In this document: piece by piece, positions 1 to 64,000 of the stretch
Numbering within the stretch: the first letter of the stretch is position 1
How the letters are laid out: every line of letters starts with the position of its first letter
NCBI GenBank assembly: GCA_003138355.1
Contig: PLFX01000054.1
Location: 1-64,000, forward strand
Direction: 5' to 3'
DNA length: 64,000 nucleotides
Source of the DNA: Solirubrobacterales bacterium
GTDB lineage: Bacteria; Actinomycetota; Thermoleophilia; Solirubrobacterales; Solirubrobacteraceae
Notes under the pieces: generated by a model
What the model saw: only the letters and a program-made list of their open reading frames with translations
Database searches by the model: none
Told to the model about the DNA's origin: nothing
Made by a program: the position numbers and the translations under genes

Positions 1-173
1 TAGATTTCAACCGGCCTTGACAGCGAACCACGACGGCTAGGCTGCCTGGCGCGCCGACCGTTCACCCCGTCGGTGCCACGGCCCCGGACGTTTGCGCGTC
101 GCGGGGCCACTTGATTAGTCGGGACGATCATACGCTCGCGGTGGGCGGATTGGTAGCGGCGCGGCGCTAGTCA

Positions 174-179
174 TAGACT
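174..179 (+). promoter_or_regulatory. Candidate -10 hexamer TAGACT, leaderless start
   Basis: TAGACT lies 6 nt before the ATG at 186, with no Shine-Dalgarno sequence between. This geometry fits a leaderless transcript beginning at the start codon. No good -35 box is visible. Confidence 0.35.
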
Positions 180-185
180 CGCTAG

Positions 186-476
186 ATGGACTCGGACGGA
201 GCGACGAGGGAACGGCAACCCGCGGCGTGGGAGACGTGCGCGCCGGGCGCGTATCTCACCAAGACTGTCGGCGGTCCGCTCCGGGCCGTCGTGACGATGT
301 GGGCGAACGCCAAGCCCAAGATCGTGCGCGTCCGGGCTGAGTGGGGCGAGCCGCGCGAGTACGTTGAAGTCGAGCACGTCGGGCACGCGGAGGCGAAGCT
401 AGACGTCGATCGATGGGCGGCCCAGCTAGCCGCGGGGCATCCTCCGATGAGAGATCAGTCGCGTGGCTGGCTCTGA
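186..476 (+). CDS. Unknown 96-aa protein, partner of SIR2 gene
   Basis: I do not recognise this 96-residue protein. It is hydrophilic, has no membrane segment or signal peptide, and has a central stretch rich in alternating charged and beta-branched residues (about residues 30-70) followed by a probable helix. It overlaps the SIR2-domain gene downstream by 14 nt, so the two are very likely co-transcribed and translationally coupled. Both run opposite to the rest of the element, as cargo genes in prophages often do. A role as partner, regulator or antitoxin of the SIR2 protein is inference from this arrangement only. Confidence 0.55.
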   Translation: MDSDGATRERQPAAWETCAPGAYLTKTVGGPLRAVVTMWANAKPKIVRVRAEWGEPREYVEVEHVGHAEAKLDVDRWAAQLAAGHPPMRDQSRGWL

Positions 477-1554
477 GCGCGAGTTTGATCTCGTGCTTGT
501 GACGGGTGCGGGCGCGAGTTGCGAGTTCGGTGTCGGCGGCGCACGGTTGCCACTGATGGGGGATTGGTCGAAGAACCTGCTAGGGCGACTCCGCGAGACC
601 GGGGCGGATGGCTTTGCTGACGCCGTCGGACTCACTGAGGAGATGGACGGGGTCCAATTCGAGCAGCGGCTCGGCGACTTTCTTCGCGAGGTTGCCGCGT
701 TTCGTCTAGCTGCCCCCCTGATGCAGCCCCTTGGCTTGGCGCTCGACGCGCCGCCGCCACGCCCTGAGCGATGGACGGACTGGAACGGCTGGCACGGTGC
801 CGCCAGTCATCAACTTGAGCAGATGCTAGCCGTCATATACGAGTCGCTGTACGAACAGTTTGGAGCGCCGAACATCGATGACGGTGCCGTTAGGGTCGCG
901 TTTGAAAATCTCCTCTCTCACCTCGGCATAGACGGCTCGTCTCGCTGGGTCTACGCGACGACCAACTACGACGTGATTGCCGACGACGCGATCCGCTCAG
1001 TCGGCGCGGAGGTAGACGACGGCACCATTGCGCGGCCGCAGCATGCCGAGCGCACGTTCAAGATTGAGGGGCTAGTGCGGTCTCGCCACGTCCCACTTAT
1101 GCACCTACACGGCCGCGTTGGGTGGTTCACGCGTCCCGACGGAGCGCCATACGCAAGCGACGGCCATCGGACGTACAACCGAGACGCAGGGGTTCCGATC
1201 ATCGTTCTACCGGACACGGAGAAGAACCTCGCCAGCGACCAGATCATTAACGCGATGTGGGGTGAGTTCAGACAGGCGCTCAGAACGGCCGAGCGCGTTT
1301 TTGTGCTCGGCCATTCCCTACACGATGAGCAGCTCATCCAGGCGCTAGCCGAGGACGTTCAGGGGCCTCTCGGCGTCGCGGTGCTCGCACAGGAGAGACC
1401 AGGCCACGACCCAAATGAGATCACCTCCGAGGGGCAGGAGGTGGCTGGTCGAGTCGCTCGGGATCTGCCTTCCGCCACTGTCATACCGATGCGCTTTGGG
1501 CGGCAGCACGGGCCGGACGAGCCTCCACATCTCACACGGTGGCTCACTGCATAG
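463..1554 (+). CDS. SIR2-domain protein, candidate anti-phage NADase
   Basis: A 363-residue protein of the SIR2-like family. The N-terminus carries the NAD-binding glycine motif GAGAS (residues 15-19). TTNYD (166-170) and HLHG (214-217) match the conserved blocks of bacterial SIR2_2-type proteins, and a late LGHSLHDEQ segment resembles the end of the Rossmann-like fold. In known systems (Thoeris ThsA, DSR, SIR2-pAgo) such domains deplete NAD after phage infection. No second effector or sensor domain is obvious. It starts with GTG, overlaps the 96-aa gene by 14 nt and sits at the edge of the element. Its codon use is less GC-rich than that of the chromosomal genes. Family assignment is strong; defence function is inferred. 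Confidence 0.8.
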   Translation: MAGSEREFDLVLVTGAGASCEFGVGGARLPLMGDWSKNLLGRLRETGADGFADAVGLTEEMDGVQFEQRLGDFLREVAAFRLAAPLMQPLGLALDAPPPRPERWTDWNGWHGAASHQLEQMLAVIYESLYEQFGAPNIDDGAVRVAFENLLSHLGIDGSSRWVYATTNYDVIADDAIRSVGAEVDDGTIARPQHAERTFKIEGLVRSRHVPLMHLHGRVGWFTRPDGAPYASDGHRTYNRDAGVPIIVLPDTEKNLASDQIINAMWGEFRQALRTAERVFVLGHSLHDEQLIQALAEDVQGPLGVAVLAQERPGHDPNEITSEGQEVAGRVARDLPSATVIPMRFGRQHGPDEPPHLTRWLTA

Positions 1555-1614
1555 CCCGGCACGCGACGGCCAGAAGCGCGCCGCGGTCGTGCTGAGCCCG
1601 CGCGGGAGCGCTAG

Positions 1615-2037
1615 CTACTCGGTGAGCGTAGGCGGTGCTGGCGCGTCGATCGCCGGAGTCTCGGCCACTGATAGTTCAGGCGCCGCGGTCGATGTGACGA
1701 TCGCTGCGGCCGACCCTGCGGCCGCGCCTTGGATCGTGTCCATGAGTTCGCGGTGCCTCAGCGCCTCGGCTTTCCGCTTACGTGAGCCTCGGCGGAGCAG
1801 TCTGTACGGAACAGTGACGATCCAGAGCAGTCCGAACGAGATGACGTACCAGCCGGTAACGACAACCCACGCAGTTAGTACGAGCGTGACGGCGAGGATC
1901 GTGAGTAAGGCGACCGCCCAGCGTGCGTGCGCGAGGCGGCGCAGGCGCATGATGCGCTGCGCCGAGCCGGCGTAGCTCATCGGCGCGTTGATAATCACGT
2001 CCTCGCTCGCGAGGCGTGTCGGCGGTTGCGTGCTCAT
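1615..2037 (-). CDS. Small membrane protein of the element, unknown
   Basis: This 140-residue protein has a basic N-terminal region, then one long hydrophobic stretch at about residues 40-75 that could form two closely spaced membrane helices, then an Arg/Lys cluster and an Ala/Thr/Pro-rich tail. The charge pattern suggests a membrane anchor with cytosolic termini. Its ATG overlaps the stop codon of the gene upstream. It is the last gene of the leftward series and faces the SIR2 gene with about 60 bp between stops. Prophages often encode such proteins (holin-like, exclusion or unknown), but nothing here supports choosing among these. Confidence 0.6.
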   Translation of the reverse strand: MSTQPPTRLASEDVIINAPMSYAGSAQRIMRLRRLAHARWAVALLTILAVTLVLTAWVVVTGWYVISFGLLWIVTVPYRLLRRGSRKRKAEALRHRELMDTIQGAAAGSAAAIVTSTAAPELSVAETPAIDAPAPPTLTE

Positions 2038-2210
2038 CGGATGCCCCTTTTCAGAGAATTGCTGCGCCGATCTGACGTGCCTACGCTAGACGGGCCTCGC
2101 TTCGAGCGCAACAGATCGCGGCGCGTGCGCTGTCGCTGCGGCCTCTGCCTCGCGACTTCCGGGGTGGTGGTGGAACACTGGCGGCTCGTGGTGGTGTGAG
2201 TCGATGCCAT
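2034..2210 (-). CDS. Possible small basic protein (58 aa)
   Basis: An ATG at 2210 follows an AGGAG sequence with a short 2-nt spacing. It opens a 58-codon frame whose TGA overlaps the ATG of the membrane-protein gene downstream. The product is rich in Thr and Ser at the N-terminus and in Arg in the middle. The overlap and position in the gene series favour a real gene; the composition and short ribosome-site spacing argue against it. No family recognised. Confidence 0.35.
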   Translation of the reverse strand: MASTHTTTSRQCSTTTPEVARQRPQRQRTRRDLLRSKRGPSSVGTSDRRSNSLKRGIR

Positions 2211-2293
2211 GACTCCTGATAGACGGTTGCAGGCATTGCGGAGGGATTCTGCCGCATCTCCTGCTGCCCTCCAAGTGGCATGAAAATCCCGGC

Positions 2294-2635
2294 CTAGCTG
2301 TACGTGACGATCTCGCTCGCGTACACCGGGACGCCGCTTACGTTGTTGTACTTGTGCCACCCCCATTGGTCGATCTGCACCTGTAAGACGCCCGAGGAGT
2401 CGTAGAAGCACATGCCGTAGCGCGGATGCGTTGGCCCTGGTGTTCCGGCCGGCGTCGAGGGAATTACTCCCGATAGGACAACGAGAGCGTTTGACTGGCC
2501 GGACATTGGACCGCCAGGGTCAGACGGGGCGCTGATCCCGGTCTGCTGCTGCGAGGTGAGCGCGTCCACAGTGTTCTGTGCCTCGCTCATCCTGACGAGG
2601 CCGCGCTGTTTGCGTGACGGGGTTACGGGCGGCAT
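2294..2635 (-). CDS. Unknown phage-element protein (113 aa)
   Basis: I do not recognise the family. The N-terminal half is low in complexity (Pro, Ser, Gln, Gly) and looks disordered. The C-terminal half is rich in aromatic and beta-branched residues (about 70-113) and looks like a small beta domain. That layout is common in small virion or tail-associated proteins but is not diagnostic. The ATG overlaps the previous gene's stop in a TAATG junction, pointing to translational coupling. A second ATG at codon 16 is an alternative start. Confidence 0.6.
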   Translation of the reverse strand: MPPVTPSRKQRGLVRMSEAQNTVDALTSQQQTGISAPSDPGGPMSGQSNALVVLSGVIPSTPAGTPGPTHPRYGMCFYDSSGVLQVQIDQWGWHKYNNVSGVPVYASEIVTYS

Positions 2636-3000
2636 TAGCGACGCGCTGCCTGTTCGTACTGCCCGAGTGCCACCGCTGCGTCCTGCACTAGTAGCTCTGC
2701 GCCCGCCAGATACACGGAGCGTCTGACCTCCTCGAGTTCTTCCGGTGCTAGAGAGGCCACACCTTGCGTCGCGATGGTGTCACGGACGCGCTGAGCGCCT
2801 GCTAGGGCCTCTCGGAGCGAGTCTCGCCCACGCGCCCATTGGCGCTGCGCTTCCTGCGCGGCTTCCGCCTGGGCGCGCTGGCGCTCAAGGTGCTCACGGG
2901 TGCGCTGTTCTTCCGCTTCGCGCTCTGAGCCGTCACCAGCGCGAGCGGGTAGCGGGCGACCGTCCGGACTGAATCCGAGGGTTACTCGTGTGCCTTCCAC
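2635..3000 (-). CDS. Unknown coiled-coil protein (121 aa)
   Basis: A 121-residue, highly charged protein. Residues about 25-75 are dominated by Glu, Arg, Gln and Ala with heptad-like spacing and probably form a coiled coil; the rest is also helical. No catalytic motif is seen. The GTG start overlaps the stop of the upstream gene in a TAGTG junction, and its own stop overlaps the next start, so it belongs to a tightly coupled run downstream of the terminase. A scaffold-like or head-associated role is possible from position but not shown. Confidence 0.6.
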   Translation of the reverse strand: MEGTRVTLGFSPDGRPLPARAGDGSEREAEEQRTREHLERQRAQAEAAQEAQRQWARGRDSLREALAGAQRVRDTIATQGVASLAPEELEEVRRSVYLAGAELLVQDAAVALGQYEQAARR

Positions 3001-3644
3001 TATCGCTCACCTCTCCGACGCTGCTCTAGCTGAGCGTGCGCGCGCAGGCGGGCCAACGTAATGTCATAGCCGAGCGCCTCTTTCTTCAGGGGGTCTTCCT
3101 GGCGGTTTAGCTGCGTCACGAGCTGAGCGTCTGCCTCGGGCGACCAGTCGATAGCCTGCGGCGTCGCGGTGCCGTCCCAGACGGACTGGAGTGCGCTGCG
3201 TGGGTCCGACTGAGATGCTGCTCGCGCTGTCGCGCTCGCGATGGCGGGCGCCGTCGCAGCCCTGATCGCCGCGGCGTTGTCGCCGTTGAACTCGTCCTGT
3301 GCCGCCTTGCTCAACTCATGCAGGGACACGGCCTGGCCGGCCGCGGCCTTCAACGACGGGTCTTTGATCTCGGGCAGGTTGTTCTTCAGCTCGGCAACGA
3401 GCTGGTCAACCGTCTTCTTTTGTGCCACTGGTGCCTTTCCTTTCGACACGTTGCCCGCGTCGGTTCGTGTGAATGTCACGCCCCGCCCGAGCGACTTCTG
3501 AGCGCTCGCCAGGTCGTCGGTAATCTCGCCAGTCACCAGAGCGAGAATCTCATCGCTCTCTTTACTGTCGCTCTTGATTACCCATGAAGCCACCGTCTTG
3601 TTGCTCGCGTCCTTCACGAGCACGAATCCGCGTTCGTTAGCCAT
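3000..3644 (-). CDS. Unknown phage-element protein (214 aa)
   Basis: The frame is open further upstream, but I chose the ATG at 3644 because it follows AAGGCGG with a 7-nt spacer and the residues from there onward look protein-like, whereas the extension is Pro/Arg-rich. The 214-residue product begins with a small beta-rich region (about 1-60) and continues as an Ala-rich helical region ending in a basic tail. No family recognised. It is the first gene after a 343-bp gap that follows the large terminase, the place where a portal gene would normally be, yet it is far too short for a portal. Confidence 0.6.
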   Translation of the reverse strand: MANERGFVLVKDASNKTVASWVIKSDSKESDEILALVTGEITDDLASAQKSLGRGVTFTRTDAGNVSKGKAPVAQKKTVDQLVAELKNNLPEIKDPSLKAAAGQAVSLHELSKAAQDEFNGDNAAAIRAATAPAIASATARAASQSDPRSALQSVWDGTATPQAIDWSPEADAQLVTQLNRQEDPLKKEALGYDITLARLRAHAQLEQRRRGER

Positions 3645-3987
3645 GCCTAAACCGCCTTGTCTGTTGTAAGAGGGTGCGCGCGCCGGTTCGGCCGAAGGAG
3701 AGAGAGGCATCCCCGGCGCGCGCTGGGCGGGTTAGATGGACCGCGCCCGTGTTGCCCGTGTGAGCGGATGGAAACACTCAGCGGGCAAGCTCTGAAGATG
3801 TGCGCGGCCGGGGGTGCCGACTGAGGAGCTAGCAGCCCCCGGCGCGCGCTGGTGCCGGTACGGCGCGCAGGAGCAAGCACGACGTAGCGACGGTCATCGA
3901 GGGTGCCTGCCGGGCGCCGATTGGGGACCGAGACCCACGGCGCGCACACAGTCGGCGCTCTCGACGCTTGGCGTGCAGGTAGCAGAG
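3645..3987. other. Non-coding gap with direct and inverted repeats after the large terminase
   Basis: No convincing gene lies in these 343 bp. Two identical 16-bp copies of CCCCGGCGCGCGCTGG occur at 3711-3726 and 3837-3852. An 8-bp perfect stem (3807-3814 with 3836-3843) encloses a 21-nt loop next to the second copy. The element is otherwise densely packed, so a site acting in cis (packaging, origin or terminator) is plausible. Confidence 0.5.
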
Positions 3988-5487
3988 TCACGCCCGAGAC
4001 TCCCTCCACCCTGCACAAAAGACGCACGACTCACCATCCGGCCACCGCTGCCAACGGTGCTGGCAACCCCTCCGCGGCGATGCCTGCTCGCGCGAGCCAA
4101 GGCGCGGCAGGTGGCGGAGCTGGTCCGGTTCAGCCTTCGCGGCTCGCTCCGTCTGCGCCTTGTAGAAGTCGAGCCAGTCGGCACCGATAAACGGGCTACC
4201 GCTCGTAAGCTCGTAGACGGCCATCGCCACGCTGATTACGCGGTCGTCGTGACCGCCGCTCTGGTGGTCGATGCGGAGGACGTTGGGTGAGGATTCGCGC
4301 AGACGGACGGATAGAAGCTCCTTGCGTAGATCCTCGTCGTCGGGCAGGCGTAGCAGGCGCCCTCTCAGTGATTGCATGATCGCCGTGGCGAGCTTCCCGA
4401 CGCTGGAGCTGGTGAACGTGAATTCCTCAGTGCGCACTCCCGAGCGGCGAAGTTGCTCGATCATCAGATACGCCTGCGAGGGGTCATACAGGAGCTTCGC
4501 GCGGTAGCTGCGACACATCTCGACCAGCCAAGTGCGAACCTCATCGAGCGACACCGGGCGCCCTGGCCGCGGTGTCCAGACCTGCAAGCGATCGACAGTC
4601 ACAAGCGAGCCGGTAGGGGAGCGCTCAGCGTGCGCGATGGTTACGGCGGTGCGGTCGTTACGCGTGCCAACGTCGAGCGCCGCGACGTAGATGTGTCCCG
4701 GCTCGTGCGCTAGCGGGCCGTCGAGGACACACGCGGCGGCTACGTCGTCGGGATCGGCTATCGCGTCATCCGGGGCGCACCACTCATTGAGCCAAAGCCG
4801 CGCGAAGCTCGACGGGAATAGGCGCCGACGCTCTACCGCGATCTCGTCGGGATCGGACCATGCCGGCGGGCCGTGAAGATCACTCACTCGCCAAGACGGC
4901 TCTAGCTTCGCTGTCTCAAGGATGCGATAGGCGAAGTGCTGCGGACCTCCAGCCGTCGTAATCACGATGCCGCGACTGTCGCTCACCTTGGGCAGACCGG
5001 CCCAAAGCGAGTCGAAGAAGTCGCGGTGACGCGGCACGTCCGGCCAGTTCGCAAGCTCATCGACCACAAGCCAGTAGGGACGTAGACCGTGCGAGCCGGC
5101 GCTATCGGCGGCCAAGATCACGATGTCGGCGCCACTCTTGACCGACACTCGGCGGGTATCGACCGTGACGAGCCCGGCAAGCTCGGGCGTGTTCACGACA
5201 AAAGAGGCGATGCTCTGGCGCAGAAGGCTTGCTTGGTCGGCGTCGCTGGCCGCGGCGTAGCCGGTAGCGCCCGGAGGAAATTGGGTCAACAAAGCGACCA
5301 GCGACAGAGCCGCCACGTCGCGCGTTTTGCTGTACCCCTTCGCGCGGCCGAGCCAATGCCGTCGCGGGCCGTCGAGGCTCAAGATCGCCTCAGCGTCGCC
5401 CCACTGTTCAGCGGTCGCGCAGTCGCCCCACCGGCCGACGGGATCGACCAACCCGGCGAGTAGCTCCATCGGGTCTAGCGTGCTCAC
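3988..5487 (-). CDS. terL: Phage terminase large subunit
   Basis: A 499-residue ATPase-nuclease that would pump DNA into a procapsid and cut it. Residues 47-55 (GRAKGYSKT) sit where the Walker A/P-loop is expected in divergent terminases; WLVVDEL at 139-145 is the Walker B with its acidic pair. The C-terminal half has the RNase H-like nuclease pattern, with a first aspartate in ALDVGTRND near residue 271 and a late HDDRVISVAMA motif. The extreme C-terminus holds paired cysteines (CQHRW and CVFC) that could form a zinc ribbon. Its start overlaps the stop of the resolvase gene by 4 nt. Confidence 0.88.
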   Translation of the reverse strand: MSTLDPMELLAGLVDPVGRWGDCATAEQWGDAEAILSLDGPRRHWLGRAKGYSKTRDVAALSLVALLTQFPPGATGYAAASDADQASLLRQSIASFVVNTPELAGLVTVDTRRVSVKSGADIVILAADSAGSHGLRPYWLVVDELANWPDVPRHRDFFDSLWAGLPKVSDSRGIVITTAGGPQHFAYRILETAKLEPSWRVSDLHGPPAWSDPDEIAVERRRLFPSSFARLWLNEWCAPDDAIADPDDVAAACVLDGPLAHEPGHIYVAALDVGTRNDRTAVTIAHAERSPTGSLVTVDRLQVWTPRPGRPVSLDEVRTWLVEMCRSYRAKLLYDPSQAYLMIEQLRRSGVRTEEFTFTSSSVGKLATAIMQSLRGRLLRLPDDEDLRKELLSVRLRESSPNVLRIDHQSGGHDDRVISVAMAVYELTSGSPFIGADWLDFYKAQTERAAKAEPDQLRHLPRLGSREQASPRRGCQHRWQRWPDGESCVFCAGWRESRA

Positions 5488-5975
5488 AGCGCACTTCCCG
5501 CGTAACGGCGCTTCGCATCGACCAATGCGCCGCCGACCAGATCGCTCAGCCGCGAGCGCCAGTCATCCGCTCGCTCGACCGCAGCGACAACGACGCCGGG
5601 AACCGGGAGCGCGTCGCTGTCGAAGCCACTCCAGACCTTTGCTAGCCGCTCGTACTCGCTGACGCGCGCGTCATCAGCCCACAAGCCGGCATCGCTGATC
5701 GCATCCTCGACCGCTCGCGCGAGTTTGCTCAGATCGGGCATCCGGCTCGGCGCCATGTCGATCCGCCGCGCAGACTTTGGCCGTGGCAGCGTGAAGACCA
5801 TCGAGACCGCGAGCGGGCCATCGAGACACTCGCCGGCACCGAACGCCGCAGCCTTGACCGCTTCACGCCACGGGCGAACGTACCTCGACGACTCGACCAT
5901 CACGCCGTGCCCGACGTGCCGCTTGCTGCCTTGCGGCGCCGGAGTGCCGAGCGCGTAGAAGACCCAGCCGCTCAC
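5484..5975 (-). CDS. RusA-like Holliday-junction resolvase
   Basis: The 163-residue protein starts with the RusA pattern: a beta strand followed by G-T-P-A-P-Q-G-S-K-R near residues 10-19. It carries the acidic motif PDLSKLARAVEDAI followed by the WADDARV segment, whose aspartates bind metal in RusA. Phages use such enzymes to resolve branched DNA before packaging. The gene is joined by 4-nt overlaps to the small-terminase-like gene upstream and the large terminase downstream, a common phage order. Confidence 0.85.
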   Translation of the reverse strand: MSGWVFYALGTPAPQGSKRHVGHGVMVESSRYVRPWREAVKAAAFGAGECLDGPLAVSMVFTLPRPKSARRIDMAPSRMPDLSKLARAVEDAISDAGLWADDARVSEYERLAKVWSGFDSDALPVPGVVVAAVERADDWRSRLSDLVGGALVDAKRRYAGSAL

Positions 5976-6439
5976 GACGACGCCTCGTCTACGGACTCAA
6001 CGTCGATCGCATCCGCCGCTCGACGCGCCTGCATCACGTCGCGACCGCGCGCGGCAAGATCGCTCAGTGATGCCTCAGCCTCCGTCGCGCCAGCGGCGAG
6101 CATCTTCAGCTTCGCGTGCCCTGCCGGCGTCAGCCCGAGCTGATCTCCCATGAGCCAAGCGAGCCGCGCCGCGCTCGTGGCAGCCTCCAGCAACCGAGCC
6201 GACACCTTCCCGCCAGCCGACATCAGCGCCTCGTGTGCGAGCTGCTCACGCGCCGTCGCCTGCGAGTAGCGCTGCAAGCTGACCGAGTAGCGCGGGTCAG
6301 CGCACCACGGCAGGAACTCAAGCAACGCCGCGTGTACCTGCTCGGCGCGCTCAGCGATCGCTCGCTCGCTATATGCGCCGTGACGCAGCCCAAGCTGATT
6401 TCCGGGCTCGAATGGTGGGCGCTCCTGGCCGGCGACCAT
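5972..6439 (-). CDS. Terminase small subunit-like protein (P27-like)
   Basis: About 155 residues. The N-terminus has the PFEPGNQLGLRHGAYS pattern seen at the start of many small-terminase or packaging-recognition proteins (GNxxxxxHGAYS), followed by an all-helical body with a TPAGHAKLKML segment like the P27 family. It would recognise viral DNA and recruit the large terminase encoded two genes downstream. The start is GTG at 6442 or the adjacent ATG at 6439; a purine-rich GAGGCGG lies just upstream. The call rests on the N-terminal motif, helical content and position. Confidence 0.65.
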   Translation of the reverse strand: MVAGQERPPFEPGNQLGLRHGAYSERAIAERAEQVHAALLEFLPWCADPRYSVSLQRYSQATAREQLAHEALMSAGGKVSARLLEAATSAARLAWLMGDQLGLTPAGHAKLKMLAAGATEAEASLSDLAARGRDVMQARRAADAIDVESVDEASS

Positions 6440-6485
6440 CACGCCACCGCCTCGTGAGTGTCGGATTCAGACCCCTGCAGTCGCT

Positions 6486-6513
6486 GAAAACGCCCTATGT
6501 TCAGGGCGCTTTC
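6486..6513 (-). terminator. Hairpin terminator after the HTH gene
   Basis: CGCCCT (6491-6496) pairs with AGGGCG (6503-6508) around a 6-nt loop, extended by GAAA/TTTC flanks. Read leftward the stem is followed by TTTTC. It lies about 40 nt past the stop of the helix-turn-helix gene and would separate early from packaging genes. Confidence 0.55.
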
Positions 6514-6548
6514 CGGGGGTGTGTGAACAGGGTGCGAACAACGAGCGG

Positions 6549-6842
6549 TCATGCGGAACCCTCTAGGTAGGCGTCGAGATCGACACGGCGGAACAGCAAT
6601 CGGCGCCCGTCGCGACGCGGAACGAGCTTCCCGAGCTGCACGAGGTCATGAATGCGGCCAGGTGTGCCGGCGATGTACTCGGCCGCGCCGCGCGTGTCGA
6701 GCCACGTGGGCGCAGGCTCGCTGGCGCCAACCGCGATCCGCGACGCGACGAGTTGGGCAATCGCGCCGAGCTGTTCTGGCGTTAGTTCGACGAGCAAGCT
6801 CAACGAGCCCTCGCGCGCCGCGTGTTGTGGAGCGGGCATCAC
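6549..6842 (-). CDS. Excisionase-family helix-turn-helix protein
   Basis: This 97-residue protein ends with a winged helix-turn-helix of the excisionase/MerR-like type: a segment beginning WLDTRGAAEYIAGTPGRIHDL (residues 47-67), then the basic wing LVPRRDGRRLLFRRVDLDAYL. Such proteins act as excisionases or small repressors in integrated elements. The N-terminal half has a helical region that may dimerise. The start (GTG at 6842 or ATG at 6839) overlaps the stop of the ATPase gene. Without a visible integrase the excision role stays an inference. Confidence 0.8.
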   Translation of the reverse strand: MMPAPQHAAREGSLSLLVELTPEQLGAIAQLVASRIAVGASEPAPTWLDTRGAAEYIAGTPGRIHDLVQLGKLVPRRDGRRLLFRRVDLDAYLEGSA

Positions 6843-8113
6843 GTGGCGACCTCCCCGCCAAGCGCTAGGTCAGCATGTCGAGCGGCGAGTGCCTCGATGC
6901 GTTCTTCTTCGGCGAGTGAGAGTGTGTCTTGGCTCAAGGGGGCCACGTTCTCCCTACTGGCACTGTTGGCACTGTTGGCACTCTTGGCCTCCTTAACTTC
7001 TTCAAGGGGGCCAAGTAGGCCAAGGGGGCCAAGGGGGCCACTAGGAGAGCGGTTGGCACTCTTGACCGTTTCGGCCGGTAGTTCGCAGGTCCAGCCGGTC
7101 TGTGTCTTGCGTGACCGGACCTTGAGCGCGTTCTTGGCGCGCTTGAGCGTTCGCTCGGAGATTGCGAGATCGTCCGCTCGTCTGGTCAGCTCGGTTGAGA
7201 GAACCGGGCCGTCCGCCAGCTCGACGCGGAGGAAGTCCTCAGCCTCGATGCGGGCTGTGGCGGCGCTGGCGCTCGTCGGGCCTCCGGTTAGGTCGTTGGC
7301 GCTCTGCTCGGCGTAGCCTTGGCGCACGACGATGCTCGTCTCGATCGGGCCGCTCGATCCGTCGATGGTGCGCGGTTCGATCGTGTAGCTGAGCGAGCGC
7401 TGGCGAACGCCGAGGTTGCACTTGACATGAGCAAGAACGCGCCGGCTGCCGTTCTCGCCTTCGGGGTCTTCAGGGTCGCCCGCGAACAGTAGGACGCTGC
7501 GCGCGGCGCCGCCGAATCCGACGCTGCCCGATATGCGCGATAGCGCGTCCTGCTCAACGCTCTTGTTCAGGTGCAAGACGGTCAGCACCGCCATTTGCCG
7601 CTCGTCGGCTAGGTGCATCAGGGGGGCGAGCGCGCGGCGCGTGTCCGCGTCCTTGTGCGTGTTGAGCGCGCCCGAGATCATCGCCACGACGGGATCGAGC
7701 ACGAGAACGCGCGCGTCCGTGTCGGCGATCCAGCTTGCGATCAGCGGCAGGTCGTCGGGAATGCGAATGCTCGGCGTCTGCTCGTCGCCGTGTCGTCCGT
7801 TCTTTGCGACGTGCTCGAACAGGTGGCAGCGCGCCAGGTCAGCGCCTGCGGCCTGGAGTCGCGGCACGAGCGTATGCGCGAGCGAGTCCTCAGCCGAGAC
7901 ATAGGCGACACTGACGGGCTCGCCTTCGAGCGCGCCGGGGAGCTTCCCGCGTGTCGCGCGCGCGCACAGCCCGAGCGCAAGCGTTGACTTGCCCCACCCT
8001 GGACTGCCCGCAACGATGCTGAGCGTTCCAAGTGGGATGAGCCCCGCCCACAGCCAACTGACGGAGGATGGCTCGACCTGATCGGCCGTGACCGAAACGA
8101 TGCGGTTGGTCAT
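6839..8113 (-). CDS. RepA-like AAA_25 ATPase (replicative helicase/primase-helicase type)
   Basis: A 424-residue RecA-fold ATPase. Walker A is GSPGWGKST at residues 36-44; VAYVSAEDS and the hydrophobic run RVLVLDPVVAMI (Walker B, about residue 135) follow, then an HLNKS sensor segment typical of the AAA_25/RepA helicase family. The C-terminal 150 residues hold a probable helix-turn-helix (TRRADDLAISERTLKRAKNAL) and a linker of repeated Gly-Pro-Leu and Ser-Ala-Asn units. It would unwind DNA for the element's own replication. The ATG overlaps the stop of the gene before it. Confidence 0.82.
   Translation of the reverse strand: MTNRIVSVTADQVEPSSVSWLWAGLIPLGTLSIVAGSPGWGKSTLALGLCARATRGKLPGALEGEPVSVAYVSAEDSLAHTLVPRLQAAGADLARCHLFEHVAKNGRHGDEQTPSIRIPDDLPLIASWIADTDARVLVLDPVVAMISGALNTHKDADTRRALAPLMHLADERQMAVLTVLHLNKSVEQDALSRISGSVGFGGAARSVLLFAGDPEDPEGENGSRRVLAHVKCNLGVRQRSLSYTIEPRTIDGSSGPIETSIVVRQGYAEQSANDLTGGPTSASAATARIEAEDFLRVELADGPVLSTELTRRADDLAISERTLKRAKNALKVRSRKTQTGWTCELPAETVKSANRSPSGPLGPLGLLGPLEEVKEAKSANSANSASRENVAPLSQDTLSLAEEERIEALAARHADLALGGEVAT
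6956..7041. repeat. Two clusters of 9-bp tandem repeats inside the RepA-like gene
   Basis: Three near-identical copies of a 9-mer TTGGCACTG occupy 6956-6987. Four copies of a 9-mer GGGGGCCAA (one degenerate) occupy 7003-7041, with single further copies of each near 6934 and 7053. They are in frame and encode a repetitive linker in the ATPase, but the array also looks like replication iterons. Confidence 0.6.
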
Positions 8114-8337
8114 GTCGCCACCGCTTCATCTGGGCGCGGCCAGCGGACTTCGCGACACGCTCCGATCGGCCAGCTTCGCCGAGTCAACTTGCCCATTTGA
8201 ACGGTGGGGGTGCCGTCGATCATGACGACGCGCCGCTCGCGGCCGGCGAGCGTTACGACGCCCTGGTCAAGTTCGCAACTGCCCTCGAAAGTGCGACCGT
8301 CCGTAAGGAGGACGGTCGCGGTTGTTGCCTCGGTCAT
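8110..8337 (-). CDS. Unknown 75-aa protein
   Basis: The ATG at 8337 follows AAGGAG with a 4-nt spacer, which decides the start over an upstream open extension. The 75-residue product looks beta-rich at the N-terminus (TVLLTDGRTFEGSC, GVVTLAGRERRVVM) like a small SH3-like or OB-like fold, and ends acidic. No family recognised. A perfect 10-bp inverted repeat (8293-8302 with 8310-8319) lies inside its first codons and could fold in the mRNA. It overlaps the ATPase gene by 4 nt and likely forms part of the replication module. Confidence 0.6.
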   Translation of the reverse strand: MTEATTATVLLTDGRTFEGSCELDQGVVTLAGRERRVVMIDGTPTVQMGKLTRRSWPIGACREVRWPRPDEAVAT

Positions 8338-8353
8338 GCTGCTCCTTCTAGAT

Positions 8354-8370
8354 GCCGGAACGCTTCCGGC
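8354..8370. other. Small hairpin before the 75-aa gene
   Basis: GCCGGAA pairs with TTCCGGC around a 3-nt loop, immediately upstream of the ribosome-binding site of the 75-aa gene. It could be an operator half-site pair or an mRNA hairpin. Confidence 0.35.
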
Positions 8371-8533
8371 GAGTACGGACGCGCGCGCCGACGTTCGGCA
8401 TCGCACGGTGACCTCCGTGTGAAACGACGATGGCAGCCGGGGAGGGCTACCGAAAGAGATGGCTCAAATGCCCGGAGAAGCAGGCAGGAGCGGAGGGCGC
8501 AGGGATACACCCCAGCGCGAAATGGACTCGCCC

Positions 8534-8704
8534 TCAGTCGGTGCTTGTGTTGCGTCGGCTCGCGACGAGCGGCAGGCAAGCCCAGACGAGCCGGCGCACC
8601 AAGGTCGAGACAGTGACGCCGTCGCGACGCGCTACCTCGCGCAGCGCAGCGACATCATCGACGCGCAGTCGGGCCGTTAGCGGCTCTGTGACAGTTGACG
8701 GCAC
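8534..8704 (-). CDS. Ribbon-helix-helix DNA-binding protein (56 aa)
   Basis: A GTG at 8704 sits 6 nt after a perfect GGAGG and opens a 56-codon frame. The protein begins with a short strand (TEPLTARLRVDDVAALRE), a helix, and a turn-helix DGVTVSTLVRRLVW. This is the CopG/Arc ribbon-helix-helix pattern, in which the strand inserts into the DNA major groove and two helices dimerise. It is probably a small regulator of the element. It is oriented with the replication genes downstream. Confidence 0.68.
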   Translation of the reverse strand: MPSTVTEPLTARLRVDDVAALREVARRDGVTVSTLVRRLVWACLPLVASRRNTSTD

Positions 8705-8944
8705 TGATGGCCTCCGTCGGATAGCGCGCCGTTGAAGGCGCGGAGTGATAAGCGCGCCTCGCGTAAAAGGGTGGGCTCTGGCGCTTGCCCTACCGATACT
8801 CCGGGCGGGACTAGGGCCACTCAGGGCGCATTACAAAGTCAGACAACTGGTTTACAGTCACTCCGTATTATCGTTGCTGGGGTAGACCCCTTCAAGTCCA
8901 CAATGTTAAGAGTGTGTTTTTTAGTCGCCGCATAATGCGCGAAC
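8705..8944. promoter_or_regulatory. AT-richer intergenic region, probable control region
   Basis: These 240 bp carry no convincing gene. The stretch from about 8830 to 8940 is clearly more AT-rich than its surroundings and contains TATTAT- and TTTACA-like words, but I could not place a clear promoter. It lies between the C-terminal-HTH gene and the ribbon-helix-helix gene, a natural place for operators. Confidence 0.35.
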
Positions 8945-9523
8945 TTACGCCGCCCTGTACTTCGCCCGCACCCGTGTCACGTACTGGCGGCTCAGTCCGG
9001 TCTTGTCTGCGATCGAGGCGGCCGACACTTCTGGGTGTGCCGCAACCCACGCCTTCCACTTCGGATCGGCGAAGGGTGGCATCTCGTTCGGTCCCGGTAG
9101 CGGGGACTTCTTCCACGCTTTGATCGCTTCCTCGGCATCGCTGAGGATCGCCTTCTTCGCTGTGTCGCTCTTGGCCTTCGCCAACCTCCGCTTGAACTCG
9201 TCTGCTGAGTGCAGCCGGTAGTCCGACCGGAAGCTCTCGACCTCTTTCGCGCCTCTCGGGTGCTCACCCGCACCGTGCGATGGCTTGCGCCCGCCAAGGC
9301 TGTCGGATGTGTCGCGAGCGATCGGACCTGTTGAGTAGTCCTGGGTACTGTTGACGTGCGACACCGTGTCGAGATGCGCTAGCACGGTACGGAGTCGGGC
9401 TTCGATTTCTTCGGGGGATAGATCGTCAGCGTCCTCGCCTGTCGTCCAGTCCTCAAGGCCGTCCTGTCGCCTAAGCCGACGTGCTCGCCGCGCGTCACAG
9501 TCAAGGTCGATATTCGCACTCAC
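8945..9523 (-). CDS. Unknown protein with C-terminal helix-turn-helix
   Basis: A 192-residue protein. The last 30 residues (HPEVSAASIADKTGLSRQYVTRVRAKYRAA) read as a clear helix-turn-helix whose recognition helix is SRQYVTRVRAK. The N-terminal two thirds are charged, with an acidic segment near residues 28-48 and a Lys-rich region near 110-145, and match nothing I know. A regulator or replication-initiation role for the element is likely. It begins with GTG and has only a weak ribosome site. A possible promoter lies 36-66 bp upstream. Confidence 0.65.
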   Translation of the reverse strand: MSANIDLDCDARRARRLRRQDGLEDWTTGEDADDLSPEEIEARLRTVLAHLDTVSHVNSTQDYSTGPIARDTSDSLGGRKPSHGAGEHPRGAKEVESFRSDYRLHSADEFKRRLAKAKSDTAKKAILSDAEEAIKAWKKSPLPGPNEMPPFADPKWKAWVAAHPEVSAASIADKTGLSRQYVTRVRAKYRAA

Positions 9524-9558
9524 TGTCTCGGTCCTGTCCTTGGTTCGGTGTTTTAGAA

Positions 9559-9589
9559 ATATGCTCGCAGCCCCAAACCTGAAGTCAAC
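9559..9589 (-). promoter_or_regulatory. Possible promoter TTGACT - 19 nt - CATATT
   Basis: On the minus strand a TTGACT box (9584-9589) is followed after 19 nt by CATATT (9559-9564), about 35 nt before the GTG of the HTH protein gene. The spacer is 1-2 nt longer than ideal. Confidence 0.35.
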
Positions 9590-9658
9590 GGCCTACGAAA
9601 AAGATTCTTCGCCGCGCTGTGCGGGGGAACAAGTCCAGCTCGGCCGGATCGGCGTGGC

Positions 9659-9928
9659 TTACTCGACGGAGGCGCCCGAGTCGGGGTCGAGGCCGGCGAA
9701 GAACCCCTGAAGCCGCTTGAGCTGCTCGGTGCGGTGCGCGATCCACTCGGGCGACAGGTCCGGCTCGCGGTGGAGCCTCGCGTCCATGCGCACTCCGCAT
9801 TCATTGAGGGCTGCTCGGGCGTCGTCGCTGTCGGCTATGCGGACCCAACGCTGAGCGTCCGCATCGTTGTCCCGGTCGAGCGCTTCCTCGATGCGGTAGA
9901 CGAGCTGGCCGACCTCCGCGGCACCCAT
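9659..9928 (-). CDS. Unknown 89-aa protein next to the attachment site
   Basis: The reading frame is open back into the tRNA, but that part translates tRNA and terminator sequence, so I place the start at the ATG at 9928. The 89-residue product is helical and charged (VYRIEEALDRDNDADAQRW, EWIAHRTEQLKRLQGFF) with no known motif. It is the gene nearest the tRNA-proximal end, where an integrase often lies, but it has none of the tyrosine-recombinase residues. Confidence 0.5.
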   Translation of the reverse strand: MGAAEVGQLVYRIEEALDRDNDADAQRWVRIADSDDARAALNECGVRMDARLHREPDLSPEWIAHRTEQLKRLQGFFAGLDPDSGASVE

Positions 9929-10040
9929 GCGCGAAGCGTACCCGCTGGCCGCGCCGCCAGACTCGTCCAGCCGCGGCATGTTCGCACTTGCGTTCACACG
10001 TCTGCCGACTGCGAGCGCACCTAGTTGCCGCCCGGAAGCG

Positions 10041-10066
10041 AAAGAGCCCGCATTAGCAGGCTCTTT
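10041..10066 (-). terminator. Rho-independent terminator of tRNA-Met
   Basis: On the minus strand an 11-bp stem (one G-U pair) closes a 4-nt TAAT loop, and its 3' arm ends in TTT followed by CGCTT. It begins 7 nt after the tRNA 3' end. Confidence 0.8.
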
Positions 10067-10072
10067 CTCTGA

Positions 10073-10146
10073 TGCCGGAGGAGGGACTCGAACCCCCGAC
10101 ACGCGGATTATGATTCCGCTGCTCTAACCGACTGAGCTACTCCGGC
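10073..10146 (-). tRNA. tRNA-Met (CAU), elongator type
   Basis: A complete cloverleaf on the minus strand. The acceptor stem GCCGGAG pairs with CTCCGGC and is followed by discriminator A; the D arm is GCTCAGTCGGTTAGAGC. The anticodon stem GCGGA/TCCGC encloses the loop ATCATAA with anticodon CAT, and the T arm contains GTTCGAGTC. CCA is not encoded. It lacks the run of three G-C pairs in the anticodon stem expected of the initiator, so I call it elongator Met; an Ile2 (lysidine) tRNA is the main alternative. Its 3' end faces the phage-like element. Confidence 0.92.
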
Positions 10147-10198
10147 GGGGACGGGAAGTTTAGAGGCCGCTGCGATCGGCGCCCCCGCACAGGACCGG

Positions 10199-10204
10199 TA
10201 GGCT
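10199..10204 (+). promoter_or_regulatory. Candidate -10 TAGGCT for leaderless ftcD
   Basis: TAGGCT lies 8 nt before the GTG at 10213, with no ribosome site between. Confidence 0.4.
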
Positions 10205-10212
10205 GGCACGGT

Positions 10213-11118
10213 GTGAGCGTCGCGTTCGGGGTAGGGGCAGGCACCGCGCGCTCTTCACGGCCGCAGCTGGTTGCGGTGCCCAACGTCTCCGAGGGACGTG
10301 ACGGTGCTGCGCTCGAAGCCATCGGCACAGCCTTCGCGCAGAGCGCGGCGCTACTCGACCGCCACGCCGACCCCGATCACCACCGCGCCGTGTTCACGCT
10401 CGCCGGCGCGCCCGGGCAGCTCGCGCAATCCGTGCTCGCGGGGGCGCGCGAGGCGGTCGCGCGGATCGACCTCAATGAGCCGCGTGGGATGCACCCGCAC
10501 GTTGGAGCCGTCGATGTTGCCCCGATCGTGTACTTCGAGGCGGGGCTGCGCGGCGCGGCCGTTGCGGAGGCGCTGCTGACCGCGGAGCTGCTCGCGCGTG
10601 AGCTCGAGCTGCCCGTGTTCCTTTACGGCGTGCTCGCCGGCGGGCGGACGCGCGCAGAGCTGCGGCGCGGAGGGGTGGCGGCGCTCGCTGAGCGCATCGA
10701 CTCAGGTGAGCTGGCGCCCGACTTCGGTCCGCGGCGCCTTCACCCCACCGCGGGCGCGACGCTCGTCGCTGCGCGGCCGCCGTTGGTTGCTTTCAACGTC
10801 GAGCTCGCGCCGCCGGCTGACCTTGCGACGGCGAAGCGCATCGCCGCGGCGATCCGTGAGCCGGGACGGCTTGTTGCGATCGGCGTCGAACTCGGTTCAC
10901 GCGACGGCACAGCGCAGGTCTCGATGAACGTTGAGGATCCGTACGCGAGGCCGCTGGCCGAAATCGTCGAGCGCATCGCGCGCGAGGCTCCGGTCTCAGC
11001 GGCCGAGATCGTTGGACTCGTCCCGGCTGCTGCGCTCGCGGGCTTCCCGCGCGAAGTCGCGCTACGCGACTTCGATCCCGTACGCCAGCTCGCCGAGAAC
11101 GCACTACGCTTCAATTGA
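10213..11118 (+). CDS. ftcD: Glutamate formimidoyltransferase
   Basis: A 301-residue formiminotransferase-domain protein that transfers a formimino group between formiminoglutamate and tetrahydrofolate in histidine/folate metabolism. The N-terminus carries VAVPNVSEGRD, the family hallmark, then DRHADPDHHRAVFTLAG and the MHPHVGAVDVAPIV segment containing the catalytic His region. The C-terminal subdomain is present, but the cyclodeaminase domain found in the animal bifunctional enzyme is absent. It is the first chromosomal gene after the tRNA-Met and appears to be led by its own leaderless promoter. The GTG start leaves an N-terminal extension of about 20 residues, so the exact start is uncertain. 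Confidence 0.9.
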   Translation: MSVAFGVGAGTARSSRPQLVAVPNVSEGRDGAALEAIGTAFAQSAALLDRHADPDHHRAVFTLAGAPGQLAQSVLAGAREAVARIDLNEPRGMHPHVGAVDVAPIVYFEAGLRGAAVAEALLTAELLARELELPVFLYGVLAGGRTRAELRRGGVAALAERIDSGELAPDFGPRRLHPTAGATLVAARPPLVAFNVELAPPADLATAKRIAAAIREPGRLVAIGVELGSRDGTAQVSMNVEDPYARPLAEIVERIAREAPVSAAEIVGLVPAAALAGFPREVALRDFDPVRQLAENALRFN

Positions 11119-11122
11119 AGCG

Positions 11123-11506
11123 ATGCCCCGGACGAGCAAGCGCAGAAGGCCGACGAAGCACCGCGGCAATGCTGCGGGCGCGATCGAGGCGCGCGGTCGC
11201 ACGGGACGCAAGCCGACAGCGTCCGAAAAGTCCGGTAGCGGGGGGCGCGGCGGGGCCGGGCGCCCGCGCGGCACGAGCACGCCAAGACCGAAGCGCTACG
11301 AGCGCGCGCCGACCTGGAAGGCTGCAGGCCTGAAGGCGGCCGTGGCGGCGATCGTCGTCTACGCGATCTCGACGCTGCTGCTCAAGAAATCGGTGAGCTC
11401 GAACCTGCTCCTGCTCCCGATCGTGGTCGGGATCTACGCGCCGTTGATCTACTACACCGACATGTACATGTACCGCCGCTATCAGCGCAAGCAGGCAGCT
11501 AGGTGA
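11123..11506 (+). CDS. Small membrane protein with basic N-terminus
   Basis: The frame is open further upstream inside ftcD, but the ATG at 11123, four nt past the ftcD stop, is the sensible start. The 127-residue product has an about 70-residue Arg/Lys/Gly-rich, probably disordered cytosolic part and then two membrane helices (about residues 73-90 and 95-112), ending with a short basic tail. Its GTGA junction with the MBL-fold gene indicates coupled translation. No function recognised. Confidence 0.72.
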   Translation: MPRTSKRRRPTKHRGNAAGAIEARGRTGRKPTASEKSGSGGRGGAGRPRGTSTPRPKRYERAPTWKAAGLKAAVAAIVVYAISTLLLKKSVSSNLLLLPIVVGIYAPLIYYTDMYMYRRYQRKQAAR

Positions 11507-12150
11507 GCGTTCCGCTCGACGTCCGAACGTTCACCGTCGGCCCCTTCGCGGAAAACGCGTATGTAGCGCGGACGCACGGCTCGACTGGGGCGCTCCTGAT
11601 CGATCCTGGCGATGAGGCGCCGCGCCTGATCCAAGCGATCGAGGCGCTCGGCGTCACGATCGAGGCGATCCTCGTCACGCACACGCACATCGACCACATT
11701 GGCGCCGTGGCCGCGCTCGCGCAGCACACCGGCGCGCCCGTCTATTGCCCGCAGCTCGAGCGCGAGGACCTCGCCACGGGGATGACACCGCTCGGGGTGG
11801 TCGCGGCACACGAACCCGAGTTCCTCCTGACCGGGGGTGAGCAGCTCGAGCTTGCCGGGCTCGAAGTGACGGTCCACTTCACCCCCGGGCACAGCGCCGG
11901 GCACCTCAGCTACGCGATCCCCGAGACCGCTTCGCTTTTCAGCGGCGACGTTCTGTTCGCGGGCTCGGTTGGTCGCACCGACCTGCCCGGCGGCGACTGG
12001 TCGACGCTGCGCGCATCGATCGCGCAGCTACTCGACGCGTACCCCCCGGAGACGCGCGTATATCCCGGTCACATGTCGGTCACGACGCTTGGGCGCGAGC
12101 GCGAAACGAACCCGTTTCTCGCGGACCTGCGCGCGCCGGCCGCCCGGTGA
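11503..12150 (+). CDS. MBL-fold metallo-hydrolase (glyoxalase II-like)
   Basis: A 215-residue metallo-beta-lactamase-fold enzyme. THTHIDH (about residues 59-65) is the HxHxDH zinc motif; further metal ligands are His in FTPGHSAGHL, Asp in LFSGDVLFAGSVGRTDLPGG and His in VYPGHM. The GRTDLPGG segment places it in the glyoxalase II/rhodanese-associated hydroxyacylglutathione hydrolase-like group common next to hisS-aspS. The true substrate is unknown. It overlaps the gene before it and hisS after it by 4 nt each, so it belongs to one operon. Confidence 0.88.
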   Translation: MSVPLDVRTFTVGPFAENAYVARTHGSTGALLIDPGDEAPRLIQAIEALGVTIEAILVTHTHIDHIGAVAALAQHTGAPVYCPQLEREDLATGMTPLGVVAAHEPEFLLTGGEQLELAGLEVTVHFTPGHSAGHLSYAIPETASLFSGDVLFAGSVGRTDLPGGDWSTLRASIAQLLDAYPPETRVYPGHMSVTTLGRERETNPFLADLRAPAAR

Positions 12151-13352
12151 GCGCGAAGATCGCCGCTCCGCGCGGCACGTTCGACATCCTTCCCGAGCAG
12201 TCCGCCCAGCGTGCACTCGTTGAGCACGCCGCGCGTGAGCTGCTCGAAGCCGCAGGCTACGCGCGCATCGAAACGCCGGCCTTTGAGGCGACCGAGCTCT
12301 TTTCGCGCGGCGTCGGCGAAGCGACGGACATCGTTCAGAAGGAGATGTACAGCTTCGACGATGGGGGAGGGCGCTCCCTGACGCTGCGCCCGGAGGGCAC
12401 CGCGCCCGTGTGCAGGGCATACGTCGAGCACGGCATGCACAAGCTGCCCGCGCCCGTGAAGCTTTACTACCTCGGACCGTTCTTCCGTGCGGAGCGCCCG
12501 CAGAAGGGCCGCTACCGCGAGTTCTGGCAGGTCGGCGCGGAGGTTCTCGGCAGCGATGACCCGGCCGTCGACGCGGAGCTGATCGTCCTCCTGCACGACC
12601 TCCTCAAGCGACTCGGCGCGACGGTCCGCCTACGCCTGTCGAGCCTCGCGAACGCGCAGACTCGAGCCGCATATCGGGAGGAGCTGGCCGCCTACCTGCG
12701 CGCGAACGAGCACGAGCTCTCCGAAACGGTCCGCTCGCGGATCGACCTCAACCCGCTGCGGGCGTTCGACTCAGACGACCTGCGCACGCAGGCCGTGATG
12801 GCAAAAGCGCCGCGGCTGATCGACCGGCTCGACTCCGAAGACGCCAAGCACTTTGCCGAGGTGCGTAGCCTGCTCGAGCTCGCGGGGATTCCGTACGAGA
12901 TCGATTCGACGCTCGTACGCGGTCTCGACTATTACACCCGCACCCTGTTCGAGTTCACGAGCGACGCACTGGGCGCGCAATCGGGTGTTGGTGGCGGCGG
13001 GCGCTACGACGGCCTTGTCGAGCTGATCGGCGGTCCCCCCACGCCGGGGATCGGTTGGGCCGCCGGAATCGAGCGCATCGTCCTCGCCGCACAGGTGAGC
13101 GCCACGCGCGATGTCCCGCCCGACCTCTATGTCGCCCACGAGGGCCGCCGCGCCGACGCGTTCACGCTCACGTTGGCGGCCCGCACCGCCGGCCTGCGCG
13201 CCCAGATGGAGCTCGGCGGACGCTCGCTGAAGGGCCAGCTCAAACACGCCGAACGCATCAGCGCACGCCATCTGGCGATCCTCGACGCGCAGGGGACGCG
13301 CCTCGACGGCAAGCCCGCCGAAGACATCGTCAGGCAGGTGCTCTCGGCGTGA
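12147..13352 (+). CDS. hisS: Histidyl-tRNA synthetase
   Basis: A 401-residue class II synthetase that charges tRNA-His. Visible family blocks are PRGTFDILP at the N-terminus, TLRPEGTAPVCRAY (motif 1/2 region), FRAERPQKGRYREFWQ (motif 2), the histidine-A signature LVRGLDYYTRTLFEF and GGGGRYDGL, and motif 3 PGIGWAAGIERIV. An anticodon-binding domain follows. Length is normal. It starts with GTG overlapping the MBL gene's stop and shares a GTGA junction with aspS, the usual hisS-aspS pairing. Confidence 0.97.
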   Translation: MSAKIAAPRGTFDILPEQSAQRALVEHAARELLEAAGYARIETPAFEATELFSRGVGEATDIVQKEMYSFDDGGGRSLTLRPEGTAPVCRAYVEHGMHKLPAPVKLYYLGPFFRAERPQKGRYREFWQVGAEVLGSDDPAVDAELIVLLHDLLKRLGATVRLRLSSLANAQTRAAYREELAAYLRANEHELSETVRSRIDLNPLRAFDSDDLRTQAVMAKAPRLIDRLDSEDAKHFAEVRSLLELAGIPYEIDSTLVRGLDYYTRTLFEFTSDALGAQSGVGGGGRYDGLVELIGGPPTPGIGWAAGIERIVLAAQVSATRDVPPDLYVAHEGRRADAFTLTLAARTAGLRAQMELGGRSLKGQLKHAERISARHLAILDAQGTRLDGKPAEDIVRQVLSA

Positions 13353-15097
13353 AGAATCCGCCCGCTCCGAACCGCTACCGGACAAGGTGGGCCGGAGATC
13401 TCAGCTCGGTTGATGTGGGCGAGGAGGTCCGCGTTGCCGGCTGGGTGCATCGCCGGCGCGACCATGGCGGCCTCGTATTCATCGACCTGCGCGACCGCTC
13501 GGGCCTGCTCCAGCTCGTCTTTCACGGCCTCGACGACGCGCACGACCTGCGCAGCGAGTGGGCGATCAGTGCGCATGGCAAGCTCCTCGCACGCGACGCG
13601 GAGAACGTGAACCCGAACCTTGCAACCGGCGAGATCGAGCTTGCCGTCGATGAGTTCGAGGTGCTTGCGAGCTCGCCGACGCCGCCCTTCCCGCTTGACG
13701 AGGACGTCACGGTTGACGAGATGCTGCGCCTGCGCTATCGCTCGCTCGACCTGCGCCGCGAGGCGATGCGCGACGCGATCCTCATGCGCCACGCGATCGT
13801 CACCGCGATCCGCGACACGCTGAACGCCCGCGACTTCCTCGAGATCGAAACGCCGATCCTGACGAAGGCAACCCCTGAGGGCGCGCGCGACTTCCTCGTC
13901 CCGGCGCGCACCTCGCCCGGCAACTTCTACGCGCTGCCGCAGTCGCCCCAGCTCTTCAAGCAGCTTTTGATGATGGCCGGCTACGAGCGCTACTACCAGA
14001 TCGCGCGCTGCTTCCGCGACGAGGACACGCGTGCCGACCGACAGCCCGAGTTCACGCAGCTCGACCTCGAGATGGCGTTCGTGACCGAGGAGGAGGTGCT
14101 CGAGACGACCGAGGCGGTGATGTCCGCCGTCTTCGCGGCCGCGGGCTTCCCGGTCGCTGACCCGCCGTGGCCTCAGCTGCGCTTCGCCGAGGCGATGGCG
14201 CGCTACGGCTCGGATCGGCCGGACACGCGATTCGGCCTCGAGATCCACGACGTCTCCGATGTGGTGCGGGGGAGCGAGTTCAAGGTCTTCGAGTCCGTGC
14301 TCGCAGCGGGCGGGGTCGTGCGCGCGATCAACGCGGGCGCGCGCGATCTCTCGCGCGCCCAGCAGGACGGATTGTCGGAGGTGGTCCAGCGCTTCGGCGC
14401 GAAAGCCGTTGCACCGATCTACGTCGATTCCGACGGGGGCTTCAGCGGGAATCTGGCGAAGTTCTTCTCGCCCGGAGCGGTGGAGGCGGTGCTGCGCGAG
14501 CTGAGCGGCTCCGCAGGGGACCTGCTGCTGTTCGTCGCCGACCAGGAGCACGTTGCGGCGCGTGCGCTCGGTGCGCTGCGCCTCGAGCTCGCCGAGCGCT
14601 TCGGCCTGATCGACCGCTCGCGCCACGATGTGCTCTTTGTGCGCGACTTCCCGATGTTCGAGTGGAGCGAGGGCGAGGACCGCTGGACCGCGATGCACCA
14701 TCCGTTCACCGCGCCGGTCGGGGATGACTTCACGGAGCCGGCGAAGCTCCTCTCACGCGGCTATGACCTCGTCTGCGACGGCGTCGAGCTCGGTGGCGGC
14801 TCGATCCGCATCAACACGCCCGAGGTGCAGGAGCAGGTCTTCAAGGTGATCGGCCTCTCCGAGCAGGACGCGCGCGAGCGATTCGGCTTCCTGCTCGATG
14901 CGCTGTGCTACGGCGCGCCGCCGCACGGCGGGATCGCGCTCGGGATTGACCGGATCGTCGCGATCTGCGCCGGGCGCGAGACGATCCGCGAAGTGATCGC
15001 TTTCCCGAAGACCGCGACCGGCGTCGACCCGCTGACCGGCGCGCCTGCCCCGGTTGATGCGGGGACGCTGCGCGAGCTCGGGCTCCGCACGCTCTGA
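13349..15097 (+). CDS. aspS: Aspartyl-tRNA synthetase
   Basis: I take the GTG at 13349, overlapping the hisS stop by 4 nt, as the start; this gives the normal bacterial length of 582 residues. The N-terminal OB-fold anticodon domain (VRVAGWVHRRRDHGGLVFIDLRD) is followed by the class II core: QSPQLFKQLLMMAGYERYYQIARCFRDEDTRADRQPEFTQLD is spread over motif 2 (residues about 195-235), and a GAD insert domain lies in the middle. Motif 3, GIALGIDRIVAI, is near the C-terminus. It loads aspartate on tRNA-Asp. Whether it also charges tRNA-Asn cannot be told from this. Confidence 0.97.
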   Translation: MKNPPAPNRYRTRWAGDLSSVDVGEEVRVAGWVHRRRDHGGLVFIDLRDRSGLLQLVFHGLDDAHDLRSEWAISAHGKLLARDAENVNPNLATGEIELAVDEFEVLASSPTPPFPLDEDVTVDEMLRLRYRSLDLRREAMRDAILMRHAIVTAIRDTLNARDFLEIETPILTKATPEGARDFLVPARTSPGNFYALPQSPQLFKQLLMMAGYERYYQIARCFRDEDTRADRQPEFTQLDLEMAFVTEEEVLETTEAVMSAVFAAAGFPVADPPWPQLRFAEAMARYGSDRPDTRFGLEIHDVSDVVRGSEFKVFESVLAAGGVVRAINAGARDLSRAQQDGLSEVVQRFGAKAVAPIYVDSDGGFSGNLAKFFSPGAVEAVLRELSGSAGDLLLFVADQEHVAARALGALRLELAERFGLIDRSRHDVLFVRDFPMFEWSEGEDRWTAMHHPFTAPVGDDFTEPAKLLSRGYDLVCDGVELGGGSIRINTPEVQEQVFKVIGLSEQDARERFGFLLDALCYGAPPHGGIALGIDRIVAICAGRETIREVIAFPKTATGVDPLTGAPAPVDAGTLRELGLRTL

Positions 15098-15143
15098 TCG
15101 GCGCCGCGCTAGCGTTGTGAGGCAACGAACGCGAGGAGGCACG

Positions 15144-15482
15144 ATGGCGGTACCGACTTACGAGGATGCGCAGCTGCTCGTTCAAATCGCGCAGTGGGGA
15201 ACCGCGCTCGGGGTCAACGAGGCTATGCCGTCGATCTTCGAGGACGACTTCGACCCGGAGATCGCCGACGCGATGAACGACACGCCCGTGCGCACGATGC
15301 TCGTCTACCTCGAGACGATCGGCACGCTCGTCAAGAACGACGTTTTGAACCGCGACCTGGTCCGCGACTGGCTGTGGGTGGAGGGTGTGTGGGCGCGCGT
15401 GGCGCCGGCCGCGCAAGCGGCCCGCAAGCGCTTCAACGAGCCGCGCCTGTACGAGAACTTCGAGGCGCTCGCGAAGCAGTAG
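15144..15482 (+). CDS. Unknown acidic helical protein (112 aa)
   Basis: The ATG at 15144 follows GAGGAGG with a 4-nt spacer, a good ribosome site. The 112-residue product is acidic and largely helical with several Trp and Leu residues in the C-terminal half (RDWLWVEGVWARV) and no signal peptide or membrane helix. It resembles the small DUF4760-type proteins of actinobacteria in general layout, but I cannot assign a function. It ends 8 bp from the stop of the convergent transporter gene. Confidence 0.72.
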   Translation: MAVPTYEDAQLLVQIAQWGTALGVNEAMPSIFEDDFDPEIADAMNDTPVRTMLVYLETIGTLVKNDVLNRDLVRDWLWVEGVWARVAPAAQAARKRFNEPRLYENFEALAKQ

Positions 15483-15490
15483 CTCCCGAG

Positions 15491-17182
15491 CTACGCGCCC
15501 GCGAGCTCCGCGGCCTTGACGATCAAGAGGGCAGCGGACAGGACGAGGTAGGTCCACATCGAGCCGAGTGCGATGCTGCGCGCGCGCGTCGCGCGCGGGC
15601 GTTCGAGCAGCGCGAGCGGTGGCATCGTCCACTGCGACTTGGGGATCTGCGGCTCGGTGTCAATCACTGTCACGCCCGCCGCGACACGTCGCGCGCGTGC
15701 CAGCGTCGCGCCGAAACCGAGCAGGCCGACGGCCAACACGCCCGCGCCGATCAGCGCGAAGCGGGTCACGTTGATCGTCGGAAAGACGGTCGTCGCCATC
15801 AGGATCAGAGACAGCAGAACGAGCACCGAGATGATCACGCAGGCGATCGCGTTGAGCCAGGTCGCGTTGCGCCAGGGACCGAGGACGTCGCGATCGTTGC
15901 AGAGCAGCAGCAGGAACACCGTCGCGCTCGGCAAGAGCACGCCGGCGAGCGCCTGGACCGCGGTCGTGATGATGCCTAGCGGTGCATGGGGGATCAAGAC
16001 GATCCCGGCCGCGCCGCTGATCAGCAGCCCGAAGATCAAGTAGAACCCGGGAGCTTCGCGCATGCTGCGGTGAAGCGAGCCACGCGTGCCCGTCAGGTCG
16101 CCGAAGGCATAGCTGGTGGCGAGTGTCAGAGCCGCGGCACCGATCAGCGACGCGTTCAGGAGGACGATCGCGAAGAACGCGCCCGCGGGCGAGCCGAGCG
16201 TGTGGGTGAGGCCAGCGGCCGTTGCGCCGGCGTTCTGGAAATGGCCGAAGTAGCCGGTGCCGCGGAAAGCGAACGCGCAGATCGCGATCAACGCGGCGGC
16301 GCCGACCACGACGATGAACGCGCCGAGCGTCGTGTCGAGGCGCTCGTAGTTGATCCAGCGCGGCGTGATTCGCTTGTCGATCACGTTCGACTGCTGGAAG
16401 AAGAGCTGCCAGGGGGCGACGGTCGTGCCGACGATCGCGATGATCAGCAGCACCGAGGTCGAGCTGATGCCGCCGCGGATACCGGGAACGACGAAGTCCT
16501 GCGCGATCTGGCCCGCTTGCGGATGGGCGAGGAAGAACAGCGGGACGACGAGGAAGTTCGCGAAGACGAACACGAACATCGCCCGCTCCCATGTCCTGAA
16601 GCTGCCACTGGCCGTGATAGCTACAAGCAGGACGGCGGCGATCGGGACCGAGATGTACTTGGAGACGCCGAAGAACGAGAGCGCGAAGTTGACGCCGATG
16701 AACTCTGTAACGATCGTGAGGAAGTTGAGGACGAAGAGGTCGATCACCGAGAACCAGGCCCAGAAGCGTCCGAAGCGCTCGGCGATCAGGCGCGCGTGCC
16801 CGACGCCGGTGACGGCTCCGAGGCGCACGACCATCTCCTGGTTGACGATCAGGACGGGAATCAGCAGCAGCAGAACCCACAGCAGGCTCGTTCCGTAGCT
16901 TTGGCCCGCCTGCGCGTAGGTGGAGACGCCGCCGGCATCGTTGTCGCCGACCATGACGATCAGGCCAGGGCCGATGATCGCGAGCAGTGCGACGAGACGG
17001 GCGCGGATGCTGCGACGGCCCTCGACGTCGTGCTCGCGGATCGTCCCGAACGCTCCCTGGATGTCGCCTACGTGCGCGCTGTCGAGCACGAAGCGCTCGC
17101 GCGAGGGAGCCGCGGCGGTTGGCGCGCTGGGCGTGGCCGATGCGTTGCGGGCGCGCCTCGGACGCGTCGGCCTCGTCGCCAT
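15491..17182 (-). CDS. Nramp-family divalent metal transporter, divergent (candidate Mg2+ type)
   Basis: A 563-residue Nramp-fold transporter with a 60-residue hydrophilic N-terminus and about 11 membrane helices. The helix-1 metal motif, canonically DPGN, reads D82-A-G-G85; the helix-6 motif, canonically A-T-V-M-P-H-N, reads T-T-V-A-P-W-Q (residues 253-259). The aspartate is kept but the asparagine and the metal-selective methionine are lost. Loss of that methionine is reported for Nramp-related Mg2+ transporters. The ATG follows AGGAGGTGA, the strongest ribosome site in the region. A separate small ORF precedes it on the same strand, and the next gene but one encodes an MgtE-N/CBS protein, both in keeping with Mg2+ transport. 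Confidence 0.88.
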   Translation of the reverse strand: MATRPTRPRRARNASATPSAPTAAAPSRERFVLDSAHVGDIQGAFGTIREHDVEGRRSIRARLVALLAIIGPGLIVMVGDNDAGGVSTYAQAGQSYGTSLLWVLLLLIPVLIVNQEMVVRLGAVTGVGHARLIAERFGRFWAWFSVIDLFVLNFLTIVTEFIGVNFALSFFGVSKYISVPIAAVLLVAITASGSFRTWERAMFVFVFANFLVVPLFFLAHPQAGQIAQDFVVPGIRGGISSTSVLLIIAIVGTTVAPWQLFFQQSNVIDKRITPRWINYERLDTTLGAFIVVVGAAALIAICAFAFRGTGYFGHFQNAGATAAGLTHTLGSPAGAFFAIVLLNASLIGAAALTLATSYAFGDLTGTRGSLHRSMREAPGFYLIFGLLISGAAGIVLIPHAPLGIITTAVQALAGVLLPSATVFLLLLCNDRDVLGPWRNATWLNAIACVIISVLVLLSLILMATTVFPTINVTRFALIGAGVLAVGLLGFGATLARARRVAAGVTVIDTEPQIPKSQWTMPPLALLERPRATRARSIALGSMWTYLVLSAALLIVKAAELAGA

Positions 17183-17249
17183 CTCGATTCACCTCCTTTC
17201 TGGTCCGCTGCGGCGCGCGCGGCGGCCTTCCGGAGGCCCTGTGCCCGAC

Positions 17250-17348
17250 TCAGCGGCAGGCGAGCAGGGGGACGCCGGGGCAGGCAGCCGTGCGGCCGCT
17301 ACTTCGCGGCGGTTCGCTGTCTTGCAGGGTGCCGGTTTGGTCGTCCAT
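17250..17348 (-). CDS. Leaderless 32-aa upstream ORF, candidate regulatory leader peptide
   Basis: An ATG at 17348 lies 8 nt after a TAAACT hexamer and has no ribosome site, the leaderless pattern seen elsewhere in the window. It opens a 32-codon ORF ending 67 nt before the transporter start. The peptide begins with two aspartates, has Asp-Ser-Glu-Pro-Pro at residues 10-14 and two further Pro-containing spots. Acidic/proline-rich nascent N-termini destabilise ribosomes at low Mg2+ in the MgtL leader of enterobacteria. A GGCCT/AGGCC hairpin lies between it and the transporter's ribosome site. Its regulatory role is inference. Confidence 0.4.
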   Translation of the reverse strand: MDDQTGTLQDSEPPRSSGRTAACPGVPLLACR

Positions 17349-17356
17349 ACGTCGGC

Positions 17357-17362
17357 AGTTTA
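17357..17362 (-). promoter_or_regulatory. Candidate -10 TAAACT before the leader ORF
   Basis: TAAACT on the minus strand, 8 nt before the ATG at 17348. No clear -35 box. Confidence 0.4.
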
Positions 17363-17406
17363 GACTGACCGTCGTCGAAGAAGGCAGCCCGGATGTGGCG
17401 ATCTCG

Positions 17407-17808
17407 TTACTCGCCCACGAGGCCGCGCAGCGGCGACTTGTCGCCGACCGACCAGTTGTGGCCGAACGGGTCGCGAAAGCCGCCCTGCCGGTGCGAACCC
17501 CACGGCATCTCGTGTTCAACGATCGGCGACCCGGCCTGCGCGCCGGCGGCCAGTGCCCGGGCGAGGACTACCTCGGGCTCGTCGACGAACAGCTCGACTC
17601 GCGTGCTCGTCCGGCCGACCTCCGCGGGGCTGCTCTCCGAGTCGTTCGCCGGATTGATTGCGTGGACGAAGAAGGGAGCCCCCGCGATCTGGAGGCCGGC
17701 GACACCGCCAAGGTTCCAGAGCTCGATTGCTCCGAGCGCCTCCGCGTACCACGCGATCGCACGGTCGGCGTCGGGCACGATCAGCAGTACGGAGACCTGC
17801 GCCGGCAC
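17407..17808 (-). CDS. VOC-family (glyoxalase/bleomycin-resistance-like) protein
   Basis: A 133-residue single VOC module pair. The N-terminal SVLLIVPDADRAIAWYAEALGAIELWNLGG and the C-terminal GFRDPFGHNWSV block are family hallmarks; the beta-alpha-beta-beta-beta repeats match glyoxalase I, extradiol dioxygenases and fosfomycin/bleomycin-resistance proteins. Metal ligands are only partly conserved, so the enzymatic role is open. It lies between the MgtE-like gene (15 bp upstream) and the transporter, on the same strand, and is probably co-transcribed with the former. Confidence 0.82.
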   Translation of the reverse strand: MPAQVSVLLIVPDADRAIAWYAEALGAIELWNLGGVAGLQIAGAPFFVHAINPANDSESSPAEVGRTSTRVELFVDEPEVVLARALAAGAQAGSPIVEHEMPWGSHRQGGFRDPFGHNWSVGDKSPLRGLVGE

Positions 17809-17823
17809 GGTCTCGCTGGATCC

Positions 17824-19083
17824 TTACTCGCGCGCGAGGCCGTAGCGGCGGCGCCAGTCCTCGGGCAGCATCAGCTCGAGGATGTCATCGACCGACACGA
17901 TCCCGATCGGTCGCTCGTCGGCGTCCACCACGGGCAGCGAAACGAGGTTGTAGTCGGTCATCAGTCGCGCGACCTCGGGAACTTCTGCTTCAGGGCCGAC
18001 GGAGGGCGGGCTCGAAACAGCGAGCTCGGCAAGCGGCGCCTGCGGGTTCGCTGACAGCACGATGCCCGCGCTGACGAGCCCGACCAGGCCACCTGCCTTG
18101 TCGGTCAGGAGGATCGTGTGCAGCGCCTCAGGCGGAAGGTCACGCTTGCGCGCTGCCTCGCACGCGTCGGCGGCAGTGCCCGTGATTGATACGGTCAAGA
18201 AGTCGGGGCTCATTACGCCGCCCGCCGTCGAGGGGTTGTAGCCGAGGAGCTTGCGGATCTTGCGCTGCTTCGCCGCGGGCAGCTTCTCGAGGACCGGGAT
18301 TCGCCGCTCCTGGGGGAGCTCGAGCAGTAGGTCCGCGGCGTCGTCGCTCGCCATTCGGCTGAGTACCTGCGCGACCTCGCGATCGGACCGCTCGTCGAGG
18401 AACTCGAGCTGGTGCTCGTCGTCGAGTTCCTCGAACACGTCCGCCTCGAGCTCTTTGTCCTGTCCGACGGCGGCGAGGATCTCCTCACCTTCGTCGTGGC
18501 TCGCGGCCTCGACGAGGTCGGCGATCTGTGAAGGGTGCAGGTGGGCGAGGCGTCGCGGGCGCAGCCGCAGTCTGGCTGTGGGGACGTGGCCGACGAAGGG
18601 CTCGATCTCGTCCCACGGCACGAACGACTCGCCGCCATCGCCTTCCCGGCGCAGCGCGCGCGGCAGCCTGCGGCGCAGCCGGGCGGCAAAGCTCGCATCG
18701 ATGCCGGCGACGCGCCAGACACCCTCGACGCACCGCAGCTCCACCTCCCCAGGCGTTACGAGCCGCGCGGTGTTGACGTTGATCACGCTGCGTCCAAGTA
18801 CGTCGCCGCGGAGCAGTACCTCCGTGGGCCGGCGCTCGAACTGCGCGAGGTTCACCTTGGTCGTGGACAGGTGTGCGCGGCCAGGCTCGAGTCGCTCGAT
18901 GTTGCGGATCGGCACGAACAATCTGCGGCCGCCGACCACGGCGCGCAGCCCGACCACGAGCGGGAGCGACTCGCCGTCGTCGAGTCGCGCGATCACGTCA
19001 TCGACACGGCCGAGGCGCTCGCTGGCGCTGTCGAGCAAGGGGCTGCCGACAAGCGCGGAGAGGTGGAGGACGTCGTCCGCCAT
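17824..19083 (-). CDS. PRC-barrel + MgtE-N + CBS protein, soluble, candidate Mg2+ sensor
   Basis: A 419-residue protein from the ATG at 19083 (a TTG five codons earlier lies ahead of the expected transcription start). Residues about 1-75 look like a PRC barrel. Residues about 175-285 are the helical superhelix of MgtE (LHPSQIADLVEA, VFEELDDEHQLEFLDE, ASDDAADLLLELP). GGVMSPDFLTV opens a tandem CBS pair running to about 405. In MgtE these cytosolic domains bind Mg2+ and gate the pore, but here the five-helix channel domain is missing. Its strand and position near a divergent Nramp gene suggest it senses Mg2+ or partners that transporter. Function is inferred. Confidence 0.85.
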   Translation of the reverse strand: MADDVLHLSALVGSPLLDSASERLGRVDDVIARLDDGESLPLVVGLRAVVGGRRLFVPIRNIERLEPGRAHLSTTKVNLAQFERRPTEVLLRGDVLGRSVINVNTARLVTPGEVELRCVEGVWRVAGIDASFAARLRRRLPRALRREGDGGESFVPWDEIEPFVGHVPTARLRLRPRRLAHLHPSQIADLVEAASHDEGEEILAAVGQDKELEADVFEELDDEHQLEFLDERSDREVAQVLSRMASDDAADLLLELPQERRIPVLEKLPAAKQRKIRKLLGYNPSTAGGVMSPDFLTVSITGTAADACEAARKRDLPPEALHTILLTDKAGGLVGLVSAGIVLSANPQAPLAELAVSSPPSVGPEAEVPEVARLMTDYNLVSLPVVDADERPIGIVSVDDILELMLPEDWRRRYGLARE

Positions 19084-19099
19084 CTGGATTGCCGGCAAC

Positions 19100-19105
19100 A
19101 GACTA
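19100..19105 (-). promoter_or_regulatory. Candidate -10 TAGTCT for the MgtE-like gene
   Basis: TAGTCT on the minus strand, 16 nt before the ATG at 19083, which would give a 5' leader of about 10 nt. It rules against the upstream TTG as start. Confidence 0.35.
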
Positions 19106-19192
19106 CCGTCGCGCCGCGCCGCCGGCCAGTCGGAGTGTCCAGACGCGCCGGCGATCCTCAGTTGGCGGGCTCCGGATGCCGATTAGCGAGCC

Positions 19193-19435
19193 GTGCGCTA
19201 CATAGCAATACTCGTTGCGCTGGTCGCGGTGCTGGCGCTCACGCTGCTAGGCCTTGGAGCCGGCGGCCCGTCGGCCGGCGGCGCGTCCGCGGGCCGTGGC
19301 GCCACGTCGCTATCTGGCGTGGCAGCTCAGGGGCAGGACTCGCAGGCGGGGTACGGATCGGCGATCCAGGCCGCGCAGCACGCCGTGCAGCAAGCGTCAA
19401 GCGACGCGAACAGCGCCGCTACCGCGAACCCCTAG
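19193..19435 (+). CDS. Small exported or membrane-anchored protein (80 aa)
   Basis: This starts with GTG and encodes an N-terminal hydrophobic segment (residues about 3-24, RYIAILVALVAVLALTLLGL) followed by a Gly/Ala/Ser-rich and then Gln/Ala-rich region. It could be an uncleaved signal anchor or a Sec signal peptide with an AGG-type cleavage area. No cysteine for a lipobox. It is divergent from the MgtE-like gene and followed by the PfpI gene. No function recognised. Confidence 0.5.
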   Translation: MRYIAILVALVAVLALTLLGLGAGGPSAGGASAGRGATSLSGVAAQGQDSQAGYGSAIQAAQHAVQQASSDANSAATANP

Positions 19436-19473
19436 GCGCGGGTACGGGTCGGAGAGGACCCGACCAAGATCGC

Positions 19474-19479
19474 TATCGT
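19474..19479 (+). promoter_or_regulatory. Candidate -10 TATCGT, leaderless start
   Basis: TATCGT lies 6 nt before the GTG at 19486. Confidence 0.35.
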
Positions 19480-19485
19480 CGCGGG

Positions 19486-20070
19486 GTGCGCATCGCTATC
19501 GCCCTTTTCGAGGACTGTGAGGAGCTCGACTGGGCCGGGCCTTGGGAGGTGCTTGCGTTCTGGGCGCAGAGCTTCCCGGACGACGGCGTCGAGGTCTTGA
19601 CCGTCGCCGACTCGCTCCAGCCGGTCAGATGCGCGAAGGGGCTGCGCGTCCTGCCCGACGCGAGCTGGCAGGAGCTTGGGACAATCGATGTCCTCGTCTA
19701 TCCAGGCGGCATCGGCACGCGCCGCCAGCTCGAGGACGACGCGATCCTCGAGCGTATTCGCGCCCTCGCGAGCGCTGGCGTCCTGATGACGAGCGTCTGC
19801 ACGGGATCGCTTGTGTACGCGGCCGCCGGCCTGTTGGACGGCCGGCCGGCGACGACGCACTGGAAGGCGCTCGATCTGCTCGAGGGGCTGGGGCGGGCGA
19901 TCGACGTCCAGCGCGAGGAGCGGTTCGTCGATGACGGTGAGGTGATCACCGCTGCCGGTGTCTCCGCCGGTATCGACATGGCGCTCCATCTGGTTGCGCG
20001 CCTGCACTCGCGCGAGCGCGCCGTGGAGGTTCGTCGCGGTATCCAGTACGACCCCGAGCCACCGGTCTGA
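19486..20070 (+). CDS. DJ-1/PfpI family protein (isonitrile hydratase-like)
   Basis: A 194-residue single-domain protein. I chose the GTG at 19486 because the fold starts there (RIAIALFEDCEELDWAGP) and a leaderless -10 box precedes it. The nucleophile elbow is SVCTGSLVYAAAGLLDGR followed by TTHW, the layout of the PfpI branch that includes isonitrile hydratase and the sensor halves of AraC-type regulators; the Cys in SVCTG is the expected nucleophile. The substrate cannot be told. It lies 17 bp upstream of the mnmA fusion gene. Confidence 0.85.
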   Translation: MRIAIALFEDCEELDWAGPWEVLAFWAQSFPDDGVEVLTVADSLQPVRCAKGLRVLPDASWQELGTIDVLVYPGGIGTRRQLEDDAILERIRALASAGVLMTSVCTGSLVYAAAGLLDGRPATTHWKALDLLEGLGRAIDVQREERFVDDGEVITAAGVSAGIDMALHLVARLHSRERAVEVRRGIQYDPEPPV

Positions 20071-20087
20071 AGCGCCATACTCGGGTC

Positions 20088-21467
20088 GTGAACCTCGCCC
20101 TCCACCTCGAGCGGCCGCGCAACCGCGGGCTCATCCCGACCGACGCGTTCACAGGCGCCGCCGGCGGCGGCGCGTGCGGTGATCTGGTGCGGATCTCGCT
20201 CGGGTTCGACGGTGAGCGCATCACGGAGGTCGGCTTTGACGCATCCGGTTGCGGCGCGACGATCGCCGCGGGCAGCGCCGTGGTGGCTCTCGTGCAGCAG
20301 CGCACGCTGCTCGACGCGGCACGCCTCGGCAGCGAGGCGATCGCCCGCGAGTTGGGCGGGCTTTCGGTGGCGAAGCGTCACGCGGCCGAGCTGGCCGCCG
20401 ACGCGCTTCATCGCGCCCTCGGCCACGCGGCGCGCCGTGCCGCGCTCGCGCCGGTCGCAGGTCGGCGTGTCGTCGCCCTGAGCGGTGGCGTCGACAGCGC
20501 CGTCGCCGCGCTCCTCACGGGCTCACGCGCGATCGGGGTGACGCTCGAGCTGTGGTCGGACCCGGCCAGTGACGGCGAGAAGAGCTGCTGCTCGGCGCAA
20601 GCGGTGCGCGCCGCGCGCGATCTCGCCCATTCACTCGGCTTGCCGCACCTCTCGCTCGACCTGCGCGCGGAGTTCCGTCGCGGCGTCGTCGAGCCCTGGC
20701 TGGCCGGCCACGTGGCGGGTCTGACACCGAACCCCTGCGTTCGCTGCAACGGGGAGGTACGTCTCGACGCGATGATCGAACTCGCCGATCGTCTCGGTGC
20801 TGAAGCACTCGTCACGGGCCACTACGCCCGAGTTTCCGACGGCCTACTGCGCGTCGCCGCAGACCGCGAGAAGGACCAGAGCTACTCGCTCGCCGCGGTC
20901 TCGCCGGGATCGCTCGGGCGCCTGCGCTTCCCGCTCGGTGAGCTGCGCAAGGGTGAGACCCGCGAGCTGGCGCGCCGGCACGGTCTGCCGGTAGCCGCGA
21001 AACCCGACTCGCAGGACCTCTGCTTCCTGGCCGGTACCGGGCGCGACGCGTTCTTCGCCCGCCATGGCGCGATCGGCGCGCGCGACGGCGCGATCGTCGA
21101 CCCTCGAGGTCGCGAGCTCGGTCGGCATGAAGGCGCGCACCGCTACACCGTCGGCCAGCGCAAGGGCCTCGGGATCGGCGGAGGGCAGCCGCTGTACGTG
21201 CTGCGGACCGATGTCGACGCGAACACGATCACGGTTGGGCCGCGCGAGGCGCTCGCAACCCGCGCCGTACGCCTGCGCGACACGGTGTTGCACGGACGGA
21301 GCTTCGATCGCGTTCGCTTGCGCTACCGGCAGCCGCCGCTGCGCGCCCACCACCTGCGCGGCGATCTGCTCGAGCTCGACGAGCCCGCCTACGGCGTGGC
21401 GCCCGGCCAGCTGGCATGCTTCATGGATGGCGAGCTAGTCGTCGGCCACGCGACAGTTGACCGGTAA
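20088..21467 (+). CDS. mnmA: NifU/IscU-like domain fused to tRNA 2-thiouridylase MnmA
   Basis: A 459-residue fusion. Residues 1-118 are an IscU/NifU-N-like domain with C30-G-D32 and G-C55-G, but the third cysteine of the LHCS position is alanine (H98-A99). From about 125 it is MnmA, which thiolates U34 of tRNAs for Lys, Glu and Gln: the PP-loop is LSGGVDSAVA (131-140), the catalytic cysteines are C217 in NPCVRCN and C312 in QDLCF, and GHYAR, KDQSYSL and the C-terminal beta barrel are in place. MnmA alone is about 360 residues. The fusion suggests direct sulfur or Fe-S hand-over. GTG start. Confidence 0.92.
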   Translation: MNLALHLERPRNRGLIPTDAFTGAAGGGACGDLVRISLGFDGERITEVGFDASGCGATIAAGSAVVALVQQRTLLDAARLGSEAIARELGGLSVAKRHAAELAADALHRALGHAARRAALAPVAGRRVVALSGGVDSAVAALLTGSRAIGVTLELWSDPASDGEKSCCSAQAVRAARDLAHSLGLPHLSLDLRAEFRRGVVEPWLAGHVAGLTPNPCVRCNGEVRLDAMIELADRLGAEALVTGHYARVSDGLLRVAADREKDQSYSLAAVSPGSLGRLRFPLGELRKGETRELARRHGLPVAAKPDSQDLCFLAGTGRDAFFARHGAIGARDGAIVDPRGRELGRHEGAHRYTVGQRKGLGIGGGQPLYVLRTDVDANTITVGPREALATRAVRLRDTVLHGRSFDRVRLRYRQPPLRAHHLRGDLLELDEPAYGVAPGQLACFMDGELVVGHATVDR

Positions 21468-21483
21468 ATCCAACCCAGCGAGG

Positions 21484-24147
21484 ATGTCCGGCCCGAAGGG
21501 CTGGACGCCGCAGCCGCTCTCCTCCGACGAGATCCGCGAGACCTACCTCGAGTTCTTCGCGCAGCGCGGACACCTGCGCCAGCCGAGCTACTCGCTGATC
21601 CCCGCTGCCACCGATACCTCCGCGCTGCTCACGGTTGCCGGCATGCACCCGCTGAAGCCGTTCTTCCTCGGGGTCGAGAGCCCTCCCGCGAAGCGCATGA
21701 CGAGCTGCCAGAAGGTCTTCCGCACGGTCGACCTCGACATCGTCGGTTCGACGACTCGCCACCTCACCTTCTTCGAGATGCTCGGCAACTTCTCGTTCGG
21801 CGATTACTTCAAGGAGGAGGCGATTGCGTACGGGCTTGAGCTCTCGCGCGACGGCTTCGGCATCGCGCAGGAGCGCATCTGGGTCACGGTCTTCGCGGGT
21901 GACGACGAACTGGGTCTTGGTCCCGACGAGGAGGCGATCGCCGCCTGGGAGGCGGTTGGCATCCCGCGCGAGCGAATCGTGCTCTGTAACCGCAAGGAGA
22001 ACTTCTGGGAGTCGGGTCCGACCGGACCGTGCGGTCCCTGTTCCGAGCTCTACCTCGATCGCGGACTCGACTTCGGTGCGCCCGACGATCTGCCGGGTGG
22101 CGAGAACGAGCGCTTCCTCGAGTACTGGAACCTCGTCTTCATGGCTTACGACCAGAACCCGCCGAACGCGTTGACGCCGCTGCCCGCTCGCAACATCGAC
22201 ACGGGCCTTGGCCTCAACCGGATGGCATCGATCCTCCAGGATGTCGCTTCGGTCTTCGAGACCGATCAGTTCGCGCCGCTGATCGCGCTCGGCGAGGAGC
22301 TTTCGGGCAAGCGCTACGGCGCGGAGAAGCTCACGGACCGGAGCTTGCGCGTCCTCGCCGACCACGCGCGCGGCATGGTGTTCCTGATCGCCGACGGCGT
22401 CGTCCCCTCGAACGAGGACCGTGGCTACGTCCTGCGTCGCGTCATGCGCCGCGCGATCCAGCACGGGCGCGCACTCGGCCTCGAGCCCGGGTTTCTCCTG
22501 CGCTACGGCGAGCTCGTGCGCGAGATCATGGGCGCCGCATACCCGGAGCTCACCGCGCAGCGCGAGGCGATCGACACCTGGCTCCCCGCCGAGGAGGAGC
22601 ACTTTGGTCACACGCTGGATCAGGGGCTCGCGACGCTCGACGAGCTGATCGCGCGCGCCCGCGACGACGGCGGGACGGTCAGCGGCGAGGACGCTTTCCG
22701 GCTGCACGACACGTTCGGGTTCCCGTTCGAGCTGACGCGTGAGCTCGTCGCCGAAGCGGGGCTCACGGTCGACGAAGCGGGCTTCGATGAACGCATGACT
22801 GAGCAGCGTGCCCGCAGCCGCTCGGGCTCAGGAGCTCTTGCGGTCAGCGGCGACACAAGGGCACACGCTGGCCAGTTCGCGGCGCAGGCCGGCTTCAAGA
22901 CGCGTTTCACCGGCTACGAGACGACCTCGCAGGCGACAACAGTCGGGGCGGTCACGGCGCAGAACGGGAGCGTCCTCGTCAAGCTCGCCGACTCTCCGTT
23001 CTATCCGGTCGGCGGCGGACAGGTTGCAGATCACGGGGTGATCGAGTGCGAGCACGGCGAATGCCGCGCCCGCGTCGAGGACGTCGTCCGTCTGGGCGAC
23101 GACCAGGCGCTCGTCGCCGTCCTCGAGCGTGGCGAGCTCCGCCCCGGCGAGCGCGTCGTCGCGCTCGTCGATCCGCTCGCGCGCCATGCCACAGAGTGCA
23201 ACCACACGGCGACTCACCTGCTGCATGCGGCGCTCCGCCAGCGTCTCGGGCCGCACGTCCGCCAAGCCGGCTCCTACGTCGGGCCCGACAAGCTGCGCTT
23301 CGACTTCAGTCACGGCGCGGCGCTCTCGGCCGGCGAGCTGCGCGACGTCGAGGACCAGATCAATCGCTGGATCCTCGAGAACCACTCGGTTCGGGGACTC
23401 ATAACGACGCTCGAGGAAGCGCGGCGCCTCGGCGCGATGGCGCTCTTCGGCGAGAAGTACGGCGAGGTCGTGAGGATGGTCGAGGTTGGGGAAGGCGAGT
23501 TCTCGCGCGAGCTCTGCGGCGGCACGCATGTCCGCTCGACCGCCGAGATCGCGCTCTGCAAGATCACGAGCGAGACATCCAGCGCGGCGAACGTGCGGCG
23601 GATCGAAGCGCTCACCGGCCCTGAAGCGGTCGCCCACATGCGCGATCGCGACCAAGTCGTCGATGAGCTCGCCACGATCTATCGCACGCGTCCGGAGGAG
23701 GTCGTGGAGGCTGCACGGGCCCGCGAAGCCGAGCGCCAGGTGTCCGCGCGCCGCGGGAAGCGCGCCGAGGGCTTCGACGCGAGCCTGATCGCCGCGGATG
23801 CGCGGCTCGTCGCGGGGATCCCCGTAATTGCGGCGCGCGTCGAATGCGACGACGCGCGGCTGCTGCCGGAGCTTGCCGACCGCGTGCGTGGCCAGCTCGC
23901 AGAGGCCGGCGTCGTGATCCTCGGGACGGTGGTCGCGGAGCGCGCGAGCGTCCTTGTCAGCGTGGCGCCGGCGGTCGCCGAGCGCGGCGTGCGCGCGGGG
24001 GATGTCGCGAAGGCCGCCGCTGAGGTGCTGGGGGGTGGCGGCGGCGGACGCGACACGCTCGCGCAGGCCGGCGGCGCCAACGTCGGCAAGATCGATGAGG
24101 CGTTGGTGGCCGCCGAAGCGGCTGTCCACGCCTCACTGTCAGCGTAA
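21484..24147 (+). CDS. alaS: Alanyl-tRNA synthetase
   Basis: I prefer the ATG at 21484 (GCGAGG just upstream) over the TTG at 21457, which would overlap mnmA. This gives 887 residues, normal for AlaRS. The class II catalytic core begins IRETYLEFFAQRGH and includes the MTSCQKVFRT and EMLGNFSFGDYFKEEA blocks; the editing domain has the zinc-binding HTATHLLHAAL and CGGTH motifs; a C-terminal coiled coil and DHHA1 domain (GGGGGGRDTLAQAGG) close the protein. It charges tRNA-Ala and clears mischarged Ser. It forms an operon with ruvX, mltG and aroE. Confidence 0.97.
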   Translation: MSGPKGWTPQPLSSDEIRETYLEFFAQRGHLRQPSYSLIPAATDTSALLTVAGMHPLKPFFLGVESPPAKRMTSCQKVFRTVDLDIVGSTTRHLTFFEMLGNFSFGDYFKEEAIAYGLELSRDGFGIAQERIWVTVFAGDDELGLGPDEEAIAAWEAVGIPRERIVLCNRKENFWESGPTGPCGPCSELYLDRGLDFGAPDDLPGGENERFLEYWNLVFMAYDQNPPNALTPLPARNIDTGLGLNRMASILQDVASVFETDQFAPLIALGEELSGKRYGAEKLTDRSLRVLADHARGMVFLIADGVVPSNEDRGYVLRRVMRRAIQHGRALGLEPGFLLRYGELVREIMGAAYPELTAQREAIDTWLPAEEEHFGHTLDQGLATLDELIARARDDGGTVSGEDAFRLHDTFGFPFELTRELVAEAGLTVDEAGFDERMTEQRARSRSGSGALAVSGDTRAHAGQFAAQAGFKTRFTGYETTSQATTVGAVTAQNGSVLVKLADSPFYPVGGGQVADHGVIECEHGECRARVEDVVRLGDDQALVAVLERGELRPGERVVALVDPLARHATECNHTATHLLHAALRQRLGPHVRQAGSYVGPDKLRFDFSHGAALSAGELRDVEDQINRWILENHSVRGLITTLEEARRLGAMALFGEKYGEVVRMVEVGEGEFSRELCGGTHVRSTAEIALCKITSETSSAANVRRIEALTGPEAVAHMRDRDQVVDELATIYRTRPEEVVEAARAREAERQVSARRGKRAEGFDASLIAADARLVAGIPVIAARVECDDARLLPELADRVRGQLAEAGVVILGTVVAERASVLVSVAPAVAERGVRAGDVAKAAAEVLGGGGGGRDTLAQAGGANVGKIDEALVAAEAAVHASLSA

Positions 24148-24149
24148 GC

Positions 24150-24554
24150 TTGAGGATTCTGGCGCTCGACTACGGGAGCGCTCGGTGCGGCGTCGCGCTC
24201 AGCGACCCGACCGGGACGATCGCGACGCCGCTGCAGCCGATCGAGCGAGTCGCGACGCGTGCGGGACTCGGGCGGGTCGCGGCACTCGTGCGCGAGCGTG
24301 GTGTCGAGCGGATCGTGGTGGGCCTCCCGCTCTCGCTTGCCGGGAGCGAGACATCACAGACCGCCGAAACCCGCGCCTTTGCTGAACGCTTGCGCGCGCG
24401 CCTGCCCGATGTCCCGGTCGACTTGTACGACGAGCGCCTGACGACTCGCCTCGCGGCACGCGATCCGTCGCGGAACGCAAGCGAAGACTCGCGCGCCGCC
24501 GCCCACCTGCTCCAGAGCTGGCTTAAGGGAGGATTCCGGGGCAGCGAGCGCTAG
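24150..24554 (+). CDS. ruvX: RuvX/YqgF RNase H-fold nuclease
   Basis: 134 residues, normal length for the YqgF family. ILALDYGSARCGVALSD holds the first catalytic Asp; VVGLPLSLAG and VPVDLYDERLTTRLAARD carry the other conserved residues, and SRAAAHLLQSWL the last acidic-site helix (with the usual Asp position occupied by Ala-Ala-His, so the metal site may differ slightly). In bacteria it takes part in 16S rRNA 5' maturation and/or junction resolution. It starts with TTG 2 nt after the alaS stop. Confidence 0.92.
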   Translation: MRILALDYGSARCGVALSDPTGTIATPLQPIERVATRAGLGRVAALVRERGVERIVVGLPLSLAGSETSQTAETRAFAERLRARLPDVPVDLYDERLTTRLAARDPSRNASEDSRAAAHLLQSWLKGGFRGSER

Positions 24555-24663
24555 ATTGGCTGCGTGATTCCGCCGGTAAACCCCACCGCGCGCGACCTGC
24601 CTGTGGCATCGCGCGCCAGCACCCCCGCCGAGCGCGCACGGTGCTGAGCACCGCGCGCAAGCA

Positions 24664-26028
24664 GTGAGCCCGCTTCTGCGTAGGCGCGGCGGCCGCTCCG
24701 GTGCCCCGCCACGAGAGCCGGCCCACCCCGCCGCGGGCGGCGACTGGGCAGAGGACATCGACTGGACCGACCCGCGCACGGACGAGCTCGAGCCGATCCA
24801 GCGAGGCAGCGTCGTCGACTCGATGATCCGTTGGAGTGAGCGCCGCCGCCGTCCGCGGACGCCGCGCACCCCCCGACAGCGCCGGCGGATCCTGATACGC
24901 CGGCTCGTGGCGCTCGTCGTGCTCGGCGTTCTCGCCCTCGCCGCGTGGTTTCTCGTCTCGTTCTACCAGCCGTTTCACGGCCCGGGCACCGGCGCCGTAA
25001 CCGTGAGCATCCCGCAAGGCTCAAGCGGCAGCCAGGTCGCCACGCTGCTGGCGCGCGACGGCGTCGTTTCCTCGAGCTTCTTCTTCGGCCTGCGCGCGTC
25101 GCTCGACGGCGACTCTGGCAAGTACCGCGCCGGGATCTACACCCTCAAGCGCAACATGAGCTATAGCGCTGCACTGTCGGCACTGATGAAGCCAGGTCTC
25201 AGCGAGGAAGTGGCGCTGACGATCCCAGAAGGCTTTACGCGCTGGCAGATCGCCGCGCTCGCGCGCAAGGCAGGCCTGCGCGGTAACTACATGAAAGCCT
25301 CGACGGCCGCCGCGGCTCATTTTTCGCCCCAGGCCTGGGGCGCTCACCGCGGGGTCACCTCGCTCGAGGGCTTCCTCTTCCCTGCCACCTACTACCTAGA
25401 TCGTCACGGGTGGGTCAGCTCGCTCGTGCAGAAGCAGCTCGCCGCCTTCAGGCTGAACTTCGCGACGATCAACATGCGCTACGCGCACTCGCGAGACCTG
25501 ACTCGCTACGACGTGATCACGATCGCCTCGATCATCGAGCGCGAGGCGCAGGTCCAGACGGACGGACCGAAGGTGTCCGCGGTCATCTACAACCGCTTGC
25601 GCGAGGGGATCCAGCTCGGGCTCGACAGCACGCTGCTCTACTACCTCCACGACCCGACCGGTGCCAAGGCGACCAGGGAGCTCGACAGGGCGCTCGGCGA
25701 TAACACCCCGTACAACACGCGGCGCTTCTTCGGCCTCCCGCCAACGCCGATCGCGAACCCCGGCGTTCTGGCGCTCGAGGCCGCGGCCTACCCGAAGCAC
25801 GACACCACGTTGCTGTACTTCGTGGACAAGCCCTACACCTGCGGCGCGCTCGCCTTCGCGAGCAACATCGTGACCTTCAACCGAGAGGTCGCGGCCTTCA
25901 ACGCAGCCGTGAAGGCCAATCACGGCGCCTTCCCCGCCCGCTGCAACGGCAGTGGGGGAGCCACGCCGCCGAAGACGGGCGCCAAGACCTCGAGCTCGCA
26001 CAAGGCGAACAAGAAGAAGCAGAAGTAG
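24664..26028 (+). CDS. mltG: Endolytic murein transglycosylase
   Basis: 454 residues. A cytosolic Arg/Pro-rich N-terminus of about 78 residues precedes one membrane helix (about 80-101), then a LysM-like subdomain (VTVSIPQGSSGSQVATLLARDGVV) and the catalytic YceG domain with EGFLFPATYYL and the IASIIEREAQ motif bearing the catalytic Glu. It cuts nascent glycan strands and sets their length. The C-terminus is a Lys/Ser-rich tail outside the membrane. It follows ruvX by about 110 bp and its stop abuts the GTG of aroE. Confidence 0.94.
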   Translation: MSPLLRRRGGRSGAPPREPAHPAAGGDWAEDIDWTDPRTDELEPIQRGSVVDSMIRWSERRRRPRTPRTPRQRRRILIRRLVALVVLGVLALAAWFLVSFYQPFHGPGTGAVTVSIPQGSSGSQVATLLARDGVVSSSFFFGLRASLDGDSGKYRAGIYTLKRNMSYSAALSALMKPGLSEEVALTIPEGFTRWQIAALARKAGLRGNYMKASTAAAAHFSPQAWGAHRGVTSLEGFLFPATYYLDRHGWVSSLVQKQLAAFRLNFATINMRYAHSRDLTRYDVITIASIIEREAQVQTDGPKVSAVIYNRLREGIQLGLDSTLLYYLHDPTGAKATRELDRALGDNTPYNTRRFFGLPPTPIANPGVLALEAAAYPKHDTTLLYFVDKPYTCGALAFASNIVTFNREVAAFNAAVKANHGAFPARCNGSGGATPPKTGAKTSSSHKANKKKQK

Positions 26029-26840
26029 TGCGCCCGGGCCGTCTCGGCGTCCTCGGCTGGCCGGTTGCTCACAGCCGCTCGCCGGCGATGCACGAGGCCG
26101 CCTTCGCCGCGCTCGGCCTCGAGGGGTTCAGCTACCAGCTGCTACCGGTCCCGCCCGAGCTCTTCGAAGAGACGGTGCGCGCGCTTCCGCAGGCCGGATT
26201 CATTGGCGCCAATGTGACGGTCCCGCACAAGTCGGCGGCGCTGGCCCTCGCCGACAGCGCGAGCACATCCGCGCGCGCGATCGGCGCCGCGAACACGCTC
26301 AGCTTCGCTCGCGACGGACAGATCCGTGCTGAGAACACCGACGCCCCGGGGCTGCTCGCAGCGCTCCCACTCGATCCGCGGGACTGCACGGCCGTTGTGC
26401 TAGGAGCCGGCGGCACCGCGCGCTCGACTGCGTGGGCGCTCATCGGGGCGGGTGCACAGGTCGCCGTCTGGAACCGCACCGAGCAGCGCGCTCGAACTCT
26501 TGCCGAGAATCTTGGCGCGCGCGCGATCCGGCGCCCGATCGTTGCCGATCTGCTCCTCAACTGCACGACCGTCGGACTGGACGAATCGTCGATGGATGCG
26601 AAACTCGTCCTCCAGACGCTGGCCCTTGATACCGATCTACTGGCCAGGTATGCGTGCATTGTCGACTTCGTGTACGGCCGCGGCGAGACGCGGCTGCTCG
26701 CAACCGCGCGGGAGCTCGGCGTGAGGACGATTGACGGCATCGAGATCCTCGTTGCACAGGGCGCGCTCAGCTTCGAGCTGTGGACCGGCATGGCGGCTCC
26801 CCGCGCAGCGATGGCGCGCGCCGCCCGCGGGACGGTCTGA
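26028..26840 (+). CDS. aroE: Shikimate dehydrogenase
   Basis: 270 residues. The substrate side carries GWPVAHSRSPAMHEAAF and NVTVPHKSAAL with the catalytic Lys; the NADP-binding Rossmann motif is VVLGAGGTARS followed by WNRTEQRA, whose Asn-Arg-Thr favours NADP. It reduces 3-dehydroshikimate. Other shikimate genes (aroC, aroKB, aroQ) lie 17 kb downstream, on the far side of the pilus locus. The GTG start overlaps the last base of the mltG stop. Confidence 0.94.
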   Translation: MRPGRLGVLGWPVAHSRSPAMHEAAFAALGLEGFSYQLLPVPPELFEETVRALPQAGFIGANVTVPHKSAALALADSASTSARAIGAANTLSFARDGQIRAENTDAPGLLAALPLDPRDCTAVVLGAGGTARSTAWALIGAGAQVAVWNRTEQRARTLAENLGARAIRRPIVADLLLNCTTVGLDESSMDAKLVLQTLALDTDLLARYACIVDFVYGRGETRLLATARELGVRTIDGIEILVAQGALSFELWTGMAAPRAAMARAARGTV

Positions 26841-26842
26841 CG

Positions 26843-28672
<1,830 letters not shown>

Positions 28673-28841
28673 CGAGCTCGCTAGAGCGGACCCTTCGTCG
28701 CCGGAATCGCCGGACGTCTTTCGCGGACGCGCCGGCGCCGGTGGCACTCGCGCCGCAATTTCTCATGCCCGGCGGGCTGGATTTGCAGCACCGTACATTC
28801 AGTCCGACGCCTTAGGTGCCGATAGACGGACTTGAAGCGCT

Positions 28842-29921
28842 ATGGCGATCGAGTTCTCGGAGATCCTCTTGGAGGTGGTGGCACGGCGTGCCTCCGACCT
28901 GCACCTGACGGCCGGAGCGCCACCGACGCTCCGCGACCGGGGGAAGCTCATGCCGATCTCCGGCTACCCGGCGCTATCGCCCGACGACACGCGCGAGTTC
29001 ATCTACTCGATCCTCTCGACCGACCAACGCCGTCGCCTTGAGACCGACCTCCAGATCGACTTTGCGTATCTCGTTCCCGGGAAGGCACGCTTCCGTGTCA
29101 ACGCGTTCTTCCAGCGGAGCGCGCTCGCCGCGGCATTCCGCCTGATCCCCCAGCAGATGATCGGAATCGATGAGCTCGGTCTACCACCGGTGGTCCATGG
29201 GCTCACGCGCAAGCCGCGTGGGCTCGTCCTCGTGACCGGCCCGACGGGCTCGGGCAAGACGACTTCGCTCGCGGCGATGATCGACGAGATCAATACCAAC
29301 CGCGCCGAGCACATCATCACGATCGAGGATCCGATCGAGTTCCTGCACACGCACAAGCAGTCGCTCGTCAACCAGCGCGAGCTCGGTGCCGACGCCACCG
29401 GGTTCGGTCCGGCGCTGCGCGCCGCGCTACGTGAGGACCCCGACGTGATCCTGGTCGGCGAAATGCGCGACCTCGAGACGATCTCGACCGCGCTGACCGC
29501 AGCCGAGACCGGCCACCTCGTCTTCGCCACGCTGCACACGCAGGACGCCGCTCAAACGATCGATCGCGTCATCGACGTCTTCCCGCCGGAGCAGCAGAAC
29601 CAGGTGCGCGTGCAGCTCTCGGTGACGCTCCAGGGCATCATGAGCCAGACACTGCTTCCGCTCGCTGACGGCTCTGGGCGATGCGTCGCCTGTGAAGTCC
29701 TGATCCCGACGCCCGGCGTGCGCAACCTCATCCGCGAGGGAAAAGCGCACCAGATCCCCTCGGCGATCCAGACCGGCGCATCGGTCGGCATGCAGTCGAT
29801 GGACAGCTGCCTGGCTACGCTCGTCCGCGCCGGAAAGATCACGCAGGAAGTGGCCAAGAGCCGCTCCTCGCAGCCCGATGAGCTCGCCCGGCTGCTCGGA
29901 GAGATCTCGCTCGCGGCATGA
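28842..29921 (+). CDS. pilT: Type IV pilus retraction ATPase PilT
   Basis: 359 residues. SDLHLTAGAPPTLRDRGKL opens the PilT N-domain; Walker A is GPTGSGKTTS, then the IITIEDPIEF Asp box, Walker B VGEMRDLETI and His box FATLHTQDAAQTIDRVID, with the PilT signature GIMSQTLLP near the C-terminus. It depolymerises pili and gives twitching. It is separated from pilB by 169 bp and overlaps pilC by 4 nt. Presence of both ATPases argues for retractile pili. Confidence 0.95.
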   Translation: MAIEFSEILLEVVARRASDLHLTAGAPPTLRDRGKLMPISGYPALSPDDTREFIYSILSTDQRRRLETDLQIDFAYLVPGKARFRVNAFFQRSALAAAFRLIPQQMIGIDELGLPPVVHGLTRKPRGLVLVTGPTGSGKTTSLAAMIDEINTNRAEHIITIEDPIEFLHTHKQSLVNQRELGADATGFGPALRAALREDPDVILVGEMRDLETISTALTAAETGHLVFATLHTQDAAQTIDRVIDVFPPEQQNQVRVQLSVTLQGIMSQTLLPLADGSGRCVACEVLIPTPGVRNLIREGKAHQIPSAIQTGASVGMQSMDSCLATLVRAGKITQEVAKSRSSQPDELARLLGEISLAA

Positions 29922-31141
29922 GCACCTACGCCTTCAAAGCCACAGATCTGAAGGGCGGCCAGCTCCACGGAACCCTCGAGGCCGACACCAAGCAGGCTGT
30001 CACCGACCAGCTCAGGTCACGCGGGCTGATCGTCCTCGAAATCGCGGAGAAGAAGAGCCTCAAGGACCTCAACTTCAACGTCTGGGAGCGTGTCACGCTC
30101 TCGGACCTCGCGATCGTCTCGCGCCAGCTCGCGACGATGGTCTCCTCGGGCATGACGATCCTGCGTGCGCTCTTCGTCCTCGAGGAGCAGGTCGAGAACA
30201 GGCGCCTCAAGGAGACTCTGATCGCGGTCCGTAAGGACGTCGAAGCGGGCCTTCCGCTCAGTGACGCGCTTGCGCGGCACCCGAAGGTGTTCAACCCGCT
30301 GTTTGTGTCGATGACACGTGCCGGCGAGGTCGGCGGCGCGCTCGAGGCTTCACTTGTGCGGATCGCGGACCAGCTCGAGAAAGAGGACGCGCTGCGCCGC
30401 CAGGTGCGCTCCGCGATGGTCTACCCGGCGGTCGTGGTGACCGTCGCCTTCATCGTGATGATCGTGCTCGTCATCTACATCGTCCCCGTGTTCGCAAACG
30501 TCCTCCAGCAATACGGCACCTCCGCCTCGGGGAAGCAGCTGCCGGCGATCACGCAGGCCACCGTCGACGTATCGCACGCGATGACCGGATACTTCTGGGC
30601 CTTCGCGCTCGGGATCGGCGCGGTGATCTATGCGTTCATCTACTGGAAGCGTTCGGCGTGGGGGCGGCCGCAGTGGGACCTCCTCCGCCTGAAGATCCCG
30701 TTCAAGATCGGCGACATCGTCCAGAAGGTCTCGATCGCGCGTTGGGCCCGCACCTTCGCGTCGCTCTCTTCAGCCGGCGTGCCGCTGCTCGAGGCCCTCG
30801 ACATCACCGGCAAGACGGCCGGTAACCTCGTCGTACAGGCGGTGATGCAGGACGTGATCGCCTCGGTCAAGCGTGGCGGCTCGATCTCCGAGCCACTCGC
30901 GAAGTCACCAATCTTCCCCTCGATGGTCAGTCACATGATCTCCGTCGGCGAAGCTTCGGGCGAGCTCGACTTCATGCTCGCCAAGGTCGCCGACTTCTAC
31001 GAGGAACGCGTCGCCGCCTCGATCAAGGCGCTCACCTCGATCATCGAGCCGGTGATGATCGTGTTCATCGGCGGCATGGTCGGATTCATCGTCATCGCGA
31101 TGTACCTGCCGCTGTTCAAGGTTTACAACCAGGTTCAGTAG
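29918..31141 (+). CDS. pilC: Type IV pilus inner-membrane platform PilC
   Basis: 407 residues with two GspF domains, each a six-helix cytosolic bundle with a conserved ARQLATMVSSGMTILRAL-like start (ASLSSAGVPLLEAL in the second copy), and three membrane helices at about residues 168-190, 220-240 and 375-398. The N-terminus has the usual STYAFKATDLKGGQLHGTLEA strand region. It anchors PilB/PilT and adds or removes pilins. A strong GC hairpin follows its stop by 16 nt. Confidence 0.95.
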   Translation: MSTYAFKATDLKGGQLHGTLEADTKQAVTDQLRSRGLIVLEIAEKKSLKDLNFNVWERVTLSDLAIVSRQLATMVSSGMTILRALFVLEEQVENRRLKETLIAVRKDVEAGLPLSDALARHPKVFNPLFVSMTRAGEVGGALEASLVRIADQLEKEDALRRQVRSAMVYPAVVVTVAFIVMIVLVIYIVPVFANVLQQYGTSASGKQLPAITQATVDVSHAMTGYFWAFALGIGAVIYAFIYWKRSAWGRPQWDLLRLKIPFKIGDIVQKVSIARWARTFASLSSAGVPLLEALDITGKTAGNLVVQAVMQDVIASVKRGGSISEPLAKSPIFPSMVSHMISVGEASGELDFMLAKVADFYEERVAASIKALTSIIEPVMIVFIGGMVGFIVIAMYLPLFKVYNQVQ

Positions 31142-31157
31142 CGCGGCTGCAGTCCTC

Positions 31158-31179
31158 GGCGGGCCCTGGCGGGCCCGCC
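31158..31179 (+). terminator. GC-rich hairpin after pilC
   Basis: GGCGGGCCC pairs perfectly with GGGCCCGCC around a 4-nt loop, 17 nt after the pilC stop. The downstream sequence has only short T runs, so termination strength is uncertain. Confidence 0.5.
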
Positions 31180-31228
31180 TGCGGGCTTCGCTTTGCTGGG
31201 GGTGGGGCGGGGTCTTGGCGTGACCCGC

Positions 31229-31396
31229 TCAACGGGTGATGAGCGCCATCATGCGGTCGGGATAGCGGCTTCCGTGCACGGCGTTGGGGGCGATGGCGTT
31301 GTCGAGCTCCGCGATCTCTGCGCTTGACAGGTTGACGTTCACTGCGTTGGCGTTCTCTTCGAGCCGCTTTGGGCTCTCGGTGCCGGGGATCGGGGA
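31229..31396 (-). pseudogene. Remnant of an aldo/keto reductase (C-terminal end)
   Basis: On the minus strand about 55 codons encode the typical C-terminus of an aldo/keto reductase: PIPGTESPKRLEENANAV, then LSSAEIAELDNAI and a GSRYPDRMM end. The rest of the roughly 300-residue enzyme is missing, and upstream codons are unrelated. It fills the gap between pilC and a rightward membrane-protein gene and looks like debris of a deleted gene. Confidence 0.7.
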
Positions 31397-31451
31397 TGCC
31401 GAGACGGCACAGCGAACTCCACCCACTAGCATTCTCATTATCAGCACGGCA

Positions 31452-33020
31452 ATGCGCCCATTCCTTCGCGCGCCGCTGCTCGCTGGCGTGCGCGGCCGTC
31501 TACTCGCGCCGGCGCTCGCAGCGGTCCTTGCCGCGGTCGCCGTCCTCACGCATGCGAGCGGGGGCGATCTCGCAGCGGCGACCTACCGCATCGACCTCTT
31601 CCGACAGGTCGGTCTCGCACTGTGGGATTCGAACTGGTACGCCGGCCACTGGACGCTCGATTACTCGCTGCTGTTCGCTCCGATCGGCGCCACGCTCGGG
31701 GTCGCCGCGACCAACATCCTCTGTGCGACGGTTGCCGCCTGGGCCTTCGACCGTCTCGTCGCGCCGCGCTTCGGCACGCTCGGGCACGCGGCGGCCGTGC
31801 TGTTTGCGGCCGGCACGATCGTCCAGGTCGCGGTTGGGCGCGTCCCTTATTTGCTCGGCGGGACGCTCGCGCTCCTCGCGTTGCTCGTCGCGATGCGCCG
31901 CCTCTGGCCGCTTGCCGTGCCGCTCGCGTTGGCCGCCGCACTCGCGAGCCCGCTCGCGGGCGCCTTCCTTGCGCTCGCGGCAGCTACCTGGTTCCTCGCT
32001 GATCTGCCGCGCGTCAATTGGCGGGCGGTGCTGCTCGGTGCGGCCGCCGTGCTTCCGGTCATCGTGCTCGAGGCGCTCTTCCCAGGGCAGGGCACGATGC
32101 CTTTCGCGACGCTCGACTTCATCGACATGGCCGCCCCGGTGGCGATCGTGCTCGTGTTGAGCGACCAGCGCGAGCTGCGGATCGGCGCGGGGCTGTACGC
32201 GCTCGCAGTGCTTGCCGCGTACGTGATACCGAGCTCGCTCGGCGTGAATGTCGTGCGTCTTGCGACCAGCGTCGGCCTCTCCGTGCTCGCGCTGCTCGTA
32301 CCGGCGCTGGTTCGCCCGCGCCGTCATGCGTGGGCGGTGCGGACGCTCTTCCTCGCCGCCGTCGTCTCACTCGCCCTCGGCGAGTGGGTACCCGCGGGCG
32401 GCGCGCTACTCGGCTCGCCGAACCCCGAGGCTTCGGCCGGCTACTTCAAACCGCTCATGTCCTATCTCGTGGCGCACGACAACCCGCTCGGGCGAATCGA
32501 GGTGGTACCGACCGCAACGCACTGGGAGTCCGTGTACGTCGCGCTGCGCCTGCCGCTGGCGCGCGGCTGGGAGCGCCAACTCGACACGCAAGATAACCCG
32601 ATCTTCTACGTTCCGGGTCGTTTGAACGCGCGCAGCTATCACGCCTGGCTGGTGGCGAACGGTGTGCGCTATGTCGCGCTTGCGAACGCGCCGCTCGACT
32701 ACATCGCCGGGCCGGAGAAGGCTCTGCTTCGCGGGCGCCACGTGCCGGGCTTGCGGCTCGTTTGGAGCGACCGCAACTGGAGCGTTTGGTCCGTGGCGGG
32801 GGCCGCCGGCATCGTCAGCGGCCCCGGGAGGCTCGTCAGCGAGCGCGGCCAGCAACTCGTTCTCGACGCGCGGCGCGCCGGCGCGCTACTCGTACGCGTT
32901 CACTTCAGCTCCGGCTGGGTCGTACAGGCGGGCGCCGCGTCACTGCGCAAGAGCGCCGGGGGCTGGTTGCGCGTGGACGTCCGCAGGCCGGGCCGCGTCG
33001 CGCTGTCGGTCAGCGTCTGA
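31452..33020 (+). CDS. Polytopic membrane protein with C-terminal extracytoplasmic domain, unknown
   Basis: The frame is open further up, but the upstream part overlaps the reductase remnant; the ATG at 31452 gives a 522-residue protein. Residues about 15-345 form roughly ten membrane helices; a first loop has DLFRQVGLALWDSNWYAGHWTLDYS, reminiscent of GT-C glycosyltransferase loops (Asp and aromatic residues after helix 1). The last 165 residues are soluble, probably outside the membrane. I do not recognise the family; an envelope-glycan or pilus-modification role is possible. The last 81 nt overlap the convergent RNase D gene. Confidence 0.68.
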   Translation: MRPFLRAPLLAGVRGRLLAPALAAVLAAVAVLTHASGGDLAAATYRIDLFRQVGLALWDSNWYAGHWTLDYSLLFAPIGATLGVAATNILCATVAAWAFDRLVAPRFGTLGHAAAVLFAAGTIVQVAVGRVPYLLGGTLALLALLVAMRRLWPLAVPLALAAALASPLAGAFLALAAATWFLADLPRVNWRAVLLGAAAVLPVIVLEALFPGQGTMPFATLDFIDMAAPVAIVLVLSDQRELRIGAGLYALAVLAAYVIPSSLGVNVVRLATSVGLSVLALLVPALVRPRRHAWAVRTLFLAAVVSLALGEWVPAGGALLGSPNPEASAGYFKPLMSYLVAHDNPLGRIEVVPTATHWESVYVALRLPLARGWERQLDTQDNPIFYVPGRLNARSYHAWLVANGVRYVALANAPLDYIAGPEKALLRGRHVPGLRLVWSDRNWSVWSVAGAAGIVSGPGRLVSERGQQLVLDARRAGALLVRVHFSSGWVVQAGAASLRKSAGGWLRVDVRRPGRVALSVSV

Positions 33021-34166
33021 GATCTCGAGAGCGCCGTCTGTGCCTAGGCGCAGCACGCGTTCCCCGCGCAGCAGCGCAAGTAACTCCTCGCCGACGAGCT
33101 CGCGCCGCCAGCCGGTAAGCGTCCTCACCTCGCGCATCGGCTTGCTAAGGCGCGCTCGCACGACGATCGCGGCGAGGTCGGCGCGCGCTGCGATCAGCTC
33201 GTAAGCGAGCCCGGCCTCGAGCGCGCGTGCGCGCACGAGCGCCTCGCAGAGCGCGATCTGCGGCCCGTCAGTCGGGGCGCTCGGCTCGGGTTCTCGCTCC
33301 TCAACTGGAATCCCGGGCTGGCAGGCACCATCGGCGATCGCGGCCAATAGATCAACGCCCCGCCGGCGCATGTTGCCCGGATTGACGCCGCGGATCTGCT
33401 CGAGCTGCTCGGGGCTGCGCGGTGCGCGCTTCGCGAGCTCGACGATTGCGATGTCGCTCAGCACGGTTGCGATCGGGCGGTTCTGCTGCTCGGCGACCTG
33501 CTCGCGGTAGCGTACGAGCGCGCGGGCGATCGCGCGCGCTCTCGGGCTCAATGAGTTGATCCGTGGCAGCCGGCCGAAGAGCAGCTCGGGGTCACGGACG
33601 TCGCTCGACTGCTCCAGCGGACGGCACTCCTCGAGCGCCCACTCGAGCCGACCCGAGCGAGCGAGGCGTCGCTCGAGCTCGGAGGCCATCTCGAGCAGGT
33701 GAAGGACGTCCTCGCGCGCATATGCGAGCTGCTCGGCGTTGAGCGGTCGCCGATCCCAGCGCGTGTAGCTCGCGCTCTTCTGCACACGCACGCCGAGCAG
33801 CTCGCGCAGCAGCGTGTCGTAGGCGGCCTGGGCGCTCAAGCCGGCGAAGCCGGCCGCGATCTGCGTATCGAAGACGTTCGTCACCTCGGTCTGCGCAGCG
33901 CGCCGGAGCAGGGCGATGTCCTGGCGCCCGGCGTGGACGACGACACGCACGCCGGGGTCGGCCAGCACGGCTGCGAGCGCGCTGAGATCGAGTCGCTCGT
34001 CGAGCGCGTCGACGACGAGAACCTCGAGCCCGGCAGCGTCGGAGACGACGAGCTGGATCAGGCAGAGGAGCGTCCTGTAGCGCCCTTCGCCGACGAACTC
34101 GGTGTCGAGGCCGAGGCGTCCGCAGGCTTTCGCGCGCCCCGCGAAGGCTGCGAGCGCGTCGCTCAC
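32940..34166 (-). CDS. rnd: Ribonuclease D
   Basis: 408 residues. The DEDDy 3'-5' exonuclease has Exo I LDTEFVGEGRY, Exo II VVVHAGRQDIALL and Exo III QLAYAREDVLHLLEM with the Tyr-x3-Asp end. Two HRDC-like helical domains follow (about 205-290 and 310-385). It trims the 3' ends of tRNAs and other stable RNAs. The start is GTG at 34166, 66 bp after the response regulator's stop on the same strand. The 3' end runs 81 nt into the convergent membrane-protein gene. Confidence 0.9.
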   Translation of the reverse strand: MSDALAAFAGRAKACGRLGLDTEFVGEGRYRTLLCLIQLVVSDAAGLEVLVVDALDERLDLSALAAVLADPGVRVVVHAGRQDIALLRRAAQTEVTNVFDTQIAAGFAGLSAQAAYDTLLRELLGVRVQKSASYTRWDRRPLNAEQLAYAREDVLHLLEMASELERRLARSGRLEWALEECRPLEQSSDVRDPELLFGRLPRINSLSPRARAIARALVRYREQVAEQQNRPIATVLSDIAIVELAKRAPRSPEQLEQIRGVNPGNMRRRGVDLLAAIADGACQPGIPVEEREPEPSAPTDGPQIALCEALVRARALEAGLAYELIAARADLAAIVVRARLSKPMREVRTLTGWRRELVGEELLALLRGERVLRLGTDGALEISDADRQRDAARPADVHAQPAPGALAQ

Positions 34167-34232
34167 GCGAACACCAGCCCCAGCTCGCCAGTGGCGCCGC
34201 TGCCGCGCCCGAACGCGACGCTTTCTCGGCTC

Positions 34233-34940
34233 TCAGACCTCGGCAAAGCGATAGCCCGCGCCGCGGACGGTGAGGATCAAACGCGGGTTCTCCGGCGTCG
34301 TCTCGAGCTTCTCGCGCAGGTGACGGATGTGCACGTCGATCGCTCGCGGATCGCGAAACGCCGAGTCGCCCCAGATCGTCCGCAGCAGCTCCTGGCGGTT
34401 GAACAGGTGCCCCGGCTCGCTCATCAAGCAGGCGAGCAGCTCGAACTCGGAGAACGTGAGGCGCACGTTCTCCCCGCGCACCGTCACGTCGCGTTGGACT
34501 CGGTCGAGCGTGACGCCGCCGATCGAGAGTTGCTCGTTACCCGGGTGACGCGGCCCCGAGCGGCGTAGAACCGCGCGGATACGGCTGCGTAGCTCGGCAA
34601 GGCCAAACGGCTTTGTCACGTAGTCGTCGGCGCCGGCCTCGAGCCCCTGTACCGCATCCGCTTCGCTGTCGAGCGCGGTGAGCATGATGATCGGAACCAT
34701 GTTGCGCTGTGCGCGCAGCGTGCGGCACACGTCGTAGCCGTTCGGGCCAGGACCCAGCGCGACGTCGAGCAGGACAACGTCGAATGCGTCGCTCGACGCG
34801 CGTTCGATCGCCGCGGCCCCGTCGGCTACGGCGCTGACGCTGTGACCCTCGCGGCTGAACGAGTGCGTTAGCGTGTCGCGCAGCGAGCTCTCGTCGTCGA
34901 CGACGAGGATCGACAGCGCTGGTGTTGTCGGCGCCTGCAC
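34233..34940 (-). CDS. OmpR-family response regulator (orphan)
   Basis: 235 residues from the GTG at 34940, directly after the stop of the glycosyltransferase gene; an open extension upstream lies inside that gene. The receiver domain has the acidic pair in VVDDE (D15/D16), phosphoacceptor D59 in VVLLDVALG, and Lys in VTKPFG. The DNA-binding winged helix begins about residue 140 with DRVQRDVTVRGENVRLTFSEFELLA and ends RGAGYRFAEV. No histidine kinase lies beside it. It may be co-transcribed with the GT39-like gene. Confidence 0.9.
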   Translation of the reverse strand: MQAPTTPALSILVVDDESSLRDTLTHSFSREGHSVSAVADGAAAIERASSDAFDVVLLDVALGPGPNGYDVCRTLRAQRNMVPIIMLTALDSEADAVQGLEAGADDYVTKPFGLAELRSRIRAVLRRSGPRHPGNEQLSIGGVTLDRVQRDVTVRGENVRLTFSEFELLACLMSEPGHLFNRQELLRTIWGDSAFRDPRAIDVHIRHLREKLETTPENPRLILTVRGAGYRFAEV

Positions 34941-34941
34941 G

Positions 34942-36750
34942 CTACTGACGGTAGCGCCTTGGCAGGTAGTAGAGGACCTCGCTTCGCGCCAGCCCGATCT
35001 GTGCCGACACGTCGACGCCGTGCGCGCGAACCCAAGCCGCACCGGGCGAGCAGCGCGGCAGCTCGAGCTTGTCCCTCGGCACGCACGGTCCGCCGATGTA
35101 GGCGAAGCGCACGGCCCCGTCGCCCACGAGCTGGGCGAGCCGGTTCACCGGCAGGAGCTCGTGCTGGTTGTATGAGGTGAGCGAGAGGATCGGGCGCTGC
35201 TCGTGGATGATCAGATCGCCGACCGAGCTCGGATCGGCAACGACGAACTCGTAACGCGCGCCGGCGCGACGGGCGGCTATGTAGCGCGAGATCGCGTCGA
35301 CCTCGCGGGCTGAGATCACCCCGGTGTTGCCACTGTCGTACTCGTGATCCTGAACGAGTCCGACAGCGATTCGCACCGGCAGGGCGAGTGCGGTGACGCA
35401 GAGCGCTGCACCGACGAGCCGTCGCTGCGCCGGCAAGCCGGGTAGGAAGGCCGCCGCGATCGCCGCAGCCGCCGCGAGCAGCGTCAGAACCGCCGCCGGA
35501 CTCGAGCCACCGAGCAGCCAGACCGCGTAGCCCGCGAACGCGACGCTCGCGAGCACCGCGATCTCGCGTCGCTTGCCGATCGCCCATGCCAGGCCGATCC
35601 CGGCGCTTGCCGCCACGGCCGGCGTGAATGCCTCGGCGTAGCGTGGATGCAGGCGTGCCATCGCGCTGAAGAGGACAAAGCCGGTCGCGAGCCAGCCGAG
35701 CAGGCCCGCCGCGAGCGCGCGCTGCGTGCTCTGGTCTGGGCCACGGGCCCGAGAAAGTCCAACTAGCGCGGGAATGCCGAGCAGGACCGATCCGAGCAGG
35801 ACGAAGCCGATGCGAAGACCGGAGAGCGGATCGTCGTGCAGGAACAGGCGCAGCGGACCCGGCGATGCGATCGCGACCTGCGCTCGTGCCGCCTCGCTGT
35901 TGTTGGCGGGCTTGAGCACGGCAGCGCCCTGCGCGTTCAGCAGCCCCTGCGTCGCCGCGCCAAATACGCGGTCATAGCCGTTGTAGACGAAAGTCGCGTC
36001 CCACGCGCTTCCGTTCGTCGAGCCGATCGCGTAGGGACGCTCCGAGCTTGGGAAGAAGAGCGTCACGGTCAGCCAGGCGAGCGAGACGACGATGAAGGTG
36101 GCGCTCGCGGCGGCGATGACGCGCGCGCGGCGCGCTCGTAGCGCCAACAAGGTCATCAGCGCGAGCGCGGGCACGCAGACCAAGCCCTGGAAGACCTTCA
36201 CGTTGAACGCGAGGCCGAGGCTTGCTGCGGCGAGGTAGAGCCAGCGCTCCTGTCGGGAGAGCGCGAAGCGGACGAGCAGCCAGAGCGCCACGACATTGAG
36301 GAACATCGCGACGCTGTCCATCGTGTCGCTGCGCGAGCTGAGCACGGCGATCGGCAGGACAGCCAGCATCAGACCGCTCAACAGGCCCGGGAGTTGCCCA
36401 AGCACCCGCCGGACGGCGTCATACAGCAGGGGTACGGCGGCTGTCCCGCATAGCGCCGGCGGCAGCTTCAACGCGACCGGCCCGAAGCCGACGACCTGGG
36501 TCGATATGACCTGTAGCCAAACGTCGAGCGGTGGCTTGTCGATCGCGATCGTGCCCCCCGGCTCATAGGCGCCGAAGAAGAAGTTGTGCGCCGAGACGGC
36601 CATGCTGCGCACCGCCGCGTCATAGAACGGGTCATCCGGCACACCGCCCAGGGAGGCGAGTCGCAGGCCGGCCGCGAGCAGAGTTATCAGCCCGATCGCA
36701 ACCAGCTCGTAAGGCGGCCGCGACCCTCTTTCTGTCGGCGAAGCGGCCAC
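34942..36750 (-). CDS. GT39/ArnT-like membrane glycosyltransferase
   Basis: 602 residues with about 12 membrane helices. The first extracytoplasmic loop carries PDDPFYDAAVRSMAV, whose Asp-Asp is the GT-C catalytic feature, and IDKPPLDVWLQV, matching PMT_2/ArnT-type enzymes that use polyprenyl-phosphate sugars. A soluble C-terminal part of about 130 residues lies outside the membrane (EVDAISRYIAARR, LTSYNQHELLPVN). It probably adds a sugar to a protein, lipid or wall polymer. The location inside the pilus locus makes pilin or envelope glycosylation thinkable, but unproven. Confidence 0.82.
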   Translation of the reverse strand: MAASPTERGSRPPYELVAIGLITLLAAGLRLASLGGVPDDPFYDAAVRSMAVSAHNFFFGAYEPGGTIAIDKPPLDVWLQVISTQVVGFGPVALKLPPALCGTAAVPLLYDAVRRVLGQLPGLLSGLMLAVLPIAVLSSRSDTMDSVAMFLNVVALWLLVRFALSRQERWLYLAAASLGLAFNVKVFQGLVCVPALALMTLLALRARRARVIAAASATFIVVSLAWLTVTLFFPSSERPYAIGSTNGSAWDATFVYNGYDRVFGAATQGLLNAQGAAVLKPANNSEAARAQVAIASPGPLRLFLHDDPLSGLRIGFVLLGSVLLGIPALVGLSRARGPDQSTQRALAAGLLGWLATGFVLFSAMARLHPRYAEAFTPAVAASAGIGLAWAIGKRREIAVLASVAFAGYAVWLLGGSSPAAVLTLLAAAAAIAAAFLPGLPAQRRLVGAALCVTALALPVRIAVGLVQDHEYDSGNTGVISAREVDAISRYIAARRAGARYEFVVADPSSVGDLIIHEQRPILSLTSYNQHELLPVNRLAQLVGDGAVRFAYIGGPCVPRDKLELPRCSPGAAWVRAHGVDVSAQIGLARSEVLYYLPRRYRQ

Positions 36751-36753
36751 GGG

Positions 36754-36784
36754 TTGGCAATCATCGCATCGCAGCCAATACTCT
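36754..36784 (+). promoter_or_regulatory. Possible promoter TTGGCA - 19 nt - TACTCT
   Basis: TTGGCA (36754-36759) and TACTCT (36779-36784) precede the ATG at 36795 by 10 nt; the spacer is slightly long. It lies in the divergent gap with the GT39-like gene. Confidence 0.4.
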
Positions 36785-36794
36785 CGGGCCCGCG

Positions 36795-36983
36795 ATGAGC
36801 GAACGCGAAGCCCCGCAGCCTCCAGCGCCGTGCACTGCGTGCCGCGGCAGCGGCAGCGTCATCTCCAACCTCGGTGGCAGCCCGCAGACCGTGAGCTGCC
36901 CGTGGTGCGATGGCGGCGGCGTCTACCTCGCGAACCACGACGCGCAGGAGCGCTGGCGCGAGCAGCAGACCGAGCAGTCGTAG
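36795..36983 (+). CDS. Zinc-ribbon miniprotein with DnaJ-type CxxCxGxG motifs
   Basis: 62 residues with two motifs, CTACRGSG (C13, C16) and CPWCDGGG (C35, C38), the pattern of DnaJ zinc centres and of many rubredoxin-like zinc ribbons. The four cysteines would bind one zinc. The middle has a GGSPQTVSC hairpin and the tail is a charged helix. It begins 10 nt after a -10-like box with no ribosome site. It lies directly upstream of the pilin pair, so a link to the pilus is possible; function unknown. Confidence 0.72.
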   Translation: MSEREAPQPPAPCTACRGSGSVISNLGGSPQTVSCPWCDGGGVYLANHDAQERWREQQTEQS

Positions 36984-37129
36984 GCGAATCGCCTACTGCA
37001 CCACCCGCTGCGGATGCGTCCAACTGCAACGTGGACGCTCAAGGATCGCGAGACGCCGCCGATAGATGACACGGAAGGCCAGCCACGGCGCTGGCGCCGT
37101 ACATCAACAAATAGATCCTAGGAGGATCA

Positions 37130-37678
37130 ATGCTGTACAAGTTGCGCCAGCGCGCACAAGACGAGCGAGGGTTCACCCTCATCGAACTGCTCGTCGTGAT
37201 TCTGATCATCGGCATTCTTGCCGCAATCGCAATTCCGTCGTTCCTCAACCAGACGACCAAGGCCTATGACGCGTCGGCGAAGGAGCTTGCGCGTACCGCT
37301 CAGACCACAGCACTCACGCTGGGTACTGACAACGGTGGTTCGTACACGACGATCGGATCGGCGTGCGGCGCCGGTGCCGGCGCCCTGAACACCTACGAGT
37401 CGACCCTGTTCACCTCGACAGCTACGGCCGGCAGCAATGCCTGGCTCCAATGCGCGACCGGCAGCGGGACGACATTTGTTGTCACGTCGCAGGCCAATAA
37501 CACCCTCACGCAGTACTCGATCCAGGACATCAATGGCGCGGTTTCGCGTTACTGCGGCCCCGCCGCCGGTAACCCCGAAAACGCAACTGCCTGGACGGCG
37601 CCGACGGCGGGCGCCACGGTCAGCACCGCCCCCGCCGCTGCCTTCACGAACGGCGGCTGCGTCAACGGCAAGTGGTAG
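37130..37678 (+). CDS. pilA: Type IV pilin (major-pilin-like), copy 1
   Basis: 182 residues. A 14-residue basic leader ending in Gly is followed by FTLIELLVVILIIGILAAIAIP, the class III signal: cleavage by PilD before Phe, Glu at +5 and a hydrophobic helix. The globular part is Thr/Ser/Ala-rich with three cysteines (two near residues 82 and 103-104, one near the end), so one disulfide loop is likely. A strong AGGAGG lies 4 nt before the ATG. The leader contains a GCCAGC/GCTGGC hairpin. A strong terminator follows. It differs from copy 2 at roughly a dozen positions. Confidence 0.93.
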   Translation: MLYKLRQRAQDERGFTLIELLVVILIIGILAAIAIPSFLNQTTKAYDASAKELARTAQTTALTLGTDNGGSYTTIGSACGAGAGALNTYESTLFTSTATAGSNAWLQCATGSGTTFVVTSQANNTLTQYSIQDINGAVSRYCGPAAGNPENATAWTAPTAGATVSTAPAAAFTNGGCVNGKW

Positions 37679-37706
37679 CAGAACAACTGCCAGTTTGATT
37701 ATCAGC

Positions 37707-37735
37707 GGGGCGGCCGATCTGGCCGCCCCGCCTTG
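37707..37735 (+). terminator. Terminator after pilin copy 1
   Basis: GGGGCGGCC pairs with GGCCGCCCC around GATCT and is followed by GCCTTGTTT. It should isolate pilin copy 1 as its own strong transcript. Confidence 0.75.
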
Positions 37736-37903
37736 TTTCCGCTCCCACGGGGAAGCGTCCTGCGGGAGCGTCTGGCGTAGGCGAACTGCCGACGGCGCCC
37801 CGTCGTGGACGCTCAAGGATCGCGAGACGCCGCCGATAGATGACACGGAAGGCCAGCGACGGCGCTGGCGCCGTACATCAACAAATAGATCCTAGGAGGA
37901 TCA

Positions 37904-38452
37904 ATGCTGTACAAGTTGCGCCGGCGCGCACAAGACGAGCGAGGGTTCACTCTCATCGAACTGCTCGTCGTGATTCTGATCATCGGCATTCTTGCCGCAA
38001 TCGCAATTCCGTCGTTCCTCAGCCAGACGTCCAAGGCCTATGACGCGTCGGCGAAAGAGCTTGCGCGTACCGCCCAGACAACGGCATTCACGCTGGGTAC
38101 TGACAACGGTGGTTCGTACACGACGATCGGATCGGCGTGCGGCGCCGGTGCCGGCGTCCTCAACACCTACGAGTCGACGCTGTCCACCTCGACAGCTACG
38201 GCCGGTAGCAATGCCTGGCTTGCTTGCGCGACCGGCAGCGGGACGACATTTGTTGTCACGTCGCAGGCCAATAACACCCTCACGCAGTACTCGATCCAGG
38301 ACATCAATGGCGCGGTTTCGCGTTACTGCGGCCCCGCCGCCGGTAACCCCGAAAACGCAACTGCCTGGACGGCGCCGACGGCGAGCGCCACGGTCAGCAG
38401 CGCCCCCGACGCTGCCTTCACGTACGGCGGCTGCGTCAAGGGCAAGTGGTAG
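37904..38452 (+). CDS. pilA: Type IV pilin, copy 2 (tandem duplicate)
   Basis: 182 residues, nearly identical to copy 1 in the leader, helix and central domain. Substitutions cluster in the exposed part (for example Leu to Phe and Phe to Ser in the middle, and a changed terminus ending TYGGCVKGKW instead of TNGGCVNGKW), compatible with surface variation. The 5' region with its hairpin and AGGAGG is duplicated too, so both copies should be similarly expressed. The following hairpin is weaker than after copy 1, allowing read-through into pilD. Confidence 0.93.
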   Translation: MLYKLRRRAQDERGFTLIELLVVILIIGILAAIAIPSFLSQTSKAYDASAKELARTAQTTAFTLGTDNGGSYTTIGSACGAGAGVLNTYESTLSTSTATAGSNAWLACATGSGTTFVVTSQANNTLTQYSIQDINGAVSRYCGPAAGNPENATAWTAPTASATVSSAPDAAFTYGGCVKGKW

Positions 38453-38473
38453 CCCAGGTTTGATCATCGGCGG

Positions 38474-38492
38474 GGCGGCCGATCGGGCCGCC
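38474..38492 (+). terminator. Weak hairpin between pilin copy 2 and pilD
   Basis: GGCGGCC pairs with GGCCGCC around GATCG, with no T run. It is the eroded counterpart of the copy-1 terminator and may act as an attenuator. Confidence 0.4.
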
Positions 38493-38515
38493 TGTGCCCT
38501 GGACACCGGTAGCCA

Positions 38516-39280
38516 ATGACCGCCAGCACGCAGTATGTACTCTTCGCCGGCGTCGTCGGCGCGGTGCTCGGGTCCTTCCTCAACGTTGTCGTCTACCGGC
38601 TGCCGCGTGGTGAGTCGCTCGTAAAGCCGCGGTCGCATTGCACCGCGTGCGGGGCGAGTGTCAAGACCTACGACAACGTGCCGGTTCTAGCCTGGCTGTG
38701 GCTGCGCGGCCGCTGTCGCGCGTGTCGCGCCGCGATTTCCGGGCGCTACCCGCTCGTCGAGTTGGCGACCGGAGCCCTTTGCGCTGCCGTCGTCGCAACA
38801 CGCTCCTCGGCGGCTGGGCTCACGCTCGGTCTGCTGCTGGTGCTCGTCGTCGTCCCGGTCGCACTGATCGACTACGACCACCACATCATTCCCAACCGGA
38901 TCACCGCTCCCGCCGCTCTGGCGGCGATCGCGCTCGGCTCAGCACTCAACCCCGCGGGCGAGCCGGAGCGTTTGATCGCCTGTGCCGCCGCCGGGGGCTT
39001 TCTGCTACTCGCACACCTCATCAGCCCGCGTGGCATGGGCATGGGCGACGTCAAGCTCGTGGGCGTGCTCGGACTGCTGCTCGGGCGAAACGTCGCAACG
39101 GCGCTGCTCGTCGCGCTGTGCGCGGCCGTCGTCGTCGGCGTCTTGATGATGGTTCACGCGACGCCGGGCGACCGGCGCAAGACCGGTCTGCCGTTCGGGC
39201 CGTTCCTCGCGCTCGGTGGCCTCGTCGCGCTCTTTGTCGGCTCGGCTCTGATGGGGGTCTATTTGCACCATCTTGCCTGA
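38516..39280 (+). CDS. pilD: Prepilin peptidase / N-methyltransferase
   Basis: 254 residues. GSFLNVVVYRLPRGES opens the methylase part; four cysteines (C42, C45, C67, C70) form the zinc site. The aspartyl-protease motifs are ALIDYDHHIIPN and the GxGD motif GMGMGDVKLVG. About eight membrane helices. It cleaves the class III leaders of the three pilins on either side and methylates the new N-terminus. It probably gets transcribed by read-through from pilin copy 2. Confidence 0.95.
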   Translation: MTASTQYVLFAGVVGAVLGSFLNVVVYRLPRGESLVKPRSHCTACGASVKTYDNVPVLAWLWLRGRCRACRAAISGRYPLVELATGALCAAVVATRSSAAGLTLGLLLVLVVVPVALIDYDHHIIPNRITAPAALAAIALGSALNPAGEPERLIACAAAGGFLLLAHLISPRGMGMGDVKLVGVLGLLLGRNVATALLVALCAAVVVGVLMMVHATPGDRRKTGLPFGPFLALGGLVALFVGSALMGVYLHHLA

Positions 39281-39352
39281 TTTGCTGGGGCTATCTTTCC
39301 CGCACTGAGAAGGGCCGGTACGGGCCGGCCGTCGCCAGAACGGAGGAAGATC

Positions 39353-39877
39353 GTGGTGCGACGTGTGCGGCAGTGCGTAGTAGGTGATGACGGCTTCACC
39401 ATCATCGAGCTCCTCGTTGTGTGCCTGATCCTCGGAGTCTTGGCAGCTGTTGCGATTCCGTCATTCCTGAATGAGACGGCCAAGGCCTACAACGCCTCGG
39501 CTAAGGAGCTCGCGCGCAGCGCTATGACCACGGCGATGACGGTCGGGACGGATCACCAGGGCCAATACGGAACGATCTCGCCCGCGGACCTTCTCAGCTA
39601 CGAGCAGACACTTTTCACCTCGAGCGCAAGCGCGGGCTACAACGCCTGGGTTGCCTCGGCTAGCGGTAACACCGACAGCTTTGTGATCACCACCGAGGCG
39701 TACAGCACAGGTGTGTTGTTCTCGATTGTCGATGCCAGCGGTACGATCGCGCGTTACTGCGGCAACGCGGGGACCTGGACTCCACCCGCCGTCAACTCGT
39801 CGCCGAACGGCACGGGCGTCGTCGCGGTGACCGTTTCGAGCTACAGCGGCGGCGGCTGTAACCACGGCGCCTGGTAG
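39353..39877 (+). CDS. Type IV pilin-like protein, third copy (divergent)
   Basis: 174 residues. GTG start with GGAGG six nt upstream. A 14-residue leader ends in Gly, then FTIIELLVVCLILGVLAAVAIPSF with Glu at +5, a PilD substrate. The N-terminal helix and the following AKAYNASAKELARSAMTT match copies 1 and 2, but the globular domain is different except for its overall length and a GGGCNHGAW end like theirs. Cys inside the helix is unusual. It may be a minor or alternative pilin. It lies between pilD and pilM, likely in one transcript. Confidence 0.9.
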   Translation: MVRRVRQCVVGDDGFTIIELLVVCLILGVLAAVAIPSFLNETAKAYNASAKELARSAMTTAMTVGTDHQGQYGTISPADLLSYEQTLFTSSASAGYNAWVASASGNTDSFVITTEAYSTGVLFSIVDASGTIARYCGNAGTWTPPAVNSSPNGTGVVAVTVSSYSGGGCNHGAW

Positions 39878-39964
39878 GCGCGCCACGCGCGTTGCGCGGG
39901 CTAAGGTCTCGCCCCACTCCTGTCGATGACACGGCATGGGCACGGTGTCAATCGTGCTCCACAC

Positions 39965-41218
39965 ATGCTCGACTTCCTTCGACAGCCCATCACCTTCAAG
40001 CGCACACCCAAGCCCACGGGTGAGGACGCGCTGGTCGCTGCCGCGCCAGCCGCCGAAGTAGCGACGCCCACGCCGCCGACGCCAAAGCCGACGCGCGTAC
40101 CCCGACGCAAGCGCGGGCTGCGCGCGGGGACGCTGACGGGTCTCGATATCCAGCCGGGGCTCGTCGTCGCGGCACGCTCGCACCTCAACGGCGGACTTCA
40201 CGTCGAGCGCGCGGCGTTCCTTCCGATTGGCATGGATGTCGTGCGCGACGGCGAGGTTGCGGACATCCCGGCCCTGGTGACGGTCCTTGCCGAGCTCTTC
40301 AAGGAGAGCCGCCTCGACCGCCGAGTCCGGATCGGCATCGCGAACCAGCGAATCATTATGCGGCGCATCGAGTTGCCGCCGCTGACCGACCCCTCAGAGA
40401 TTCAGCAGGCCGTTCGGTTCCAGGCGCAAGCTGAGATCCCCATGCCGCTCGAGACGGTCGTGCTGGACCACCACGTGCTGGGCATCGTTGAGCGCGAGGA
40501 AGGCCCGCGCCTCCAGGTCTTGCTTGTCGCCGCGCGGCGCGAGATGCTCGAGCGCATCCTCCAGGCAGCTCGCCTAGCGGGCCTCCAGCCCGAGGGCGTT
40601 GATCTTGCGGCGTTCGGGATGATCAGGGCACTGCATCCTGCGGGCACCGGCGGCGACGAGGCGGTCGCGTATCTCTCGGTTGGCGGCCTCACGAATCTCG
40701 CAGTAGCGCGCGGTCTGACATGCGAGTTCACCCGCGTGATTCCCGCGGGCGTCGAGCAGGTAGCCGCTGACGTCGCGGCCCGCTGCGGCATCTCGACCGA
40801 TGCTGCACGCGGCTTGCTCGTCACGCTGGATACACCGTCGCAAGCCCCACCGGGTGCTGACGAGCACCTCGCACCCGCGAACGTCGAACTCGTACCCGGG
40901 CACGCGACGCACGACAGCTTCGTGCCGGCCGGCGATGAACAGTCGATCGTGCGAAGCGCCCTCAGCGAGGGACTGCGCCGACTCGGGTCTGAGATTCGCA
41001 ACTCGCTTGACTTCTACCTCACGGCGGCGGATTCCGTACCCGTCACGCGAGCCGTTCTGACCGGCTCTGCGCTCGAGATTCCCGGGTTCGCCGAGTCTCT
41101 GTCGGATCAGCTGGGGATTCCGGTTGACCGGGGCGAGCTCGATCCCGCTGATACGGGTGTCCCGGCGAGCGTCTTGGCGGTCGCGGCGGGTCTGTCCGTC
41201 GCGGAGGGCGCGCAGTGA
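39965..41218 (+). CDS. pilM: Pilus alignment protein PilM (actin-like)
   Basis: About 417 residues from the ATG at 39965; an in-frame ATG at 39926 would add 13 unconvincing residues. After a Pro/Thr-rich linker the actin-like fold starts with TGLDIQPGLVVAARSH; further blocks are IGIANQRIIMRRIELPP, IQQAVRFQAQAEIPMPLE (interaction helix) and the phosphate-binding AVAYLSVGGLTNLAVARG. It forms the cytosolic ring that binds the N-terminus of PilN. The pilN start overlaps its stop by 4 nt. Confidence 0.9.
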   Translation: MLDFLRQPITFKRTPKPTGEDALVAAAPAAEVATPTPPTPKPTRVPRRKRGLRAGTLTGLDIQPGLVVAARSHLNGGLHVERAAFLPIGMDVVRDGEVADIPALVTVLAELFKESRLDRRVRIGIANQRIIMRRIELPPLTDPSEIQQAVRFQAQAEIPMPLETVVLDHHVLGIVEREEGPRLQVLLVAARREMLERILQAARLAGLQPEGVDLAAFGMIRALHPAGTGGDEAVAYLSVGGLTNLAVARGLTCEFTRVIPAGVEQVAADVAARCGISTDAARGLLVTLDTPSQAPPGADEHLAPANVELVPGHATHDSFVPAGDEQSIVRSALSEGLRRLGSEIRNSLDFYLTAADSVPVTRAVLTGSALEIPGFAESLSDQLGIPVDRGELDPADTGVPASVLAVAAGLSVAEGAQ

Positions 41219-41913
41219 GGGCGGTCAACCTCATTCCGCCGGAGCAGCGCCGCGGAGCCGGCGGTGTCGCCGGTCGCACCGGTGGCGTCGTTTACGTGAT
41301 CATCGCGACGCTCTTGGCGATCGTCGCACTCGGAGTCGTGTACGTGTCGGCTGTGCACCAGGTTGCGAGCCGCAAGTCGACTCTGGCGCAGGTCACGGCA
41401 CAGGCCGCGGCCGTCGGATCGCAGACGGGCGCGCTGCAGCCGTACGTCACGTTTGCGTCGGATAGCAACCAGGAGATCGAAGGCGTTGCGAGTCTTGCCC
41501 AGCAGCGCTTCAACTGGCCTGCGGCCATGCGGCAGCTCGCGCTGTCGCTGCCTGCAGGCGTTCATCTGCAAAGCCTCTCCGGGAACACAACCGGCGGCGG
41601 CGCGATCGGTACGACTGGTGCGACCGGTACGACGGGTACGACTGGTGCGACGGCGTCCACCGGTACATCCGCCCCGGCCACAAACGTCAGCGCTCCGTCT
41701 CTTTCGCTCGGCGGTTGCGCTCCCTCACAGGATGTGGTCGGGCAAACCGTCGCGCGCCTTCGCGAGCTGCGCGACGTGACCAGCGCGTCGGTGAGTACCT
41801 ATTCGAAGGGCGGCGGCTGCATCGCTTTCAACATGACGCTCAGCTACGACAACAGCTACGCCATCTCGCCAGGCGCCCTAAAACCCGGGCCGAACAGCAC
41901 GGTCGGAGGCTGA
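41215..41913 (+). CDS. pilN: Pilus alignment protein PilN
   Basis: 232 residues. The N-terminus MRAVNLIPPEQRR is the cytosolic motif that binds PilM; one membrane helix (about 24-45) follows, then a coiled-coil region and a ferredoxin-like periplasm-side domain. Residues about 132-146 are an unusual Gly-Thr-Thr/Gly-Ala-Thr triplet stretch encoded by 9-bp repeats. GTG start. It is coupled to pilM and followed 1 nt after its stop by pilO. Confidence 0.88.
   Translation: MRAVNLIPPEQRRGAGGVAGRTGGVVYVIIATLLAIVALGVVYVSAVHQVASRKSTLAQVTAQAAAVGSQTGALQPYVTFASDSNQEIEGVASLAQQRFNWPAAMRQLALSLPAGVHLQSLSGNTTGGGAIGTTGATGTTGTTGATASTGTSAPATNVSAPSLSLGGCAPSQDVVGQTVARLRELRDVTSASVSTYSKGGGCIAFNMTLSYDNSYAISPGALKPGPNSTVGG
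41608..41651. repeat. GGTACGACT-type 9-bp repeats in pilN
   Basis: Five imperfect 9-mers of the kind GGTACGACT/GGTGCGACC encode a Gly-X-Thr triplet stretch. The run is in frame and so could change length without disrupting the gene. Confidence 0.55.
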
Positions 41914-41914
41914 G

Positions 41915-42520
41915 ATGAGCGGGCGTGGACGTCTCATCGCAGCTGTCCTTGCGGCGATCGTCGTCGTCGCGGCGGTGTGGCTGATCGCGGTCTCCCCCGA
42001 GCGCAGCAAGGCGAGCAACCTGCTCGCCCAGATCGCCAGCGAGCGCCAGACTCTCGCCAGCGCTCAGGCGCAGCTGGTAGCTGCGCGTGCTGCCCGCGCC
42101 GACTACCCGGCGGAGGTTCACGCACTGCAGGTTCTCCTCGACGCGATCCCCACGAGCGACCAGGAGCCTCAGCTGATCGATTTGATCAACGCGCTCGAGA
42201 ATGGCTACCTCATCGACTGGAAGCAGACATCGCTCTCGCCGAGCTCCGCTGGCGGCTTCGGGGCGCTGGACATCTCGTTCAGCTTCCAGGCGAGCTACAT
42301 GAACCTGCAGAGCTTCGTCAACGCGCTGGACTCGCTCGATAAGAGCGACGGCGCGAACGTCGTCAGTACCGGGCGTCTGGCAACCGTCAACTCCATTGAG
42401 CTCTCGCCGAGTGCGAAGGGCCAGGAAACCGCGAGTGTGTCGATGACTGTGTATCAGCAGTCGACAGGCGGCGCCACCGGTGCGGGCGGGACCACGACCA
42501 CTGCGGGGGCACAGGGATGA
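41915..42520 (+). CDS. pilO: Pilus alignment protein PilO
   Basis: 201 residues: a short basic N-terminus, one membrane helix (about 7-26), a coiled coil (RSKASNLLAQIASERQTLASAQAQL) and a small alpha/beta domain (YMNLQSFVNALDSLDKS), then a Gly/Thr-rich tail. This is the PilO plan; together with PilN it forms the inner-membrane subcomplex. Its stop overlaps the ATG of the next gene in an ATGA junction. Confidence 0.87.
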   Translation: MSGRGRLIAAVLAAIVVVAAVWLIAVSPERSKASNLLAQIASERQTLASAQAQLVAARAARADYPAEVHALQVLLDAIPTSDQEPQLIDLINALENGYLIDWKQTSLSPSSAGGFGALDISFSFQASYMNLQSFVNALDSLDKSDGANVVSTGRLATVNSIELSPSAKGQETASVSMTVYQQSTGGATGAGGTTTTAGAQG

Positions 42521-42558
42521 CGTTCCTGCGTTCCTTGATGACGTTCCTGCGTTCCTTG
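42517..42558 (+). repeat. 21-bp perfect tandem duplication at a start codon
   Basis: ATGACGTTCCTGCGTTCCTT plus G occurs twice back to back (42517-42537 and 42538-42558), followed by a third ATGACG. Each copy offers its own in-frame start. Confidence 0.9.
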
Positions 42559-43659
42559 ATGACGGACCTGCGGGAGCGGCAAGTCCTTCCTGCCGTGCTG
42601 CTGCTGGTCGTCTTGGCCGTGGCGATCCCGGTCGGTGGCACGATCCTTTACTCGAAGAGCTCAGCGCCCGCGCCAGTGATCGTGCCGCCGGTGAACGCAG
42701 CACCGCCGAAGGGCACGCCCCCTCCCGCGCAGGAGCTACTGACCGTCCAGGCGCCCCCCGCACAGAAGTCTGTGAACTTCAAGGGCGTAGAGCGGGATCC
42801 GTTCGCGAGCGGCTCCGCCGCGAGCTCCGGTGGATCGTCCAACAGCGGGTCGGGCTCGAGCGCGACGTCGGGTTCAGGTAGCACCCCGGGGTCTACGCCG
42901 AAGACGGGCTCCACGCCGAAGACGGGCTCCACGCCGAAGACGGGCTCCACGCCGAAGACGGGCTCGAACACCCACACGGGCTCCGGTACCCACACCGGCT
43001 CAGGCAGCGGCATCGTGACCGCGCCGCACGCACCATCGAGCGGCTCGGGAAGCAAGAGCGGCTCCGGCAGCACTACGCCGAAGCCGGCTCCGAGCTCGCT
43101 TGCGAGTGACGAGCTTTACACCGTGAACGTGAGCGCCAGCTACGGCAATCAGACCGAGAAGCTCGACAATCTCGAGCGCCTCACCCCGCTGCCGCCGAAC
43201 ACCGCCGCCGAAGTCGTCTTCCTCGGCGTGATGAAGGGCGGCAAGAGCGCGGCCTTCCTGCTGACCGGCTCAGTCGCCGCGAAGAGGACGGTGACCGGAT
43301 CCGTCGCCTGCAAGCCAAGCGCGACCAACTGCGAGGTCGTCGAGTTGCCGGTTGGTGCGCAGCTCACCCTGACCCCGTCATCGTCGAGTAGCGGCGCGTC
43401 CACGTTCACGCTGAAGTTGACCGCAATCGGTGCGACGAAGCTTTCCTCGGCATCGGCGGCTGCCCAAGCGCGTCAGAGCGCCGCGTCCTCGGGCGAAGCG
43501 ATCCTCGGCGCGTCGACGTCCGCGGTGCTCGCAAGCTTCGTCTACGACGCCGCCCGGGGCGCGCTCGTGCACGAGCCCCAGAATCAGGTTGGCACGAGCG
43601 GCGCGACAGGCACGAGCGGCGCGAGCAGCCCGAGCGGTTCCAGCGGCTCAACCGGCTAG
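42517..43659 (+). CDS. PilP-position protein with repeat-rich linker
   Basis: 380 residues in the place of pilP. The N-terminus is a 21-bp tandem duplication giving MTFLRSL twice, then a third in-frame ATG, so three starts are possible. A membrane helix (about 24-45) leads to a Pro-rich region, a Ser/Gly/Thr linker of about 110 residues with four exact STPKTG repeats, and a C-terminal beta-rich domain (LYTVNVSASYGNQ to about 310). Typical PilP is a lipoprotein docking on a secretin. No secretin is seen here, which fits a single-membrane cell. Assignment to the pilus is by position and layout. Confidence 0.72.
   Translation: MTFLRSLMTFLRSLMTDLRERQVLPAVLLLVVLAVAIPVGGTILYSKSSAPAPVIVPPVNAAPPKGTPPPAQELLTVQAPPAQKSVNFKGVERDPFASGSAASSGGSSNSGSGSSATSGSGSTPGSTPKTGSTPKTGSTPKTGSTPKTGSNTHTGSGTHTGSGSGIVTAPHAPSSGSGSKSGSGSTTPKPAPSSLASDELYTVNVSASYGNQTEKLDNLERLTPLPPNTAAEVVFLGVMKGGKSAAFLLTGSVAAKRTVTGSVACKPSATNCEVVELPVGAQLTLTPSSSSSGASTFTLKLTAIGATKLSSASAAAQARQSAASSGEAILGASTSAVLASFVYDAARGALVHEPQNQVGTSGATGTSGASSPSGSSGSTG
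42895..42966 (+). repeat. 18-bp x 4 tandem repeat (linker coding)
   Basis: Four copies of ACGCCGAAGACGGGCTCC (last one with one change) encode STPKTG units in the linker of the PilP-position protein. The exact DNA identity points to recent expansion. Confidence 0.9.
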
Positions 43660-43708
43660 TCCCGGCTCCCTCGGGGGCGCGGCTCGGTTGCGTCGACGCC
43701 CGCGGCCG

Positions 43709-43714
43709 TAAAGT
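43709..43714 (+). promoter_or_regulatory. Candidate -10 TAAAGT before aroC
   Basis: TAAAGT lies 10 nt before the ATG at 43725; a TTGCGT 15 nt upstream could be its -35. Confidence 0.4.
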
Positions 43715-43724
43715 TCGCGCTCTG

Positions 43725-44894
43725 ATGCCGAGCGTGCGGATGATCACTGCCGGAGAGTCCCATGGGCCGGGACTCACGTGCGTGATCGAGGGGCTGCCGG
43801 CCGGGATGGTGCTCGATCGCGAGGCGATCAATCGCGACATGGCGCGCCGCCAGCTCGGTCACGGCCGCGGCGGGCGGATGAAAATCGAAAGCGATACGGC
43901 CGAGCCCACCGGCGGTGTACGCCATGGCCGCACGCTCGGCGGGCCTGTCGCGCTATGGGTTGCAAACCGCGACTACGCCAACTGGGAGGAGCGGATGAAC
44001 CCGTGGCCGGTGGACTCCCCGCCCGAGGAGGTTCACCTGCCGCGCCCTGGCCACGCCGATCTTGCGGGCGTGCAGAAGTACGGCTTCACCGATGTTCGCA
44101 ACGTCCTCGAGCGTGCGAGCGCGCGCGAGACCGCCGCGCGCGTTGCGGGCGGCGCCGTGTGCAAAGCCTTCCTGCGCGCGCTCGGCGTCGAGGTCGTCTC
44201 CCACGTGCTGGCGATCGGAACAGTCACTGCGGCGGTCCGCCGCTCACTCGAGCTCGCCGACTTCGCCGTTGTTGACGACTCGCCCGTCCGCTGCTTAGAC
44301 GCCGAGGGCTCGCGGGCGATGGTCGCCCACATCGACGCGCAGCGCAAGGCCAACGAGTCGCTCGGCGGGATCTTCGAGGTTCGCGCCTACGGACTCGTCC
44401 CCGGGCTGGGCTCCCACGTCTCGTTCGAGGAGCGCCTCGACACGCGACTTGCCGCGGCGATCTGCTCGATCCAGGCGATCAAGGGGTTTGAGCTCGGCGA
44501 CGGTTTTGCGCTCACTTCCCGGCCCGGTTCGCAGGCCCACGACGAGATCTTCCACTCGGCGGAGCGAGGCTTCTACCGCGAGACCAACCACGCCGGCGGC
44601 GTCGAGGGCGGGATGACCAACGGCCAGACGCTCATCGTGCGCGGCGCGATGAAGCCGCTGCCGACGCTGACGAAGCCGCTGCGCTCGGTGGACATCGCGA
44701 CGCTCGAGCCCGCCGAGGCACTGCGCGAGCGGACCGACTCGTGCACGGTCCCCGCGGCCGGCGTCGTCGGCGAGGCGATGATCGCCTACGTGCTCGCCGG
44801 CGCTTACCGCGAGAAGTTCGGCGGCGACCAACTGGCGGACGTGCTCGCGGCGCTGGCGGCCTATCGCGCACGGATCGACTGGAGGTCGAGCTGA
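43725..44894 (+). CDS. aroC: Chorismate synthase
   Basis: 389 residues. RMITAGESHGPGLTCVIEGLPAG, the RRQLGHGRGGRMKIE block, RPGHADLAGVQKYG, ERASARETAARVAGGAV and the C-terminal RTDSCTVPAAGVV are family signatures with the FMN- and substrate-binding His and Arg residues. It makes chorismate from EPSP with reduced FMN. It heads the aroC-aroKB-aroQ-pepQ run, all joined by overlaps, and has its own probable promoter. Confidence 0.97.
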   Translation: MPSVRMITAGESHGPGLTCVIEGLPAGMVLDREAINRDMARRQLGHGRGGRMKIESDTAEPTGGVRHGRTLGGPVALWVANRDYANWEERMNPWPVDSPPEEVHLPRPGHADLAGVQKYGFTDVRNVLERASARETAARVAGGAVCKAFLRALGVEVVSHVLAIGTVTAAVRRSLELADFAVVDDSPVRCLDAEGSRAMVAHIDAQRKANESLGGIFEVRAYGLVPGLGSHVSFEERLDTRLAAAICSIQAIKGFELGDGFALTSRPGSQAHDEIFHSAERGFYRETNHAGGVEGGMTNGQTLIVRGAMKPLPTLTKPLRSVDIATLEPAEALRERTDSCTVPAAGVVGEAMIAYVLAGAYREKFGGDQLADVLAALAAYRARIDWRSS

Positions 44895-46477
44895 GCGGAC
44901 GGGGCGCGACCGTGCTGGTCGGCTTCATGGGCGCCGGGAAGTCGGCGGCGGCGCGCTCGCTCGCAGGAGCTCGAGGGACGCGCGCGCTCGATGCGGACAA
45001 GATCATCGAGCGCCAAACCGGCAAGACGATCGCTGAGATCTTCGACGGGGATGGAGAGCCCGCGTTCAGGGCGCTCGAGGAGCGCGTTGTCTGCGAGCTT
45101 CTCGATGCCGCGAGCCCGGATCAGGTGATCTCGCTCGGCGGCGGCGCCGTCATGTCCGAACGCGTGCGCAAGGCGCTCGAACGCCACCTCGTCGTCTGGC
45201 TCGATGTTGCGCCGGCCGTCGCGTGGCGGCGGAGCGGCGGCGGCAGGAGGCCACTCGCGCGCGAGCGCGGTGCGTTCGAGGCACTCTACGCGCAGCGGCG
45301 CGCAACCTACGAGGCTCTTGCCGACGCGGTTTTTCCCGATGCGGCACGCCAAGCGCTCGCCGCCGCATCCCCGGCGCTGGAGTTGTTGCGCGACGCCCCC
45401 AGCGGAACGCTGATGGTCTGGGCGGCGAGCGCGTCGGGCAGTTACCCGGTCTGGGTGGGGGAGGGGATTCTCGAAGCCGGGCTCTGGCCCCTCGAGCGTC
45501 CTCCTTCACGCCGCTTCCTCGTCAGCGACGAGCGCGTCGCGCCGCTGTGGGCCGACCGGCTCGGCGAGCTCGACGGAACGTTCCTGATCGCGCCGGGCGA
45601 GGCAAGCAAGACGCTCGCTGGTGCGGAGCGCGTCTGGCGCGCGCTCGTTCGCGCGGCAATGACGCGATCGGATCACCTCGTCGCCCTCGGCGGCGGCGTC
45701 GTTGGCGACCTCGCAGGCTTCTGCGCTGCCACCTACCAGCGCGGCGTGCCGGTCGTGCAAGTGCCGACGAGCCTTGTTGCGCAGGTCGACTCGGCGTTTG
45801 GCGGCAAGACCGGCGTCGACCTCCCGCAGGCCAAGAACTATGTCGGGGCCTACCACCAGCCGGCGGCTGTGATCGTCGACATCGCGACGCTCGCGACGCT
45901 GCCGGCGCAGGAGCGCTCGGCCGGCTACGCCGAGGTCTTGAAGACCGCGCTCATCGCCGGCGGAAGCCTCTGGGAGCGGATCGGCTCGGGCGCGACGCTC
46001 GATCGCCGCGACATCCTCGACTGCATCCGCTGCAAGCTCGCGGTCGTCGCCGCCGATGAGCGCGACGGCGGCCTGCGCCAGGTGCTCAACCTCGGACACA
46101 GCGTGGGCCATGCACTCGAGACGGCAACGGGCTACGCGCGCTACCGCCACGGCGAAGCGGTCGGGCTCGGCCTGCTCGCCGCGCTGCGCCTATCCGGAAC
46201 CAGCGAGCTGCGCTCCACGGTGGAGGCGCTGCTGGCGGCGAACGGGTTGCCGACGCGCGCGCCGGACGTCGATGCGAAGACGGTGATCGAGGCGATGGCA
46301 CGCGACAAGAAGCGCGGGCCGGCAGGGCTCGAGTTGGTCCTCGTTGAGGAGCCTGGGCGAGTACGTCATGGTGTGCTGGTGGCAGACGAGGAGATCGAGC
46401 GGGCGGTGGTCGAGCTCACGGGGCGACCCAGCCGGTTGGCTACTCGCGGCCGGCCGTACGCCGGGTCCGATCAATGA
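44891..46477 (+). CDS. aroKB: Fused shikimate kinase - 3-dehydroquinate synthase
   Basis: A 528-residue fusion. Residues 1-170 are shikimate kinase: Walker A GFMGAGKS (11-18), DADKIIERQTGKTIAEIF, FRALEERV and ISLGGGAVM. From about 177 it is 3-dehydroquinate synthase: GGGVVGDLAGFCAATYQRG, PTSLVAQVDSAFGGKTGVD, LNLGHSVGHALE and RHGEAVGLGL with the Zn-binding residues. The start is not obvious: I take CTG at 44891, which overlaps the aroC stop in a CTGA junction and has GGAGG five nt upstream; the next option is GTG at 44912, which would start just before the P-loop. The two enzymes are not consecutive in the pathway. Confidence 0.92.
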   Translation: MSGRGATVLVGFMGAGKSAAARSLAGARGTRALDADKIIERQTGKTIAEIFDGDGEPAFRALEERVVCELLDAASPDQVISLGGGAVMSERVRKALERHLVVWLDVAPAVAWRRSGGGRRPLARERGAFEALYAQRRATYEALADAVFPDAARQALAAASPALELLRDAPSGTLMVWAASASGSYPVWVGEGILEAGLWPLERPPSRRFLVSDERVAPLWADRLGELDGTFLIAPGEASKTLAGAERVWRALVRAAMTRSDHLVALGGGVVGDLAGFCAATYQRGVPVVQVPTSLVAQVDSAFGGKTGVDLPQAKNYVGAYHQPAAVIVDIATLATLPAQERSAGYAEVLKTALIAGGSLWERIGSGATLDRRDILDCIRCKLAVVAADERDGGLRQVLNLGHSVGHALETATGYARYRHGEAVGLGLLAALRLSGTSELRSTVEALLAANGLPTRAPDVDAKTVIEAMARDKKRGPAGLELVLVEEPGRVRHGVLVADEEIERAVVELTGRPSRLATRGRPYAGSDQ

Positions 46478-46923
46478 GCGAGGCGCGCAGTCGCGTCGAG
46501 CTGATGCACGGCGTCAATCTCGACATGCTCGGCCGCCGCGATCCATCGCACTACGGCACGATCACCCTCGCCGAGCTGGAGCGCCAAGTCGCCGGATTTG
46601 CTCGGGACCTCGGACTGGAGCTGCGCTGTTTCCAGACGAACTCAGAGGCACAATTCGTCGAGCACCTCCACCACCTCCCCGGCTCTGCCGATGGCGTGCT
46701 GCTCAACCCCGGCGCGTGGACGCACTACAGCTGGGCGATCCATGATGCGCTCGAGATCGCCGCCATTCCGGCCGTCGAAGTGCATCTATCCAACGTCGCG
46801 GCGCGCGATGAGTGGCGGCGCGTCTCGGTGATCGCCGACCTGTGCCTCGCGTCGGTCGCCGGGCAGGGCGTTGAGGGGTACCGCGAGGCGCTCGTGCGTC
46901 TCAGCAAGGAGCTTGACGGATGA
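46474..46923 (+). CDS. aroQ: Type II 3-dehydroquinate dehydratase
   Basis: 149 residues, normal length. The start region reads VELMHGVNLDMLGRRDPSHYG where the family has LNGPNLNLLG, so it is somewhat divergent but keeps the catalytic Tyr in HYG. LLNPGAWTHYSWAIHDAL and VEVHLSNVAARDEWR carry the substrate-binding Asn/His and His/Ser. It dehydrates the product of the preceding synthase domain. ATGA overlaps join it to aroKB and pepQ. Confidence 0.88.
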   Translation: MSEARSRVELMHGVNLDMLGRRDPSHYGTITLAELERQVAGFARDLGLELRCFQTNSEAQFVEHLHHLPGSADGVLLNPGAWTHYSWAIHDALEIAAIPAVEVHLSNVAARDEWRRVSVIADLCLASVAGQGVEGYREALVRLSKELDG

Positions 46924-47987
46924 GCGAACGCCTCGCGCGCGTGCGCGATCGGCTCGCGCAGGCCCGCCTCGATGCGCTGATCGTCAACGGCGCCGCGAAC
47001 CTGCGCTACCTGACCGGCTTCACCGGAAGCAACGGCGTCGCGATCATCGGCGAGCAAGCCGTCTTTCTGACCGACTTTCGCTATCGCGAACAGGCCGAGC
47101 TCGAGATCGATGGGGCGTTCGCGCGTCGCATCGTGGCGCAGGACCTCCTTAGCGAAATCGCGGCGGCAACGCCGGCCGGACGCGTGGGCTTCGACGAAGC
47201 CACGACGACCGTCGCCGGCCTGCACAAGCTGAAGGCCGCGCTCGACGGACGGGTGGAGCTTGTCGAGGGCGGTGGCATCGTCGAGGACCTTCGCGTCGTC
47301 AAGGACGCGGCCGAAGTCGAACGCCTTGCCGGCGCCGCAGCGCTCGTCGACGGCATCTACGAGTGGCTCGTAGAGCGCGGATTCGCGGGACGCACCGAGC
47401 GCGACGTCGCGATCGAGCTGGAGCATGAGATGCGCGTGCGCGGTGCGCTAGCGCCGAGCTTCCCCTCGATCGTCGCCGCCGGAGCGCGTGCGGCGCTCCC
47501 GCACGCCCACCCGCGCGACGCGACGATCGAGCCCGGGACGCTCGTAATCGTCGACATCGGCGCCGTGCTCGATGGCTATTGCTCGGACTGCACGCGAACT
47601 TTCGCCGTTGGTGAGCCCTCGCAGCAGGCGCGCGAGATCTACGAGCTGGTCCTCGCGGCGCAGTTGCGTGGATTAGATGCGTTGCGCGCCGGCCGTCGGG
47701 GCGTCGACGTCGACGCCGATGTGCGTGCGCTGATCGCTGACGCGGGCTACGCCGAGCACTACGGACATGGGCTCGGGCACGGCGTCGGCCTCCAGATCCA
47801 CGAGCGTCCGCGGCTCTCCTACCAGGACGCCGACGAGGTGCTCCAGGTTGGGACCGTCGTGACCGTCGAGCCCGGCGTCTACCTGCCCGAAACGCTCGGC
47901 GTGCGGATCGAGGACCTGACCGTCGTCACCGGCAACGAGCCGCGGCGCCTCAGCCAGTTCACGAAGGAGCTGCTCGTCGTCGACTGA
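46920..47987 (+). CDS. pepQ: M24 aminopeptidase P / Xaa-Pro dipeptidase
   Basis: 355 residues. The N-terminal creatinase-like domain (RYLTGFTGSNGVAII, FLTDFRYREQAELE) is followed by the pita-bread catalytic domain whose five metal ligands are visible: Asp in VDIGAVLDGYCSDCTRTF (two), His in GHGLGHGVGL, Glu in VTVEPGVYLP and Glu in GVRIEDL. It removes residues next to proline. Placement after aroQ, and before efp further along, is widespread in Gram-positive bacteria. The last 109 nt overlap a convergent glycosyltransferase gene. Confidence 0.92.
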   Translation: MSERLARVRDRLAQARLDALIVNGAANLRYLTGFTGSNGVAIIGEQAVFLTDFRYREQAELEIDGAFARRIVAQDLLSEIAAATPAGRVGFDEATTTVAGLHKLKAALDGRVELVEGGGIVEDLRVVKDAAEVERLAGAAALVDGIYEWLVERGFAGRTERDVAIELEHEMRVRGALAPSFPSIVAAGARAALPHAHPRDATIEPGTLVIVDIGAVLDGYCSDCTRTFAVGEPSQQAREIYELVLAAQLRGLDALRAGRRGVDVDADVRALIADAGYAEHYGHGLGHGVGLQIHERPRLSYQDADEVLQVGTVVTVEPGVYLPETLGVRIEDLTVVTGNEPRRLSQFTKELLVVD

Positions 47988-49219
47988 GGCTCGCCTGCCG
48001 GGCGTCGGTACACCGTGCGCGAAAGGGCGAGCAGCCCGAGCACGCAGGGGATAGTGAACGCGAGCGCCTCCTGGTTGGCGCTCAGATAAAGCGGCAGTCG
48101 CTCGAAGATCGCGTAGGCGGCGATCGTCGCTAGCGCGGCAGCAACCGGCGCGCGGCCCTTCACGACCGTCTCCCAGCTGAGCAACGCCACGATGAAGGGC
48201 AGCGGGTAGTAGACGAGATCCCAAGGGTCGAGGCCGCAGCGCAGCAGCATCAGCAGGGCGAGCAGCGCGAGCGCGCTCTCGCGTGGCATCCGCCGGCGCG
48301 CTGCGAGAAGCGAAAGTGGGAGACCGATCCAGGCGATCAGTGTGTGCGCGCGGCCCTGCAGCCAGCTCGGCGGGACGCGGTAGCCGGGCATCAGCTGGCC
48401 GCGCATGCTCGGCAACCAATGGCCGTGCGCGCCGAAGAACCACCACAGCTGCTGGGTATAGAAATAGCTGCCTCCGTCGCTAACGGTCACGCGGGCGGTG
48501 GCGCTGCGCACACTGCCCGCGGCGAGCATGATCGGGCCAAGAAAGGCGGTCGCGACCGCGCCGGCAATCAGCGTGGCACGAAGGCGCTGCCCGGGCAGGG
48601 CGACGAGCACCGGTCCGAAGGCGATCACGCCCCACTCCTTGTTGGCGATCGCGAGGCCGAGCAGAACGCCGGCCCATGTCGAGTGGCCGCGCAGCGCCGC
48701 AAGCACCGCCGCGACGCAGAGGACTGCGCCGAGCACCTCTTCTGGGTGGCCGAGCGCCATCGCGTAGTAGGTGATGGGGTTGAGGACGCACACGACGAGC
48801 GTCAAGGCGATCGAGAGCCAGCTGCGGCCCGCGGCGCGCAGCTGCGGCGCGATCCACACAGCGAGCGCGGCGAGCGCGAGCAGGCAGGGGAGTGCGGAGA
48901 AGCGGTAGACGAGGAGCTCTGTCCCGTGCGCGAGCGAGGCGATCAGCGCGAACGGCGCGCGCAACTCGAGCGAGGGCCCGTACGCCGGTGCTCCGCGAAG
49001 GAAGGCGAGGACGTGCGCGTGCAAGAGGGCGCTCAGCGGCCCGAGCGCCTCACTGCCGTAGTCATTGAGGGTGACCTGCCAGGTGTGTGACCACGTCATC
49101 CAGAGCACGCCGGCGAGCGCGAGGCTGGCGATGATCGCGAACTCGTAGGGGCGCAGCGAGCGGCGCGGCACCGGAGCGAACAGGGCGGCTATCCGGGTTT
49201 CGCGCAGGCGGGCGCTCAC
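47879..49219 (-). CDS. GT-C type membrane glycosyltransferase-like protein
   Basis: 446 residues with about ten membrane helices, GTG start. An early loop has LNDYGSEALGP with an Asp in the GT-C catalytic location, and the middle resembles the GT87/DUF2029 group (YYAMALGHPEEVLGAVLC, GLAIANKEWGVI). It probably uses polyprenyl-phosphate sugars at the outer face of the membrane. The final 36 codons overlap the 3' end of pepQ on the other strand and look like recoded pepQ sequence, so the natural end may be an extension acquired by loss of an earlier stop. Confidence 0.72.
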   Translation of the reverse strand: MSARLRETRIAALFAPVPRRSLRPYEFAIIASLALAGVLWMTWSHTWQVTLNDYGSEALGPLSALLHAHVLAFLRGAPAYGPSLELRAPFALIASLAHGTELLVYRFSALPCLLALAALAVWIAPQLRAAGRSWLSIALTLVVCVLNPITYYAMALGHPEEVLGAVLCVAAVLAALRGHSTWAGVLLGLAIANKEWGVIAFGPVLVALPGQRLRATLIAGAVATAFLGPIMLAAGSVRSATARVTVSDGGSYFYTQQLWWFFGAHGHWLPSMRGQLMPGYRVPPSWLQGRAHTLIAWIGLPLSLLAARRRMPRESALALLALLMLLRCGLDPWDLVYYPLPFIVALLSWETVVKGRAPVAAALATIAAYAIFERLPLYLSANQEALAFTIPCVLGLLALSRTVYRRPAGEPQSTTSSSFVNWLRRRGSLPVTTVRSSIRTPSVSGR

Positions 49220-49252
49220 GTCAAGTTAACATCGGCAGGCCTTGGCTCGAGC

Positions 49253-50098
49253 ATGAACGCACCAGGCCTGTTCGGGAGCATTCCTGCGCCGCTGCTCGCA
49301 CCGGGCTGGGGCCGCTTCGCGGGCTCGATCGCGCTGCTCTCGCTGACCCAGGCGTGCGTCGTCGCACTACCGGCACCCGTGGCGCCGGCGCGCCTGGGAC
49401 GGTTGCGCTCCGGCTGGTGGGCATTGATTCCGGCGGCCTCGGTGGTCGCGTTCGTGTTCGGCGTTCGCGCGCTCAGCAGCGCAGCCGAGGGGCTCACCTA
49501 CCTCGCGCTCGTCGCGGTGCCGCCGCTCGCGGCCGCCGCGCTCGGTTGGTTCATGCGTGGCGCTCGCCCCGCGCTCGCCCTCGCCGTGCTGCCGCTGTTC
49601 GCGCTTGCCTGGGTCAGCCGCGGCGGCGTGCCGGGTGAGGTGGCCGGGCTCGTGCTCGATGCGCTGTCCTGCGTGACGCTCGGCGTGCTGCTCGTCGCAG
49701 TGACCCCGAGGATCGCGGTCGAGATTGCGATCATCGTGATGGCGGGCAGCGACGTCTGGGTCGTCGTGACGAATCTACTCGCGACGCCGAACAACGCGCT
49801 CAACACCGTCCTTCCCGTCGCGCACCTGCCCCAGCTCCAGATGGAGACGCTGTGGCGAGCGACGATGGGCTACGGCGACCTCTTCGTTGCCGGGCTGCTC
49901 GGCGCGCTGCTGGCCCGCGATCGCGCGCTGCAGCTGCGTGGTGCGGCGATCGCAGTAGCGCTCGGGCTGGCGCTCGACCTGCTGTTCCTCATCGTCGACG
50001 AGCTGCCGGCGACGGGCCCGATCGCCCTGACCCTGATCGTGCTCGAGCTGGCGGCCTACCGATCGCGCAGGGCTAGCGTACCCAGCGCAGTTGCCTGA
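49253..50098 (+). CDS. Polytopic membrane protein with GxGD-like motif
   Basis: 281 residues, about eight membrane helices, ATG start. Two membrane-embedded aspartates stand out: AGSD167VWVVV in one helix and MGYGD209LFVAGLLGALL in the next, followed by LPATGPIALT near residue 251. This resembles the order of the presenilin/signal-peptide-peptidase family (Asp, GxGD, PAL), but the PAL motif is only approximate and I do not recognise the family. It is divergent from the GT-C gene. A TTG...TAACAT promoter-like arrangement lies upstream. Treat the protease idea as a hypothesis. Confidence 0.6.
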   Translation: MNAPGLFGSIPAPLLAPGWGRFAGSIALLSLTQACVVALPAPVAPARLGRLRSGWWALIPAASVVAFVFGVRALSSAAEGLTYLALVAVPPLAAAALGWFMRGARPALALAVLPLFALAWVSRGGVPGEVAGLVLDALSCVTLGVLLVAVTPRIAVEIAIIVMAGSDVWVVVTNLLATPNNALNTVLPVAHLPQLQMETLWRATMGYGDLFVAGLLGALLARDRALQLRGAAIAVALGLALDLLFLIVDELPATGPIALTLIVLELAAYRSRRASVPSAVA

Positions 50099-50130
50099 CC
50101 GCGTCTCGTGCTAGCGGCACGATCAGCCAG

Positions 50131-51651
50131 CTAGGGGATCGGGTGGGCGGACTCGGCAAGGGCCAGCATCTGCCGATTTGTCAGATCGTCGAGCAAGGTG
50201 TTGCTCACCCAGTAGAGGACCTTGCCTTCGCGCCAACCGATGTACTGGTAGGAGCCGCCGTTGCCAACGAACATGTATCGACGGCCGTTGATCGTCTCGG
50301 TTGCCGTCGGGTTGGCGAACAGCGGCGGATTGGTCCAGTTGAGCCCCTCGAAGCCGTAGTAGCCGCCGTCGCCGTTGATCGCCCAATCGACGCGATAGCC
50401 GTGGTGCAGGTGCCTCTGCTCGTCGAAGACAGCGTAGGGGTGGAAGTCTGCGGCGAACCCGGCGCTGCCCGTCTCGATTGTCGGTAGGTAGACCTTGAAC
50501 GGGACGTCGACCGACATCCGCTCCGCATCGGGGATCGTGCCCGCCTCGAGCCGATAGAGATCGAGCGCGGCGAGGCTCGCAGCGGAGAGCAGCGGCGCGT
50601 GGTGATGGTGGTGCCCATGTCCGGCCGGCGTCCCCGGCGGTGCCGCGGCGCGCGGGCTCTCGTTGAGGAAGTCGTAGATGCTCGCCTTGATCAGCGCCGG
50701 CGTCGAGGTGACGTAGTCCCCGCCGTTGTAAAAGAAGCTGTCGTTGTTGGTTTGGAATTCGACGTGCCGGACCGGGGCCGAGAGTGAGTAAGCGGCGAGC
50801 TGGAGCAGCTGGTAAGTCGCGTCATAGGTGTGGATGTCGGTGTGGATCGCCTTGCCGAAGGCGCCAAGAATCTGGTTGTACTTGCCGATCAGGGCGCCGA
50901 CGCCGAGCTGCTCCTTGGCCTGGCGGATGAAGTCGGACTGCCGTGCGACGCGCACGAAGTCGGAGTCGGTATGGCGGTAGCGCACGTAGGCGAGCGCGCG
51001 ATCGGCGCATAGGCGGTGGTAGCCGGGCGCGAGATTGATCGCCAGGTAGGCGTCATTGCCCGGGTTGTAGTAGGTCTGGTCGACGTCGATGTAGACGCAC
51101 CCGATCGCGTCGATCACGCCGATGAACGAGGAGAAGTTGAAGTCGATGACGTGGTTGACCGTGATCCCAGGCAAGTACTGCTTGATCACCTGCAGCACGC
51201 CGGTGACGCCGCCGACGGCGTAGGCCTCGTTGAACTTGACGTTCGAGTAGCAGTTGCTGCTGTGCTGCGGATAGCAGAAGCTGATCATCAGGTCGCGCGG
51301 GATCGAGAGGATCGACGTCTGGCCCTGCTGGGGGTCCATACGCACGAGCATGAACGTGTCGGCGTGCAGCAACGGGACGCCGGTGCCCTGGTCGATCGTG
51401 CCGATCGCCTTCTCCGCCGTGTTGCCGCTGTGGTCGTCGCCGATGATCAGGATCGTCTCTGGCGCTCCGTCGGAGGCGGGGACCAGCTCGGACGATTTGA
51501 TCGGCTTGCCGCCCGCTGCAAGGTCAGCGGTGATCTGCGTGATCGTTCCGATTGCGAAGGTCGAAGCCGCGGTCGTGGCGCAGACGAGCACGATCAGGCT
51601 GGCGATCAGGAATCGCGGCAGGAACCCGAACCGCGGCCGCGGCTCAAGCAC
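50131..51651 (-). CDS. LytR-CpsA-Psr (LCP) family phosphotransferase
   Basis: 506 residues. A single N-terminal membrane helix (about 14-36) anchors an outside LCP domain: ETILIIGDDHSGN, DTFMLVRMDPQQGQTSILSIPRDL, KFNEAYAVGG and RYRHTDSDFVRVARQ hold the conserved Asp/Arg residues. LCP enzymes attach polymers such as teichoic acids or arabinogalactan to peptidoglycan. About 180 residues beyond the core include a GHGHHHHHAP stretch and a WAINGDGGYYG region of unknown role. GTG start. Lies with two probable GT-C proteins. Confidence 0.9.
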   Translation of the reverse strand: MLEPRPRFGFLPRFLIASLIVLVCATTAASTFAIGTITQITADLAAGGKPIKSSELVPASDGAPETILIIGDDHSGNTAEKAIGTIDQGTGVPLLHADTFMLVRMDPQQGQTSILSIPRDLMISFCYPQHSSNCYSNVKFNEAYAVGGVTGVLQVIKQYLPGITVNHVIDFNFSSFIGVIDAIGCVYIDVDQTYYNPGNDAYLAINLAPGYHRLCADRALAYVRYRHTDSDFVRVARQSDFIRQAKEQLGVGALIGKYNQILGAFGKAIHTDIHTYDATYQLLQLAAYSLSAPVRHVEFQTNNDSFFYNGGDYVTSTPALIKASIYDFLNESPRAAAPPGTPAGHGHHHHHAPLLSAASLAALDLYRLEAGTIPDAERMSVDVPFKVYLPTIETGSAGFAADFHPYAVFDEQRHLHHGYRVDWAINGDGGYYGFEGLNWTNPPLFANPTATETINGRRYMFVGNGGSYQYIGWREGKVLYWVSNTLLDDLTNRQMLALAESAHPIP

Positions 51652-51809
51652 TAAGGCGCCCGCCAGCGCTGTCTGCTGGACTGCGCATCATGCTAACCGT
51701 GGAATCATCGCGACCCGGGCGGTGGCTGTCGTCGGCCGGCGGAAGGCTCTTGCGAGTACTCCGAACGTAGTACTCACGTCAACGGCATACTCCTGCCGGG
51801 GTAGCGCGG

Positions 51810-51815
51810 TAAGTT
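51810..51815 (+). promoter_or_regulatory. Candidate -10 TAAGTT, leaderless start
   Basis: TAAGTT lies 7 nt before the GTG of the histidine kinase at 51823. Confidence 0.4.
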
Positions 51816-51822
51816 TGCCGTC

Positions 51823-52977
51823 GTGAGCGCGCGCCGTGGCCCGCCCTGGCTTTCCGACCTCGTGCTCGCGCTCGCCGTCGCCGCGGCGGTTGGCGGCGTG
51901 AGGGCGGTCGAGATCAGCGATCGTCATCTGCACGATGCGAGCTTCGCTGGCCTCGGGCTTGCGCTGGCCAGCGCCCTCGTGCTGAGCGTGCGACGCCGCT
52001 GGCCGCTCACCGTCGCCTTGCTGACGCTCGCCGCCGTGCCGGCGGTCATCGCGCTGGACAGCGCATCCGGGGCAGTCTCGCTGCCGCTGCTCGTCGCCGT
52101 CTACACATGCGCGACGGTCGAACGCGGTCGGCATTCCGTGGCGCTCGCCGTCACGTGCGCGCTCGGCGTAGCGCTCGCGCGCGGGCTGATCCAGCACAAA
52201 GGCTGGTCTGACGGTCGCACGGCGGCCGAGCCCGCGCTCGTCCTCGCCGCGCTCTTCCTCGGCTGGGCGGTCGCCGCCAGGCGCGCCTACGTCCTCGAGA
52301 CCAAGGACCGTGCCGCGCGGGCCGAAGCCGCGCGTGAGGAGGAGATGCGCCGGCGAGTAGATGCAGAGCGCCTGCGCATCGCGCGCGAGCTACACGACGT
52401 CGTCGCCCACACGATCGCCACGATCAACGTGCAGGCGGGCGTCGCGGTGCACGTGATCGACAAGCAGCCGGAGGCGGCGGCGCAGGCGCTGGCGACGATC
52501 AAGGCCACGAGCAAGGAGGCGCTGCGCGAGCTGCGCAACATCCTCGGTGTGCTGCGTGAGCCCGACGGGGACGAGTCGTTGAGCCCAGCGCCCGGGCTGG
52601 CCCAGCTAGATACCCTGATCGCCGCCTCGGATGAGGCCGGTCTGCGGGTGCGCCTCGAGGTGACCGGTGAGCGGCGCCCGCTGCCCGCGACCGTCGATCT
52701 CGCCGCCTATCGCATCGTTCAAGAATCGCTCACGAACTCGCTGCGCCACGCGGGGCGCGCGAGCGCCGCCGTCCGCCTTGCCTACGAGCCCGAAGCGCTG
52801 GCGATCGAGGTGACGGACACCGGCCGGGGCGTAGTGGCGGGCGGTGGCGGTGGCGGGCACGGGATCGCCGGCATGCGCGAGCGAGCAGCGGCGCTGCACG
52901 GCGAGCTCGAGGCCGCCCCGTGCGCCAACGGCGGCTTTCGCGTAGTCGCCCGGCTGCCGCTCGGCGGTGAGGCGTGA
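51823..52977 (+). CDS. NarL-type sensor histidine kinase
   Basis: 384 residues. The N-terminal 155 residues form five or six membrane helices with no large outside domain, so the signal is probably membrane-related. A short coiled linker (RAEAAREEEMRRRVDAERLRIARELHDVVAHTIA) contains the HisKA_3 phosphorylated His in RELHDVVAH. The HATPase_c domain has the N box YRIVQESLTNSLRHA and the G box GGGGGGHGIAGMRERAA. It would phosphorylate the regulator whose gene overlaps by 4 nt. Starts by a leaderless GTG. Confidence 0.93.
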   Translation: MSARRGPPWLSDLVLALAVAAAVGGVRAVEISDRHLHDASFAGLGLALASALVLSVRRRWPLTVALLTLAAVPAVIALDSASGAVSLPLLVAVYTCATVERGRHSVALAVTCALGVALARGLIQHKGWSDGRTAAEPALVLAALFLGWAVAARRAYVLETKDRAARAEAAREEEMRRRVDAERLRIARELHDVVAHTIATINVQAGVAVHVIDKQPEAAAQALATIKATSKEALRELRNILGVLREPDGDESLSPAPGLAQLDTLIAASDEAGLRVRLEVTGERRPLPATVDLAAYRIVQESLTNSLRHAGRASAAVRLAYEPEALAIEVTDTGRGVVAGGGGGGHGIAGMRERAAALHGELEAAPCANGGFRVVARLPLGGEA

Positions 52978-53639
52978 TCCGCGTCCTGATCGCCGACGAC
53001 CAGGCGCTCGTCCGGGCGGGCTTTCGCGTGCTGCTCGAGTCCGAGCCCGATATCCGCGTCGTCGGGGAGGCTGCGAACGGGGAGGAGGCGATCACGCTCT
53101 CGCGTCACGAGCATCCGGATGTCGTCCTGATGGACATCCGCATGCCCGGCATCGACGGTCTCGAGGCGACGCGCCGAATCGCCGCCGATCCCGCCCTCGA
53201 AATGGTGCGGATCCTGATCCTCACGACCTTCGAAAGCGACGAGAACGTGTTCGACGCGCTGCGCAGCGGCGCGAGCGGCTTCCTGCTCAAGGACACCGAG
53301 CCCGTCGAGCTGTTGCGCGGCGTGCGCCTCGCTGCTGACGGCGAGGCGTTCCTCTCCCCGCGCGTGACGCGGCGCCTGATCGCTGAGCTGGCGGCACGCC
53401 CGGCGCTCGCTCGCCCGCATCCCGAGCAGCTCGACGTGCTCACCGCACGCGAGCGCGAGGTGATGGCACTCGTCGCCGGCGGGCTCTCGAACGCGGAGAT
53501 CGCCGAGCGGCTCACCGTCAGCCCGGCAACAGCGAAGACGCACGTTAGCCGCGCGATGACGAAACTCGGCGCGCGCGACCGCGCACAGCTCGTGGTGCTC
53601 GCCTACGAGACCGGGCTTGTCGCAGCGGCCACGCGCTAG
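52974..53639 (+). CDS. NarL/LuxR-family response regulator
   Basis: 221 residues. The receiver domain has the acidic pocket in IADDQ, phosphoacceptor D54 in [10 protein letters not shown] and Lys in FLLKDTEP. The LuxR-type HTH is [48 protein letters not shown] start, overlapping the kinase gene by 4 nt. Together they form a complete two-component system of unknown signal; neighbours suggest envelope status but that is only context. Confidence 0.94.
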
Positions 53640-53729
53640 CTGTCAGCAAGCCGACAGTGGTAGCGCCACATCGCCCCGCGTCACCAGCAATAAGGCGAGG
53701 ATGGCCGGCGCCGCCGGCCACCGCAGCCG

Positions 53730-53735
53730 TACACT
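53730..53735 (+). promoter_or_regulatory. Candidate -10 TACACT, leaderless efp start
   Basis: TACACT lies 7 nt before the ATG at 53743. Confidence 0.42.
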
Positions 53736-53742
53736 GCGCCCC

Positions 53743-54306
53743 ATGGCGATATCGACCAATCAGTTCAAGAACGGCAACCACATCGAGGTCGAAGGGGTCA
53801 TCTTCAAGATCCTCGAGTTCCAGCACGTCAAGCCCGGCAAGGGCGGCGCGTTCGTGCGCACCAAGCTGCGACGCGTCTCCGACGGTGCCGTCATCGACCG
53901 GACGTTTCGCGCGGGCGAGCGCTTCCGCTCGGTCCGCAGCGAGTCGCGCAAGATGCAGTTCCTCTATGCCGACGGCGGCGAGGCGCACTTCATGGACACG
54001 GGCTCCTACGACCAGCTCGCGGTGCCCGAGCAGGCGATCGCGGATGCGCTTCGCTTCACGCGCGCCTCGGACGAGGTCGACCTGCTGTTCATCGACGGCC
54101 AGCCGTCGGACATCCAGCTGCCGAGCGCGGTCGACCTCGAGGTGACGGAGACCGACCCCGGCCTGCGCGGCGACACGGCCTCGGGCGGCGGCACGAAGCC
54201 CGCGACGCTCGAAACCGGGGCGCAGGTCCAGGTCCCGCTATTCGTCAACGTCGGCGACAAGGTCAGGGTCGACACGCGCAACGGCGAGTACGTGTCGCGA
54301 GCGTGA
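53743..54306 (+). CDS. efp: Elongation factor P
   Basis: 187 residues from the ATG at 53743; upstream open frame is not protein-like. Three beta barrels: the KOW-like first domain has [16 protein letters not shown] with K33 at the tip that contacts the P-site tRNA, and the middle and C-terminal OB folds end in [20 protein letters not shown]. It relieves ribosome stalling at prolines. No EpmA-type modifier is in the window. Leads the nusB-xseB-ispA-dxs run, with an overlap to nusB. Confidence 0.95.
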
Positions 54307-54710
54307 AGCGCAGCGAGCAGCGACGGGCGGCGGTCTTCGCGCTCTACCAGCACGACCTGACCGCGCGGCCGCTGTCGGAGACGCTCGGGCGCAATGCCAC
54401 GGCAATGACGCGTTCGCTCGCGCACGCCGCGGCCGACCGCCAGGACGAGCTCGACGAGCTGATCGCGCGCCACGCGGTGGGCTGGCGGCTCGAGCGGATC
54501 GCGCCGCTCGAGCGGGCGATCATGCGCGTCGCGCTGCTCGAGATGCTCCACCCGGACGCCGTCGAGGCGCGCACGCCGATCCCGCCGGAGGGTGCGATCG
54601 ACGAGGCGGTGCAGAGCGCGAAGGAGTTCTGCGGCGCGCAGGCGCCCGCCTTCGTCAACGGGATCCTCGACGCGGTCCTGCGTGAAGTGCGCGCCGGCGC
54701 GCCGCAGTGA
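54303..54710 (+). CDS. nusB: Transcription antitermination factor NusB
   Basis: 135 residues, all helical. [14 protein letters not shown] at the start and [30 protein letters not shown] in the middle, then [33 protein letters not shown], are family signatures. It binds boxA of rRNA leaders with NusE (S10). Overlaps efp by 4 nt and lies 37 nt before xseB. Confidence 0.94.
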
Positions 54711-54747
54711 CACCCCCGTAAGACGAGGATGCGCGACAATCAGCGTG

Positions 54748-54957
54748 ATGGCTGAAGCGGCAGACCGGCTCGACGAGGTGATCGATGCGCTCGAGCGCGC
54801 CGCGGCGCAGCTGCGCTCGGGTGAACTTTCGGTCGATGCTGCAGCGACGCTCGTCGAGGATTGTGCCGCGCTCGCGGGTGAAGCGAGCGCAGAGCTCGAG
54901 CAGCGCGCCCGGATGGGCGCCGAGGAGCACTCGCCGGGGCAGGAACCGTTGCTGTAG
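54748..54957 (+). CDS. xseB: Exodeoxyribonuclease VII small subunit-like protein
   Basis: 69 residues, a helical hairpin: DRLDEVIDALERAAAQLRSGELSVDAAATLVEDCAALAGEASAEL follows the XseB pattern (LE...V..LE.GEL.L...L.L.E.G..L...C...L). It binds and stabilises the large nuclease subunit XseA. The large-subunit gene, which is commonly next to xseB, is absent here. Start ATG at 54748, with an in-frame GTG directly before. Its stop overlaps the GTG of ispA by one nt. Confidence 0.72.
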   Translation: MAEAADRLDEVIDALERAAAQLRSGELSVDAAATLVEDCAALAGEASAELEQRARMGAEEHSPGQEPLL

Positions 54958-55841
54958 TGGCGGCAACTGCCACCTACCCGGATCACCTGCGGGTCGCGGT
55001 CGATGCTTACCTCGCGGAGCTGCGCTTCAGTGACGCGGCCGACCTTGGCGGTCTCGAGGAGGCGATGCGCTACTCGCTGCTCGCACCGGGCAAGCGGATC
55101 AGGCCGGTCCTGTGCATGGCGACCGCGGCGGCGCTCGGTCGTGGCCCCGAGTCGGTGCTGCCGCTCGCCGCGGCGATCGAGCTGATCCACACCTACTCGC
55201 TGATCCACGATGACCTGCCGGCGATGGATGACGATGAGTTGCGTCGCGGGCGGCCGACGTGTCACGTGGCGTTCGGCGAGAGCGTTGCGATTCTCGCCGG
55301 TGATGCGCTCTATGCCGAGGCCTTCAGGCACATTGCCGAGCACCAGGCCGGCGAGCCGGAGAACGTCCTCGCGGCTGCGGGGCGGCTCGCGGCGGCTACG
55401 GGTGTCGATGGCATGGTCGGCGGGCAGTATCTAGACGTGGCGGCGGTCGCTCCCGCGGGCCCCGAAGGGCTGCGCAGGCTCCACTCGCTCAAGACGGGGC
55501 GGCTGATCGCGGCGGCAATCGAATGCCCGCTGCGCCTGACCGGTGCCGGGGACGATGCGAGAATCCGCTACGGTCAGTTTGCTGCGGAGCTCGGAGTGCT
55601 CTTCCAAATCGTTGACGACATACTCGATGTGACGGGGACCGACGCGGCGCTCGGGAAGCCGAGCGGAAGCGACGAACGTCACGGCAAGCGCACCTACGTG
55701 TCCGAGCACGGGCTCGAGCGCGCGCGCGAGCTCGCCTCCCGCTCGCACGCTTCGGCGCGAGCCGCGCTCGCGGCGGCGGCGCCGGCGGGCGCCGACGAGC
55801 TCGAGCAGATCACCGATTTCGTCTACACGCGAACGTCATGA
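54957..55841 (+). CDS. ispA: Farnesyl/geranyl-type polyprenyl diphosphate synthase
   Basis: 294 residues. The first aspartate-rich motif is DDLPAMDDDELRRGRPTCH, preceded by LIHTYSLIH; GGQYLDV and the SLKTGRLI block follow, and the second aspartate motif is FQIVDDILDVTG. The residues before the first motif and the two residue insert in DDxxxxD fit a short-chain (farnesyl or geranylgeranyl) enzyme. It feeds on the product chain started by dxs downstream. GTG start; ATGA overlap with dxs. Confidence 0.92.
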   Translation: MAATATYPDHLRVAVDAYLAELRFSDAADLGGLEEAMRYSLLAPGKRIRPVLCMATAAALGRGPESVLPLAAAIELIHTYSLIHDDLPAMDDDELRRGRPTCHVAFGESVAILAGDALYAEAFRHIAEHQAGEPENVLAAAGRLAAATGVDGMVGGQYLDVAAVAPAGPEGLRRLHSLKTGRLIAAAIECPLRLTGAGDDARIRYGQFAAELGVLFQIVDDILDVTGTDAALGKPSGSDERHGKRTYVSEHGLERARELASRSHASARAALAAAAPAGADELEQITDFVYTRTS

Positions 55842-57838
55842 GCGAGGACACGCCAGAGCGGTTGCTCGACAAGGTGGAGGGGCCGGCCGACCTACACGGC
55901 TTGAACGATCTGCAGCTCGCCCAGATCGCGCAGGAGGTCCGCGAGCACATCATCGACACCGTCGGAGAGGTCGGCGGGCACTTCGGCGCGAATCTCGGCA
56001 CGTGCGAGCTCGCCGTAGCGCTGCACTCGCTGCTTGACTCGCCGCGCGACAAGATCATCTGGGACGTCGGGCACCAGGCCTACCCGCACAAGGTGCTCAC
56101 CGGCCGGCGTGAGCGCCTCTCGACGATCCGCCAGTACGGCGGCCTCGCGCCGTTCTGCTCGATCTTCGAATCCGAGCACGACATCATCGGCGCGGGACAT
56201 GCGTCCACCTCTGTCGGCTACGCGGTCGGGATCAAGGAGGCAATGCGCGCCGGATTGTGCGAGGACGCCCGCGTCGTCGCCGTGATCGGCGACGGGGCGA
56301 TGACCGGCGGCGTCGCCTTCGAGGCGATCTCTCAGGCGGGCTGGCTCGGCACGCCGATCGTCGTCGTGCTCAACGACAACGGCATGTCGATCGCACCGAA
56401 CGTGGGCGCGATCTCGCGCTACCTGAACCGCGTGCGCCTGAACCCGAAGCTGTGGCACGCGCGCGAGGGCGTCGAGGGTGGCCTGACACGGCTGCCGGCC
56501 GGAATCGGCGCGAAGTTCGAGCGCCTTGGACCGCAGTTCAAGGAGTCGATCAAGGCGTTCTGGGCCCCCGGTCTGTGGTGGGAGGAACTCGACTGGGCCT
56601 ATACGGGCGTCATCGACGGACACGATGTGCGCGCGTTGCGGATCGCGGTGCGCGAAGCGCTCGCGGCCGAGCGGCCCGTCGTCGTGCACATCGCGACGGT
56701 CAAGGGCAAGGGCTTCGCACCGGCCGAGGACGGCGGCCTCGAAGGCATGGAGAAGTGGCACGCCGCGAAGCCGCTGTCGATCACGAACGGCAAGGTCACG
56801 CCGCCGGTTCCCTCGAACGGGGCGCCGAAGGCGCCGCCGCAGTACACGCAGGTCTTCGGCGAGGCGCTGCTCGCGGAATGCCGCCGCGACGAGCGCGTCA
56901 TCGGGATCACGGCCGCAATGAACACAGGGACCGGGCTGAACATCCTTCAGCAGGCGATGCCCGATCGTTACTTCGACGTCGGGATCGCCGAGCAGCAGGC
57001 CATCCTGTTCGCGTGCGGCCTGGCGTTGCAGGGCGCGCGGCCGGTGGCCGCGATCTACTCGACGTTCCTGCAGCGTGCCTACGACGAGATCGTCCACGAC
57101 GCCTGCCTGCAGAAGCTGCCGGTCGTGTTCGCGATGGACCGCGGCGGCCTCGTCGGCGATGACGGCCCGACGCACCATGGAGCGTTCGACATCGCCTACC
57201 TGCGCTGCCTGCCCAACATCGTGCTGATGGCCCCGCGCGACGAGGCGATGCTCGTGCACATGCTGCACACCGCGATCGCGTGTGAGGCCGGACCGACGGC
57301 GATCCGCTACCCCCGCGGGGAGGCGGTCGGCGTCCCGCTGCCGAGCGTCCCCGAGGTGCTGCCGATCGGTGTCGGTGAGATCCTGCGCTCGTCTGCGGAT
57401 GCGCGCGTCGCCCTGCTGGGCTACGGAACCGGCGTCGGCAAGGCGCTTGGGGCGGCTGAGCTCCTCGCCGAGGACGGGATCGCGGCAACGGTTGCGGACG
57501 CGCGCTTCGCCAAGCCGATCGACAGCGGCCTCGTCGCGCAGCTTGCCGCCGAGCACGAGCTGCTCGTCACGATCGAGGAGGGCGTGCTCGCCGGCGGCTT
57601 CGGCAGCGCGGTCTGGGAGACGCTGAACGAGGCTGGGGGAGCGTCAACGCGGATCATTCGCGTCGGCCTGCCCGACCGCTACATCACGCACGGCGCGCCG
57701 GCGCTGCTCCACGAAGAGGTGGGGTATACGGCCGAGCGCATCGCGGCGCGCGTCGCGGCCGCGCTTGCCGACGGCGCCAGCCGGTTCGATCCGGGCGAGC
57801 ACGGCGGATCGCGCCCCGGGGCGGCCGCGCCGAGCTAG
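55838..57838 (+). CDS. dxs: 1-deoxy-D-xylulose-5-phosphate synthase
   Basis: 666 residues. The thiamine diphosphate domain has GGHFGANLGTCELAVALHS, WDVGHQAYPHK and the cofactor motif GDGAMTGGVAFEA...NDN; the transketolase pyrimidine domain has FDVGIAEQQAILFACGLA with the catalytic Glu, and YSTFLQRAYDEIVHD; the C-terminal domain ends VGLPDRYITHG. First enzyme of the MEP isoprenoid pathway. Length is slightly above average, from a tail of about 20 residues. Overlaps ispA by 4 nt. Confidence 0.95.
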   Translation: MSEDTPERLLDKVEGPADLHGLNDLQLAQIAQEVREHIIDTVGEVGGHFGANLGTCELAVALHSLLDSPRDKIIWDVGHQAYPHKVLTGRRERLSTIRQYGGLAPFCSIFESEHDIIGAGHASTSVGYAVGIKEAMRAGLCEDARVVAVIGDGAMTGGVAFEAISQAGWLGTPIVVVLNDNGMSIAPNVGAISRYLNRVRLNPKLWHAREGVEGGLTRLPAGIGAKFERLGPQFKESIKAFWAPGLWWEELDWAYTGVIDGHDVRALRIAVREALAAERPVVVHIATVKGKGFAPAEDGGLEGMEKWHAAKPLSITNGKVTPPVPSNGAPKAPPQYTQVFGEALLAECRRDERVIGITAAMNTGTGLNILQQAMPDRYFDVGIAEQQAILFACGLALQGARPVAAIYSTFLQRAYDEIVHDACLQKLPVVFAMDRGGLVGDDGPTHHGAFDIAYLRCLPNIVLMAPRDEAMLVHMLHTAIACEAGPTAIRYPRGEAVGVPLPSVPEVLPIGVGEILRSSADARVALLGYGTGVGKALGAAELLAEDGIAATVADARFAKPIDSGLVAQLAAEHELLVTIEEGVLAGGFGSAVWETLNEAGGASTRIIRVGLPDRYITHGAPALLHEEVGYTAERIAARVAAALADGASRFDPGEHGGSRPGAAAPS

Positions 57839-57892
57839 CTCTGGCTCGTGCGCACGAGCGGGCGCGCGCCATCGTGACGAGTGGGTGAGAGC

Positions 57893-58693
57893 ATGGCGGC
57901 GGCGAAGGTCAGGGTTGACGCGCTGCTTGTCGAGCGCGGGCTGTTCGAGACACGCTCGCGCGCGGCTGCGGCCGTGCTCGCCGGGGAGGTGCGCGTCGGG
58001 GAGGCGCTCGCCCAGAAGCCGGGGCAGCTCGTGGCGCGCGACCTCGCCCTCGAGGTTGCGCCGGTGCCGCGCTATGTCTCGCGCGGCGGCATCAAGCTGG
58101 CCAACGCGCTCGAGGCCAGCGGGGTGCCGGTGGTCGGTCGCTTGGCGATCGATGTCGGCGCCTCGACGGGTGGGTTCACCGACTGTCTGCTCGGCGCCGG
58201 GGCGCAACACGTCATCGCCGTCGATGTCGCTTACGGGCAGCTCGCGTGGCGGCTGCGCGGCGACGAGCGCGTCACGGTGATCGAGCGCACGAATGCGCGC
58301 GCCCTGTCGCAGGCGCTGCTCCCGTACGCTCCCGAGCTGATCGTGGTTGACGTCTCGTTCATTTCGCTGCGGACGGTGCTTCCGGCCGTGCTCGCTTGTG
58401 CGGCGCCTCGCTTCGACGCACTGGCGCTCGTGAAGCCGCAGTTCGAGGTCGGCCGCGGGCGTGTCGGCAAGGGCGGAGTGGTCCGCGACGGCGGCGCGCG
58501 CGTCGAGACTCTCGTCGGGACGGGCGAGCGCGCGATCGAGCTCGGTGCGAGCGTGCTCGGCTACTGGTCGTCGGGGTTGCCGGGGCCGAAAGGCAACCGC
58601 GAGACGTTCATCCAGCTAGCCGAGGCCGGGCGTTCGGGCTCGTTGGCGGCGGGGGAGCTGGAGGCGCTCGCAACGCGAGCGGACTGCGGATGA
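57893..58693 (+). CDS. tlyA: TlyA-family rRNA (cytidine-2'-O)-methyltransferase
   Basis: 266 residues from the ATG at 57893; a GTG four codons earlier is possible. An S4 RNA-binding domain (RVDALLVERGLFETRSRAAAAVLAGEVRVG) is followed by the FtsJ-like methyltransferase: YVSRGGIKLANAL, SAM motif IDVGASTGGFTDCLLGAGA, and catalytic Lys/Asp/Glu residues in VVDVSFISLRTVL and LVKPQFEVGRGRVGKGGV. TlyA methylates 16S and 23S rRNA. Its stop overlaps the ATG of nadK. Confidence 0.93.
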   Translation: MAAAKVRVDALLVERGLFETRSRAAAAVLAGEVRVGEALAQKPGQLVARDLALEVAPVPRYVSRGGIKLANALEASGVPVVGRLAIDVGASTGGFTDCLLGAGAQHVIAVDVAYGQLAWRLRGDERVTVIERTNARALSQALLPYAPELIVVDVSFISLRTVLPAVLACAAPRFDALALVKPQFEVGRGRVGKGGVVRDGGARVETLVGTGERAIELGASVLGYWSSGLPGPKGNRETFIQLAEAGRSGSLAAGELEALATRADCG

Positions 58694-59550
58694 CCAGCGC
58701 GCGCCGGCGTATCACGCTGATCAGCCATGGGCGCCCGGAGGAGACCGGCGGGGCTCTCCGCGAGCTCGCTGCGATCGCCGACGCCAACGGCGCCGATCTG
58801 CTGCTCGATCGCGAGGAGAGCGCGAAGCACTGCCCCGAGGGGCCGATCGTCGGCGTTCTCTGCGATCAGCCGACCGCTCACGACGTCGAGCTGTGCGTTG
58901 CGCTCGGCGGCGATGGCACCGTGCTGCGCGGGCTGCGCGAGTACGCGCGCACCGGGGTGCCCGTCTTTGGCGTCAATTTCGGTGAGGTCGGCTTCCTTGC
59001 GAGCGTCGAGCCCGCGGCGATGCGCGACGGCTTCGAGCGCGCGCTCAGGGGCGAGCTCGAGCGGCTGGAGCTGCCGGCGATCGAGATCGCCGCTCCCTGC
59101 GGGACCTGGACGTCGCTCAACGACGTCACGCTCCACCGCAAGGTCGGCGGGCGCGTGGCAGAGCTCTCCTACGCGCTGACCGGGGAGGACGTCTCGAGCG
59201 TTCGCTGCGACGGCGTGGTGATCGCAACGCCGGCCGGTTCGACCGGCTACAACCTCGCCAATGGCGGCCCTGTGCTCGCCTGGGGCGTGCAGGGGATGGT
59301 GATGTCGTTCATCGCTCCCCACTCGCTCAGCGCGCGCGCCCTCGTGATCGCGCCGAGCGACGTGCTGACCCTCCACAACAGCTCGCGCGAGCCACTCGAC
59401 CTGATAATCGACGGCCGCCCGGTCAACGAGCTCGCGGTCGGCGAGACGCTGGAGGCGCGCTTCGCCGGCGCCGTGGCACTGCTCGCCCAGATGCCCGGCG
59501 CGAGCTTCTACCGCCGCCTGCGCGAGAAGTTCGGGCGTCTCGCGCGCTGA
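58690..59550 (+). CDS. nadK: NAD kinase
   Basis: 286 residues. ALGGDGTVLRGLREY is the GGDG motif with the catalytic Asp, GVNFGEVGFLASVEP the NE/D-type NAD-binding region, and VIATPAGSTGYNLANGGPVL the C-terminal signature. It makes NADP from NAD. In many Gram-positive genomes it sits between tlyA and recN, as here. A 12-bp perfect inverted repeat follows its stop by 18 nt. Confidence 0.95.
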   Translation: MTSARRRITLISHGRPEETGGALRELAAIADANGADLLLDREESAKHCPEGPIVGVLCDQPTAHDVELCVALGGDGTVLRGLREYARTGVPVFGVNFGEVGFLASVEPAAMRDGFERALRGELERLELPAIEIAAPCGTWTSLNDVTLHRKVGGRVAELSYALTGEDVSSVRCDGVVIATPAGSTGYNLANGGPVLAWGVQGMVMSFIAPHSLSARALVIAPSDVLTLHNSSREPLDLIIDGRPVNELAVGETLEARFAGAVALLAQMPGASFYRRLREKFGRLAR

Positions 59551-59568
59551 AGCTCGCGATCGGACGAG

Positions 59569-59609
59569 CGAACGCGAGCGACGATCAACGGAATCGCCGC
59601 TCGCGTTCG
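59569..59609 (+). terminator. 12-bp perfect inverted repeat after nadK
   Basis: CGAACGCGAGCG (59569-59580) pairs with CGCTCGCGTTCG (59598-59609) around a 17-nt loop, 18 nt after the nadK stop. No T run follows, so it may be a factor-aided terminator or mRNA-end stabiliser. Confidence 0.5.
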
Positions 59610-59895
59610 TCGTGGAGGTCGCGCTCGCGGGTCGCCGGCACGCGATCCGCGATGGTCCGCGAGCGGTGCCACTCGCGCCAGGCCCAGCTTTGAAACAGCG
59701 ACCATCGAAGGCGCCGCGGTCGTCTGCGACCGCGGCGCGTTCCGGCGAGTGAAAGTGATTGGAAAATCATTTGCGCTCTCTTTTCGGTGATACCAATAGG
59801 CAGCGGCAAGCGACCCGCCTTGCGGCCGGCTTGCGCGCCCTTTCTGGGCACGTACTGCGAATTAGTGGACAGTTCTGTCGGGGCTGAGCGTCAGC
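59610..59895. other. Non-coding stretch with hairpins and AT-rich island
   Basis: An 11-bp perfect stem CGCCGCGGTCG/CGACCGCGGCG with a 4-nt loop lies at 59712-59737. The part 59750-59800 is AT-rich for this genome. On the minus strand an ATG at 59770 opens 61 Arg/Trp-rich codons ending at 59585, with a weak ribosome site and passing through both hairpins; I cannot support it as a gene. A CTGAGC/GCTCAG hairpin at about 59884-59899 follows the 8-codon ORF. Confidence 0.4.
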
Positions 59896-59922
59896 TCAGG
59901 TGCGAATGCGGTGTGCGTTCAT
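59896..59922 (-). CDS. Eight-residue mini-ORF with strong ribosome site (leader peptide candidate)
   Basis: An ATG at 59922 is preceded, with a 5-nt spacer, by AAGAGGAG, one of the best ribosome sites in the window. The ORF encodes only MNAHRIRT and stops within a CTGAGC/GCTCAG hairpin. It lies about 30 nt past the terminator of the 44-aa peptide gene on the same strand. It could be a leader peptide or a remnant start; the gene it might control is not evident. Confidence 0.35.
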   Translation of the reverse strand: MNAHRIRT

Positions 59923-59953
59923 CGGTGCTCCTCTTAGGTTGCAATGCGTTCGA

Positions 59954-59988
59954 GCAACAAAAAGGGCGACCTTGCGGTCGCCCTCGCT
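59954..59988 (-). terminator. Strong rho-independent terminator
   Basis: On the minus strand GGGCGACC pairs with GGTCGCCC around a 4-nt GCAA loop and is followed by TTTTTGTTG. Among the clearest intrinsic terminators here. It ends the 44-aa peptide transcript 28 nt past its stop. Confidence 0.88.
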
Positions 59989-60010
59989 GAAAGTTCTTGC
60001 AGGCCCGAGA

Positions 60011-60145
60011 TCAGGGCATGCAGCGCCTTTCGGCGAGGGAAAGCGTGTTGATCTGCGCGACTGCGCGCTGCGCGCACACCGGCGTACCCGGGCGCATGGC
60101 GGGCGCGTTGTCACGGAGATCGATATAGATGGGGGCGTCGAACAT
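60011..60145 (-). CDS. Small peptide gene, 44 aa, isolated unit, unknown
   Basis: A complete minus-strand transcription unit: a promoter at 60180-60208, a GGGGAGG ribosome site 10 nt before the ATG at 60145 (an ATG three codons earlier is only 1 nt from it), 44 codons, and a strong terminator. The peptide starts MFDAPIYIDLRDNAPAM, contains two cysteines (24 and 42) and two Pro-Gly/Thr-Pro turns, and has no signal peptide. I recognise no family. It lies between nadK and recN, genes usually adjacent. A peptide effector, ribosome-linked microprotein or modified-peptide precursor are all open. Confidence 0.62.
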   Translation of the reverse strand: MFDAPIYIDLRDNAPAMRPGTPVCAQRAVAQINTLSLAERRCMP

Positions 60146-60179
60146 GGCTCTCATACCTCCCCGTCCGGGGGTGGCGGCA

Positions 60180-60208
60180 AGAGTAACCGACCAGTTCGCG
60201 GAGTGCAA
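60180..60208 (-). promoter_or_regulatory. Promoter TTGCAC - 17 nt - TACTCT
   Basis: On the minus strand TTGCAC (60203-60208) and TACTCT (60180-60185) are separated by exactly 17 nt, a close match to housekeeping-sigma promoters. It would start the 44-aa peptide transcript about 30 nt before the ATG. Confidence 0.65.
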
Positions 60209-60328
60209 GGGTGGATAGTGACTTTTTTGTGTGACGTATTGCCTTGGCGCAGCGTTCAAGCCACGGCCTGCGCTCGCATCGCCTGTGACGCGAACAGGTG
60301 TTCCGTCCTCGCGGGGTGCTAAACCGTC

Positions 60329-61978
60329 GTGGCTGTGCTGCTCGAGCTGACAGTCCAGAACGTGCTTCTGATCGAGGACGCGCGCCTCGAGCTCGCCCCC
60401 GGGCTAAACGTGATCACCGGCGAGACGGGCGCCGGCAAGACCGTGCTCGCCCACGCGCTCGACCTGCTCTTGGGCGGGCGCGCCAAGGCCGGCATCGTGC
60501 GGCCGGGCAGCGCTGAGGCCTACGTGGAGGGCGTTTTCGAGCTCGCGCACGGTTTCGCGTCGGAGTACCTCCCGCCCGACGCGCGCGAGGTGATCCTCGC
60601 GCGGCGCGTGGCTGCCGACGGCCGCACGCGCGCCTATCTCAACGGGCGCTCGATCACCGTCGGCGACCTGCGCGAGATCGCGAGCGGGCTGCTTTCGTTC
60701 TACGGCCAGCACGAGCACCGCAAGCTGATGCTCGCTGCGGCGCAGCTCGAGATCCTCGACCGCGCTTGCGGTCCCGAGCACCTCGCGACCCGCGAGGCGT
60801 GCGGGCGGGCGTGGTCCGCGGTGCGCGCGGCGCGCGGTGAGCTGGCGCATCTGCACGAGCTCGCGGGCGCGCGCGAGCGCGAGCTCGACCTGCTCGAGTT
60901 CGAGCTGCGCGAGATCGAGCAGGTCGACCCGCGCAGCGGGGAGCGCGAGGAGCTCGCGATCGAACGTGACAGGTTGCGCAACCTCGAGGTGCTGCGGCTC
61001 GCGGCCGCGGGCGCTGAGCAGGCGTTCGAGGATGAGGAGCGGGGCGCCGGTAGTGCGCTCGCAGCGGCTAGCGCGAGCTTGGAGCCCGCCGGCGTCCATG
61101 ACCCGGCGCTCGCGGCGCTCGCTGAGCGGGCCCGGGCGCTCGTCGTCGAATCGGCTGACCTGGCAAGCGAGCTGCGCCGTTACGGCGACACGCTCCAAGC
61201 CGAGCCCGGTCGGCTCGAGCAGCTCGAGGAGCGCCTCGCAGCGATCGCCCGCCTGGAGCGCAAGCACGGCGGCACGGTCGAGGCCGTGCTCGAGCATGCT
61301 GAGCGCTGCCGCGCGCGCCGCGACGAGCTCGTCGGGGCAGAGGTCGCGCTCGAGGCGGTCGAAGCGAGGCTCGAAGCTGCGCTGGGCGAGCACGCCGCGC
61401 TCGCTGCGCGCCTCAGCGCGACGCGCAGTGCGGGCGCGCCGGCGCTCTCGAGCGCGGTCTGCGAGCGCCTGAGCGAACTCGCGATGGAGCAGGCGGGCTT
61501 TGAAGTGGTGCTCGTTCCCTGTGAGCCGGGGGCGAGCGGCTGCGAGCAGGCACAGTTCGAGATCGCGGCCAATCCTGGTGTGCCCGCCGCCCCGCTACGC
61601 GAGATCGCATCGGGAGGTGAGCTGTCTCGCGTCATGCTGGCCCTGCTCGGCGCCGCGCACGGTGGCGGGGAGGCGACGCTCGTTTTCGACGAGATCGACG
61701 CCGGGATCGGTGGGCATACGGCGCGTGCGGTCGGTGAGCAGCTGCGCGCGCTGGCCAGCGGGCGTCAGATCCTCGCGATCACCCACCTGCCGCAGGTAGC
61801 CTCGCTCGCCGCGCGGCACTTCACGATCGCCAAGGACACGAGCGGCGCGGCGACGAGCACCACGGTCAGCCTCCTGCGAGACGGTGCGGTCGTCGAGGAG
61901 CTCGTGCGGATGCTCGGCGCCACCGAGGGTGACGATGGTGCGCGCCGCCACGCACAGGAGCTACTGCGCGCCGCGTAG
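60329..61978 (+). CDS. recN: DNA repair protein RecN
   Basis: 549 residues, an SMC-like ATPase. Walker A is GETGAGKT at 31-38, the Q-loop FYGQHEHRKL follows, then two long coiled-coil arms (about 150-350) rich in Glu, Arg and Leu. The ABC signature is SGGELSRVMLALL, Walker B LVFDEIDAGIGG and ITHLPQVAS the switch. It acts early in double-strand-break repair. GTG start. The arms are rich in Ala and Arg, as expected at this GC content. Its usual neighbour nadK is separated by the small-peptide region. Confidence 0.95.
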   Translation: MAVLLELTVQNVLLIEDARLELAPGLNVITGETGAGKTVLAHALDLLLGGRAKAGIVRPGSAEAYVEGVFELAHGFASEYLPPDAREVILARRVAADGRTRAYLNGRSITVGDLREIASGLLSFYGQHEHRKLMLAAAQLEILDRACGPEHLATREACGRAWSAVRAARGELAHLHELAGARERELDLLEFELREIEQVDPRSGEREELAIERDRLRNLEVLRLAAAGAEQAFEDEERGAGSALAAASASLEPAGVHDPALAALAERARALVVESADLASELRRYGDTLQAEPGRLEQLEERLAAIARLERKHGGTVEAVLEHAERCRARRDELVGAEVALEAVEARLEAALGEHAALAARLSATRSAGAPALSSAVCERLSELAMEQAGFEVVLVPCEPGASGCEQAQFEIAANPGVPAAPLREIASGGELSRVMLALLGAAHGGGEATLVFDEIDAGIGGHTARAVGEQLRALASGRQILAITHLPQVASLAARHFTIAKDTSGAATSTTVSLLRDGAVVEELVRMLGATEGDDGARRHAQELLRAA

Positions 61979-62006
61979 CCGCCTGGAGCCCGGCCCACGG
62001 CGCCGC

Positions 62007-62012
62007 TAGGGT
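62007..62012 (+). promoter_or_regulatory. Candidate -10 TAGGGT, leaderless start
   Basis: TAGGGT lies 8 nt before the ATG at 62021. Confidence 0.42.
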
Positions 62013-62020
62013 CTGCTTCG

Positions 62021-62827
62021 ATGATCGACTTCGAGTCCTACCTGCGCCGGATCGGTCTGGCGGGGACAGATTCACCGTCCTGGCAGGCGATCCACCGGGC
62101 GCACGCGACCTCGATCCCGTTCGAGAACCTCGATCCCCACCGCGGCATCGCGGTCTCGCTCGAACAGCCGGACCTCGAGCGCAAGCTCGTGAGCGAAGGC
62201 CGCGGCGGCTATTGCTTCGAGCACAACCTGCTGCTCGCCTCGGCGCTCGAGCACATCGGGTTGAAGGTCGAGCCGATGCTCGCCCGCGTTCGCGTCGGGC
62301 GCACGACGTCGGCGCCGCGTCCCGCGGGGCACCTCGTGCTGCGGGTTACCGGGGCCGACGGGAAGCCCTGGCACGCCGACGTCGGCTTCGGCCTCGGCAC
62401 GCTGCTCGACCCGATCCCGTTCGGTGCCGACCCCGACAACGTCAACGAGCAGTCGGGCTGGTCCTTCCGCGTGATCGGCGACGGCCCGGAGCTAGTGCTG
62501 CAGACGCTCGGCGCGGACGGCTGGTCGGACGTCTATGGGTTCGTGCCCGAGCCGGTGCCGCAGGTCGACATCGAGGTGAGCAACTGGTGGACTTCCACCA
62601 ACCCGGGCTCGGCTTTCGTGTTCGGTTTGATCGCGTCCGTTCATCGGCCCGATGGTCAGCGTGAGGCGATCTGCGACTGGAGTGGTTCGCTCACCGAGAT
62701 AGCGACGACGCCCGCAGGCACGGTGTCAGCCGAGCTGGCGCGCTCGGCGATCCCCGAGAAGCTCGCCGAGTTCGGGCTCCCGGGATTCGCGCTCGACGAG
62801 GACGGGCGCGTTCGCGCGGGCTCGTAG
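62021..62827 (+). CDS. nat: Arylamine N-acetyltransferase
   Basis: 268 residues. The catalytic triad is visible: C65 in RGGYCFEHN, H104 in PAGHLVLRV and D120 in WHADVGFG. HATSIPFENLDPHRGIAVSL at the start is the family signature. It transfers acetyl (or propionyl/malonyl) groups from CoA to arylamines and hydrazines; in actinobacteria relatives it serves in steroid breakdown or polyketide release. It appears to be a single-gene unit with a leaderless start. Confidence 0.93.
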   Translation: MIDFESYLRRIGLAGTDSPSWQAIHRAHATSIPFENLDPHRGIAVSLEQPDLERKLVSEGRGGYCFEHNLLLASALEHIGLKVEPMLARVRVGRTTSAPRPAGHLVLRVTGADGKPWHADVGFGLGTLLDPIPFGADPDNVNEQSGWSFRVIGDGPELVLQTLGADGWSDVYGFVPEPVPQVDIEVSNWWTSTNPGSAFVFGLIASVHRPDGQREAICDWSGSLTEIATTPAGTVSAELARSAIPEKLAEFGLPGFALDEDGRVRAGS

Positions 62828-62839
62828 AGCGCACGCGCG

Positions 62840-62845
62840 TAGGAT
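62840..62845 (+). promoter_or_regulatory. Candidate -10 TAGGAT, leaderless ilvA start
   Basis: TAGGAT lies 9 nt before the GTG at 62855. Confidence 0.4.
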
Positions 62846-62854
62846 CAAGCTGCT

Positions 62855-64000
62855 GTGGATCGCGAGGGCGCTGAGGAGGTTGCGCGGCGGATCGCCGCCG
62901 GAGGCGTACGCGCCGCGCAGGCACCGCTCGCCGAGCTCGTCCGTCGAACGCCGCTGCTCAGCTCGGGAACGCTCGAGCGCCGCTGCGGCGGGCAGGTACT
63001 GCTGAAGGCCGAGAGCCTTCAGCGGACCGGCTCGTTCAAGCTTCGCGGCGCATTCACGAAGCTCCTGAGCCTCGATCAGCCGAAGGGCGTCGTCACCGGC
63101 AGCGCCGGCAACCACGCACAGGCGCTCGCCTACGCAGCGCAGCAGCGCGGTGTGCCCTGCGTCGTCTATATGCCGAGCGAGGCGCCGGTCGCGAAGGTCG
63201 CGGCGGTCGGCTCCTACGGCGGTCGGGTCGTGCTGCGTGGCGACACGGTCGAGGAGTGCGTCGAGGCCGCCAGTGAGCATGCGCGCGAAAGCGGGGAGAC
63301 CTTCGTCCACCCGTTCGACGACGCCGAGGTGATCATCGGTCAGGGCACGCTCGGGGTCGAGCTGCTCGACGACGTGGCCGATCTCGGGATGGTGATCCTT
63401 CCGCTCGGGGGCGGGGGGCTTGCGAGCGGCGTTGCCGGCGCGATCAAGCTCGCCCGGCCCGACGTGAGGATCGTCGCCGTTCAGGCCGAGGGTGTCGCCG
63501 CGTTCCCGGCATCGCTCGCTGCCGGCGCGCCGGTCACCTCGCCCTCGGTGAGCACGATCGCGGACGGGATCGCGGTCAAGCGCCCGGGCGCGCTGACGCT
63601 GCCGCTCGTCGAGCGCTTCGTCGACGACGTCGTGGTCGTGGCGGACGACGACATCGCCGAGGCGATGGTGCTCCTGATGGAGCGGGCAAAGCTTGTCGTC
63701 GAGGGCGCGGGGGCGGTTGGCGTGGCGGCGCTACTCGCGGGCGTGGTCGAGCCCGTCACCAAGGGCACGACGGTCGTCGTTCTCTCAGGTGGGAACGTCG
63801 ACGCGGCGCTGCTCGCGCTCGTCGCGCAGCGCCACGAGGTCGCCGTCGGTCGGCGCCTGCGGATCGCGACCGCGGTCTCCGACAGGCCCGGCGGGCTTGC
63901 CGCGCTGCTGACCTGCGTCGCACAGGCGGGCGCCAACCTCGTCACCGTCGAGCACCTCCGCGAGGCGGCCGAGCTGCACGTGCGTCAGACCGGCGTGGAG
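62855..64000 (+). CDS. ilvA: Threonine ammonia-lyase, truncated by the window end
   Basis: The first 382 codons, open to the window end. K62 in RTGSFKLRGAF is the PLP lysine, TGSAGNHAQALAYAA the substrate loop, and LPLGGGGLASGVAGAI the glycine-rich phosphate loop. From about residue 325 an ACT domain begins (LRIATAVSDRPGGLAALL), so this is the form with one C-terminal ACT domain, common in actinobacteria, giving 2-oxobutanoate from threonine. The GTG at 62855 is the start; no ribosome site is seen. Confidence 0.92.
   Translation, partial: MDREGAEEVARRIAAGGVRAAQAPLAELVRRTPLLSSGTLERRCGGQVLLKAESLQRTGSFKLRGAFTKLLSLDQPKGVVTGSAGNHAQALAYAAQQRGVPCVVYMPSEAPVAKVAAVGSYGGRVVLRGDTVEECVEAASEHARESGETFVHPFDDAEVIIGQGTLGVELLDDVADLGMVILPLGGGGLASGVAGAIKLARPDVRIVAVQAEGVAAFPASLAAGAPVTSPSVSTIADGIAVKRPGALTLPLVERFVDDVVVVADDDIAEAMVLLMERAKLVVEGAGAVGVAALLAGVVEPVTKGTTVVVLSGGNVDAALLALVAQRHEVAVGRRLRIATAVSDRPGGLAALLTCVAQAGANLVTVEHLREAAELHVRQTGVE

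What the first reader, a model, noticed from the sequence alone, without database searches (positions are those of the whole stretch)
15491..17182. Nramp-fold transporter with both metal motifs changed: likely Mg2+ rather than Mn/Fe
Seen: helix-1 DPGN reads DAGG and helix-6 A-T-V-M-P-H-N reads T-T-V-A-P-W-Q, so the asparagine and the soft-metal-selecting methionine are gone while the aspartate remains. Known: canonical Nramp proteins use that methionine to favour Mn2+ and Fe2+, and Nramp-related magnesium transporters lack it. Inferred: this gene encodes a Mg2+ transporter and would be misannotated as a manganese transporter by homology.
Basis: partly seen in the sequence, partly recalled or inferred. 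Interest (0 to 1): 0.66.

Follow-up and report, generated by a model that had tools for sequence, protein, structure and literature searches.

The report
Nramp-type magnesium importer with sensor partner
This gene looks like a manganese transporter but belongs to a little-studied, enlarged branch of Nramp-type magnesium importers, next to a gene for a likely magnesium sensor, and it may be this bacterium's main way of taking up magnesium.

Summary
Confirmed: a 563-aa Nramp-fold gene at 15491-17182(-) with D82-A-G-G85 in helix 1 and T253-T-V-A256-P-W258 in helix 6. This is the published NRMT signature DxxG-TxxA, identical at these sites to EleNRMT, a proven Mg2+ (and Mn2+) transporter and the best PDB hit (1e-58). 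Trees separate it from MntH (100/100), but it sits in its own subfamily, not beside EleNRMT. That subfamily adds two C-terminal helices and an N-terminal motif.

Evidence for Mg2+ beyond the motif: (1) 11 of 96 subfamily loci carry an M-box Mg2+ riboswitch, 8 directly before the transporter; the window has none. (2) 66 of 80 loci carry a PRC/MgtE_N/CBS gene beside it, with most MgtE Mg2+-sensing acids kept; the window's is 17824-19098(-). (3) The host genome (93.7% complete) shows no CorA, MgtE or MgtA. Across 398 Actinomycetota genomes, 48 of 132 with an NRMT lack both CorA and MgtE, against 15 of 266 without one.

Caveats: one published NrmT with the same kind of neighbour rescued Mn2+ fully and Mg2+ only weakly; EleNRMT also carries Mn2+; no transport test was possible. 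NRMTs, their MgtE-like neighbour and M-box control were known since 2014. New here: the extended subfamily, its riboswitches, the replacement pattern.

The parts
15491..17182 (-). NRMT-type Nramp transporter, 563 aa, long subfamily
   Evidence: ORF; Pfam Nramp 2.8e-78; best PDB hit EleNRMT 7qia 1.1e-58; AF2 model pLDDT 83, pTM 0.83
16928..16942 (-). helix-1 metal motif N81-D-A-G-G85
   Evidence: sequence; column alignment to EleNRMT D-A-G-G and MntH D-P-G-N
16409..16426 (-). helix-6 metal motif T253-T-V-A256-P-W258
   Evidence: sequence; aligned to EleNRMT T-T-I-A-P-W and MntH A-T-V/I-M-P-H
17009..17089 (-). conserved N-terminal motif of the long subfamily, residues 32-58 (VLDSAHxGDIxGAFGTIR); predicted short hairpin 41-48
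   Evidence: conservation over 97 rows; invariant I41 G43 A44 G46 in 29 rows; model
15494..15775 (-). C-terminal extension, residues 470-563: two extra predicted membrane helices 472-502 and 533-562 with a conserved loop (W518, P521, L526)
   Evidence: model, hydropathy, conservation; EleNRMT has 11 helices
17407..17808 (-). VOC/glyoxalase-like gene between partner and transporter; not found in the 80 related loci, so probably an insertion unrelated to function
   Evidence: Pfam Glyoxalase 3.5e-7; no tblastn hit at 1e-5 in 80 loci
17824..19098 (-). soluble PRC-barrel + MgtE_N + CBS-pair protein, 424 aa: likely Mg2+ sensor/regulator of the transporter
   Evidence: Pfam PRC, MgtE_N, CBS; MgtE cytosolic domain 8gpv 3e-23 and by fold 2.8e-20; conserved acidic sites; no membrane helix seen in the model

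Best explanation
The gene encodes an Nramp-related Mg2+ transporter (NRMT type) that lets partly hydrated Mg2+ into the cell down its electrochemical gradient, without proton coupling. Asp82, the Thr253 hydroxyl/backbone and Glu160 line a pocket widened by loss of Asn, Met and His (binding-site changes shown by sequence; mechanism inferred from EleNRMT). Its neighbour, a stand-alone copy of the MgtE cytosolic Mg2+ sensor with a PRC-barrel domain, most likely reports cytosolic Mg2+ to the transporter (inferred). In this organism it is probably the main Mg2+ uptake route, since CorA, MgtE and MgtA were not found. It may also carry some Mn2+.
For: Binding site identical to EleNRMT at D/G/T/A/W and Glu160 kept; proton-path residues lost: Dra E124 to F150, D131 to I157, R353 to E376, H237 to Q263. 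All four Mg2+-selectivity positions found in a DraNramp screen (Y54, M230, H232, L381; PMC13060092, passages) are changed: D80, A256, W258, A413; N275, whose Ala change helped Y54D import Mg2+ there, is A295. Best PDB hit EleNRMT 1.1e-58, next 4.4e-18. M-box Mg2+ riboswitch in 11 of 96 subfamily loci at 107-176 bits, 8 directly upstream of the transporter, 3 further upstream, ahead of its partner. Partner gene in 66 of 80 loci; sites equivalent to MgtE D91, D95, D247 kept in 67 of 67 and E59 as D in 66 of 67. Own genome: CorA 0, MgtE 0; no MgtA over cut-off, and the four P-type ATPase stretches scanned, of six matches, score best as Ca2+ or H+ types. Class: 11 of 29 genomes with the pair lack CorA and MgtE, 0 of 91 without; phylum: 48 of 132 against 15 of 266.
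Against: No M-box in the window nor in the 12 loci, which include its nearest relatives. The window's subfamily does not group with EleNRMT: it joins paralog L004 (95/87), which sits beside a DtxR-type regulator, though the tree with all NRMTs together is not rejected (p-AU 0.126). 84 of 132 NRMT genomes keep CorA or MgtE; three class genomes (G095, G098, G101) with this subfamily keep CorA. Residue 226 of the MgtE sensor is Asn, not Asp, in 66 of 67 partners.
Confidence: 0.82

Rival explanations
1. A Mn2+ importer that has lost the methionine but still serves manganese in the cell, as proposed for the A. capsulatum NrmT-group protein; the MgtE-like neighbour would then sense Mn2+.
For: A. capsulatum result (PMC4072509 section 11); EleNRMT carries Mn2+ with Km near 120 uM; binding-site mutants of EcoDMT still carry Mn2+; no M-box here; nearest paralog L004 lies beside a DtxR-type metal repressor.
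Against: M-boxes before 11 of 96 members of this very subfamily, the criterion the 2014 authors themselves proposed for Mg2+ specificity; loss of CorA and MgtE where NRMT is present; the genome holds three other Nramp-related genes that could serve Mn/Fe.
Confidence: 0.1
2. A broad divalent-metal facilitator that carries Mg2+ and Mn2+ (perhaps Co2+) at similar rates, with selectivity set by what is abundant outside rather than by the site.
For: EleNRMT binds Mn2+ (Kd near 100 uM) more tightly than Mg2+ (near 400 uM) and carries both.
Against: This and the best explanation differ in degree only; M-box control of relatives names Mg2+ as the regulated ion.
Confidence: 0.06
3. A canonical Mn2+/Fe2+:H+ Nramp with harmless motif drift.
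For: Pfam and fold are Nramp.
Against: Separated from MntH, DraNramp and BfraNramp at 100/100; every motif site conserved in its changed state across 98 rows; MntH model far below its cut-off.
Confidence: 0.02

Closest known systems
EleNRMT of Eggerthella lenta (PDB 7qia/7qji; PMC8806188)
   Same: same fold (Foldseek 2.3e-17, TMt 0.88); same five binding-site residues and Glu on helix 3; 33% identity
   Different: separate clade; 11 helices against 13 predicted here; position Dra-54 is Gly there, Asp here; Dra-381 Asn there, Ala here
NrmT Ca_c0685 / Ca_c3329 of Clostridium acetobutylicum (PMC4072509)
   Same: Nramp-related, MgtE-like neighbour gene, M-box control as in some members of this subfamily
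   Different: sequence not available here, so not placed in the tree; this window has no M-box
A. capsulatum NrmT-group protein Acp2977 with MgtE-like Acp2976 (PMC4072509)
   Same: transporter downstream of an MgtE-like gene, no M-box
   Different: reported to act mainly on Mn2+; sequence not compared here
MgtE cytosolic domain (PDB 2yvy, 8gpv)
   Same: the partner gene's MgtE_N and CBS pair and most Mg2+-site acids
   Different: no transport domain; PRC-barrel in front; Asp226 is Asn

Membership tests
NRMT (Nramp-related Mg2+ transporters) | binding-site signature DxxG in helix 1 and TxxA/T in helix 6 (PMC8806188 section 5) | tested here: met
   D82..G85 and T253..A256
NRMT (Nramp-related Mg2+ transporters) | outside the canonical Mn/Fe Nramp clade | tested here: met
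   100/100 split from E. coli MntH, DraNramp, BfraNramp and from the first two
NRMT (Nramp-related Mg2+ transporters) | one clade with characterised EleNRMT, excluding other Nramp-related groups | tested here: inconclusive
   free tree puts the subfamily with paralog L004 (95/87); NRMT-only clade not rejected, p-AU 0.126; L002 and L003 long-branched
NRMT (Nramp-related Mg2+ transporters) | loss of the proton-coupling residues except Asp on helix 1 and Glu on helix 3 | tested here: met
   F150, I157, E376, W258, Q263 replace E124, D131, R353, H232, H237; Arg375 is still present at R352 but variable in the subfamily
NRMT (Nramp-related Mg2+ transporters) | MgtE N-domain-like gene beside it (most members, PMC4072509) | tested here: met
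   17824-19098(-), one VOC gene between; 66 of 80 related loci
NRMT (Nramp-related Mg2+ transporters) | M-box riboswitch (a feature of a subset of members, not required of all) | tested here: not met
   none in the window; present in 11 of 96 subfamily loci
NRMT (Nramp-related Mg2+ transporters) | Mg2+ transport without proton coupling | not testable with these tools
   needs transport assays
Canonical Mn/Fe Nramp (MntH) | DPGN on helix 1 and A-x-x-M-P-H on helix 6 | tested here: not met
   DAGG and TTVAPW
MgtE Mg2+ channel (for the partner gene) | MgtE transport domain PF01769 | tested here: not met
   no such domain in the protein or in the genome; only the cytosolic sensor part is present

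The most novel reading that the evidence does not exclude
The long NRMT subfamily and its PRC-MgtE_N-CBS partner form a two-part, Mg2+-gated uptake system: the MgtE sensor has been uncoupled from its channel and gates an unrelated LeuT-fold carrier, perhaps through the subfamily's own N-terminal hairpin and C-terminal cytoplasmic loop. In this bacterium and many other Actinomycetota it has replaced CorA, MgtE and MgtA as the only Mg2+ import route.
Probability: 0.4. Interest if true: 0.66.

Novelty: new variant of a known kind. Interest (0 to 1): 0.42.

Why it matters
NRMTs were proposed in 2014 as a fourth class of bacterial Mg2+ transporter, yet only a handful have been tested, and a 2026 preprint calls the Nramp-related groups other than the NRMT-like group and the one holding hypothesised MntG entirely uncharacterised (passages of PMC12873925). 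The M-boxes found here give an independent reading of the substrate for a large, extended subfamily found in Mycobacterium, Streptomyces, Alicyclobacillus and other genomes. The co-occurrence result makes a sharp prediction: in genomes without CorA and MgtE this gene should be essential at low Mg2+. A 2026 paper names a class of mycobacterial M-boxes 'Mn2+-type' because genes called manganese transporters lie downstream (section 5 of PMC12810186); I suspect, without having checked those genes, that some are this subfamily and really Mg2+ importers.

Tried and rejected
Canonical MntH with drifted motif: rejected by trees and by conservation of every changed site.

M-box or other known riboswitch in the window: none at gathering threshold, in a permissive search of 17000-19700 (two chance-level hits to eukaryotic families), or with a model built from the subfamily's own M-boxes. 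The window's 5' leader matches only two near relatives by BLAST, L037 and L104, among 11 leaders compared with it; no structure was inferred.

MgtA as another Mg2+ importer: six stretches of P-type ATPases matched the MgtA model, all below its cut-off; of the four I scanned, one scores best as a Ca2+ pump and three as H+ pumps; the two weakest were not scanned.

Fold comparison as a discriminator: Foldseek ranks EleNRMT first (2.3e-17 against 4.1e-12 for the best other protein), but VIA-align Z is tied with human NRAMP1 and nearly so with DMT1 (37.3 against 36.3 and 36.2), so the fold alone does not settle the group.

The Fisher tests ignore shared ancestry; the 48 genomes fall in 13 family codes of the 27 that hold an NRMT. 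The 1e-100 cut for 'NRMT' was chosen after seeing a gap in the scores (1e-111 to 1e-89). MgtA was not searched beyond the own genome. Pairs in the class set were matched by eye from the coordinates.

A first motif count by pattern matching was unsound (it caught N-terminal stretches) and was replaced by the alignment columns.

Full report
WHAT IS THERE. The ORF 15491-17182(-) encodes 563 aa and is Pfam Nramp. Beyond its 3' end, on the other strand, is a DUF4760 gene. Upstream on the same strand lie a small VOC-like gene (17407-17808) and a 424-aa protein (17824-19098) with PRC-barrel, MgtE_N and CBS domains.

WHAT IT MATCHES. The best solved relative is EleNRMT (1.1e-58, 202 bits); BfraNramp is next at 4.4e-18 and DraNramp at about 1e-16. 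The eLife 2022 paper on EleNRMT (PMC8806188; outline and sections 5, 7, 9, 11, 15 read) defines NRMTs by DxxG-TxxA/T. The window has D82, G85, T253, A256, W258 and E160, the same as EleNRMT, where canonical proteins have D, N, A, M, H and E. Of the proton-path residues, E124, D131, R353 and H237 of DraNramp are replaced by F150, I157, E376 and Q263; R352 is still Arg375. A 2026 preprint (PMC13060092, passages) reports four positions in DraNramp that decide Mg2+ import, Y54, M230, H232 and L381, and that Y54D with N275A imports Mg2+; the window has D80, A256, W258, A413 and A295 there. EleNRMT has Gly and Asn at the first and last of the four, so the two proteins may reach the same end by partly different residues.

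WHERE IT SITS. In a 65-row tree the window lies in a 30-row subfamily (100/99) apart from EleNRMT's 12-row clade, and canonical MntH is split off at 100/100. In a 38-row tree without the longest branches the subfamily (99/99) joins own-genome paralog L004 and L104b at 95/87, but a tree with all NRMT-type rows together is not rejected, p-AU 0.126. Clade membership alone therefore does not prove Mg2+: the wider group also holds L004 (D-S-A-T-W, beside a DtxR-type regulator) and L003 (D-S-A-M-W). Most members of the subfamily are about 530-580 aa long, with a conserved N-terminal motif and two extra C-terminal helices; EleNRMT is described with 11 helices.

RIBOSWITCHES. Rfam's M-box (RF00380) was found in 7 of 12 loci searched, 0 of 12 and 3 of 20. 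A model built from eight of them finds 11 in 96 subfamily loci at 107-176 bits and none in the window at E up to 1 (eight of the 11 were used to build the model; loci L007-L012 and L137-L151 hold only about 1.5 kb of flank, and some may repeat a locus of the other set). All 11 are on the transporter's strand: 8 lie directly before the transporter (three Alicyclobacillus, Mycobacterium kyorinense, L064, L099, L106, L137) and 3 lie ahead of the partner gene (in L056 a 463-aa ORF without Pfam match lies between). In the 50 further sources, 10 show one at E below 1e-6, nine of them cut off at the 5' end of the locus; L019 and L127 are the same place, so 9 distinct loci, mostly of the TTxT type. 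The 2014 paper (PMC4072509; sections 11, 12 and passages) treats the M-box as a predictor of Mg2+ specificity.

THE PARTNER. Of 80 loci, 63 have the partner upstream and 3 downstream on the same strand; 14 have none, of which 5 have under 600 bases upstream. The Mg2+ sites of Thermus MgtE named in PMC5882242 (passages) are kept as D91 67/67, D95 67/67, D247 67/67, E59 as D 66/67, D250 as D or E 61/67, while D226 is Asn in 66/67. Its model (pLDDT 84, pTM 0.62) shows no bundle of membrane helices and matches MgtE cytosolic structures. The 2014 authors already speculated that such a fragment gives feedback control, and found no further improvement of Mg2+ rescue when the A. capsulatum one was co-expressed.

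GENOME CONTEXT. The own genome (2.76 Mb, 93.66% complete) has four Nramp-family genes, none with the canonical motif, one MgtE_N match, the window's, and no CorA or MgtE transport domain. P-type ATPase stretches, four of six scanned, score best as Ca2+ or H+ pumps. In 120 class genomes, 11 of the 29 with an NRMT and MgtE_N gene near each other lack CorA and MgtE against 0 of 91 others (Fisher 3e-8). In 398 Actinomycetota genomes, 48 of 132 with an NRMT (profile E 1e-100 or better) lack both, against 15 of 266 without (2e-14); the 48 fall in 13 family codes. These tests ignore shared ancestry and MgtA was not searched there. 84 of 132 keep CorA or MgtE, so replacement is common, not universal.

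HOW IT MOST LIKELY WORKS. Shown by sequence: binding-site and proton-path changes, partner gene, absence of other known importers in the assembly. Inferred from EleNRMT: Mg2+ enters with most of its water shell, driven by membrane potential, not coupled to protons. Inferred from MgtE: the partner senses cytosolic Mg2+ and reduces uptake. Not shown: transport, contact between the two proteins, regulation in this host, where no riboswitch was seen.

NOVELTY. NRMTs, the MgtE-like neighbour and M-box control were published in 2014, and the structure in 2022. I saw no description of the extended subfamily, of M-boxes before it, or of the CorA/MgtE replacement pattern in the listings or in the passages read of PMC9606685 and PMC10606218; the library lacks most subscription papers and I read no supplements. 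The nearest statement is the 'Mn2+-type' M-box class of mycobacteria in PMC12810186 (section 5 and passages).

Noticed in passing
own genome, L004:1399-2787(-) and L004:2784-3470(-): A second Nramp-related gene (D-G-P-S in helix 1, A-T-V-T-P-W in helix 6) overlaps by four bases a DtxR/IdeR-type regulator with FeoA domain, suggesting Mn or Fe control of a non-canonical Nramp.
   Followed up: partly
own genome, L003:943-2628(+): A third Nramp-related gene keeps the helix-6 methionine (A-V-V-M-P-W) but has lost Asn and His (D-A-G-S); an HTH regulator gene lies upstream.
   Followed up: no
own genome, L002:1333-2712(+): A fourth Nramp-related gene reads D-P-S-G / T-T-I-S-P-Y, on a very long branch; the genome shows no canonical MntH.
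   Followed up: no
window 20088-21467(+): One ORF joins a NifU-like N-terminal domain to a MnmA-type tRNA thiouridylase, which looks like an unusual fusion.
   Followed up: no
L104:3-1301(-): In a Solirubrobacterales contig a gene of the L004 type lies divergently next to the sensor gene and the NRMT.
   Followed up: no
L033:2837-2900(+): A fluoride riboswitch follows an NRMT of the TTxT type.
   Followed up: no
L056:2107-3498(+): A 463-aa ORF without Pfam match lies between the M-box and the sensor gene in Mycolicibacterium rhodesiae.
   Followed up: no
plasmid records such as NZ_CP092103.1, CP071185.1, NZ_CP080529.1: Relatives of the window protein, about 53-63% identical in the rows listed, lie on plasmids of Rhodococcus, Alicyclobacillus, Mesorhizobium, Burkholderia and others, so it may spread horizontally.
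   Followed up: no

What the first reader, a model, noticed from the sequence alone, without database searches (positions are those of the whole stretch)
17183..17362. Leaderless acidic/proline upstream ORF ahead of the transporter: candidate Mg2+-sensing leader
Seen: TAAACT 8 nt before an ATG, a 32-codon ORF with Asp-Asp at residues 2-3 and Asp-Ser-Glu-Pro-Pro at 10-14, then a hairpin and the strongest ribosome site in the region. Known: acidic/proline-rich nascent N-termini destabilise the ribosome when Mg2+ is low, used by the enterobacterial MgtL leader. Inferred: an analogous translational switch in an actinobacterium, with the ORF itself as the first thing translated on a leaderless mRNA.
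Basis: partly seen in the sequence, partly recalled or inferred. Interest (0 to 1): 0.68.

Follow-up and report, generated by a model that had tools for sequence, protein, structure and literature searches.

The report
Acidic leader peptide before magnesium transporters
A short, conserved protein-coding stretch sits in front of a magnesium-uptake gene in soil actinobacteria, and the same short peptide also precedes a second magnesium gene (probably for export), which suggests that the ribosome itself acts as the magnesium gauge, as known until now mainly from gut bacteria.

Summary
It is conserved upstream of the orthologous transporter in about 35 loci. The core is D-x-[D/E]-x-P-R-S-[S/T]; acidic codons change only at the third base, and Arg/Ser are always the rare codons CGA AGT. 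The transporter has the binding-site residues of NRMT, the NRAMP-related Mg2+ transporters. About 60%-identical orthologs elsewhere carry an M-box Mg2+ riboswitch in the same place.

Genome-wide pattern searches found the same leader before a second gene: all 12 hits of one motif in 200 genomes are leaders of CNNM/CorC (11, uORF stop overlapping the gene start by 4 nt) or NRMT (1). The window's own genome has both.

In NRMT leaders a GACCTCC segment about 20 nt after the uORF stop pairs with the GGAGGTC Shine-Dalgarno, with a compensatory change in two loci.

Best reading: an MgtL/mgtQ-like translational Mg2+ switch, apparently wired in opposite senses: early drop-off opens the importer, completed translation couples into the putative exporter. 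Mg2+ response, drop-off and polarity are inferred. Folding did not reproduce a two-state switch across loci.

The parts
17357..17362 (-). -10-like hexamer TAAACT, 8 nt before the uORF ATG (predicted leaderless or near-leaderless start)
   Evidence: sequence; TANNNT ends 7-9 nt before the start in 9/21 long NRMT leaders and 10-19 nt before it in 24/24 CNNM leaders
17250..17348 (-). uORF, 32 codons plus stop: MDDQTGTLQDSEPPRSSGRTAACPGVPLLACR*
   Evidence: conserved in orthologs; coding constraint
17301..17321 (-). conserved core D-S-E-P-P-R(CGA)-S(AGT), the proposed ribosome-destabilising/pausing element
17232..17237 (-). anti-Shine-Dalgarno segment GCCTCC, 13-18 nt after the uORF stop
   Evidence: duplex energy at or below 3% of shuffles for this locus
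17191..17199 (-). Shine-Dalgarno AAAGGAGGT of the transporter, sequestered by the anti-SD
15491..17182 (-). NRAMP-family transporter with NRMT-type (Mg2+) binding-site residues, 563 aa
   Evidence: Pfam Nramp 264 bits; best solved relative 7qia, the E. lenta Mg2+ transporter, 1e-58; G85, T253, A256 invariant
17407..17808 (-). glyoxalase/VOC-domain gene lying between the MgtE_N/CBS gene and the leader; in the orthologs inspected the MgtE_N/CBS gene is directly upstream of the leader
17824..19098 (-). PRC / MgtE_N / CBS protein (soluble Mg2+-sensing-domain protein), usual neighbour of the transporter
   Evidence: adjacency in orthologs

Best explanation
The leader is a cis-acting, translation-based Mg2+ switch. 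SHOWN (comparative): a translated-type uORF with an acidic-x-Pro-Arg-Ser core precedes an NRMT-type transporter; the core but not the C-terminal half or the length is conserved; an anti-SD downstream of the uORF pairs with the transporter's SD; the same core peptide precedes CNNM/CorC genes with stop/start overlap. INFERRED: at adequate Mg2+ ribosomes complete the uORF, the uORF's 3' half is kept from pairing and the anti-SD closes the transporter's SD (OFF). At low Mg2+ the acidic-Pro nascent chain and the slow CGA-AGT codons destabilise or hold the ribosome early, the freed 3' half of the uORF pairs with the anti-SD region and the SD opens (ON). For CNNM (putative Mg2+ efflux), the 4-nt overlap would make translation depend on ribosomes that finish the uORF, so the same sensor would give the opposite output.
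For: Conserved frame and core in 33 non-identical CGAAGT-bearing leaders plus f5/f7 variants. Acidic codon at P-2: pairwise differences 0.10/0.10/0.72 at positions 1/2/3. CGA 20/20 and AGT 20/20 against 3.3% and 3.0% background. NRMT residues (residues named in PMC8806188). M-box RF00380 at 135-150 bits before about 60%-identical orthologs L158, L182, L149. Same core before CNNM: 24 of 46 hits of GANCCNCCNCGAAGTAG in 399 genomes, 11 of 12 hits of a second pattern in 200 genomes with the twelfth an NRMT leader, own genome L229. Anti-SD/SD helix found without guidance by RNAalifold, UA to CG on both sides in 2 of 20 loci; 16 of 38 loci at or below 5% of shuffles, mean z -1.30. uORF 3' half complementary to its own intergenic region beyond mispaired controls. 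In the window the SD core is 0.47 unpaired in free RNA and 0.01 when the uORF is covered.
Against: Across 36 loci the equilibrium model shows no consistent switch: mean SD accessibility 0.22 free, 0.17 stalled, 0.21 terminating, 0.21 covered. The AGT codon is conserved more widely than the acidic residues, so pure acidic destabilisation does not explain everything. Some leaders in Acidimicrobiia lack acidic residues (KPPST). Short-class NRMT leaders show weak or no anti-SD. No expression or Mg2+ data exist for any of these organisms here.
Confidence: 0.6

Rival explanations
1. The uORF is a true arrest peptide or slow-codon pause site (P-R-S with wobble-decoded CGA and AGT) that senses something other than Mg2+ directly, for example the state of a translation factor, ATP or tRNA charging, and only happens to sit on Mg2+ genes.
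For: CGA AGT invariant at the nucleotide level in 20/20, AGT kept where Arg and the acidic run vary; a Pro immediately before.
Against: Acidic residues are under protein-level selection; both target families are Mg2+ genes and orthologs use a Mg2+ riboswitch in the same position.
Confidence: 0.2
2. The conserved nucleotides are part of a structured RNA element (riboswitch or protein-binding site) and the reading frame is secondary.
For: CGAAGT invariant in DNA; RNAalifold gives a short helix CCGC/GCGG around the core.
Against: No consistent covarying helix around the core; no Rfam match in the window besides a tRNA; third-position variation at acidic codons; start codon retained with lengths of 14-45 codons.
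Confidence: 0.1
3. The uORF encodes a small functional protein (for example a transporter subunit) rather than a cis-regulator.
For: Conserved N-terminal sequence, found with two membrane transport genes.
Against: C-terminal half and length are not conserved (14-45 aa), no membrane segment, stop overlaps the next start by 4 nt in CNNM; rare-codon conservation is not expected for a protein product.
Confidence: 0.05
4. The uORF simply provides translational coupling or a standby entry point for a gene with a blocked ribosome site, without sensing Mg2+.
For: SD sequestration; CNNM stop/start overlap; near-leaderless starts.
Against: Coupling alone does not need an acidic-Pro-Arg-Ser core, nor would it restrict that core to Mg2+ genes.
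Confidence: 0.15

Closest known systems
MgtL leader of mgtA (enterobacteria; intrinsic ribosome destabilisation, described in PMC11282234)
   Same: Short leader peptide with N-terminal acidic residues and Pro (EPDP) ahead of a Mg2+ transporter; proposed drop-off at low Mg2+ turns the gene on.
   Different: Different phylum and no sequence homology shown; transporter is NRAMP-type, not a P-type ATPase; output here looks translational (anti-SD) rather than Rho-dependent termination; rare CGA AGT codons conserved; also present on CNNM genes.
mgtQ of Salmonella mgtC-mgtB (PMC8092293)
   Same: Intergenic mini-ORF with Asp/Glu/Pro whose translation controls release of a sequestered downstream ribosome site of a Mg2+ transporter.
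   Different: Peptide and RNA segments unrelated; the window's leader has its own promoter-like hexamer; the alternative structures are only partly supported here.
M-box riboswitch before nrmT (PMC4072509) and before orthologs L149, L158, L182
   Same: Same target gene family, same position, same presumed signal.
   Different: No M-box in the window; the sensor here would be a nascent peptide. Two Alicyclobacillus loci carry M-box and a uORF of the MD[AT]GPS(AGT) type together.
mgtM/mgtP leader ORFs of the Salmonella mgtCBRU operon (mentioned in PMC8092293)
   Same: Pro-containing leader ORFs controlling Mg2+ transport genes.
   Different: Those respond to ATP and charged tRNA-Pro by transcription attenuation; here single or double Pro with conserved Arg-Ser.

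Membership tests
NRMT (NRAMP-related Mg2+ transporter) | NRAMP fold family membership | tested here: met
   Pfam Nramp 263.9 bits; best PDB sequence match 7qia
NRMT (NRAMP-related Mg2+ transporter) | binding-site replacements Asn to Gly (TM1), Ala to Thr and Met to Ala (TM6) relative to Mn2+ transporters | tested here: met
   G85 in NDAGG, T253 and A256 in TTVAPW, invariant in 8 orthologs; substitutions named in PMC8806188
NRMT (NRAMP-related Mg2+ transporter) | Mg2+ transport activity | not testable with these tools
   needs transport assay
MgtL/mgtQ-type Mg2+-responsive destabilising leader | short ORF upstream of a Mg2+ transporter with acidic residues and Pro near the N-terminus | tested here: met
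MgtL/mgtQ-type Mg2+-responsive destabilising leader | downstream gene controlled through alternative RNA structures | tested here: inconclusive
   anti-SD/SD helix supported; state-dependent switch seen in the window but not on average
MgtL/mgtQ-type Mg2+-responsive destabilising leader | Mg2+-dependent ribosome drop-off at the acidic/Pro segment | not testable with these tools
   needs toeprinting or ribosome profiling
MgtL homologs (common descent) | sequence homology to enterobacterial MgtL/mgtQ | not tested
   peptides too short for a homology test; resemblance only (MgtL EPDP motif)
M-box riboswitch (RF00380) | covariance-model match | tested here: not met
   window: only a tRNA reached the gathering score; M-box present before orthologs L149, L158, L182
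CNNM/CorC family (second target gene) | CNNM transmembrane + CBS + CorC_HlyC domains | tested here: met
   L229, L230, L220, L241 all match the three Pfam models
CNNM/CorC family (second target gene) | Mg2+ export rather than import | not testable with these tools
   relatives implicated in Mg2+ efflux (PMC12421838, PMC6711546), not tested for these genes

The most novel reading that the evidence does not exclude
A single family of nascent-peptide leaders in Actinomycetota senses cytosolic Mg2+ and is wired with opposite polarity to an importer (spaced uORF plus anti-SD hairpin) and to an exporter (4-nt stop/start overlap), and its invariant wobble-decoded Ser codon AGT marks a codon-level component of the sensor absent from MgtL.
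Probability: 0.35. Interest if true: 0.9.

Novelty: new variant of a known kind. Interest (0 to 1): 0.8.

Why it matters
Mg2+-dependent ribosome destabilisation has been described with enterobacterial leaders. Finding an unrelated, widely conserved leader with the same logic on two different Mg2+ gene families in another phylum would indicate that the ribosome's own need for Mg2+ is a general sensor that evolution has used repeatedly. It also gives a testable case of one sensor driving an importer and a putative exporter in opposite directions, predicts Mg2+ regulation for many unannotated genes, and supplies a motif by which further leaders can be found.

Tried and rejected
Local hairpin at the PRS codons as the conserved element: anchored covariation gave no consistent helix. 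Equilibrium two-state switch in all loci: not reproduced (one search was the same script crashing). Phylum-wide pattern search outside the class: 21 hits, none before CNNM or NRMT on inspection, so treated as chance. More distant NRAMP paralogs (35-45% identity): no such leader. Orthologs whose gene abuts the MgtE_N/CBS gene (L050, L053, L057, many Mycobacterium, Nocardia, Rhodococcus): no room for a leader, none found. Extra hits L193, L195, L198 of the first pattern lie in other ORFs or strands and were dropped. Rfam: no known element in the window. Papers: no description of a uORF before NRMT or CorC genes found in the open library. One locus (L036) keeps the core but no canonical start codon was found. 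Searches failed or used wrong coordinates and carry no result.

Full report
What is there. The leader lies on the minus strand. TAAACT (17362-17357), 8 nt, ATG (17348), 32 codons, TGA (17252-17250), then 67 nt to the ATG of the transporter at 17182 with AAAGGAGGTG in front of it. The genome is an incomplete assembly of a member of the Solirubrobacterales: the same-genus genome G002 has the 6388-base contig that appears as PMKB01000036.1 in the named collection.

The gene it controls. The 563-aa product is NRAMP-family; its best solved relative by sequence is 7qia, the Eggerthella lenta Mg2+ transporter EleNRMT, at 1e-58, well ahead of the Mn2+ transporters. The three binding-site changes by which Mg2+-transporting NRMTs differ from Mn2+ transporters (Asn to Gly, Ala to Thr, Met to Ala; PMC8806188) correspond to G85, T253 and A256, all invariant in eight orthologs. 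The usual neighbour is a PRC/MgtE_N/CBS protein. Orthologs about 60% identical in Alicyclobacillus (L158, L182) and in an Acidimicrobiaceae bin (L149) carry an M-box Mg2+ riboswitch in the same place (145.5, 149.5 and 135 bits). The window has no M-box.

Conservation of the ORF. Five close orthologs, 66-80% identical, all have the ORF. In 232 genomes of the order about 40 have orthologs, most of them with the leader; in the class it appears in other families with a changed core, for example MTDTDTPHSTERPRVAG, MDRDQPPSRRRER, MDADRPASTRPARP and ESDDPLSSNSARALQAR. The shared pattern is D-x-[D/E]-x-P-x-S-[S/T]. In 20 non-identical long leaders the acidic codon two before Pro differs between pairs in 10%, 10% and 72% of comparisons at positions 1, 2 and 3, the mark of protein-level selection; Arg is CGA in 20/20 and Ser is AGT in 20/20, against 3.3% and 3.0% of Arg and Ser codons in the transporter genes; an acidic+Pro ORF occurs in 19/20 real leaders and 5.6% of shuffled ones. 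The C-terminal half and the length vary.

A second target. A search of 12 genomes for the core returned, besides the transporter leaders, two ORFs MNDDEDPPRSS and MNDDEEDPPRSS whose stop overlaps the start of another gene. A search of 399 class genomes for GANCCNCCNCGAAGTAG gave 46 hits against 9 for the reversed control; 24 are short ORFs ahead of a CNNM/CorC gene, nearly all with a 4-nt stop/start overlap, including one in the window's own genome (G000 contig C35, MNDDPPRSSTPPSGYRAT, L229). The products match CNNM, CBS and CorC_HlyC models. A second pattern, GANGANNTNCCNCGAAGTA, in 200 genomes gave 12 hits against 4 control hits: 11 precede CNNM at -4, the twelfth precedes NRMT. Searching from the CNNM protein instead of the motif finds the same leaders in seven of the eight closest hits, with AGT in all seven. 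Proteins of this family are implicated in Mg2+ efflux (PMC12421838, PMC6711546).

Expression platform. About 20 nt after the uORF stop most NRMT leaders have (G/A)CCTCC facing the GGAGGTC ribosome site. RNAalifold on 20 leaders finds this helix without guidance, with U-A replaced by C-G on both sides in two loci; its energy is at or below 5% of shuffled intervals in 16 of 38 loci, mean z -1.30. The 3' half of the uORF is complementary to the leader's own intergenic stretch (mean z -1.18; own pairing stronger than in all of 2000 mispaired permutations, with the caution that the sequences are related). Thermodynamic modelling gives the expected behaviour in the window (SD core 0.47 unpaired when free, 0.11 with a ribosome held at AGT, 0.05 with one at the stop, 0.01 with the uORF covered) but not on average over 36 loci (0.22, 0.17, 0.21, 0.21). 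SD sequestration is therefore supported; the switch is a proposal.

Mechanism. The closest experimental precedents are MgtL, where ribosomes drop off at EPDP in low Mg2+ (PMC11282234), and mgtQ, an 8-aa intergenic ORF with Asp2, Pro4 and Glu5 that releases the sequestered ribosome site of mgtB (PMC8092293). By analogy, early drop-off or pausing leaves the 3' half of the uORF free to pair with the anti-SD and opens the NRMT site, whereas in the CNNM arrangement ribosomes that finish the uORF reinitiate at the overlapping start. A gene for uptake would go up and a gene for efflux down when Mg2+ is short. This polarity is inference from the layout.

What does not fit. AGT is kept where the acidic run and the Arg are not (f5, f7, Dormibacterota, Alicyclobacillus, some CNNM leaders of other classes), and no local RNA helix explains it. 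Some Acidimicrobiia have non-acidic KPPS-type ORFs with a CTG start. A decoding-level component or a different signal is thus possible.

Initiation. CNNM leaders have TANNNT 10-19 nt before the start in 24/24 and an SD in 1/24; long NRMT leaders have it 7-9 nt before the start in 9/21 and an SD in 1/21; short NRMT leaders use an SD in 7/11. Leaderless or near-leaderless initiation is likely for the window but unproven.

Verdict. A real, conserved cis-regulatory leader peptide; the link to Mg2+ is strong by association; the ribosome-destabilisation mechanism is the best available reading at about 0.6.

Noticed in passing
L158:1613-1777, L182:1620-1785, L149:1532-1700: M-box Mg2+ riboswitches before orthologs of this transporter; in the two Alicyclobacillus loci a uORF MD[AT]GPS(AGT).. 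with a strong SD follows the riboswitch terminator, so two sensors may be stacked.
   Followed up: partly
L063, L071, L072, L073: Paralogous transporters (about 55% identical) have two consecutive acidic uORFs: MEDxPRSS-type, then a second such as MPDSADGPSPRPRAR or MPADDGPSPQPAAR, then a GACCTCC/GGAGGTC hairpin in L063, L071 and L072 (not in L073).
   Followed up: partly
L118, L122, L129, L134, L142, L157: Candidatus Dormibacterota and related bins have uORFs such as MDGGDSPQSR and MDDGESPQPRPR followed by GTGACCTCCTGAGCGG...GGGAGGTCC, the same anti-SD layout in another phylum.
   Followed up: partly
L115, L125, L137, L116, L150: Acidimicrobiia and related leaders appear to use CTG start codons after an SD (SADRGSPHxPxAR, KPPST).
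   Followed up: no
L276-L279: Other families have 7-8 aa non-acidic uORFs (MNVTTGR, MNGLRSR, MHTTAGR, MTAKGTVD) overlapping or abutting the CNNM start.
   Followed up: no
window 17407-17808: A VOC/glyoxalase-domain gene sits between the MgtE_N/CBS gene and the leader; in the close orthologs inspected the MgtE_N/CBS gene is directly upstream.
   Followed up: partly
window 10073-10146 (-): tRNA gene, the only Rfam match in the window.
   Followed up: no
window 19193-19435 (+): 80-aa ORF with a hydrophobic N-terminus and a Gln/Ala/Ser-rich tail, no Pfam match.
   Followed up: no
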